This document shows positions 1 through 36,175 of a stretch of 36,175 nt of DNA, one piece after another (the stretch's first letter is position 1; each line of letters starts with the position of its first letter). The position numbers were made by a program, and so were the translations under genes. Source of the stretch: Gammaproteobacteria bacterium (GTDB lineage: Bacteria > Pseudomonadota > Gammaproteobacteria > Xanthomonadales > Xanthomonadaceae); NCBI GenBank assembly GCA_025356635.1, contig JANXRY010000007.1, positions 1 to 36,175 of the forward strand, given 5' to 3'. Below the pieces are notes generated by a model that was given only the letters and a program-made list of their open reading frames with translations, searched no databases and was not told where the DNA came from.

Positions 1-4
1 GCGT

Positions 5-81
5 GGCTATGTAGCTCAGCCGGTTAGAGCGTGGCACTCATAATGCCGAGGTCGGTGGTTCGAGTCCACCCATAGCCACCA
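5..81 (+). tRNA. tRNA-Met (anticodon CAU), elongator type
   Basis: The sequence folds as a complete cloverleaf. The 7-bp acceptor stem pairs GGCTATG (5-11) with CATAGCC (71-77), the anticodon CAT is at 39-41 in a CTCATAA loop, the TTCGAGT T-loop is present, and the CCA end is encoded (79-81). Overall similarity is to the E. coli elongator tRNA-Met rather than initiator tRNA (the first acceptor pair is matched). A CAU anticodon could also be the lysidine-modified tRNA-Ile2, but the body resembles Met. Confidence 0.93.
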
Positions 82-128
82 TCATGTCCGTGCAAGCGAG
101 CGCCACGGCCCGCGCTGCCCGGGCAGGG

Positions 129-142
129 CTGATCCAAGTCAA
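129..142 (+). promoter_or_regulatory. FNR/Anr/Dnr-like box, promoter of the ubiD-norCB-like operon
   Basis: CTGATCCAAGTCAA matches the FNR-family consensus TTGAT-N4-ATCAA with conservative changes. Its centre (135.5) lies exactly 41.5 nt before the ATG at 177, the class II activator position. A plausible -10 hexamer CAAACT lies at 165-170. If transcription starts at the class II position the mRNA begins at the start codon. This is inferred from sequence only, but five similar boxes occur in the next 11 kb. Confidence 0.65.
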
Positions 143-176
143 GGCGGTTGCGCCTTTGCATGCGCAAACTGCCAGC

Positions 177-497
177 ATGGAACATGCTGCAACTTTCGAA
201 AGGGCCGCCCTGACCGGCTGGCTGTTGTGGCAATGGTATCCGCGCGGCAAGGCCATGCCAGCGCTCCTGCGCGTGCTGGAACTGGGTCGGATCGCCGGCC
301 TCACGTTCGTCCTGGTGCAGCTGGTGGCGATCCTGCGCATCGTGGCCGAATTGCGCCCCGATGCCATGGCCTGGCAAGCCGCCGCCGCACTGGCGTGGGT
401 GCTGGCGTTCCTGCCCTGGGCATTGCGCTCGACCTGGATCTACCTCACGCGCGGTCTGGCCGCTGCCGGGTTGGGCCGGGTGGGTCTGGCCGCCTGA
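177..497 (+). CDS. small two-helix membrane protein, first gene of the operon
   Basis: I do not recognise this 106-residue protein. It has two hydrophobic segments (about residues 37-56 and 66-90), a basic, aromatic N-terminal part (WLLWQWYPRGK) and a short glycine/alanine-rich tail, so it is most likely an inner-membrane protein. An ATG at 84 would add 31 residues, but the FNR-like box at 129-142 would then lie inside the gene; placing the start at 177 puts the box at -41.5. It ends 8 nt before ubiD and is followed by the cytochrome genes, so it is probably co-transcribed with them. It could be a small accessory subunit of the oxidase-like complex or a helper of quinone synthesis. Both ideas come from context alone. 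Confidence 0.6.
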   Translation: MEHAATFERAALTGWLLWQWYPRGKAMPALLRVLELGRIAGLTFVLVQLVAILRIVAELRPDAMAWQAAAALAWVLAFLPWALRSTWIYLTRGLAAAGLGRVGLAA

Positions 498-505
498 GCA
501 GGCGC

Positions 506-1993
506 ATGGCCTTCCACGATCTGCGCGCGTTCTTGCGGCACCTGGAGTCCAACCGCGCCTTACAGCGCGTCGCCGATCCGATCGATCCGGATCTCGAAAG
601 CACTGCGCTGTGCCAACACGTGTTGCAAGCACAAGGGCCGGCTCTGCTGATCGAAAACCCGGTGGGTTCCAAGCACGCCTTGCTGGGCAATCTGTTCGGG
701 CATCGCGATCGCATCGAAGCCGCGCTGGCCGGTCGGCCGCTGGCTTCGCTGCGCGAATTGGGCGAATTGCTGGCGGCGATCAAGGAGCCGCGTTGGCCCG
801 GCAATCTGCGTGATGCGCTCGCGCAGTGGCCGCAGTTGGCGCAGCTGGCGCATGTCGCGCCGCGTCAAGTCGATGCCGCGCCGTTCCAGCACGAGGTGCT
901 GCAGGGCGACGATGTGGATCTGACGCGACTTCCGATCCAGCGCTGTTGGCCCGGCGATGTGGATCGACTGATCACTTTCGGCCTGGTGGTGACGCGCGGC
1001 ACCCGACAGCCGCGCCAGAACGTGGCGGTCTATCGACAACAACCGGTCGCTGGCAATCGCGTGATCATGCGTTGGCTGCCGCATCGCGGCGGCGCACTCG
1101 ACTACGCCGATTGGCAGCGCACGCATCCGGATCGTCCGTTCCCGGTGGTCGTCGCCATCGGTGCCGACCCGGCCACGCTGCTCGCAGCGGTCGCGCCGGT
1201 GCCCGATAGCTTGTCCGAGTTCGAGTTCGCGGGCTTGTTGCGCGGCGAACGCACGCGCGTCTGGCGCAGCGGGCTGACCGGCCTGGACGTGCCGGCCGGC
1301 GCCGAGATCGTGCTGGAAGGTTTCATCCATCCGGGCGATACCGCGCTCGAAGGCCCGTTCGGCGACCACACCGGCTACTACAACGCCCAGGATCGCTTTC
1401 CGGTGCTGACCATCGAGCGCATGTCGTTGCGCGCGGATGCCATCTACCACGGCAGCTACATGGGACGCGCGCCGCACGACGAGCCGTCGGTGCTGGCGCT
1501 GGCGCTGAACGAGCTGTTCGTGCCGATCCTGCGCAAGATATTCCCGGAGATCGTCGATTTCTACTTGCCGCCCGAAGCCTGTTCGTACCGGGTCGCCGTG
1601 GTCAGCATCCGCAAACAATATCCGGGCCATGCGCGGCGGATCATGATGGGCATCTGGTCCTACCTGCGCCAGTTCACCTACACCAAGTTCGTGATCGTCA
1701 CCGACGAGGACATCGACGTGCGCGACTGGCGGCAGGTGATCTGGGCGATCGCCACGCGGGTCGATCCGGCCCGCGACAGCCTACTGATCGAGCGCACGCC
1801 CATCGACTATCTCGACTTTTCCAGTCCCGAACCCGAACTCGGCTCGAAACTCGGGCTGGACGCGACCCGCAAGCTGCCCGGTGAAACGACGCGCGCCTGG
1901 AGCGAGCCGATCGTGCCCGACCCGACCATCGCGCGTCGGGTCGAACAGTTGTGGGAACGTCTCGACAAAACGGGGGTACGCGGGACCACATGA
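506..1993 (+). CDS. ubiD: 4-hydroxy-3-polyprenylbenzoate decarboxylase UbiD
   Basis: This 495-residue protein matches the UbiD family in length (E. coli UbiD 497) and in sequence from the N-terminal MAFHDLRAFL to the C-terminal part. The signature EGPFGDHTGYY at residues 282-292 belongs to the prenylated-FMN active site, and the family-typical SYMGRAPHDEPS and a well conserved metal/prFMN-binding region are present. UbiD removes the carboxyl group of polyprenyl-4-hydroxybenzoate in ubiquinone synthesis, using prenyl-FMN made by UbiX, which is not in this window. The start at 506 follows the upstream gene by 8 nt. Its stop overlaps the next start (ATGA), which indicates translational coupling to the cytochrome c gene. 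Its position behind an FNR-like box suggests that this copy serves oxygen-poor growth. Whether the genome has a second UbiD cannot be seen here. Confidence 0.93.
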   Translation: MAFHDLRAFLRHLESNRALQRVADPIDPDLESTALCQHVLQAQGPALLIENPVGSKHALLGNLFGHRDRIEAALAGRPLASLRELGELLAAIKEPRWPGNLRDALAQWPQLAQLAHVAPRQVDAAPFQHEVLQGDDVDLTRLPIQRCWPGDVDRLITFGLVVTRGTRQPRQNVAVYRQQPVAGNRVIMRWLPHRGGALDYADWQRTHPDRPFPVVVAIGADPATLLAAVAPVPDSLSEFEFAGLLRGERTRVWRSGLTGLDVPAGAEIVLEGFIHPGDTALEGPFGDHTGYYNAQDRFPVLTIERMSLRADAIYHGSYMGRAPHDEPSVLALALNELFVPILRKIFPEIVDFYLPPEACSYRVAVVSIRKQYPGHARRIMMGIWSYLRQFTYTKFVIVTDEDIDVRDWRQVIWAIATRVDPARDSLLIERTPIDYLDFSSPEPELGSKLGLDATRKLPGETTRAWSEPIVPDPTIARRVEQLWERLDKTGVRGTT

Positions 1994-2775
1994 GCGGATG
2001 GCGATGGCCGGCATTCCTCGTGGTCGCGGCTTGCTTCGTCGCGCAGGCCACCAGCGTTTGGCTCGATCTTGGCCCGCGCCCGGGGTCGACCGTGGCTATC
2101 TCGCCATTGGCGCGCCAAGGCCAGGCGTTGTTCCGCAACCACGGCTGCCAGAGTTGCCACGCGTTGTACGGAATGGGCGGTTTCCTGGGCCCGGACCTGA
2201 CCAATGCCGCCCGCCGCGTGCCGCCGGGGCGCTACGCGCAACTGCTGCAGGAAGGCGCAGGACCGATGCCAGCCTACCGCCTCAGCGCAGACGAGCGTGC
2301 GGCGTTGTGGGCCTATCTGCAAGCCGTCGATGCCACCGGCCAGGGCACGCCGGTCGCGCCGCCGGGCGATGCCGGCCCTGTGTTCGCGACCGCCGTGCAA
2401 CGCTGGCGAATCCATGGCGGCGAATTGCCCGACGATGCGGCTGCCGGCGCTCGCGTCGTGGCCACCGGGCCGTGCGGCGCGTGCCATCGCAGCTTTGCCG
2501 TGGATCCGCTGATGCGCGCGCCCGACCTGAGCCTGGCCTTGGCGCATCTGGACGAGCGGCAAGTGCGGCATGTGCTGGCCGACGGTCGTGGCACGATGCC
2601 GCCGATGGCGCTGGACGCACGGCAAACCGGGCAAGTGTTGGCGTTCCTGCGCTGGCTGGCGGCGAATCGTGATGAACTGGCACCGCAGCGGCCGGCAACC
2701 CCGACAACCTTGCCGTGGTTCGCCTACCCGGCAACGAACGATCGCGACAACCCCGTCTCGGAATCCAGGCAGTGA
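1990..2775 (+). CDS. membrane-anchored di-heme cytochrome c, NorC-like
   Basis: This 261-residue protein has an N-terminal signal anchor (about residues 6-22) and two haem c sites, CQSCH at 53-57 and CGACH at 162-166. Likely axial methionines are M93 (GPMPAY) and M203 or M206 (GTMPPM). The first domain resembles NorC of cNOR around the haem: a CxxCH followed by a short LYGMGGFLGPDLTN-type stretch, then a MP-containing ligand loop. NorC itself normally has one haem, so the second cytochrome domain is an addition. The protein probably sits on the periplasmic face and passes electrons from soluble donors to the catalytic subunit encoded next. The start overlaps the ubiD stop. Family placement is firm as a c-type cytochrome, and moderate as the NorC-equivalent partner of the following gene. 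Confidence 0.88.
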   Translation: MSGWRWPAFLVVAACFVAQATSVWLDLGPRPGSTVAISPLARQGQALFRNHGCQSCHALYGMGGFLGPDLTNAARRVPPGRYAQLLQEGAGPMPAYRLSADERAALWAYLQAVDATGQGTPVAPPGDAGPVFATAVQRWRIHGGELPDDAAAGARVVATGPCGACHRSFAVDPLMRAPDLSLALAHLDERQVRHVLADGRGTMPPMALDARQTGQVLAFLRWLAANRDELAPQRPATPTTLPWFAYPATNDRDNPVSESRQ

Positions 2776-2786
2776 CCGCTCCGACA

Positions 2787-4166
2787 ATGCGCATGGACGA
2801 AAACGCACAGGCACAGACACTGGCCTGCGGCCGTGCCGTCGCCCGCGATTTCCTGCGCTCTGCGGCGTTCCTGCTGTTGGCCTGCGTCGGCTTCGGGCTG
2901 CTGGTGGCGCTGTACTACACGCCATTGGCGCCACGCATGAATGCGCTGGGGCTGCGGTTGTACTTGCTGCGGCCGCTGCACACTGGTGCCGCGCTCGGCT
3001 GGATCTACTTCGCCGGCATGGCAATGGCGCACCGTTGGCTGTTCGAACACATGGCCGCCGGCCAGGCGCCGACGCTACTCCGTCAAGTGGCGTTTCGCGC
3101 CCGCGTGCAACGATGGTTGTGGCTGGGCAGTGCGCTGGTGGCCGCCGTGGCTTATGCGAGCGGCCACACCACCGGCCGCGAATACCTGGAGTATCCGCCG
3201 TGGCTGGCATTACCGATCCTCGCCGGCTGGCTGTTGTTCGCACTGAATTTCGCGCAGGTCACGCGATTCCGCCTCGGCGAACTGCCGGTGCATGCGTGGA
3301 TGTGGGGCACCAGCGCGGTGCTGTTCGTGATTGCGTTCGTCGAGGCGCATGTTTGGCTGCTTGATTGGCTACTGGCGCGGCCGGTGCGCGATCTGGCGAT
3401 CCAGTGGAAGGCGATGGGCTCGCTGGTCGGATCGTTCAACCTGCTGGTGTACGGTAGCGTCGCCTGGCTGGGCACGCGGCTGTGCGGCGACGATCGCTAC
3501 GCGCGCTCGCCGACCGCGTATGCGCTGTTCCTGATCGGCATCCTGAACTCGTTCACCAACTACGGCCACCATACCTACCACTTGCCGCAAGGCGAGACGA
3601 TGAAGTGGGTGTCGTTCGCGGTGAGCATGAGCGAGATCGTCATCTTCGCCAAGGTCGCGTGGGACTGCACCGGCCTCGGTCGCAGATGGGCGACTCGCGG
3701 CCGCTATCCACTCGTCGTCGCGTTGCTGGTCGCCACCACCACCTGGACCTGCCTGCAACTCGCGTTGGCGCTGCTGATCTCGATACCACCCCTGAACGTG
3801 TACGTGCACGGAACGCTGGCCATCGTCGCCCATTCGATGGGCACCCTGATCGGTATCGACACCATGGCGATGCTGGCGGTCGGGCTGTGGCTGACGCACG
3901 AACTTTCCGGCGAGAACCAGGCCGCCAGCGCACGCGGACTGGTGGCCGTGGTGGCGCTCAATGTCGGCCTGCTGATACTTTGGTGCAGCCTGCTGTGGGT
4001 CGGTCTCGGCGCTGGCATCCGCATGACGAGCACCGGTGTGTTGCCTTGGATCGGCGCTTATCCAGGCTGGCTCGGGTCGATGTTGCTGGCGGCAGGAGCG
4101 CTGATCGCCGCCGGCATAGCGTCCCTTGCGTGGCCGATGCTGCGCCGGCGTCGCGATAGCCCCTGA
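2787..4166 (+). CDS. divergent NorB-like haem-copper oxidase superfamily subunit I
   Basis: The protein is 459 residues with about 12 hydrophobic helices and is collinear with NorB of cNOR (landmarks H65 in LRPLHTG, GREYLE at 130-135, NYGHHTYH, VHGTLAIVAH). Compared with P. aeruginosa NorB recalled from memory, H65 matches low-spin haem ligand His60, H261/H262 match FeB ligands His258/His259, E283 matches Glu280 and H349 matches haem b3 ligand His347. Three key positions differ: M210 is at the FeB ligand His207, V214 at the active-site Glu211, and M351 at the low-spin haem ligand His349. The 54 residues from W207 to the GHH motif align without gaps. It is probably a membrane terminal reductase or oxidase fed by the preceding cytochrome, but classical NO reduction cannot be assumed. 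A GTG at 2772, overlapping the previous stop, is an alternative start. Confidence 0.85.
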   Translation: MRMDENAQAQTLACGRAVARDFLRSAAFLLLACVGFGLLVALYYTPLAPRMNALGLRLYLLRPLHTGAALGWIYFAGMAMAHRWLFEHMAAGQAPTLLRQVAFRARVQRWLWLGSALVAAVAYASGHTTGREYLEYPPWLALPILAGWLLFALNFAQVTRFRLGELPVHAWMWGTSAVLFVIAFVEAHVWLLDWLLARPVRDLAIQWKAMGSLVGSFNLLVYGSVAWLGTRLCGDDRYARSPTAYALFLIGILNSFTNYGHHTYHLPQGETMKWVSFAVSMSEIVIFAKVAWDCTGLGRRWATRGRYPLVVALLVATTTWTCLQLALALLISIPPLNVYVHGTLAIVAHSMGTLIGIDTMAMLAVGLWLTHELSGENQAASARGLVAVVALNVGLLILWCSLLWVGLGAGIRMTSTGVLPWIGAYPGWLGSMLLAAGALIAAGIASLAWPMLRRRRDSP

Positions 4167-4186
4167 TCTGGATAACGCCGATCAGG
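4162..4186. repeat. 7-bp perfect inverted repeat after the norB-like gene
   Basis: CCTGATC at 4162-4168 and GATCAGG at 4180-4186 flank an 11-nt loop, and the left arm includes the stop codon of the norB-like gene. No T-run follows, so it is not a classical intrinsic terminator. It could be a weak mRNA hairpin or a protein site. Confidence 0.4.
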
Positions 4187-4191
4187 CGGCC

Positions 4192-4205
4192 ATGACGCAG
4201 GTCAA
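4192..4205 (+). promoter_or_regulatory. FNR/Anr-like box and -10 element upstream of tyrA
   Basis: ATGACGCAGGTCAA fits the TTGAY-N4-RTCAA pattern with one outer mismatch. Its centre is 4198.5, so a class II promoter would start at about 4240. The hexamer TAGCAT at 4228-4233 is then correctly placed as the -10 element, leaving a 30-nt leader before the ATG at 4270. Confidence 0.5.
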
Positions 4206-4269
4206 CGCTGCACCTCGGCTGTTGCCATAGCATTCGGTTATCGCGAACGCCGCCGTCCCAGGACCCGCC

Positions 4270-5319
4270 ATGACGCCCCGCCCTAGGATCGGTTTGCTCG
4301 GCCACGGCCGTTTCGGCGCCGCCTTCGCCTCTCTGATCGAGCAGCACGGCTATGCGTGGTGCGGTTGGGATGCTTCGGCGGCCTTGCCCGAAGGCCATGC
4401 CGTCGCCGGCATGGATGAGCTGCTGTCGCGATCGGACCTGATCGTCGTTGCCGTGCCGCTGGATGCGTTCGAATCGGTGCTGCGCGACCTGCGCCCCCGG
4501 CTGACCACACAACACCAGGTGATGGATGTCTGCAGTGTCAAGGAAGTGCCCTGCCGGCGGATGGATGAAATCCTGGGCGACGACATCGGCCACGTTGGCA
4601 GCCACCCGCTGTTCGGCCCGCTGAGCATCGCTCGTGCCGAACCGCTGCGCACTGTGCTCTGCCCCAGCCCGCGCCATCCTGGGACGGCCCGATTGGCACG
4701 CGCCCTCTTCGCCTCGATTGGCAGCGAAGTGGCGGATCAGGATCCCACGAGCCACGACCGCTCCATGGCGTTGACCCACGCGATGGCGTTCTTCATCGCC
4801 CGTGGGCTGGTCGAACTGGGCGTAGGTGGCGACCTGCGCTGGGTACCCCCCAGCTTTGCCGCCTTGGCCGCGTCGATCGCCGCCGTGCGCGCCGACGCCG
4901 GGCATCTGTTCAACGCCATCCAGAACCAGAATCCCTATGCCGCCGCCACCCGCCAGCAGTTGATCGCCGCGTTGACACTGATCGACCGGCGCTTGGCCGA
5001 CACGCCCACCGGCGTCGACGAACGGCCCGATGCCGGCATGGCCGCCTTGGCCCAGCCGTCTCCGGAACTGCACGAAGCGCGCGAGCACATCGATGAACTG
5101 GATCGGGAGTTGATTGCCTTGCTGCATCGTCGCTGCGAACTCAGCGCTCGCGCCGGGCTCGCCAAGCGCGCGACCGGAGCGCCGGTGCTCGACACCGGCC
5201 GGGAAATCGCCTTGCTCAAGCAGCGTCGCGACTGGGCCGAGCAACAGGGCCTGCCCGCGGATGTCGTGGCGGAAGTATTCCGGCAGATCCTCGCCATCAG
5301 CCGCCGCGTGCAGGGATGA
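4270..5319 (+). CDS. tyrA: bifunctional prephenate dehydrogenase / chorismate mutase (dehydrogenase domain first)
   Basis: Residues 1-250 form a TyrA-type dehydrogenase: nucleotide-binding GLLGHGRFG near the N-terminus, substrate-region GSHPLFG at 110-116 and the HDRSMALTH helix at 162-170. Residues 265-349 are an AroQ chorismate mutase. Counting from E. coli CM-prephenate dehydratase at a constant offset of 260, all listed active-site residues are kept: R271, R288, K299, D308, R311, E312, S344 and Q348. The enzyme would convert chorismate to prephenate and then to 4-hydroxyphenylpyruvate for tyrosine. The domain order is the reverse of enterobacterial TyrA, where the mutase is N-terminal. 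It lies between the NorB-like gene and ubiU, with an FNR-like promoter, so a role in providing prephenate during anaerobiosis is possible. The use of NAD versus NADP is not evident. Confidence 0.92.
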   Translation: MTPRPRIGLLGHGRFGAAFASLIEQHGYAWCGWDASAALPEGHAVAGMDELLSRSDLIVVAVPLDAFESVLRDLRPRLTTQHQVMDVCSVKEVPCRRMDEILGDDIGHVGSHPLFGPLSIARAEPLRTVLCPSPRHPGTARLARALFASIGSEVADQDPTSHDRSMALTHAMAFFIARGLVELGVGGDLRWVPPSFAALAASIAAVRADAGHLFNAIQNQNPYAAATRQQLIAALTLIDRRLADTPTGVDERPDAGMAALAQPSPELHEAREHIDELDRELIALLHRRCELSARAGLAKRATGAPVLDTGREIALLKQRRDWAEQQGLPADVVAEVFRQILAISRRVQG

Positions 5320-5344
5320 TGCGACGCCGCGCTTGGCTGCACAT

Positions 5345-5358
5345 CTGACTTGGATCAA
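5345..5358 (+). promoter_or_regulatory. FNR/Anr-like box and -10 element upstream of ubiU
   Basis: CTGACTTGGATCAA differs from TTGAC-N4-ATCAA only at the first base. With the centre at 5351.5 the class II start would be near 5393, and GAAAAT at 5381-5386 falls exactly at -12 to -7. The leader to the ATG at 5407 would be 14 nt. This is one of the better boxes in the window. Confidence 0.65.
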
Positions 5359-5406
5359 GGCGACCCCGACGGATCCGGCCGAAAATCCAGCCGACCAATT
5401 TCGGGA

Positions 5407-6411
5407 ATGACCATGCAACTGGTGTGCCCGGCCGGCAATCTGCCGGCGCTGATGACCGCCGTGGACAACGGCGCCGACGCGGTCTATGCCGGCTTCCGCG
5501 ACCAGACCAATGCCCGCGCGTTTCCCGGGCTGAATTTTTCCGAACAGGATTTGCGTCGCGGCATCGACTACGCGCGCGCGCGCGGCCGGCAGATGTATCT
5601 CGCACTCAACACGTATCCGGAAAGCGCGCGCCTGTGTGAATGGGAGCGGGCCGTGGACCTCGCCGCCGACCTCGGTGCCGACGCCATCATCGCAGCCGAA
5701 CTCGCGGTGCTCGACTACGCCGCGCGCCGCCACCCGTTGCTGCCGCGCCATCTGTCGGTGCAGGGGTCGGCGACCACGCAAGCCTCGTTGCGCTACTACC
5801 GCGAGCGTGTCGGTATCGCCCGGGCGGTGCTCCCCCGCGTGCTGTCGGTGCAACAGGTCGAACGCCTGTGCGCCGCTGCGCCGGTGCCGCTGGAAGTGTT
5901 CGCGTTCGGCAGCCTGTGCATCATGGTGGAGGGGCGCTGCCAGCTGTCGAGTTACGTCACCGGCGCCTCGCCCAACCGGCATGGCGTGTGCTCGCCAGCG
6001 CGCTTCGTGCGCTGGGAAGAACAGGCCGACGGCAGCCGTGCGGTGCGCTTGAACGGCGTCTTGATCGATCGTTACGCCGCCGGCGAGGCGGCCGGCTATC
6101 CGACCGTGTGCAAGGGTCGCTTCGAGGTGGGCGGCGAAGTGTTCCATGCCCTGGAAGAACCGACCAGCTTGAACACGCTCGAGTTGCTACCGCGATTGCA
6201 GCAAGCCGGCGTCGTCGCCTTGAAGATCGAAGGTCGCCAACGCGGCGCCGCGTACGTCGGCACGGTCGCGCGCGTCTGGCGACAAGCAATTGACGATCTG
6301 GCGCGCGCACCGGAGCGTTGGCAGCCGCGCAGCGACTGGCAGGCCGCGTTGTCGGCGCACGCCGAAGGCCACCAGACCACCCTCGGCCCCTATCACCGCG
6401 CCTGGCATTGA
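5407..6411 (+). CDS. ubiU: UbiU, O2-independent ubiquinone hydroxylation (peptidase U32 family)
   Basis: This 334-residue protein is closely similar along its whole length to E. coli UbiU (YhbU), starting at MQLVCPAGNLPAL and ending in TLGPYHRAWH. The four cysteines that hold the 4Fe-4S cluster in UbiU are present at C171, C178, C195 and C235 with nearly the E. coli spacing (169, 176, 193, 232). UbiU forms a complex with UbiV and hydroxylates ubiquinone precursors without oxygen. The downstream ubiV starts 2 nt after its stop. An ATG at 5413 is an equally good start and aligns with the E. coli N-terminus. An FNR-like box precedes it at 5345-5358. Confidence 0.95.
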   Translation: MTMQLVCPAGNLPALMTAVDNGADAVYAGFRDQTNARAFPGLNFSEQDLRRGIDYARARGRQMYLALNTYPESARLCEWERAVDLAADLGADAIIAAELAVLDYAARRHPLLPRHLSVQGSATTQASLRYYRERVGIARAVLPRVLSVQQVERLCAAAPVPLEVFAFGSLCIMVEGRCQLSSYVTGASPNRHGVCSPARFVRWEEQADGSRAVRLNGVLIDRYAAGEAAGYPTVCKGRFEVGGEVFHALEEPTSLNTLELLPRLQQAGVVALKIEGRQRGAAYVGTVARVWRQAIDDLARAPERWQPRSDWQAALSAHAEGHQTTLGPYHRAWH

Positions 6412-6413
6412 CC

Positions 6414-7292
6414 ATGAAACTCAGCCTCGGGCCCTTGCAGTACTTCTGGCCGCGCGGGCGCGTGCTGGCGTTTTATCGCGCCGCCATGGAGTGGCCGCTG
6501 GATACTATCTACCTCGGCGAGACCGTCTGCAGCAAACGCCGTGAGCTGCGCACGCGCGATTGGATCGCGCTCGCCGACGAGCTGGCCGCGAGCGGCAAAC
6601 AGATCGTGCTGTCGAGCCTGGCGTTGCTCGAAGCCGAATCCGAACTCGGTGCGCTGCAACGACTGATAGAGAACGGCCGCTTCCTGATCGAGGCCAACGA
6701 CATGTCGGCGGTGCAGTTGTGCCGCGAGCGCGGCCTGGCGTTCGTCGCGGGTCCCACGCTCAACGTCTACAACCATCGCGCGTTGCGTCTGTTGCTGGAA
6801 GACGGGCTGTGCCGGCTGGTGCTCGGTGTCGAACAGGGGCGCGATCTCGTGCACGACTTGCGCGCACATGCGCACGCAGACGGCATGACGCTGCCCGAGT
6901 TCGAAGCGATCGCCTGGGGTCGGTTGCCGTTGGCGTATTCGGCGCGCTGCTTCACGGCGCGCGCGCTGGATGTCGCCAAGGATCAATGCGGCTTCCGCTG
7001 CATCGAGCATCCGGACGGATTGCCGCTCGCCACGCGCGACGGTCAAGCCTTCCTGGTCATCAACGGTATTCAGATCCAAAGCCGAGACGTGTGCGATCTC
7101 GGCCCGGAAATCGCCGAGCTGCGCACTTTGAGTATCGATCTGTTGCGCCTGTATCCACAGGCCGAAGGCATGGAGCAGGTGGTCGCTCATTTCGCGCTCG
7201 CAATCCGCAGCTCGGCGCCGCCGCCGCGCCTGGGCGCGCGTAACGGTTACTGGCACGGCGAATCGGGCATGGACTTGCCGACCCTGCCCTAG
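6414..7292 (+). CDS. ubiV: UbiV, partner of UbiU in O2-independent hydroxylation
   Basis: The protein has 292 residues, the same length as E. coli UbiV (YhbV). Cysteines C39, C179, C192 and C196 match the four 4Fe-4S ligands of E. coli UbiV (39, 180, 193, 197). It belongs to the U32 family and works as a heterodimer with UbiU in anaerobic ubiquinone synthesis. The gene begins 2 nt after ubiU, so the two are surely co-transcribed. Its TAG stop (7290-7292) overlaps the TAG stop of the convergent nadB gene (complement of 7289-7291), so no terminator space exists between the two operons. Confidence 0.95.
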   Translation: MKLSLGPLQYFWPRGRVLAFYRAAMEWPLDTIYLGETVCSKRRELRTRDWIALADELAASGKQIVLSSLALLEAESELGALQRLIENGRFLIEANDMSAVQLCRERGLAFVAGPTLNVYNHRALRLLLEDGLCRLVLGVEQGRDLVHDLRAHAHADGMTLPEFEAIAWGRLPLAYSARCFTARALDVAKDQCGFRCIEHPDGLPLATRDGQAFLVINGIQIQSRDVCDLGPEIAELRTLSIDLLRLYPQAEGMEQVVAHFALAIRSSAPPPRLGARNGYWHGESGMDLPTLP

Positions 7293-8737
7293 CCCGGAAT
7301 ATCGGATCGAAAATGCGCGCCGCGATTCACCACCAGGCGCTGCCCGGCGTCGAGCAGATCGAGGGCGAGCAGGCCTTGCCAACTTTGTGCCAGCGATGAC
7401 AGGGCGCGAATGCGTTCTTGCGCGCGCTGCAACCCGTGGCCGTCGCGCACCGGCCCCAGCCCTTGCCACAGACATCGGCGCAGGCGATCGAGTCCGACGC
7501 GATTCGCGGCCGGCGCGCGCGCGCAGCAACGTGCGCGGCCACACCCTGGCGACGGCGTCGCGGTCGCCATCAGCATCTGTGCAAGCCGGCGCCCGAACAC
7601 CACCCCTTCGAGCAGCGAGTTGCTGGCGAGGCGATTGCTGCCGTGCACGCCATTGCAGGCCACTTCGCCCACCGCATACAGCCCCGGCACGCGGGTCGCG
7701 CCATCCAGATCCACCGCCAGCCCGCCCATATGGAAATGCGCCGCGGGCGTGACCGGCAGCGGTTGTCGGCGCGGATCCAAACCTGCGTTGCGGCAGGCGG
7801 CCAGCACCGTCGGGAATGCTTGTTCCCAGTCGACGCGCAGCGCAGTGGCATCGAGAAAGATGGAGCGGCCCTGTTGTTGCAGCCGCCAGATCCGCCGCGA
7901 CACCACGTCGCGCGGCGCCAGGTCCGCCATCGGATGCTCGCCACGCATGACTTCGCAACCATCGCTATCGCGCAGCACCGCGCCGGCGCCGCGCAAGGCT
8001 TCGGTCAACAACGGCAGGCGCGGACTGCCCGGCATGTCGACCGCGAGCGCGGTGGGATGGAATTGCATCAGCGGCAGATCGCGCATGGCTGCGCCGGCGG
8101 CAGCCCCGAGCGCCAGGCCCGCGCCTTGCGCACTCTCGGGGTTGCTGGTCGCTGCGAACAGACCTCCCACACCGCCGGTAGCGAGCAGCACGGCAGCGCC
8201 GGTGATGGATTCGCGCAGGCCGCCGAGCTTGCGCGCGCCGACGCCGACCACCCGCTCGCCGCGGCACAACAGCGCGTCCACGTCGGTGTCCGGTTGCCAA
8301 CGCACGTGCGCGGCGCGGCGGACCTGCTCTTGCAGAACGCGGGCGATGCGGCCGCCGGTGGCGTCGCCGCCGGCGTGCAGCACACGCGCGCAGCCGTGGC
8401 CACCCTCGCGCGCGAACTGCCAGCCGACCGCGTCGCGATCGAAGGCGACGCCGAGTCGCTCGAGCCAGCGCACTGCATCCTCGGCGCCTTCGGTGAGAAT
8501 TCGCACTGCTTCGCGGTCGTTGTCGCCGCCGGCGGCAAGAGTGTCGCGTGCGTGCCGCACCGGGCTGTCGCCGGGTGCCAGTGCCGCCGCCATGCCGCCT
8601 TGCGCCATCGGCGTCGCGCCATCGCTGCCGTCGCGCGTGCGCGACAGCAGCCAGACCGGCCGCGGCGCCAGCGACAAGGCCGCCGTCAGACCGGCGATCC
8701 CCGCGCCCACCACGATGATCGGTTTGTCCGCGCTCAC
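7289..8737 (-). CDS. nadB: L-aspartate oxidase NadB
   Basis: This 482-residue flavoprotein starts with the FAD-binding VVGAGIAGLTAALSL motif and contains GDATGG and the succinate dehydrogenase/fumarate reductase family signature regions (HPTAL, RDVVSRRI, GLYAVGEVACNGVHGSNRLASNSL). It oxidises L-aspartate to iminoaspartate, the first step of quinolinate and NAD synthesis, and in this family fumarate can replace oxygen as electron acceptor. The start is a GTG whose last bases overlap the nadA stop (GTGA), so the two are translationally coupled. This is a normal-length NadB, somewhat shorter than E. coli NadB (540). It is the last gene of the cm-ubiT-nadA-nadB operon and converges on ubiV. Confidence 0.93.
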   Translation of the reverse strand: MSADKPIIVVGAGIAGLTAALSLAPRPVWLLSRTRDGSDGATPMAQGGMAAALAPGDSPVRHARDTLAAGGDNDREAVRILTEGAEDAVRWLERLGVAFDRDAVGWQFAREGGHGCARVLHAGGDATGGRIARVLQEQVRRAAHVRWQPDTDVDALLCRGERVVGVGARKLGGLRESITGAAVLLATGGVGGLFAATSNPESAQGAGLALGAAAGAAMRDLPLMQFHPTALAVDMPGSPRLPLLTEALRGAGAVLRDSDGCEVMRGEHPMADLAPRDVVSRRIWRLQQQGRSIFLDATALRVDWEQAFPTVLAACRNAGLDPRRQPLPVTPAAHFHMGGLAVDLDGATRVPGLYAVGEVACNGVHGSNRLASNSLLEGVVFGRRLAQMLMATATPSPGCGRARCCARAPAANRVGLDRLRRCLWQGLGPVRDGHGLQRAQERIRALSSLAQSWQGLLALDLLDAGQRLVVNRGAHFRSDIPG

Positions 8738-9759
8738 AAGCGTTCGCCCCGGCCGACCGCGAGCATGCGCGCCAACGCCCGTCGTGCGCCGTTCGCCACC
8801 GCCTCCGGAATTTGCACTTCGTACCGGCGATCGCGCAGGCACGCGTAGATATTGGGCAGCGTGATGCGCTTCATGTGCGGGCACAGGTTGCACGGGCGCA
8901 CGAACTCGATGTCGGGGAAGCGCGCCTGCAGGTTGTCGGCCATCGCGCATTCCGTGATCAGGGCGACTCGCGCCGGGCGCTCCTTGGCCAGCCACGCGCC
9001 CATGGCGCTGGTGGAACCGACGAAATCCGCCTCCGCCTGCACGTCCGGCGGGCATTCCGGGTGCGCCACCAGCCGAGCGTCGAAACGTTCGCGCGCGTGC
9101 CGCGCCTGCGCCGCGGTGAAGGTTTCGTGCACCTCGCAGGCGCCGTTCCACAACACGAGCTCGACTTGCGTGCGGGCGGCGACGAACGAGCCGAGGTAGC
9201 GGTCGGGCAGGAAGATCACCTTGTCGCTCCCCATCGCTTCCACCACCTGCACGGCGTTGGCGGAGGTGCAGCAGGCGTCAGATTCGGCCTTGACCTCGGC
9301 GCTCGTGTTGACATAACTGACCACCGGCGCGCCTGGGTGCAGCGCGCGCAGGCGACGCACGTCCGCGGCCGTGATCGACGCCGCCAGCGAGCAACCCGCG
9401 TCCATGTCGGGGATCAGCACCGTGCGTTCCGGCGCGAGGATCTTGGCAGTCTCGGCCATGAAGTGCACGCCGCACAGCACGATCAGTTCCGCCTCGCACG
9501 TTACTGCCGCCTGGGCGAGCGCCAGGGAGTCGCCGGTGACGTCCGCCACACCGTGGAAGATCTCCGGCGCCTGGTAGCTGTGGGCCATGATGACCGCGCC
9601 GCGCTTTGCCTTCAGGTGACGAATCGCATCGATCCACGGCAGGTGCAGCGGCCATTCCAGGCACGGCACCCGCGTTTCAAGACAAGCGCGCAGGTCGGCG
9701 TAGTCGCGTTCCAGCTGTTCGTTGTATTCCGGCAGCGGCACTTCTTCGTGACGTGTCAT
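8734..9759 (-). CDS. nadA: quinolinate synthase NadA
   Basis: NadA condenses iminoaspartate, the NadB product, with dihydroxyacetone phosphate to form quinolinate, using an oxygen-sensitive 4Fe-4S cluster. The 341-residue protein shows the family repeats: MAHSYQAPEIFHGVADVTGDSLALA, GVHFMAETAKILAPE, VSYVNTSAEVKAESD and the C-terminal region RPCNLCPHMKR. Cysteines in VLCGVHF, NGACEVHE and CNLCPHM are in the positions expected for the cluster ligands. An ATG at 9780 would add seven residues and leave 14 nt after the cm-ubiT stop; neither start has a clear ribosome-binding site. The short spacing indicates one operon with cm-ubiT upstream and nadB downstream. Confidence 0.94.
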   Translation of the reverse strand: MTRHEEVPLPEYNEQLERDYADLRACLETRVPCLEWPLHLPWIDAIRHLKAKRGAVIMAHSYQAPEIFHGVADVTGDSLALAQAAVTCEAELIVLCGVHFMAETAKILAPERTVLIPDMDAGCSLAASITAADVRRLRALHPGAPVVSYVNTSAEVKAESDACCTSANAVQVVEAMGSDKVIFLPDRYLGSFVAARTQVELVLWNGACEVHETFTAAQARHARERFDARLVAHPECPPDVQAEADFVGSTSAMGAWLAKERPARVALITECAMADNLQARFPDIEFVRPCNLCPHMKRITLPNIYACLRDRRYEVQIPEAVANGARRALARMLAVGRGERL

Positions 9760-9794
9760 TGGTGGGATCGTCCGTGGCATCCGCTGCAACACCG

Positions 9795-10700
9795 TCAGCG
9801 CGGCTGGCGGTCGATTCGATGGGCGTCGCGCGCCGATTGCAGTAGGCCGGCGCCACGGCTCATCAGGACGCGCAAGCCCAGCGGCACGTCCTGCCATGGC
9901 AACTGATCGAGCAGATTGCGCGTCGTGAGACCCAGTTCGACGTCGCCGGTCAGCACCAGACGACGCTGGAAAAAAAGCGTGTCGGCATCCTCGCGACGAC
10001 TGGCCAGCAGCAGCAGATCGGTCGCCGAGCCCCTTACGGTCGCCTCCGCCGGTTCATCGGATGCGTTGACCTCCAGCCTGCGGTCACGCACCTGCACGAC
10101 CCAGCGCAAGCCCAGATCCTCGACTTCGATCCCGATCCGCCGGTTTGCCACCAGATCCAGGTGGCCCTGGGCCAATGGCGCCGCGAGCACGTGGCGCATC
10201 GCGGCCTGAAGACACTGGGCTTGCCACGGCGCGGGCACCCGGCGTAACCATGGGCGCCAGCGCTTTGGTGGCGGCAGCCAGCGCAGCCAGGCGGAGGCCG
10301 ACGGAAAGGACGGAGACGGGGTCATGGAGGGCGCCAGCATGGCGCCAACCCGGTCGTCCCTGCCCTGATCCAGATCAGTCCGCGGGCACGCCTCGGTACT
10401 CGCGCCTGGATTCAGCCCTTGCTGCCGATGGGCGTCGGCGATCAGGGCAGCCATCAGGCGCTCGCTGCTGGCTGGCGGCACGCCCAGACGCTGGCCGATC
10501 CAGCGGGCGCGATCGCAGACCGCCTGTTCGCGGTCGAGGTTTCGACCGCCGTGACCTGCCCGTTGCTTGATCTCCGCTGCCAGCGAAACCAGGCGCCGGC
10601 GGCCGGCGAACAGGAACAGCAGGCCGTCGTCGACGCCGTCGATCAAGCTGCGAACACCGCCTAGCGCGGCCTGCGATGCCATGGGAAGGGAGTTCGGCAT
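9795..10700 (-). CDS. ubiT: chorismate mutase (AroQ) fused to UbiT (SCP2 domain)
   Basis: One uninterrupted reading frame joins two domains. Residues 15-95 are an AroQ chorismate mutase; at a constant offset from the E. coli domain, R17, R34, K45, R57, E58 and Q94 match R11, R28, K39, R51, E52 and Q88, while D48 is N54 and S84 is A90. Residues from about 126 to 301 resemble UbiT (YhbT): a tryptophan/proline-rich amphipathic start, then an SCP2 lipid-binding domain ending in DVELGLTTRNLLDQLPW. UbiT is the accessory lipid-binding protein of the UbiU-UbiV pathway. An FNR-like box lies 34-51 nt before the ATG chosen here (an ATG at 10709 is an alternative), and another inside the linker could drive UbiT alone from the ATG at 10325. 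The fused mutase could supply prephenate to UbiU-UbiV; that is inference. Confidence 0.87.
   Translation of the reverse strand: MPNSLPMASQAALGGVRSLIDGVDDGLLFLFAGRRRLVSLAAEIKQRAGHGGRNLDREQAVCDRARWIGQRLGVPPASSERLMAALIADAHRQQGLNPGASTEACPRTDLDQGRDDRVGAMLAPSMTPSPSFPSASAWLRWLPPPKRWRPWLRRVPAPWQAQCLQAAMRHVLAAPLAQGHLDLVANRRIGIEVEDLGLRWVVQVRDRRLEVNASDEPAEATVRGSATDLLLLASRREDADTLFFQRRLVLTGDVELGLTTRNLLDQLPWQDVPLGLRVLMSRGAGLLQSARDAHRIDRQPR
10365..10378 (-). promoter_or_regulatory. FNR/Anr-like box inside the cm-ubiT reading frame
   Basis: CTGATCCAGATCAG is a symmetric 14-mer with both half-sites (CTGAT/ATCAG) of the FNR pattern. It encodes part of the linker between the mutase and UbiT domains. On the minus strand the class II start would be about 10330, with CATGCT (complement of 10336-10341) near the -10 position and the ATG of the UbiT domain at 10325. 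It may therefore be an internal promoter for UbiT without the mutase. Confidence 0.5.
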
Positions 10701-10735
10701 GGCCGGCATTGCACACCGGCCCTAATCGACCCGCA

Positions 10736-10749
10736 CTGACGCAAGTCAA
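10736..10749 (-). promoter_or_regulatory. FNR/Anr-like box upstream of cm-ubiT-nadA-nadB
   Basis: Read on the minus strand this is TTGACTTGCGTCAG, TTGAC-N4-GTCAG. Its centre (10742.5) is 42.5 nt before the ATG at 10700. TGCAAT (complement of 10708-10713) is placed as a -10 element. The half-sites are less canonical than in the ubiU box because the right one begins with G. Confidence 0.5.
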
Positions 10750-10777
10750 GGCGCAAACACCGGGAGACAAGTAGAGC

Positions 10778-11029
10778 CTAGCTTGCCAGTAGAGATCGCG
10801 CCGCCTCCTGGAACCAACGGTAACTGCGCTCCCACTCGCCGGTGCGCGGCGTGGTATGCACGAACAAGCGCAACAATTGTTCCAGGGCGGCGATGCGCGC
10901 TTGTGCCTGCTCGAGGTCCTGCGCGTCGATCAACTCGACCCGGCGATCCTGGCAGATCCCGACGCACGGCCGCGGCCCGTCGATGCGGCCGCAACCGACA
11001 CATTGCCACGCGGAAAATCGCTCGGCCAT
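10778..11029 (-). CDS. small cysteine-motif protein with C-terminal helix, unknown function
   Basis: This 83-residue soluble protein begins [19 protein letters not shown] and continues [15 protein letters not shown]. Cysteines at positions 10, 13, 22 and 26 form CxxC and CxxxC pairs, a likely zinc or iron-sulphur site. The rest (about 35-83) is predicted helical with a leucine-rich stretch. I do not recognise a named family. The gene sits just upstream of cm-ubiT on the same strand, 69 nt before its box, and has its own FNR-like box 42.5 nt before the ATG, so it is probably an oxygen-limited gene linked to the same pathway. The FNR box and absence of a convincing competing frame are the main evidence that it is real. 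Confidence 0.65.
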
Positions 11030-11064
11030 CGCCGGCAGTGTCGCCCGGGCAGCCGTTGCCCGCC

Positions 11065-11078
11065 CTGATCCGGGTCAA
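11065..11078 (-). promoter_or_regulatory. FNR/Anr-like box upstream of the small cysteine-motif gene
   Basis: On the minus strand the site reads TTGACCCGGATCAG, TTGAC-N4-ATCAG, one mismatch from the FNR-family pattern. The centre (11071.5) is 42.5 nt before the ATG at 11029, and GACACT (complement of 11037-11042) lies at -12 to -7. The site is also upstream of queD on the other strand (centre 44.5 nt before that ATG), so a bidirectional effect cannot be excluded. Confidence 0.6.
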
Positions 11079-11103
11079 GCGCGGACGATTGGTCGGACGC
11101 GGT

Positions 11104-11109
11104 TACAAT
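11104..11109 (+). promoter_or_regulatory. -10 element of queD promoter
   Basis: TACAAT is close to the sigma-70 consensus and ends 6 nt before the queD ATG at 11116, which would make the transcript leaderless or nearly so. No good -35 hexamer is visible at 16-18 nt; the FNR-like box at 11065-11078 is the only obvious activator site in range. Confidence 0.45.
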
Positions 11110-11115
11110 CGGCGC

Positions 11116-11472
11116 ATGGATATCTTCAAAGTCTTCCGCATCGAAGCGGCGCACCGCTTGCCGAATGTTCCGGCCGGGCACAAATGCGCGCGCCTGCACG
11201 GGCATTCCTTCGCGGTGGAGTTACACGTGGCGGGCACGCCGGATCCGGGCACCGGCTGGATCATGGACTTCGCCGAGATCAAGCAGTTGTTCGCGCCGAT
11301 CCACGACCAGCTCGACCACCACTACCTCAACGACGTTCCGGGGCTGGACAATCCGACCAGCGAAAACCTCGCGATCTGGATTTGGCAACAGCTCAAGCCG
11401 CAGTTGCCGGCGCTGTCGGAAATCGTGGTGCACGAAACCTGTACGTCTGGCTGCCGCTACCGCGGCAACTGA
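11116..11472 (+). CDS. queD: 6-carboxy-5,6,7,8-tetrahydropterin synthase QueD
   Basis: The 118-residue protein is a short PTPS/QueD-family enzyme. Zinc ligands are H13 (AAHRL), H28 and H30 (LHGHS), the catalytic cysteine is C24 in CARLHGHSF, and the C-terminal [11 protein letters not shown] contains the conserved His-Glu of the substrate pocket. QueD makes 6-carboxytetrahydropterin from dihydroneopterin triphosphate in the pathway to preQ0 and queuosine in tRNA. The CxxxHGH motif favours QueD over eukaryotic-type PTPS. The gene stands alone; it is convergent with the RND efflux gene, whose stop lies 12 nt away. Confidence 0.9.
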
Positions 11473-11483
11473 AGCAGCTCCGA

Positions 11484-14400
11484 TCAGGCGCCGCTGGCGC
11501 GATGGTCGCGGGCAATCAGCAGGTAGACGCACGGCACCACGAACAGGGTGAAGAAAGTGCCGATGCCCATGCCGCCGACGATCACCATGCCTAACTGATT
11601 GCGCGCTTCGGCACCGGCGCCGTGGGCCATCGCCAACGGCACGGCACCCAGCACCATGGCGCCGGTCGTCATCAGGATCGGGCGCAAGCGGCGCGCGGCG
11701 GCATCGAGCACCGCGTTGAACTTGCTCTCGCCTTTGAGCTGCAACTGGTTGGAGAATTCGACGATCAGGATGCCGTGCTTGGCGATCAGGCCGACCAAGG
11801 TGACGATGCCGATCTTGGTGTAGATGTTCCAGCTGCCGCCAGTCAGCTTCAGGGCCAGGAAAGCGCCAAACGCTGCCAGCGGCACCGCCAGCAGGATCAC
11901 CAGCGGATCGATCCAGCTTTCAAATTGCGCCGCAAGTACCAGGTAAATGAAGACGATCGCCAGACCGAAGATCAGTTTGAAATCGTTGGACGACTCTGCG
12001 AACTCGCGGCTTTGTCCGGACAAATCGTAGAGCGCATCCGGCGCCACTTCGTGCAGGGTCTTTTCCATCCAGGCCAAGGCCTCGCCCTGCGAATAACCCG
12101 GTGCGAGGCCGACGCTGATGGTCGCGGCGCGCAGTTTGTTGAAGTGGTTGAGTTCCTTGGCCGCCACCGTTTCCTGCACGTCGACCAGGTTGGCCAGCTG
12201 CACCATCTGGCCGTCGCCGGCGCGCACGAAGATATTGCTGACGTCCCCGGGCGTGCGCCGCGACGCGTCCTCGACCTGCACGATCACATCGTATTGTTCA
12301 GTGCCCTTCTTGAAGCGGGTGACATTGCGGCCGCCGAGCAAGGTCTCCAGGGTATGGCCGACGGTGTCGACATTGCTGCCAATGGTAGCGACCTTGTCGC
12401 GATTCACCGTCACCTTCAACTGCGGTTTGTCGAGCTTGAGGTCGCTGTCGGGATTGGTCAGCTTCGGGTTGGTCGCCATCTTGGCCATCATCTTGCCGAC
12501 AATGCTCTGCAGGTCTTCCCAGGTGCCGGTGCTCTCGACCACGAAGCTGACCGGCTGGCCGAAACCCTGCTGACCGAGCGGATCTGGCGTCACCGGAAAC
12601 GCCATCACCCCGGGCACGCCCATGAACTGCCCGAATAACATGCCCTTCATGTCTTCAGCGGGAACCGTCCGCTGGCTCCAGTCCTTGAGCAGCGCGAAGC
12701 CGATCGTCGTCGTGATATCCGGAAAGCCGACGATCTGGAACACGCCTTCGACGCCCGCGGTCCGTTCCAGGATGCCCTCGATTTGGCGGGCATACTTGTC
12801 GGTGTATTCGACCGTCGCGCCCTGTGGCGCGATACCGAAGCCCATGATGAAGCCCTGGTCTTCCTTGGGCGCCAACTCGTCGGGCAATCCCTTCAGCGCT
12901 TTCCAGTCCTGCGCGAACGCGGGAACGATCGGCCGAGGCAATCCCAGCAACAGGAATAGGGCAAGAAGGAAAATCACGCCCGCGCCGCCCACGACCCAGG
13001 CCCTTGATTTCAACGCCAGAGTCAGCACGCCACGGTAGGTGCTGTCCAGCCAACGCAGTACGCTCTCGCCGATCTCGAAGAAGCGGCCATGCTTGCTTTC
13101 GTTGCGCAGCAGCCGCGAACCCATCATCGGCGACAGGCTTAGCGCTGTGAAACCCGACACCAGCACAGCGCCGGCCAGGGTCAGCGCGAATTCGACAAAC
13201 AGCTTGCCGGTATGGCCGGTCGAGAATGCCAAGGGCACGTACACAGCGGTCAGGGTCAGGGTCATCGCGATGATCGCAAAACCAATTTCCTTGCTACCCG
13301 CGAAGGCCGCGTCCATCGGCGCCATGCCTTCCTCGATGTGCCGGTAGATGTTCTCCAGCATCACGATCGCGTCGTCCACCACCAGGCCGATCGCCAGCAC
13401 CATCGCCAGCAGGGTCAAGGTATTGATCGTGAATCCGAAGGCGTACATCAGGCCGAACGCACCAACCAGCGACACCGGGATGGTGACGATCGGCACCAGC
13501 ACCGCGCGCCAGCTGCGCAGGAACAGGAAGATCACCAGCACCACCAGCGCGATCGCTTCACCGACAGTCTTGTAGACCTCCTCGATCGACTTCTCGATGA
13601 AGACGGTGGTGTCGTAGGCGATCTCGACCTTCATGCCTTCGGGCAGGGTGCGCTGGATCTCCGGCAGCATCTTTTTCAGCGCTTGGGAAATTTCCAGCGG
13701 ATTGGCGGTGGCCTGCTTGACGATGCCCAGCGGCACCGCCGGCTTGCCGCGGAAGCGTGCGCGGAAGCGGTCTTCCTGTTGCCCCAGCTCGACCTTGGCG
13801 ACATCGCGCAGGCGCACCAGATAACCGTTGACGCTGCCGAGGATGATCGCGCCGAATTGTTCCGGCGTCTTCAGGTCGGTCTCGGAGAGCACGGTGAACT
13901 CGCGCTGCGAGCTTTCGACGCGACCGGCGGGAATCTCGACATTTTGCCGGCTCAACGCATTCTCGACATCGGCCGGGGTCAGGCCGAATCCGGCCAGCCG
14001 CTGCGGCTGCAACCACACGCGCATGGCATAGGTGCTGCTGTAGACCTGCGCCTGGGCCACGCCGGAAATGGTTTGCACACGGTCCTTCACCAGACGCGTG
14101 GCGACATCGGCGATCTCGACCTGCGGGTGGCGATCGGAAGAAAACGCCAAGTAGATGATCGGTTGTGCGTCGGCTTCCTGCTTCTGGATGATCGGTGGCT
14201 TGGCCTGGTCAGGCAGGAACTGGCGAGCTTGGCTGACCCGGTCGCGAACATCGGCGGCAGCGGCATCGGGGTCACGGTCGAGGCGGAAGCTGATCGTGAC
14301 CTGGCTGTTCTGCTCGCGACTGACCGACTGGATGAATTCGATGCCCTCGATGCCTGACAGCGCGTCCTCGATCGGCTTGGTGATCTGGGTTTCGATCACT

Positions 14401-14570
14401 TGCGCACTGGCGCCCGGGTAAGTGGTGTTGACCGTGACTACCGGCTCGTCGACTTTCGGAACCAGTCGCACCGCAAGCCGCTGGTAGCTGATCAGGCCAA
14501 CCAGCACCACCACCAGGTTGATGACGATCGCAAAGACCGGGCGGCGGATCGAAATATCGGAGAGCACCAT
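11484..14570 (-). CDS. RND (HAE1-family) multidrug efflux permease
   Basis: This 1028-residue protein is a full-length AcrB/MexB-type inner-membrane pump. It begins with the family N-terminus SDISIRRPVFAIVINL, has the TM4 proton-relay aspartates in LAIGLVVDDAIVMLENIYR, and the final GMGIGTFFTLFVVPCVYLL stretch. It exports drugs or other amphiphiles from the periplasm using the proton gradient. The start is 6 nt after the stop of the adaptor gene, so the two form one operon. No outer-membrane channel gene (TolC/OprM) lies next to them, so the pump must use one encoded elsewhere. The substrate cannot be told from sequence. Confidence 0.95.
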   Translation of the reverse strand: MVLSDISIRRPVFAIVINLVVVLVGLISYQRLAVRLVPKVDEPVVTVNTTYPGASAQVIETQITKPIEDALSGIEGIEFIQSVSREQNSQVTISFRLDRDPDAAAADVRDRVSQARQFLPDQAKPPIIQKQEADAQPIIYLAFSSDRHPQVEIADVATRLVKDRVQTISGVAQAQVYSSTYAMRVWLQPQRLAGFGLTPADVENALSRQNVEIPAGRVESSQREFTVLSETDLKTPEQFGAIILGSVNGYLVRLRDVAKVELGQQEDRFRARFRGKPAVPLGIVKQATANPLEISQALKKMLPEIQRTLPEGMKVEIAYDTTVFIEKSIEEVYKTVGEAIALVVLVIFLFLRSWRAVLVPIVTIPVSLVGAFGLMYAFGFTINTLTLLAMVLAIGLVVDDAIVMLENIYRHIEEGMAPMDAAFAGSKEIGFAIIAMTLTLTAVYVPLAFSTGHTGKLFVEFALTLAGAVLVSGFTALSLSPMMGSRLLRNESKHGRFFEIGESVLRWLDSTYRGVLTLALKSRAWVVGGAGVIFLLALFLLLGLPRPIVPAFAQDWKALKGLPDELAPKEDQGFIMGFGIAPQGATVEYTDKYARQIEGILERTAGVEGVFQIVGFPDITTTIGFALLKDWSQRTVPAEDMKGMLFGQFMGVPGVMAFPVTPDPLGQQGFGQPVSFVVESTGTWEDLQSIVGKMMAKMATNPKLTNPDSDLKLDKPQLKVTVNRDKVATIGSNVDTVGHTLETLLGGRNVTRFKKGTEQYDVIVQVEDASRRTPGDVSNIFVRAGDGQMVQLANLVDVQETVAAKELNHFNKLRAATISVGLAPGYSQGEALAWMEKTLHEVAPDALYDLSGQSREFAESSNDFKLIFGLAIVFIYLVLAAQFESWIDPLVILLAVPLAAFGAFLALKLTGGSWNIYTKIGIVTLVGLIAKHGILIVEFSNQLQLKGESKFNAVLDAAARRLRPILMTTGAMVLGAVPLAMAHGAGAEARNQLGMVIVGGMGIGTFFTLFVVPCVYLLIARDHRASGA

Positions 14571-14576
14571 GGCGGC

Positions 14577-15635
14577 TTAGCCGCCCTTGCCGGCAGGCGT
14601 AGTCGCCACGGCGGCACCTTCGTGCATCATCGGCTTCGCTTGGCCAGCAGTGATGACGACATCGCCAGCCTTCAGGCCTTCGACGACCTCGACCTGTCCG
14701 GGCACGCGCCGGCCGGTCTTCACCGTCGTCTTCTTCGCCTTGCCCGCGACCACCGTGTAGACATAACGACCATCACCGTCCTGCATCAAGGCCTGCTCCG
14801 GAACCAGCAGCGCTTCGCCGCTGTCGCCAGTCGCCGCCAGTTGCAGGCGCGCGAACTGGCCGGGCATGAGCTTCGAATCGGGATTGGGGACTTGCGCGCG
14901 CAGGCGGATGCTGCGGCTGTTGGCGTCGACCACCGGGTCGATCGCGAGTACCTGCCCGCCGAAGGTCTTGCCGGGAAACGCATCGACTTCAAGCGTGAGT
15001 TTCTGGCCCTTGCTCAATTGCGAAAGCAGGGTTTCCGGCACGCTGAAATCCGCTTCGATCGGATCCAGTTGCACCAGCGTCACCAGATCCTGGCCAACGT
15101 TGACGAACTCGCCGACGCTCACGCTGCGCAGGCCGATCTGGCCGGCGAACGGAGCGCTCAAGGTCATCTTCGCCAACGCGGCGCGCGCCGAGGCTACCCG
15201 CGCCTGGTCAACACCGAGCTGGGCGATGGCTTTGTCCGCGTCCGATTGCGAAATCAGTTTCTGCGCCACCAAATCGCGGGCGCGATCGACGACGCGCTGG
15301 CTGTTGTGCAGATTCGCCGCCGCTTCATTGACAGCCGCCGAAGCCTGGCTGTCGTCGAGTTCGAACAAGGCCTGGCCGGCATTGACGTGGCTGCCCTCGG
15401 CGAAATGGATCTTCGCCACGCGACCGGCCACTTCCGGACGCACGACCACCGACTCGTCGGCACGCAAACTGCCCACCGCTTCGAAACCGGCCGACAGTGA
15501 TTGCAATTCGACCTTGGCAGTCTCGACCGTCATCGGCGGCATACCGCCAGGCGGCCCGCCTGCATCGGGTTCGGATGCGCTGCAGGCGACCAACAACAGC
15601 GCCGCGAGGGGTGCCAATCGTGTGAGCTGATGCAT
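14577..15635 (-). CDS. RND efflux periplasmic adaptor (membrane fusion) lipoprotein
   Basis: The 352-residue protein starts with a lipoprotein signal; the lipobox is LVAC with the modified cysteine at residue 18. It then shows the usual adaptor layout: barrel-sandwich/lipoyl half (AKIHFAEGSHVNAGQALFELDD), a helical hairpin, the second lipoyl half (APFAGQIGLRSVSVGEFV) and the beta-barrel region. It would link the RND pump encoded downstream to an outer-membrane channel. The start ATG is preceded by GGAAGG at a good distance. Start sites further upstream would precede the signal peptide and are unlikely. Confidence 0.93.
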   Translation of the reverse strand: MHQLTRLAPLAALLLVACSASEPDAGGPPGGMPPMTVETAKVELQSLSAGFEAVGSLRADESVVVRPEVAGRVAKIHFAEGSHVNAGQALFELDDSQASAAVNEAAANLHNSQRVVDRARDLVAQKLISQSDADKAIAQLGVDQARVASARAALAKMTLSAPFAGQIGLRSVSVGEFVNVGQDLVTLVQLDPIEADFSVPETLLSQLSKGQKLTLEVDAFPGKTFGGQVLAIDPVVDANSRSIRLRAQVPNPDSKLMPGQFARLQLAATGDSGEALLVPEQALMQDGDGRYVYTVVAGKAKKTTVKTGRRVPGQVEVVEGLKAGDVVITAGQAKPMMHEGAAVATTPAGKGG

Positions 15636-15719
15636 GCGACCTTCCCGGCAAAAAAACAGATTTCTTCCGGCCAGTCTAGCAATTTTGACGGACGTCACCC
15701 CTGCCAAAAGTCTGGGTTG

Positions 15720-16391
15720 TCAGGCCGGCAACGACAGCAAGGAAGCAAGTTCAGGTGCGCTTGCGGTGGGCAGGAACGGAATTCTACCCAGGCAAGGTAC
15801 GGCCAGGTGCTGTTGCAGGGCCACGAAATATTCATCGGCGAAGTCCAACGGCTCAGCCACGCCGTTGGCCACCCATCCCACCAGCCGGCAACGATCCCCG
15901 GCGATCGCGCGGGCGGTCAGGCGCGCGTGGTTGAGGCAGCCCAGGCGCATGGCGACCACTAACACCAGATCGAGATCGAATGCACGCACCAGGTCGGCTT
16001 GCTCGATGCCCTCCGCCAGCGGCGCCAGCCAGCCGCCGACGCCTTCCACGACCACGCTCTCTGCCTGTTGACGCAGCGAACGATAGGCGGCGAGGATCGG
16101 CGGCAATTCCACCACGACACCGGCCTTCTGCGCGGCAATGGTCGGTGCGGTCGGCGTGGTCAATGCGAAGGGATTGACCAGCGCATACGCCGGGCGTGGA
16201 TCGCTCGCTTCGAGCAGCGCCAGCGCATCCTCATTTCGCCAGCCCTCGGGCGTCCAGTGGCAGCCACTGGCGACCGGCTTCATACCAATCGCGCGCAAGC
16301 CGCGCGCGCGCAGCGCGTGCAGGAAAGCGACGCTCACCTGCGTCTTGCCGACTCCCGTGTCCGTGCCGGTGATGAAAAGATCTCGCGCCAT
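15720..16391 (-). CDS. bioD: ATP-dependent dethiobiotin synthetase BioD
   Basis: The 223-residue protein has the N-terminal P-loop GTDTGVGKT (residues 8-16), then KPVASGCH and VEGVGGW, the standard BioD motifs. It closes the ureido ring of dethiobiotin from 7,8-diaminopelargonate and CO2, the step before BioB in biotin synthesis. No other bio genes are in the window. It is divergent from msrC with an 86-nt gap that contains a weak TACACT (16448-16453) in the msrC direction. Confidence 0.93.
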   Translation of the reverse strand: MARDLFITGTDTGVGKTQVSVAFLHALRARGLRAIGMKPVASGCHWTPEGWRNEDALALLEASDPRPAYALVNPFALTTPTAPTIAAQKAGVVVELPPILAAYRSLRQQAESVVVEGVGGWLAPLAEGIEQADLVRAFDLDLVLVVAMRLGCLNHARLTARAIAGDRCRLVGWVANGVAEPLDFADEYFVALQQHLAVPCLGRIPFLPTASAPELASLLSLPA

Positions 16392-16477
16392 GGCGCCGAT
16401 GGTAGCAGGCAGGATTTTCGAACCGGGCATCGCACCGGCGGCAGCGGTACACTGGCCGCCCGCTGTCCTGGACTTCC

Positions 16478-16969
16478 ATGCCGCCCATGTTCGCCAGCAG
16501 CCACCTGACCGGCAACAAGGCCGAGCAATACGACCAGCTCGCCGAGCAGGCGCGCGGCCTGCTGCACGGCGAGCGCGACCGCATCGCCAATGCCGCCAAC
16601 CTGTCGGCGCTGGTCTTCCATTCCCTGCCCGACCTGAACTGGGTCGGCTTCTATTTCTGGGACGGCGATGAACTCGTGGTCGGTCCGTTCCAGGGCCAGC
16701 CGGCCTGCGTGCGGATTGCACTCGGTCGTGGTGTTTGCGGCACTGCCGCGGTAACCCGAAAAACCCAGCGCGTGGCCGATGTCGACGCTTTCCCCGGCCA
16801 TATTCCCTGCGATTCGGCCTCGCGTTCCGAGCTCGTCGTGCCGCTATTCCTGGGTGCGTCGTTGATCGGTGTCTTCGACTTCGACAGCCCGGTGCGCGAT
16901 CGTTTCGACGAAGACGATCAGCATGGACTGGAAACACTCGCCGGACTCTTCCTGGCGTCGCTCGCATGA
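16478..16969 (+). CDS. msrC: free methionine-R-sulfoxide reductase (GAF-domain fRMsr)
   Basis: This 163-residue protein is a single GAF domain. The three cysteines used in catalysis in E. coli fRMsr (C84, C94, C118) correspond at a constant offset of 7 to C77 (QPACVRIA), C87 (GRGVCGTAA) and C111 (HIPCDSAS). It reduces free L-methionine-R-sulfoxide to methionine, a cytoplasmic repair of oxidative damage. The stop codon overlaps the start of the next gene (ATGA), which suggests co-translation with the TfoX-domain protein. Confidence 0.92.
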   Translation: MPPMFASSHLTGNKAEQYDQLAEQARGLLHGERDRIANAANLSALVFHSLPDLNWVGFYFWDGDELVVGPFQGQPACVRIALGRGVCGTAAVTRKTQRVADVDAFPGHIPCDSASRSELVVPLFLGASLIGVFDFDSPVRDRFDEDDQHGLETLAGLFLASLA

Positions 16970-17352
16970 GCGGCGAGAAGATCAAGAACATCGGCCCCAA
17001 GAGCATGGCCTGGCTACGCCAGACCGGCATCCGCACACTCGAAGAATTGAAAACCACTGGCTCGCTGTCCGCCTACGTGCGCATCAAGCGCGCCGGCTTC
17101 AAGCCCAGCCTCAACCTGCTCTACGCCATGGAAGGCGCGATCCTCGGCTGCCACTGGCAGGAGATCCCGGAAGCTCGCCGCAGCGAGTTGATCATCGCCG
17201 CCAATGCTGCCGTTGCCTTGCTGCCGCAACCCAAGTACAAGCGTATGCCGGTGGCCTCGCCGGTGACGACAACGCACATGGAAGCGGAAGAAGCCTCGAC
17301 GCTTGAACCCGATTTTGGGTTCGACAACCCGGACGCCGGCCAGGACAACTAG
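16966..17352 (+). CDS. TfoX C-terminal-domain protein
   Basis: The 128-residue protein contains a TfoX_C-like helix-hairpin-helix domain (KIKNIGPKSMAWLRQTGIRTLEEL at the N-terminus, residues 4-27) and an acidic, glutamate/aspartate-rich tail. TfoX (Sxy) proteins in enterobacteria promote competence through CRP, but stand-alone C-terminal domains like this have no proven role. The ATG overlaps the msrC stop by 4 nt. Its stop converges with and overlaps the stop of the LOG-family gene. Confidence 0.82.
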   Translation: MSGEKIKNIGPKSMAWLRQTGIRTLEELKTTGSLSAYVRIKRAGFKPSLNLLYAMEGAILGCHWQEIPEARRSELIIAANAAVALLPQPKYKRMPVASPVTTTHMEAEEASTLEPDFGFDNPDAGQDN

Positions 17353-17927
17353 CGCACCACCGCGTAGTCACGGGCGTCTTCGCGCCACGGCGGCGTTGCC
17401 CGGATCGTCGGCAACACTTCAGTTACGGCATCGACGACCGACCACATCGCCGCATGGTCGGAGCTCATGAATTTCCCGGCGATCACCTGTTCCAGGAAAG
17501 CCTGCAATGGCGAATAGAATCCAGCGATATTCAACAACAGGATCGGATTGAAGTACAGGCCCAGGCGTTTGAGCGTGATCGCTTCGAACAATTCCTCCAG
17601 CGTGCCGCAACCACCGGGCAACGCTATCACCGCATCCGCGCCCGCAAGCAATTTGTGCTTGCGTTCGCGCATGTCCTCGACCAGATCGAGTTGCGTCAAC
17701 CCGGGATGACCCCATTCCAGGTCGGCCATGAATTTGGGAATGATGCCGATCACTTCGCCATCCCGGGCCAAGGCGCCGTCGGCCAGCGCACCCATCAAGC
17801 CGTGCGAACCGCCGCCGTAGACGATGGTGTGGCCGGCCGATGCCAGGGATTCGCCGAGAGTGCGCGCGGCGGCGAAGAAATGCGGCGCCACCTGGGCGCT
17901 GGACGCGGCGTAGATGCAGATCCGCAT
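17349..17927 (-). CDS. LOG-family protein (Rossmann-fold nucleotide-binding, PGGxGTxxE)
   Basis: The 192-residue protein has the LOG/lysine-decarboxylase-like signature YGGGSHGLMG and PGGCGTLEE with the conserved Arg in ERKHKLL. Members with this motif are cytokinin riboside 5'-monophosphate phosphoribohydrolases; in bacteria the physiological substrate is often an AMP-like nucleotide. The start overlaps the glmS stop by 1 nt (TAATG), so it belongs to the glmS transcript. The 3' end overlaps tfoX by 4 nt. Confidence 0.9.
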   Translation of the reverse strand: MRICIYAASSAQVAPHFFAAARTLGESLASAGHTIVYGGGSHGLMGALADGALARDGEVIGIIPKFMADLEWGHPGLTQLDLVEDMRERKHKLLAGADAVIALPGGCGTLEELFEAITLKRLGLYFNPILLLNIAGFYSPLQAFLEQVIAGKFMSSDHAAMWSVVDAVTEVLPTIRATPPWREDARDYAVVR

Positions 17928-19753
17928 TATTCCACCGTAACCGACTTGGCCAGATTGCGTGGCTTGTCGACGTCGGTGCCGCGCTTGAGCGCGGTGCGAT
18001 AAGCGAGCAGTTGCACCGGGATTGCATGCACCACCGGGCTGAGCAAACCGACATGGCGCGGCGTGCGAATCACATGCACGCCATCGGAATCGCGAAAGTG
18101 GCTGTCGGCATCGGCGAATACGAATAATTCGCCGCCACGGGCGCGGACTTCCTGCATGTTCGATTTCACTTTTTCCAGCAGCGTGTCGTTCGGCGCGATC
18201 ACCACCACCGGCATGTCGGCATCGACCAAGGCCAGCGGGCCGTGCTTGAGCTCGCCGGCCGGATACGCCTCGGCGTGGATATAGGAAATCTCCTTGAGCT
18301 TGAGCGCGCCCTCCAATGCGATCGGGTAATGCAGGCCGCGGCCCAGGAACAAAGCATGCTGCTTGGGCGCGAACTTGTCGGCCCAGGCTGCGATTTGCGG
18401 TTCTAGGTTGAGCGCGTGCTGCACGCTACCGGGCAGATGCCTTAGCGCTTCGAGGAATTCGTGCTCTTTCGCGGCATCAAGCCGACCTTGCAACTTGGCC
18501 AGCGTGCCGGTCAACGCGAACAGTGCAATCAGCTGGGTGGTGAAGGCCTTGGTTGAGGCGACGCCGATCTCGGCACCGGCGCGCGTGTAGAACACCATCG
18601 CACTGGCGCGCGGGATGGCACTTTCCGGCACATTGCAGATCGATAGCGTCTTTGCGTGGCCGAGCGACTTGGCGTATTTCAGCGCCTCCATCGTGTCCAG
18701 CGTTTCGCCGGACTGGGAAATGGTGACGATCAGGTTCTTCGGGTTGGCATAGGCCGCCCGATAACGGTATTCGCTGGCGATCTCGACGCTGCATGGCAGC
18801 CCGGCGATCGCCTCGATCCAATAACGCGCGGTCAAGCCGGCGTAATAACTGGTGCCGCAGGCCAGGATCTGTACGCCCTCGATATCGTCCATCAACACGT
18901 TGGCGTCGGCGCCGAACAAATGGGTCGAGAAACCCTCCGCGATCACCGGTTCGATGGTGTCGGCGATCGCGCGCGGCTGCTCGTGAATTTCCTTCTGCAT
19001 GAAATGGTCGAACGGCCCCAGTTCGAGCGAGGCCAGCGATACATCGGAAACGTGCGCCATGCGCTCGACCCGCGTGCCCTTGGCATCGTAGATGTCCACG
19101 TGCTGCAAATGCAGGTCGGCGACATCGCCTTCTTCGAGAAAGATCACTTTGCGCGTGGTTGAAACCACCGCCGAAACATCGGAAGCAACGAAGTTCTCAC
19201 CCTCGCCCAAGCCCACCAGCAAGGGGCAGCCCATGCGCGCGGCGACGAAGCGGTTCGGTTCGCGCTGACTGACTACGGCGATGGCATAGGCGCCAGTGAG
19301 TTCGCGTACCGCTTTCTGGGTGGCATGCAGCAGGTCGCCTTCGGTCTTGAGGTAATGCTGGATCAAGTGCGCGATCACTTCGGAATCGGTTTGCGATTCG
19401 AACGTGTAGCCCAGATCGCGCAAGCGCTCGCGCTGCTCTTCGTGGTTTTCGATGATGCCGTTGTGCACCAGCGCCAGCTCGCCATCGCTGATGTGTGGGT
19501 GGGCATTACCTTCGGTGACGCCGCCGTGCGTGGCCCAGCGCGTGTGACCGATACCGACAAAACCGTGCAGCCCTTCGGCCAAGGCTGCGCCTTCCATTTC
19601 CACGACGCGACCGGTGCGGCGTACGCGCCGCAATTCATCCGACAACACCGCCAAGCCTGCGGAGTCGTAGCCCCGATACTCCAGGCGCTTGAGGCCATCG
19701 ACCAGGAATGGCACCACATCCCGCTGGGCAATTGCCCCGACGATTCCGCACAT
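17927..19753 (-). CDS. glmS: glutamine-fructose-6-phosphate aminotransferase GlmS
   Basis: The 608-residue protein (E. coli GlmS 609) starts MCGIVGAI with the glutaminase nucleophile Cys2, followed by GHTRWATHG and the HNGIIENH region. Two SIS domains bind the sugar phosphate ([19 protein letters not shown], and PNPVAIE-like [12 protein letters not shown]), and the C-terminus is [11 protein letters not shown]. It makes glucosamine-6-phosphate for cell-wall precursors. An AAGAGG ribosome-binding site precedes the ATG; TAAAAT (complement of 19779-19784) is a possible -10. No glmS ribozyme was recognised. In Xanthomonads glmS commonly follows glmU; here a 7.5-kb block separates them. Confidence 0.96.
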
Positions 19754-19821
19754 AGTCTGGCCTCTTGAGGGGTTGGCGATTTTACCGCGAATGCCGGCCC
19801 GACCCACCGAGTACAAGCGCG

Positions 19822-19841
19822 CGGACACCCGTCGGACACCC
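19822..19841. repeat. tandem direct repeats, candidate upstream activator site
   Basis: CGGACACCC occurs at 19822-19830 and again at 19833-19841, 11 nt apart, i.e. one helical turn. A partial third copy CGGAC follows at 19842-19846. The repeats lie 78-97 nt before the predicted sigma-54 start, the usual region for enhancer-binding sites. The assignment to the NtrC-type regulator encoded downstream is inference. Confidence 0.4.
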
Positions 19842-19891
19842 CGGACGCTAAAAACGGGAAGGAATATCCTTTATTTTCAAGAGGCTGTAGT

Positions 19892-19907
19892 TGGCATGGA
19901 ATCTGCT
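19892..19907 (+). promoter_or_regulatory. sigma-54 (-24/-12) promoter of the ABC transporter operon
   Basis: TGGCATGGAATCTGCT matches the sigma-54 consensus TGGCAC-N5-TTGC with the invariant GG and GC correctly spaced. Transcription would begin about 19918, 19 nt before the first gene. The operon encodes an NtrC-family sigma-54 activator further downstream. Confidence 0.75.
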
Positions 19908-19936
19908 TTTCACACACTCTCACCAGAGAGCCAATC

Positions 19937-21205
19937 ATGATCCAGGACACCTCCGCACAGGACCGCCCGCTCAACCCGATCCCCGGCCAGACTGGCAAGA
20001 AGCGTCATGCCTGGATCGCTGCAGTCGTGGTCGGTATCTTGCTGGTGGTTCTGCTGGTATCGCGCTGGTTGGGCAACGAACGTTCGGTCGATGCCTCGCG
20101 CCTGCGCATTGCCGAAGTGACCCGCGGCACCCTGGTGCGCGATGCCGCCGTGAACGGCCGCGTGGTGGCTGCAGTGAGCCCGACCCTGTACGCGCCGGCG
20201 GCAGCAACCGTGACCTTGAAAATCCATGCTGGCGATACGGTAAGAAAAGGCGACCTCTTGGCCGTGCTCGACTCGCCCGACCTGAGCAATCAACTGGCTC
20301 GCGAGCAATCGAACCTGGAGCAGATCGAATCGGAAGTGGCACGTCAGCGCATTCTCTCCGAGAAGCAGAAACTGATCGCACGTCGCGATGCCGACGAAGC
20401 CGAAGTGGCCCGCCTTGGCGCCGAGCGCTTGCTTCAGCGCAGCCAACGCGGTTACCAGGCCGGTGCGATTTCCGAAATCGATTACCTGCGCGCACAAGAC
20501 GCACTCAAGTCCGCCGAGATCCGCAGCAAGCAAGCCGGCCAGGCATCGGGCCTGGAAATCACCGATGTCGGCCTGGAGCTGAAAACAAAACTCAGCCTAT
20601 TGCAGCGGCAACGCCTGGTGTTGGCCGATGTCCAGCGCCGGGTCGATGAATTGAACGTGCGTGCGCCGGTGAATGGCGTCATCGGAACCCTGTCGGTGGC
20701 CGATCGCGCGGTGGTGGCGGCAAACACAGCATTGATGACCGTCGTCGATCTGTCGCAGCTCGAAGTGGAACTCGAAATCCCGGAAAGCTACGCCGACGAC
20801 ATCGGCCTCGGCATGAGCGCCGAGGTCAACATCGGGACAGCCAATACAAACGGCAAGCTGTCCGCACTTTCGCCAGAAGTGGTCAACCACCAGGTATTGG
20901 CGCGCGTGCGTTTCGAAGGCGCGCAACCGGCCGGGCTGCGCCAGAACCAGCGCGTGACCGCGCGCATCCTGATCGAGGAAAAACCGAACGTGGTCATGCT
21001 GCCACGCGGCTCCTTCGTCGAAGACCTGGGCGGGCGTTTCGCCTACGTCATGGACGGCAGCATCGCCGTACGCCAGCCGGTGCAACTCGGCGCCACCAGC
21101 GTGAGCGCGGTGGAAATCCTGTCTGGACTCAAGGTCGGGGACCACGTGGTTATCGCCGGCACCGATGCCTTCGAGAATGCGCAACGCGTTTCCATCAACC
21201 ATTGA
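19937..21205 (+). CDS. periplasmic adaptor (HlyD/MacA-type) of an ABC transporter
   Basis: This 422-residue protein has a basic cytoplasmic N-terminus, one membrane anchor (about residues 25-43), and a periplasmic adaptor layout: first lipoyl half (TLKIHAGDTVRKGDLLAVLDSPDL), a long helical hairpin rich in Gln, Glu and Arg (about 120-235), second lipoyl half (RAPVNGVIGTLSVADRAVV) and a beta-barrel. It is expected to link the ABC permeases encoded downstream to an outer-membrane channel, as MacA does. The start ATG follows the sigma-54 promoter by 45 nt from the -24 element. The ATPase gene starts 49 nt downstream. Confidence 0.92.
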   Translation: MIQDTSAQDRPLNPIPGQTGKKRHAWIAAVVVGILLVVLLVSRWLGNERSVDASRLRIAEVTRGTLVRDAAVNGRVVAAVSPTLYAPAAATVTLKIHAGDTVRKGDLLAVLDSPDLSNQLAREQSNLEQIESEVARQRILSEKQKLIARRDADEAEVARLGAERLLQRSQRGYQAGAISEIDYLRAQDALKSAEIRSKQAGQASGLEITDVGLELKTKLSLLQRQRLVLADVQRRVDELNVRAPVNGVIGTLSVADRAVVAANTALMTVVDLSQLEVELEIPESYADDIGLGMSAEVNIGTANTNGKLSALSPEVVNHQVLARVRFEGAQPAGLRQNQRVTARILIEEKPNVVMLPRGSFVEDLGGRFAYVMDGSIAVRQPVQLGATSVSAVEILSGLKVGDHVVIAGTDAFENAQRVSINH

Positions 21206-21254
21206 TCGCCAACCCATCGACCACGAACACTCGCACCCACCAGGAGCCGCCGCA

Positions 21255-21965
21255 ATGCTTCGCATGACCAACCTCAGCAAGGTTTATCGCACCCACATGA
21301 TCGAAACCCACGCCTTGCGTGGATTCGACATCCATGTGAAAGAAGGCGAATTCGTTGCCGTCACCGGACCGTCGGGTTCGGGCAAGACGACCTTCCTCAA
21401 TATCGCCGGCCTGCTTGAGGAATTCTCCGGCGGCGACTATTTCCTCGACGGCGTCAACGTCAAGGGCATGGACGACAATGCGCGTAGCAAACTTCGCAAT
21501 GAGAAACTCGGTTTCATCTTTCAGGGATTCAATCTGATTCCCGACCTGAACCTGTTCGACAATGTTGACGTGCCGCTACGCTATCGTGGCTTCGACAGTG
21601 CCGAACGCCGGCGCCGGATCGAGGATTCGCTCGGCCGCGTCGGCCTGGCCTCGCGCATGAAGCACTATCCGGCCGAGTTGTCCGGAGGCCAGCAGCAACG
21701 CGTGGCGATCGCCCGCGCGCTGGCTGGTACGCCGCGCCTGCTGCTCGCCGACGAACCCACCGGCAACCTCGATTCGCAGATGGCACGCGGCGTGATGGAA
21801 CTGCTCGAAGACATCAATTCGCAAGGCACCACCATCCTGATGGTCACCCATGATCCGGAATTGGCGGCGCGCGCCCAGCGCAACGTACACATCATCGACG
21901 GCCAGGTCTCCGACCTGATGCGCGAAACCGCCGCTTCGTTGGCGGCCGTCGCCGCCCACGCCTGA
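21255..21965 (+). CDS. ABC transporter ATPase, MacB/LolD type
   Basis: This is a 237-residue stand-alone nucleotide-binding subunit. Walker A is GPSGSGKTT (38-46), followed by the Q-loop FQGFNLI, the signature LSGGQQQRVA, Walker B LLLADEPTGNLDS and the H-loop VTHD. Such ATPases energise MacB- or Lol-type mechanotransmission transporters rather than classical substrate channels. An AGGAG site at 21242-21246 gives an ideal distance to the ATG at 21255. The gene is followed by two permeases, and it matches neither an importer ATPase nor a binding-protein system in context. Confidence 0.95.
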   Translation: MLRMTNLSKVYRTHMIETHALRGFDIHVKEGEFVAVTGPSGSGKTTFLNIAGLLEEFSGGDYFLDGVNVKGMDDNARSKLRNEKLGFIFQGFNLIPDLNLFDNVDVPLRYRGFDSAERRRRIEDSLGRVGLASRMKHYPAELSGGQQQRVAIARALAGTPRLLLADEPTGNLDSQMARGVMELLEDINSQGTTILMVTHDPELAARAQRNVHIIDGQVSDLMRETAASLAAVAAHA

Positions 21966-21975
21966 GGAGATCGCC

Positions 21976-23295
21976 ATGTTCCGCTATTACTTCACGCTCG
22001 GCCTGCGCAGCTTGCGCCGAAATCCGGTGCTGACTGCATTGATGGTACTCACGCTGGCGGTCGGAGTGGCCGCCAGCATGGCCACCTTCACCGTGCTCTA
22101 TGTGATGTCCGGCGATCCGATCCCGGGCAAGAGTGATCGCTTGTTCGTGCCGCGCATGGACACCGCGCCGCTGGCCGGTTATGCCGCCGGCGATGAACCC
22201 AGCGACCAGATGAATTACACCGATGCGATCAATCTTCTGGCCAGCGGCCAAGGCCTGCGGCGGACCGCTGTTTATGGCATCGGCACGGCAATCGAGTCGG
22301 GTCGCCCGGACTTGCCGCCGTTCCTGGTCCAGGGCGTCGCCCCGACGCGCGATTTCTTCGCTATGTTCGAAGTGCCGTTCCTGTATGGCGGCGCCTGGGG
22401 CGCTGATGCGGAAACGTCCAAGGCCGATGTTGTTGTGCTCAATCGCGATACCAGCGAGAAGTTGTTCGGCAAGATCAACCCGGTTGGCAAGTACTTGCAG
22501 ATGGAAAATACCCAATGGCAAGTGGTGGGCGTGGTCAACAACTGGAAGCCGCTGCCGCGCTACTACCGCCTGATCAATGGCAATGGCGGCAGCTTCACCG
22601 GTTCGGACGAAGTCTTCATCCCGTTCCAGACCGCGGTGCGCCACGAGTTGAGCAACAATGGCAGCAACAATTGCAATGGCGAAGGCCCCAAGGAGCCGGG
22701 TTACCAGGGCTGGATAAAATCCGAGTGCGACTGGATCCAGTTCTGGTTCGAGGGCAAGAGTGCCGGCGATCAGGCCATGCTCAAGGACTACCTGGCCGCG
22801 TACGTTACCGATCAGAAAAAACTCGGTCGCTTTCCGCGCCCGATCAATGTCCGGCTTCAGAACGTGATGGAGTGGATGCAGCATCTTGGCGTGGTCAGCA
22901 AGGATGCGAAACTCTCCACCTGGCTGGCGTTCGGCTTCCTGCTCGTCTGCCTCGTCAATACCGTCGGCCTGTTGTTGGCGAAGTTCTCGGCACGCGCCGG
23001 AGAAGTCGGTGTGCGTCGCGCGCTTGGCGCCACCAAGCGCGATGTGTTCCAGCAATTCCTGATTGAAGCCACGGTGATCGGCCTGGTCGGTGGCCTGCTC
23101 GGCCTGATCCTGAGTTTCGGCGGCCTATGGCTGATTTCACTGCAATCGGAATCTATGGCTGCCGTGGCGAAAATGGACTGGGCGATGCTGGCTACCACGC
23201 TCGGACTGTCTATCGTCGCCAGTATTTTCGCTGGCTTGTTGCCGACCTGGCGCGCCTGCCTGGTGACCCCGGCCTTGCAACTGAAAACGCAATAA
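21976..23295 (+). CDS. ABC transporter permease 1 (MacB periplasmic core + FtsX domain)
   Basis: The 439-residue protein starts with a single helix (about 17-45) and a large periplasmic region, then three FtsX-type helices at the C-terminus, with the EVGVRRALGATKRDVFQQF motif in the loop between the first and second of these. It is typical of MacB-family permeases with the ATPase encoded separately. Two cysteines in the periplasmic domain (NNCNGEG, SECDW) could form a disulphide. The gene begins 10 nt after the ATPase gene, and a GAG ribosome-binding region is present just before the ATG. The substrate is unknown; related systems export peptides, macrolides or lipids. Confidence 0.92.
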   Translation: MFRYYFTLGLRSLRRNPVLTALMVLTLAVGVAASMATFTVLYVMSGDPIPGKSDRLFVPRMDTAPLAGYAAGDEPSDQMNYTDAINLLASGQGLRRTAVYGIGTAIESGRPDLPPFLVQGVAPTRDFFAMFEVPFLYGGAWGADAETSKADVVVLNRDTSEKLFGKINPVGKYLQMENTQWQVVGVVNNWKPLPRYYRLINGNGGSFTGSDEVFIPFQTAVRHELSNNGSNNCNGEGPKEPGYQGWIKSECDWIQFWFEGKSAGDQAMLKDYLAAYVTDQKKLGRFPRPINVRLQNVMEWMQHLGVVSKDAKLSTWLAFGFLLVCLVNTVGLLLAKFSARAGEVGVRRALGATKRDVFQQFLIEATVIGLVGGLLGLILSFGGLWLISLQSESMAAVAKMDWAMLATTLGLSIVASIFAGLLPTWRACLVTPALQLKTQ

Positions 23296-23305
23296 GGAGC
23301 TCGCA

Positions 23306-24538
23306 ATGGAAATCCGCCCGATTTTTTCCGCGCTTTTGCGCAACAAGACCGGCGCCGTGTTGATCGCCGCGCAAGTTGCGCTGAGCCTGGCGATTGTTGC
23401 CAACGCGCTGTACATCATTCGTGATCGTCTGGCCCTGGCGGCGCGCCCCAGCGGCGTTGCCGAGGAGGCCAGCCTGTTTCGGATAACGCTAGCGCCTTTG
23501 AAAAACCTCGACTCCGCCGAAGCCAAGCTCGACTTGCAGCAGCGCAACGCCGAGATCCTGCGGTCCGTTCCTGGCGTGGCCTCGATCGCCTGGACCAACC
23601 AGACACCTTTGTCGCAATCCGGCTGGAACATGGGACTCTCGCTCAGCCCAAAACAGACCGAGACGACCACGGATACGGCGCTATATTTCGGCCCGGATTC
23701 GATGGTCAAGACCTTTGGCCTGAAACTGATTGAAGGCCGCGATTTCAATGCCGGCGACGTCGAAACGATCGATCCTGAAAAAAGCCAGGACCTTGGCCGG
23801 GTTGCGATCATCACCCAAGCCTTGGCGATCAAACTGTTTCCTGGCGCTAGCGCCGTCGGCAAAACCCTGTACATCGGCATTGGTTCCGATGCCCAGCCCA
23901 TCCAGATTGCCGGCGTGGTCGAGCGCCTGCAGACGCCATGGGCAAGCGTCGGCGAGCGTGGCGAGCTCTCCACCATCCTTGCGGCGCGACGAATGGATAG
24001 TTATTCATTGTTCGCGGTACGAACCGAACCCGGCCAACGCGATCGGGTAATGAAGGACGCCGAAGCAGCGCTGCTCAAGGCCATCCCGGACCAGCTGGTG
24101 GTGAATAACCAGACCATGGACAAGGACCGCTTCGATCTCTATCGCGACGATCGCGCCGTGGCCTGGATGTTGATCGTCGTAACTGTCCTACTGCTCCTGG
24201 TCACCGCCAGCGGCATCGTCGGCATGGCCACGCTATGGGTGAATCAACGGCGTAAACAGATCGGCGTACGCCGCGCGCTCGGCGCCCGACGCATCGACGT
24301 GCTGTGCTACTTCGTCACCGAGAACGTGATGATTACCACTGGCGGCATCGTTGCCGGCCTGGTGTTCGCGGTCGCACTCAACCAGTTGCTGGTCAGCCAG
24401 TTGGAACTCGCCAAGCTGCCGATGGGCTACCTCGCGGCCGGGGCGGTCGTGCTTTGGCTACTCGGCGTACTGGCAGTCTACGGTCCAGCCTGGCGGGCGG
24501 CGAGCATTTCGCCGGCCATCGCCACGCGCAGCGCCTGA
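23306..24538 (+). CDS. ABC transporter permease 2 (MacB-type)
   Basis: The 410-residue protein has the same layout as the preceding permease: an N-terminal helix, a periplasmic core, and three C-terminal helices carrying KQIGVRRALGARRIDV. The two permeases differ greatly in sequence outside the FtsX part, so they probably form a heterodimer rather than being a recent duplication. The start follows the first permease stop by 10 nt with AAGGAG as ribosome-binding site. It belongs to the same sigma-54-controlled operon. Confidence 0.92.
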   Translation: MEIRPIFSALLRNKTGAVLIAAQVALSLAIVANALYIIRDRLALAARPSGVAEEASLFRITLAPLKNLDSAEAKLDLQQRNAEILRSVPGVASIAWTNQTPLSQSGWNMGLSLSPKQTETTTDTALYFGPDSMVKTFGLKLIEGRDFNAGDVETIDPEKSQDLGRVAIITQALAIKLFPGASAVGKTLYIGIGSDAQPIQIAGVVERLQTPWASVGERGELSTILAARRMDSYSLFAVRTEPGQRDRVMKDAEAALLKAIPDQLVVNNQTMDKDRFDLYRDDRAVAWMLIVVTVLLLLVTASGIVGMATLWVNQRRKQIGVRRALGARRIDVLCYFVTENVMITTGGIVAGLVFAVALNQLLVSQLELAKLPMGYLAAGAVVLWLLGVLAVYGPAWRAASISPAIATRSA

Positions 24539-24553
24539 CGGTACGCTAGGGGG

Positions 24554-25909
24554 ATGCCGAACGCGTCTGCCGCCACGATCCTGATCATCGACGACAACCC
24601 CACCGTCGCGACTGCGCTGGAGGTGCTGTTTTCGTTGCACGAGATCGACACCTTGCGCGCGCTATCGCCCGAACAAGGCCTGGCGATTCTGGAACAGCAC
24701 GATGTCGATCTGGTCGTGCAGGACATGAACTTCGCCGCCGATACTACCTCTGGCGAAGAAGGCGTGGCCCTGTTTGGCGAAATCCGCAGGCGCCACCCGG
24801 ATCTACCGGTGATCTTGTTGACGGCATGGACACATCTCGATGCCGCCGTGGATCTGGTCAAGGCCGGTGCTGCAGATTACCTCGCTAAACCTTGGGACGA
24901 TCGCCGCCTGCTGGCGACCGTCGCCAACCTGATTGAACTCGGCCAAGCCAATCGCGAATTGCAAAAACGCGTGCAGCGCGAGCACCGGCAGCGGCGCGAA
25001 CTCGAAAACAACTACGATCTGCGCGGCGTCATCTGGAGCGATCCAGCCACCGAACGCGTGCTGAGCCTGGCCTGCCAGGTCGCGCGCAGCGAGGTGCCGG
25101 TGCTGATTTCGGGGCCCAACGGCGTCGGCAAGGAGCGCATCGCCGAGATTATCCAAGCCAATTCGGTGGTGAAAAACGGACCTTTCGTCACGCTCAATTG
25201 CGGCGCCCTGCCCTCGGAGCTGATCGAGGCCGAATTGTTTGGCGCCGACGTCGGCGCCTACACGGGAGCAAGCAAGGCACGCGAAGGAAAATTCGAAGCG
25301 GCCGATGGCGGTACGTTGTTCCTCGATGAAATCGGCAACCTGCCGTTAGCGGGGCAAATGAAGCTTCTGCGCGTGCTTGAAACCGGGCGCTTCGAGCGCC
25401 TGGGCTCGAACAAGGAACGGCAAGTCAAAGTGCGGGTGATCAGCGCCACCAATGCCGACCTGCCAGCGATGATCCGCACCGGAACGTTTCGCGAGGATCT
25501 GTACTATCGCCTCAACGTGATCGAGTTGCGGCTGCCGCCGTTGGCCGAACGACCCGGCGACATCCTGCCGCTGGCGGTGCATTTTCTCGCCGCAGACAAG
25601 TCGCTCGGCGAAAGCGCGCGGGCGGCATTGCAACGACACCGCTGGCCAGGCAACGTGCGCGAACTCAAGAACGTGATGCAACGCGCGGCCTTGCTGGCGT
25701 CCAAATCGCGCATCGAAGCCAGCGATCTTGGCTTGCCCGCCATTGCTGCGGAAGTGCAGTCACCCTTGGACAACGAGCCGGATCGCGAGGCGATTGATCG
25801 AGCACTGTTGCGCGCCAACGGCGTGGTCGCGCAAGCCGCCACCGATCTTGGCTTGAGCCGGCAGGCCCTGTATCGACGCATGGAGCGGCTCGGCATCGCC
25901 CGGCCCTGA
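24554..25909 (+). CDS. NtrC-family sigma-54-dependent response regulator
   Basis: The 451-residue protein has three parts. The receiver domain (1-125) carries DD at 13-14, the phosphorylation site D57, T90 and K112. The AAA+ domain has Walker A GPNGVGKE (187-194), the sigma-54 contact loop GAYTGA (234-239, a natural variant of GAFTGA), Walker B GGTLFLDEI and FREDLYYRLNV. A Fis-type helix-turn-helix closes the protein (AATDLGLSRQALYRRMERLG). It would activate transcription from the -24/-12 promoter 4.7 kb upstream when phosphorylated. The histidine kinase gene follows 2 nt after its stop. Confidence 0.95.
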   Translation: MPNASAATILIIDDNPTVATALEVLFSLHEIDTLRALSPEQGLAILEQHDVDLVVQDMNFAADTTSGEEGVALFGEIRRRHPDLPVILLTAWTHLDAAVDLVKAGAADYLAKPWDDRRLLATVANLIELGQANRELQKRVQREHRQRRELENNYDLRGVIWSDPATERVLSLACQVARSEVPVLISGPNGVGKERIAEIIQANSVVKNGPFVTLNCGALPSELIEAELFGADVGAYTGASKAREGKFEAADGGTLFLDEIGNLPLAGQMKLLRVLETGRFERLGSNKERQVKVRVISATNADLPAMIRTGTFREDLYYRLNVIELRLPPLAERPGDILPLAVHFLAADKSLGESARAALQRHRWPGNVRELKNVMQRAALLASKSRIEASDLGLPAIAAEVQSPLDNEPDREAIDRALLRANGVVAQAATDLGLSRQALYRRMERLGIARP

Positions 25910-25911
25910 GC

Positions 25912-27234
25912 ATGCCACGACGTATTTCCCTAGCGGCACGCTATGCGTTCTGGATGTTCGCACTGGCCGTGTTCGCCATTGGCCTGACCCTGTTGCTGGA
26001 TCGCCTGCTCCCCGATAGCCCGTGGCTGGTCGCTGCAATCTGCCTGCTCGCCGCGTTGGTTTTTTCTTTATGGTTGGCGCGAACGCAACTGCGGCCGATG
26101 CTGTCGCTGTTCCGTGCGTTGTCCGGCTCGGTGATCAGCTATCGCGACGGCGATTATTCGTTCGGGCTGGCCTGGCCCGGCAACGACGAATTACGCGACC
26201 TGGTTTTTGCGCACAACGCACTCGGGGACGTACTGCGCGAACAACGCCTGGGTCTGGCGCAACGCGAGTTGCTGCTCGACACGATGGTGCAGAACACGCC
26301 GGTGGCGATGATGTTGGTGGCCGAATCCACACCCGACGACGGGCCGATCGTTTATGCCAATATCGCTGCCCGGAAACTGCTCAATGAGGGCCGCAAACTC
26401 GAAGGCCAGGCACTTTCAAGCGTGCTTGCGCAGTCGGCGGCGCCCTTGCGCGAGGCACTGGGCCGCGGCGGCGACGGGCTGTTCTCGGTTGGCGAAGACG
26501 ACTCCGAGGAAATTTACCACCTGGCGCGCCGTCGTTTCCGGCTCAATGGCCGCGCCCACGAATTGTTGCTGCTGCGGCAGATCACCGTCGAGCTGCGCCG
26601 GCAGGAAGTGCAGACCTGGAAGAAAGTCATCCGTGTCATCAGCCATGAGCTCAATAATTCGCTGGCACCGGTGGCCTCCCTGGCGCACTCTGGCGCGGAA
26701 TTGCTGCGTCGTGGGCAGCACGAAAAACTGCCGACAATATTCGCCACAATCGAAGAGCGCGCACGGCATCTGGAAGGCTTTATTCGTGGTTACGCGCATT
26801 TCGCCAAGCTGCCCTTGCCGCATACCGAACCGATCGACTGGAACGAATTCATCGCCCGCTTGCGCAACCAGGTGGTGTTCGACGTCGATGGCGGACTTCC
26901 CTCCGAGCCTGTGCGCTTCGATCGCGCGCAGATGGAACAAGCGCTGATCAATCTGCTCAAGAACGCGCACGAATCCGGTTCGCCGGCAGAGCATGTGCAG
27001 TTGCGGATTCGCCAGCATGCACCGCATGTGCGCATCGAAATCCTCGATCGCGGCGCCGGCATGGGCGAGGCCGTGCTGGCCAATGCGCTGGTGCCTTTCT
27101 ATTCGACCAAGCGCAACGGCACCGGCCTCGGGTTGGCGCTAGCACGCGAGATCGCCGAAGCGCACGGCGGCCGGATCAGCCTGGGCAACCGCGATGGCGG
27201 TGGCCTGATGGTGGCGATGGTCCTGCCGCAGTAG
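25912..27234 (+). CDS. sensor histidine kinase, NtrB/NtrY-like
   Basis: The 440-residue protein has two N-terminal hydrophobic segments (about 12-30 and 38-56) with almost no periplasmic loop, so it probably senses a signal in the membrane or cytoplasm. A PAS-like region lies at about 120-225. The phosphoacceptor is H245 in ISHELNNSLAPV, with N-box NLLKNAHESG, G1 DRGAGMG, F-box PFYSTK and G2 GTGLGLAL. Its partner is the NtrC-type regulator encoded just upstream. A weak hairpin with a T-run follows at 27295-27317. Confidence 0.93.
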   Translation: MPRRISLAARYAFWMFALAVFAIGLTLLLDRLLPDSPWLVAAICLLAALVFSLWLARTQLRPMLSLFRALSGSVISYRDGDYSFGLAWPGNDELRDLVFAHNALGDVLREQRLGLAQRELLLDTMVQNTPVAMMLVAESTPDDGPIVYANIAARKLLNEGRKLEGQALSSVLAQSAAPLREALGRGGDGLFSVGEDDSEEIYHLARRRFRLNGRAHELLLLRQITVELRRQEVQTWKKVIRVISHELNNSLAPVASLAHSGAELLRRGQHEKLPTIFATIEERARHLEGFIRGYAHFAKLPLPHTEPIDWNEFIARLRNQVVFDVDGGLPSEPVRFDRAQMEQALINLLKNAHESGSPAEHVQLRIRQHAPHVRIEILDRGAGMGEAVLANALVPFYSTKRNGTGLGLALAREIAEAHGGRISLGNRDGGGLMVAMVLPQ

Positions 27235-27243
27235 AGTAGCGCC

Positions 27244-27345
27244 ATGGACCTGTCCTACTACGCCCGACACGCCGCCGAGACACTGCGCACGGCCAAACCG
27301 ATCAGGGTGGTTTTTTTACCGGCCGTCGCCATCCCGTCACGCTGA
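27244..27345 (+). CDS. short open frame of 33 codons, doubtful
   Basis: The ATG lies 9 nt after the histidine kinase stop and encodes 33 residues beginning [20 protein letters not shown]. The frame runs into the 3' end of glmU on the other strand. It has no recognisable domain. It may be the truncated start of a lost gene, or noise. No good ribosome-binding site is present. Confidence 0.2.
27295..27317 (+). terminator. weak intrinsic terminator after the two-component operon
   Basis: AAACC (27295-27299) can pair with GGTTT (27309-27313), and a run of seven T residues spans 27311-27317. The stem is only 5 bp, so efficiency would be low. The same bases encode the last codons of glmU on the opposite strand. 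Confidence 0.35.
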
Positions 27346-28672
27346 TTTGATGGCCGCGCGCGACGGTGAGCTGGCCCGGCGGTGCATCCTTGGTGATCAC
27401 CGAGCCGGCGCCGATGGTGGCGTCTTCACCGATAACCACGGGCGCCACCAGCGAAGAATTCGAACCAATGAAAACACGATCTTCAATCGTGGTGGTGAAT
27501 TTGTTCACGCCGTCGTAGTTGCAGGTGATGGTGCCGGCGCCGATGTTCACGCCGGTGCCGATCTCAGCATCGCCGAGGTAACTGAGGTGGTTGGCCTTCG
27601 AGCCGTCGCCGATCCGGGTTTTCTTGGTTTCGACGAAGTTGCCGACGTGCACGTGCCCGGAAAGAATGGTGTCGGGACGAAGACGCGCGAAGGGCCCGAT
27701 ACTGCAAGCATCGCCGGCAGCGACGCCATCGAGATCGCAATGCGCATGCACGATCGTATTCGCGCCGAGCACGACATTGCGTAGCCGGCAGAACGGGCCA
27801 ACGCGCACGCCGGCACCGAGTACGACACGGCCTTCGAGGATCACACCGACATCGATCTCGACATCCTGCCCGACGACGACGCTGCCGCGCTGGTCGAAGC
27901 GCGCCGGATCGGCGAAGCGCACGCCCTGCTCCGCCAACGTTCGGGCCATGCGTAGTTGGTAAGCGCGCTCGAGTTGCGCCAGCTGCCAGGCGTCGTTCGC
28001 GCCCTCCGTTTCGACGGAATCGGCGACCCGCACACAGGCCGCTGGCGTGAACTCGGCGGCAGCCAACGCGAAAATATCCGTCAGGTAGTACTCGCCTTGG
28101 GCGTTGCCGGTGCCGATCTTGCCGACCCAGCGGCGCAGCGCCATGGCGTCTGCAACGAGAATGCCGGTGTTGATCCAGCGAATTCGCAAGGCTTCGTCAT
28201 CGGCATCTTTCTGTTCGACGATGGCGGCGACGTGTCCGGTTTCGTCCAGCAGCAAGCGTCCGTAGCCGGTCGGGTCGTCGAGCACTGCCGCGAGTACCGC
28301 CAGTGGCGCGGATGCCTGCAACAAAGTGCGAAGCGTCTCGACTCGGATCAGCGGCACGTCGCCGTACAGCACCAACACGCGCGCGTCATCGGGAATGGTC
28401 GGCATCGCCTGCTGCACCGCGTGACCCGTGCCCAGTTGTCGCGCTTGTTCGGCCCAGTGCAGGTCGAGCTGGTCGGCGAACGCGGCGCGAACTTGATCGC
28501 CGCCATGGCCGTAAACGATATGGATGCCAGCGGCTTCGAGCGCGCGAGCAGCGTCGATAACATGGCCGAGCATCGGCCGGCCGGCGATCGGTTGCAGCAC
28601 TTTCGGCAGCGCCGATTTCATGCGCTTGCCTTCGCCAGCGGCGAGGATGATCACGTGCAGCGGCTGCGACAT
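27302..28672 (-). CDS. glmU: bifunctional GlmU (glucosamine-1-phosphate acetyltransferase / UDP-GlcNAc pyrophosphorylase)
   Basis: The protein is 456 residues, the same length as E. coli GlmU. The uridylyltransferase half begins with [17 protein letters not shown] and contains YGDVPLI; the C-terminal half is a left-handed beta-helix with hexapeptide repeats and the acetyltransferase region [25 protein letters not shown]. It makes UDP-GlcNAc from glucosamine-1-phosphate, acetyl-CoA and UTP, acting after GlmS and GlmM. It lies downstream of atpC behind a strong terminator, so it probably has its own promoter within 28673-28720. No clear -10 or -35 was settled on. Confidence 0.96.
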
Positions 28673-28722
28673 AACGGAATCCTGTGCTCAGCGGCCAGTG
28701 TAGCGCGGGCAACGGCACAAAC

Positions 28723-28751
28723 AAAAACACCGGCGCATGGCCGGTGTTTTT
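28723..28751 (-). terminator. rho-independent terminator of the ATP synthase operon
   Basis: A perfect 12-bp stem (AAAAACACCGGC at 28723-28734 paired with GCCGGTGTTTTT at 28740-28751) encloses a 5-nt loop. On the minus strand it follows the atpC stop by 22 nt and ends in a T-rich arm. The symmetry means it could also act on the plus strand, where no gene is read through. Confidence 0.88.
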
Positions 28752-28773
28752 GCAGGTCGGCACTGCTGTTGGG

Positions 28774-29199
28774 TCAGTGCTTGAGGGTCTTGCGCAAGCG
28801 CTCCAGCGCCTGCAGCTGGACCAAACTCATGGCGAGGTGGCGCTCGGCCTCCTCCATGCTCATCTTCGGGTCTTTATTGGCCAGCACCCGCTCGGCCTCG
28901 GCCTTGGCCGCCAGCACCGCCGCTTCGTCGATGTCCTCGGTGCGCTTGGCCGTATCGGCCAGGATCGAGATGACCTGCGGTTGCACTTCCAGGATCCCGC
29001 CGGAGACGACCATGTCGAGCTTGTCACCATTGGCCAGGGTCAGCACCAGCTTGCCCGGCTTGAGCCGGGTGATCAGCGGGGCGTGGCGCGGCGCGATGCC
29101 GAGTTCGCCCATTTCGCCGGTGGCCACGACCATCACCACCTCGCCGTGGAAGATTTCTTCCTCGGCGCTGACGATGTCGCAGCGAATGGTGGTGGTCAT
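28774..29199 (-). CDS. atpC: F1 ATP synthase epsilon subunit
   Basis: The 141-residue protein matches AtpC: an N-terminal beta-sandwich ([37 protein letters not shown]) and a two-helix C-terminus rich in Ala, Glu and Lys (about 90-141). It is part of the central stalk and regulates ATPase activity. It starts 13 nt after the atpD stop with GAGGAAG as ribosome-binding site. It is the last gene of the operon. Confidence 0.97.
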
Positions 29200-29212
29200 G
29201 GTCGTTTCTTCC

Positions 29213-31520
<2,308 letters not shown>

Positions 31521-31565
31521 TTTTCTTCCTTAGAGGTCGCTGCTTACGCCGCTCCTATGTGTCGA

Positions 31566-33110
31566 TTACCAGGTGCCAGTGGTCTTGAACTCGGAAACCA
31601 TCGTCTTGAAGGTCGCTTCGATGTCCTTGTCCCAGGCGCCGGTGGCGACGATCTTGTGCATCAGTTCGCCGTAGCTGTTGGCCATGTGCGCGTGCAGGCC
31701 TTCTTCGAACGCCAGGATCTTGTTCATCGGCACATCGTCGAGGTAGCCCTCGTTGACGGCGTAGATGGACAGCGCCATCTGCGCGGTCGACATCGGCGCG
31801 TACTGCTTCTGCTTCATCAACTCGGTGACGCGCTGGCCGCGCTCGAGTTGCTTGCGGGTGGCTTCGTCGAGATCCGAGGCGAACTGTGCGAACGCAGCGA
31901 GCTCACGGTACTGGGCGAGCGCGATGCGCACGCCACCCGACAGCTTCTTCATGATGTTGGTCTGAGCGGCGCCACCGACGCGCGACACCGAGATGCCGGC
32001 GTTAACGGCCGGGCGAATGCCGGCGTTGAACAGATCGGTTTCCAGGAAGATCTGGCCATCGGTGATCGAGATCACGTTGGTTGGCACGAACGCCGAAACG
32101 TCGCCGGCCTGGGTTTCGATGATCGGCAGCGCGGTCAGCGAGCCGGTCTTGCCCTTGACGGCGCCATTGGTGAATTTTTCCACGTACTCTTCGTTGACGC
32201 GGGCCGCTCGTTCGAGCAAACGCGAATGCAAATAGAACACGTCGCCGGGGTAGGCTTCGCGGCCTGGCGGGCGACGCAGCAGCAGCGAGATCTGGCGGTA
32301 GGCCACGGCCTGCTTGGAAAGATCGTCGTAGATGATCAGCGCGTCTTCGCCGCGATCGCGGAAGTACTCGCCCATGGTGCAGCCGGAGTAGGCGCTGATG
32401 TACTGCATGGCGGCCGACTCGGAAGCGCCGGCGGCAACCACGATGGTGTGGCCGAGCGCGCCGTTGTCGGCGAGGCGACGGACGACGTTGGCGATGGTCG
32501 AGGCTTTCTGGCCGATCGCAACGTACACGCACTTAATGCCGGTGCCTTTCTGGTTGATGATTGCGTCGATGGCCATCGCGGTCTTGCCGGTCTGGCGGTC
32601 GCCGATGATCAGCTCGCGTTGACCGCGACCAATCGGGATCATCGCGTCGACCGACTTGTAGCCGGTCTGCACCGGCTGCGACACCGATTTGCGCCAGATC
32701 ACGCCCGGGGCAACTTTCTCCACCGGCTCGCTGAGCGCGGCGTTGATCGGGCCCTTGCCGTCGATCGGTTCACCCAGCCCGTTGACGACGCGGCCGAGCA
32801 ATTCCGGGCCGACTGGCACTTCGAGGATGCGGCCGGTGGTCTTGGCGACGTCGCCTTCGCGCAGGTGCTGGTAGTCACCGAGGACCACGGCGCCGACCGA
32901 GTCGCGCTCCAGGTTCAGGGCGAGCGCAAACGTGTTGTTCGGCAACTCGATCATTTCGCCCTGCATCGCATCGGCCAGGCCGTGGATGCGCACGATGCCG
33001 TCGGACACCGAAGTGACGGTGCCTTCGTTGCGCGCTTCGGCGGTCAGCTTGACCTTTTCGATGCGGCTCTTGATGAGTTCGCTGATTTCGGACGGATTGA
33101 GCGTCTGCAT
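31566..33110 (-). CDS. atpA: F1 ATP synthase alpha subunit
   Basis: The 514-residue protein has the standard length and shows [17 protein letters not shown] at the start, Walker [10 protein letters not shown], the [14 protein letters not shown] segment and the arginine-containing VSRVGGAAQ finger region. It binds nucleotide in the non-catalytic sites of the F1 hexamer. A CAGGA ribosome-binding region precedes the ATG. Confidence 0.98.
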
Positions 33111-33143
33111 GGGGTTGTCCTGGAAGAAATGTTTACTTGCGAA

Positions 33144-33674
33144 TCAATTGGCCAGCGCCGCGCCGAGGCGTGCCAGCTTGGTGCGGATGGAACCGTCGAT
33201 CACCACGTCGCCGGCGTCGATCACCGCGCCGCCGATCAGGGCCGCGTCGATCGCGGTGCTGACTTCGACTTCGCGGCCGAAGCGCTTGCGCAGGGCATCG
33301 CGCAGCTTGGCCAGTTCGGCGGCATCGAGCACGCTCGCGGAAGTGATCGTGGCCTTGACGATGTGTTCATCTTCGGCCCGGTGGGCGTCGAACAATCCGG
33401 CGATCTCGGGCAACAGGGCCAGGCGACGATTTTCTGCAAGCACCGACAGGAACTGGGTGAACAGCGGGTCAATGTCGCCCGGGGCAACGAGGATCTCCGC
33501 CAATGCCTGCGCATCGAGCCGTGGATCGCCCAACACCGCCTGCACCAAAGGCTCACTGACGGCACGCGCCGAGAAGCCCAGCAAAGTGGACCACTGCGAC
33601 AAGCGGCCTTGTTCTCGCGCCAATGAAAAAACGGCGCGGGCATACGGACGGGCGAGGGTGAGAGTCTGGCTCAT
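33144..33674 (-). CDS. atpH: F1 ATP synthase delta subunit
   Basis: The 176-residue protein matches AtpH: an N-terminal six-helix domain (LARPYARAVFSLAREQGRL) that caps the alpha-beta hexamer and a C-terminal part (GAVIDAGDVVIDGSIRTKLARL) that binds the b-subunit stator. It starts 17 nt after the atpF stop. Confidence 0.96.
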   Translation of the reverse strand: MSQTLTLARPYARAVFSLAREQGRLSQWSTLLGFSARAVSEPLVQAVLGDPRLDAQALAEILVAPGDIDPLFTQFLSVLAENRRLALLPEIAGLFDAHRAEDEHIVKATITSASVLDAAELAKLRDALRKRFGREVEVSTAIDAALIGGAVIDAGDVVIDGSIRTKLARLGAALAN

Positions 33675-33691
33675 GGCGGGCGTCTCGCGGC

Positions 33692-34162
33692 TCAGATTTC
33701 AGCAGCGAGTTCGTCCAGCAGCGCCCGGTGGGCGTTGCCGTCGATCTCACGAAGGATCAGCTTCGAAGCGCCGGCAACCGCGAGCGACGACACCTGCTTG
33801 CGCAGATCTTCGCGGGCACGACTGGTGGCAGAGACGATTTCAGCCATCGCCGCCGCCTTCTGGCGATTGCCTTCCTCGATCGCCGCTTCCTTGGCTGCAT
33901 CGACGATCTGGTTACCGCGCACTTCGGCCTGGGCAATGATCTCGGAAGCCTTGCCACGCGCTTCACGCAGCACTTCGTTGACCTTCTCCTCGGCCTGGGC
34001 GAGGTCTTTCTTGCTGCGATCAGCGGCGGCGAGGCCTTCAGCGATCTTTTTCTGGCGGTCCTCGATGGCCGCCATCAATGGCGGCCAGATGAACTTCATC
34101 GTGACCCAGATGAGGATCCCGAAAACGATCATCTGGGCGATCAGGGTGGCATTAATGCTCAC
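33692..34162 (-). CDS. atpF: F0 ATP synthase b subunit
   Basis: The 156-residue protein has one N-terminal membrane helix ([20 protein letters not shown]) and a long charged coiled-coil (about 30-150), as in the E. coli b subunit (156 residues). It is the peripheral stator that joins AtpB to the delta subunit. Confidence 0.97.
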
Positions 34163-34194
34163 GGGTAAGCCCTTTCTGTAGCGTTATCGACGAA

Positions 34195-35538
<1,344 letters not shown>

Positions 35539-35934
35539 TCACTCGGGCCTGGCGAACGCCAGGACCACCCAATTCATTGCCAGGCAGGCAACACACGTCA
35601 GCATCAGTGCTGCGTAATGCTTGCCGAAGATCAGCGCACCGACGATGAACATCAACCCCGTCAGTAGCAACTTCCCCAGCTCCGCCCGGTACAACTCACC
35701 TAGCGCCTGCTTCGCATCCATGACATCGCGCCGCAATCGCATACGTACCGCGAAATACAACGTGGGCAATACCACCACCAGGCCGCCAAACAGCGCCGCC
35801 ATAGCAGCCCCACGCCCCGCCTTCGCTGCAGCTGCCACGACAGCAATTGCAGTCGTGGCTATCTGCGCTAAGGCGAGCGCTGCCGCCGGGGAAGCATTGC
35901 GCGACTCCAATGTTGCTCCCCCTGCCCGAGGCAT
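35539..35934 (-). CDS. atpI: ATP synthase subunit I
   Basis: This 131-residue protein has four hydrophobic segments and the weakly conserved features of AtpI (a membrane protein thought to help c-ring assembly or Mg2+ supply): GGLVVVLPTLYFAVRM and GALIFGKHYAALMLT. The ATG at 35934 is chosen because it lies 21 nt after the predicted transcription start. It is the first gene of the operon; assignment relies on position as much as on sequence. Confidence 0.8.
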   Translation of the reverse strand: MPRAGGATLESRNASPAAALALAQIATTAIAVVAAAAKAGRGAAMAALFGGLVVVLPTLYFAVRMRLRRDVMDAKQALGELYRAELGKLLLTGLMFIVGALIFGKHYAALMLTCVACLAMNWVVLAFARPE

Positions 35935-35961
35935 TAAAAAACCGCCCTGCCAAGCCTGAAA

Positions 35962-35991
35962 ATTATAGCAGGCGCCGCACAACCCGGACAA
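35962..35991 (-). promoter_or_regulatory. sigma-70 promoter of the atp operon
   Basis: On the minus strand TATAAT (complement of 35962-35967) is a perfect -10 hexamer, with TTGTCC (complement of 35986-35991) as -35 at 18 nt spacing. Transcription would start near 35955, leaving about 20 nt before the atpI ATG. Confidence 0.75.
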
Positions 35992-36034
35992 CCCGCCAGA
36001 CCCGTGAAACCGCTCACAAAGCCGGTTGCCGGCC

Positions 36035-36069
36035 AAAAAAGAACGCCGGATCGAAAGATCCGGCGTTCT
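36035..36069 (-). terminator. rho-independent terminator of the rRNA operon
   Basis: AGAACGCCGGATC (36040-36052) pairs with GATCCGGCGTTCT (36057-36069) around a GAAA tetraloop (TTTC on the transcript strand), followed by six T residues in the minus direction (complement of 36035-36040). It lies just after the 5S gene. Confidence 0.9.
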
Positions 36070-36075
36070 GGGTAA

Positions 36076-36175
36076 AGCCCCTGGCGATGACCTACTCTTG
36101 CATGCGAATTGCACACTACCATCGGCGCGGCTGCGTTTCACTTCCGAGTTCGGGAAGGGATCGGGTGGTTCCACA
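36076..36175 (-). rRNA. rrf: 5S ribosomal RNA, partial (5' end outside the window)
   Basis: On the minus strand the sequence contains CCGATCCCTTCCCGAACTCG and GCCGATGGTAGTGTG, AAGAGTAGGTCATCGCC, which are conserved 5S segments in the right order, and ends about 36076. About 15-20 bases of the 5' end lie beyond 36175. The exact 3' end is estimated. It is the last gene of an rRNA operon that enters from the right. Confidence 0.9.

Follow-up and report, generated by a model that had tools for sequence, protein, structure and literature searches.

The window, as we call the whole 36,175-nt stretch of contig JANXRY010000007.1 that was analysed, contains an intact open reading frame for a COX1-type protein of 459 amino acids, with the same boundaries as in the initial annotation. 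The COX1 domain (PF00115) is recognized with an E-value of 4.7e-21 (75.6 bits, against a cut-off of 34.8), and the match starts at residue 19, the fused N-terminal cytochrome-like domain of the qNOR type being absent. The gene is preceded, at a distance of 11 bp, by that of a c-type cytochrome with two CXXCH motifs, the first half of which matches NorC of cNOR loci in blastp searches of a small custom set, with E-values down to 2.8e-7. We set the start of the cytochrome gene at the ATG that overlaps the stop codon of an upstream gene for a UbiD-family decarboxylase. Downstream of the COX1-type gene are genes for a TyrA-like protein and then for UbiU and UbiV (Table 1).

Table 1. Genes, sites and other features of the window discussed in the text
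Feature	Position	Strand	Basis
tRNA-Met	5-81		
NnrS-like remnant, C-terminal	84-497	+	48% over 60 aa, E 6.6e-5 (small set)
UbiD-family decarboxylase gene; stop overlaps cytochrome start (ATGA)	497-1993	+	TIGR00148 over cut-off
c-type cytochrome, two CXXCH, NorC-like first half	1990-2775	+	Cytochrome_CBB3 E 2.4e-17; blastp to NorC
Cytochrome CXXCH motifs	CQSCH 2146-2160; CGACH 2473-2487	+	sequence
Haem-copper-superfamily subunit I, NOR-branch clade, 4/6 superfamily histidines	2787-4166	+	PF00115, Foldseek, tree
H65, helix II low-spin haem ligand, kept	2979-2981	+	HMM alignment; 6/6 members
M210-G211, place of lost helix-VI FeB/CuB histidine	3414-3419	+	G211 6/6; residue 210 Met 3, Tyr 3
V214-G215, place of lost FeB ligand Glu211	3426-3431	+	HMM and member alignments
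H261-H262, two retained FeB/CuB histidines	3567-3572	+	HMM alignment; 6/6 members
E283, NOR-type Glu280 (Leu in cbb3 references)	3633-3635	+	invariant 6/6
H349, proximal ligand of high-spin haem, kept	3831-3833	+	HMM alignment; 6/6 members
M351, replacing second low-spin haem histidine	3837-3839	+	ungapped, top posterior; Met 6/6
ubiU and ubiV, O2-independent ubiquinone synthesis	5350-7292	+	NF047963, NF047965 over cut-off
SCP2 (UbiT-like) domain behind chorismate mutase domain, single frame	9795-10709	-	

Another species of the same genus (L036) has tyrA, ubiU, ubiV, nadA and a UbiT-like gene grouped in its genome, but no cytochrome/COX1 pair with them; the contig therefore looks native, a contaminant being rejected on this synteny, and the pair itself appears to be accessory. 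Near ubiU/ubiV and the TyrA-like protein, whose chorismate mutase domain is C-terminal, the window also encodes the fusion of a chorismate mutase domain and an SCP2 domain. Prephenate is presumably used by UbiUV-type enzymes, and this fusion may supply it. At the contig end, directly after the tRNA gene, lies the NnrS-like remnant, for which a Pfam scan gave no match at 0.001. Searches for FNR-type boxes yielded a single 1-mismatch site in the window, at 30721, far from the gene pair (a number reached in 35 of 100 shuffles), and two 1-mismatch sites at the locus of a close relative, L001 (reached in 1 of 200 shuffles), one inside the gene and the other downstream; the 2-mismatch sites at position 129 of the window and 5083 of L001 are weak.

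Haem and metal ligands

The ligands were mapped with an HMM of 25 references (15 labelled as cNOR, 4 qNOR and 6 cbb3), with the numbering of Pseudomonas aeruginosa NorB counted on the alignment of 3o0r_B. The retained ligands proposed in the initial annotation were recovered with top posterior, H65, H261, H262, H349 and E283 falling at H60, H258, H259, H347 and E280 of cNOR, and the same holds for the substitution in helix X, where M351 occupies the position of cNOR H349, a histidine in 25 of 25 references and a methionine in all six members of the clade described below. The His/Met low-spin haem thus stands as a prediction, with both H65 and M351 present in each of the six proteins. The Glu pair at 132/135 is likewise kept at top posterior in the window protein. 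Invariant across the six members are H65, E132, E135, Q206, W207, G211, G215, N218, H261, H262, E283, H341, H349 and M351. Six conserved histidines have been called a signature of the haem-copper superfamily (PMC3413370); four of these are kept in all six members, and both missing ones are present in 25 of 25 references. In contrast, H265, which had been suggested as a compensating ligand, is absent from the three distant members and was discarded as such for the clade.

Helix VI lacks a histidine altogether: none is found from residue 189 to 232 of the window protein or over the corresponding part of the other five members, so that the loss of the ligand is clear, although its replacement is not. 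Of the FeB pair of cNOR, Glu211 and Glu280, only the latter is present in the clade. The initial annotation had placed V214 at Glu211 and M210 at His207, relying on a gapless alignment from W207 to the GHH motif. The loss of Glu211 was upheld, its place being taken by V214 or G215 (Val or Gly), but the position of M210 was not, because most HMM alignments put the invariant Gly211 in the His column. The gapless alignment does give the right spacing to the HH pair; however, other registers compete with it, and it is therefore not decisive. In all six members, residue 210 lies 51 residues before H261, as His207 lies before His258 in cNOR and as in qNOR; with Gly211 as the His position, the spacing is 50 residues, as in cbb3.

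Comparison of the two registers along helix VI gave divided results. For the upstream half of the helix in the three window-type proteins (the window protein and its two close relatives), the Gly211 register outscored that of residue 210 against cNOR (6.9 versus -3.9) and cbb3 (11.8 versus 0.6), with a near tie against qNOR (-0.8 versus 0.8). Over residues +1 to +12 of the same proteins, the residue 210 register was better against cNOR (0.2 versus -3.7) and qNOR (3.8 versus -12.0) and the Gly211 register against cbb3 (1.3 versus -12.0), and over residues +13 to +30, residue 210 was favoured against all three. In the window protein, the upstream anchors D202 and W207 favour G211 at the His position, and residues further downstream favour residue 210. 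With hmmalign, Gly211 fell in the His column for all three window-type proteins under the cNOR, c+qNOR, cbb3, cbb3+c+qNOR and all-HCO models, and under the qNOR model, the column was empty for two of the three. For the distant members, the cbb3 model placed Gly there in three of three, the combined model Tyr (residue 210) in two and Gly in one, and the cNOR model Gln, Tyr and Gly, two of these with low posterior. Profile alignment with hhalign chose Gly211 against cbb3; against cNOR, it settled on a third register, in which helix VI is interrupted by a gap of eight residues. An AlphaFold model made from three sequences (pLDDT 63.9, falling below 50 in stretches of helices VI, VII and X) is too poor to tell the helix-VI register.

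Given that residue 210 is Met in the three close members and Tyr in the three distant ones, a methionine at FeB could characterize the close group at most. The metal site of two His and one Met that had been proposed accordingly remains unproven, Gly211 fitting at least as well in the window protein.

Distribution and phylogenetic position

Six peptides of the protein were scanned against the GTDB r220 contig collection, an approach that reaches close relatives only, and two homologues from soil MAGs emerged, L001 (72% identity) and L002 (69%). Three distant relatives, L102, L100 and L104 (31%, 29% and 32% identity to the window protein, respectively), were found among 783 sampled genomes. In a set of 61 genomes searched for relatives, only its own encodes the protein; the remaining 60 include 26 of the same genus. 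Searches of sampled genomes, in samples that overlap, were made with a three-row profile of the window-type proteins. These returned the gene itself alone in the class sample (1/369, at 1e-8), the genes of L001 and L002 in the family of L001's genome (2/198), four hits in the order of the window genome (4/398: its own, one coinciding in place with L001's genome, which is labelled with the same family, and two distant members) and one in a sample from another class of this phylum (1/385). In the phylum sample, 14 of 398 genomes had a match at 1e-3, comprising the gene itself and 13 weak matches, of which 10 have an ordinary NorB frame with the HLWVE motif and one (L021) is, by eye, a piece of the cbb3 type, with L020 and L022 left unassigned in this count. 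This other class, the one sampled with 385 genomes, is probably Alphaproteobacteria, as inferred from the centring of the sample on a genome with a cNOR nearest to those of rhizobia.

All six members keep H65, H261, H262, H349 and E283, carry M351 and lack the FeB/CuB histidine of helix VI, and dN/dS among the three close genes is 0.24-0.34. A ligand set common to six genes from two classes, together with this ratio, points to more than chance; because distant relatives show the change as well, this looks like a real, little-known lineage and not a broken gene, and a pseudogene is ruled out by the conservation and the dN/dS. No NCBIfam model reached its cut-off for any of the six proteins. A sequence search of the PDB with the window protein gave no match at E 1, and tblastn against plasmids gave none at 1e-5, the best plasmid matches among those listed being of the NorB type with about 25% identity. 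Scans of viral contigs for the clade found none. Separately, an IMG/VR contig (L052/L057) encodes a cNOR-type NorB beside a cytochrome c with two CXXCH motifs and may be a mis-sorted bacterial contig. Among titles and abstract openings, with subscription papers mostly outside the search, we found no description of a clade with this ligand set. Some Flavobacteria (Bacteroidota) proteins may, however, carry the same helix-VI and helix-X motifs, which those of the distant members resemble; the clade may thus have more members and may already have appeared in the literature.

In a maximum likelihood tree of 32 rows, midpoint-rooted and built without eNOR, gNOR, bNOR or NOD references, the six members form one clade (100/99), cNOR and qNOR group together without them (100/100), and the clade joins the c+qNOR group with 97/93 support. 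The tree has long branches, and the three window-type rows are of odd composition. Holding the clade with cNOR was rejected both in this tree (p-AU 0.00025) and in a first, smaller one (p-AU 0.0151), in which the position of the clade was weak and which alone included two proteins that we take to be sNOR-like; holding it with cbb3 was not rejected at 0.05 in the larger tree (p-AU 0.0565). Profile comparison was in line with the placement beside c+qNOR, giving 4e-11 against cNOR and 3e-7 against cbb3. The best current reading, which is not proof, is that the clade is a separate lineage, sister to cNOR plus qNOR on the present sampling; the cbb3 constraint, the midpoint root and the long branches count against it. 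The subunit was originally described as NorB-like: the likeness to NORs, the altered metal site and the predicted His/Met haem hold, but membership in NorB is rejected by the constrained tree. The initial annotation named no described clade with this ligand set, in line with the position of the protein outside the cNOR and qNOR references in a superfamily tree with c, q and cbb3 members. In the larger tree, a protein labelled as cNOR (L085) fell beside qNOR; this NOR-type protein of genome G805 (L085/L097) carries HYWVEG in its helix VI and is extended at the C-terminus.

Genome context

Five of the six loci carry a cytochrome c gene just upstream, the sixth (L002) being cut by the contig end. 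The NorC likeness of these cytochromes was recognized by blastp for two of the five and by motif for the other three; L102, L100 and L104 each have a cytochrome with a single CXXCH. The window genome encodes aa3-type and cbb3-type subunits, nirK on another contig and an SCO-linked pair that is presumably sNOR-like. On contig C19 of this genome, a second COX1-like protein without the metal-site HH pair (L007, 1417-2850, minus strand) adjoins an SCO-like gene and a full COX1 protein. The genome of L001 has aa3, cbb3 and a cNOR-type gene in addition to the clade gene, with no nirK over the cut-off, and that of L002 has aa3, cbb3 and a NOR-type gene falling beside qNOR. At the L002 locus, hemN, nnrS, nirK and an azurin-type gene all lie about 11 kb or less from the clade gene. 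Each of the three close genomes carries a further candidate NOR. Of the NorQ/NorD assembly genes, NorQ was sought, with PF08406, which matched in none of these three genomes, a weak result since one of them holds a cNOR-type gene. Two of the distant loci lie near molybdenum enzymes according to a Pfam scan, and nothing telling was recognized by eye at the third. No nitrogen genes were recognized around L001 or, in an inspection by eye with two of the neighbouring genes also Pfam-scanned, around the three distant members.

Possible function

Our leading, although tentative, reading of these sequences is that the protein is the catalytic subunit of a separate haem-copper lineage, a two-subunit reductase fed by cytochrome c, with nitric oxide as the most likely substrate and a metal site of two His and one carboxylate. 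The NorC-like cytochrome c would be its partner, and electrons would pass from it to a low-spin haem b (His65/Met351), the potential of which should be higher than that of a bis-His haem, and on to a high-spin haem b3 (His349). Any metal opposite haem b3 would have His261 and His262 as ligands, perhaps together with Glu283; such a two-His-one-carboxylate site would stand in for one made of three His and Glu211. Nitric oxide might be turned over in respiration or detoxification, and O2 or another small ligand is possible.

The NO-directed reading draws on the joining of the clade with c+qNOR, the Glu280 kept in all six members and the upstream cytochrome c. The context of the L002 genes listed above, the nirK of the window genome and the NnrS-like remnant at the start of the window point in the same direction, and the invariant residues and low dN/dS argue for a working protein. 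Against it stand the other candidate NOR in each close genome and the lack of recognized nitrogen genes at the distant loci and L001; moreover, with two superfamily histidines and Glu211 gone, NO chemistry of the cNOR kind is not assured.

The clade resembles cNOR in its NorC-like partner, Glu280, the HH pair, the proximal His and the Glu pair at E135/E138, but lacks the helix-VI His and Glu211, has Met for the second low-spin His and falls outside the c+qNOR clade. With qNOR, it shares Glu280, the HH pair and the NOR branch, and differs in the same ligand losses and in the missing fused N-terminal domain. The eNOR, sNOR, gNOR and bNOR are divergent NORs told apart by an active-site residue (PMC8756737, Table A4), described or proposed as relatives of B-family oxidases (PMC11388526), and the second subunits of sNOR, gNOR and eNOR are cupredoxins (PMC8756737); these descriptions, rather than full ligand sets, would set the clade apart from them.

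Several alternatives have to be weighed against the two-His-one-carboxylate site. Residue 210, Met here and Tyr in the distant members, might hold the helix-VI ligand place, resulting in a His2Met or His2Tyr Cu/Fe site. Its constant spacing to the HH pair, a better score over residues +1 to +12 when all six members are taken together (4.5 versus -5.4 against cNOR; 1.2 versus -14.0 against qNOR) and the Tyr in the His column of two distant members under the combined HMM (posterior 0.5-0.6) speak for such a ligand, but the upstream half of helix VI, compared with cNOR and cbb3, and the HMM alignments of the window-type proteins favour Gly211, and Met occurs in just three of six members; on balance, we consider it rather unlikely. 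A non-catalytic haem protein, that is, an electron conduit or a sensor or buffer of NO or O2 built on a haem-copper scaffold with a dismantled binuclear centre, would fit the retention of only two of the three CuB/FeB histidines and the disappearance of Glu211, and an ORF that looks Lrp/AsnC-like by eye lies just upstream in one of the six loci (L103). Nevertheless, H261, H262, E283 and H349 are invariant in all six members across two classes, which is unexpected for an idle centre and makes this alternative unlikely.

A relationship to the cbb3 oxygen reductases, with changed CuB ligation, would accord with the RPLHT motif shared with CcoN, the 50-residue spacing if Gly211 is the His position, the match of the distant members to the ccoN model, albeit far under its cut-off, and the tree constraint that was not rejected. 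Foldseek, too, ranked cbb3 CcoN first and NorB eighth, a suggestion of shared fold qualified by the weak model from which it was obtained. We nonetheless see little room for a cbb3-related enzyme: the helix-VI His is absent, Glu280 is kept as in NORs, and there is no Tyr at the place of the helix-VII cross-link Tyr of cbb3, 4-7 residues ahead of the HH pair. In addition, no CcoO or CcoP neighbour was recognized next to the gene in the window (the neighbours being ubiD, cytochrome c and tyrA) or, by eye, at the distant loci, and the window genome already has aa3-type and cbb3-type subunits. By analogy, chemistry like that of NO dismutases could also be imagined, given that the putative NODs have lost one metal histidine, replaced by Asn, and have a nearby catalytic Glu changed to Gln (PMC3413370). 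This appears very improbable: the changed residues are different ones, and the NODs have been described as related to qNOR, lacking a proper quinol site and apparently incapable of taking up electrons from outside (PMC3413370), whereas the clade has a predicted His/Met haem and keeps cytochrome c as its partner.

Returning to a catalytic role, we regard as possible, if doubtful, the more specific proposal read from these sequences, namely, that haem b3 and a metal held by two His and one carboxylate (or by a His2Met or His2Tyr set), fed by cytochrome c through a high-potential His/Met haem, turn over NO or another small molecule. If true, such a metal centre would break the six-histidine rule of the superfamily and still turn over a small molecule. 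Haem-copper oxidases and NO reductases are commonly recognized by their six histidines, and here a conserved lineage keeps four; with no NCBIfam model at cut-off, it would go unnamed or misnamed. As a natural counterpart to engineered FeB mutants, the lineage would help to show which ligands are required for the chemistry of NO or O2.
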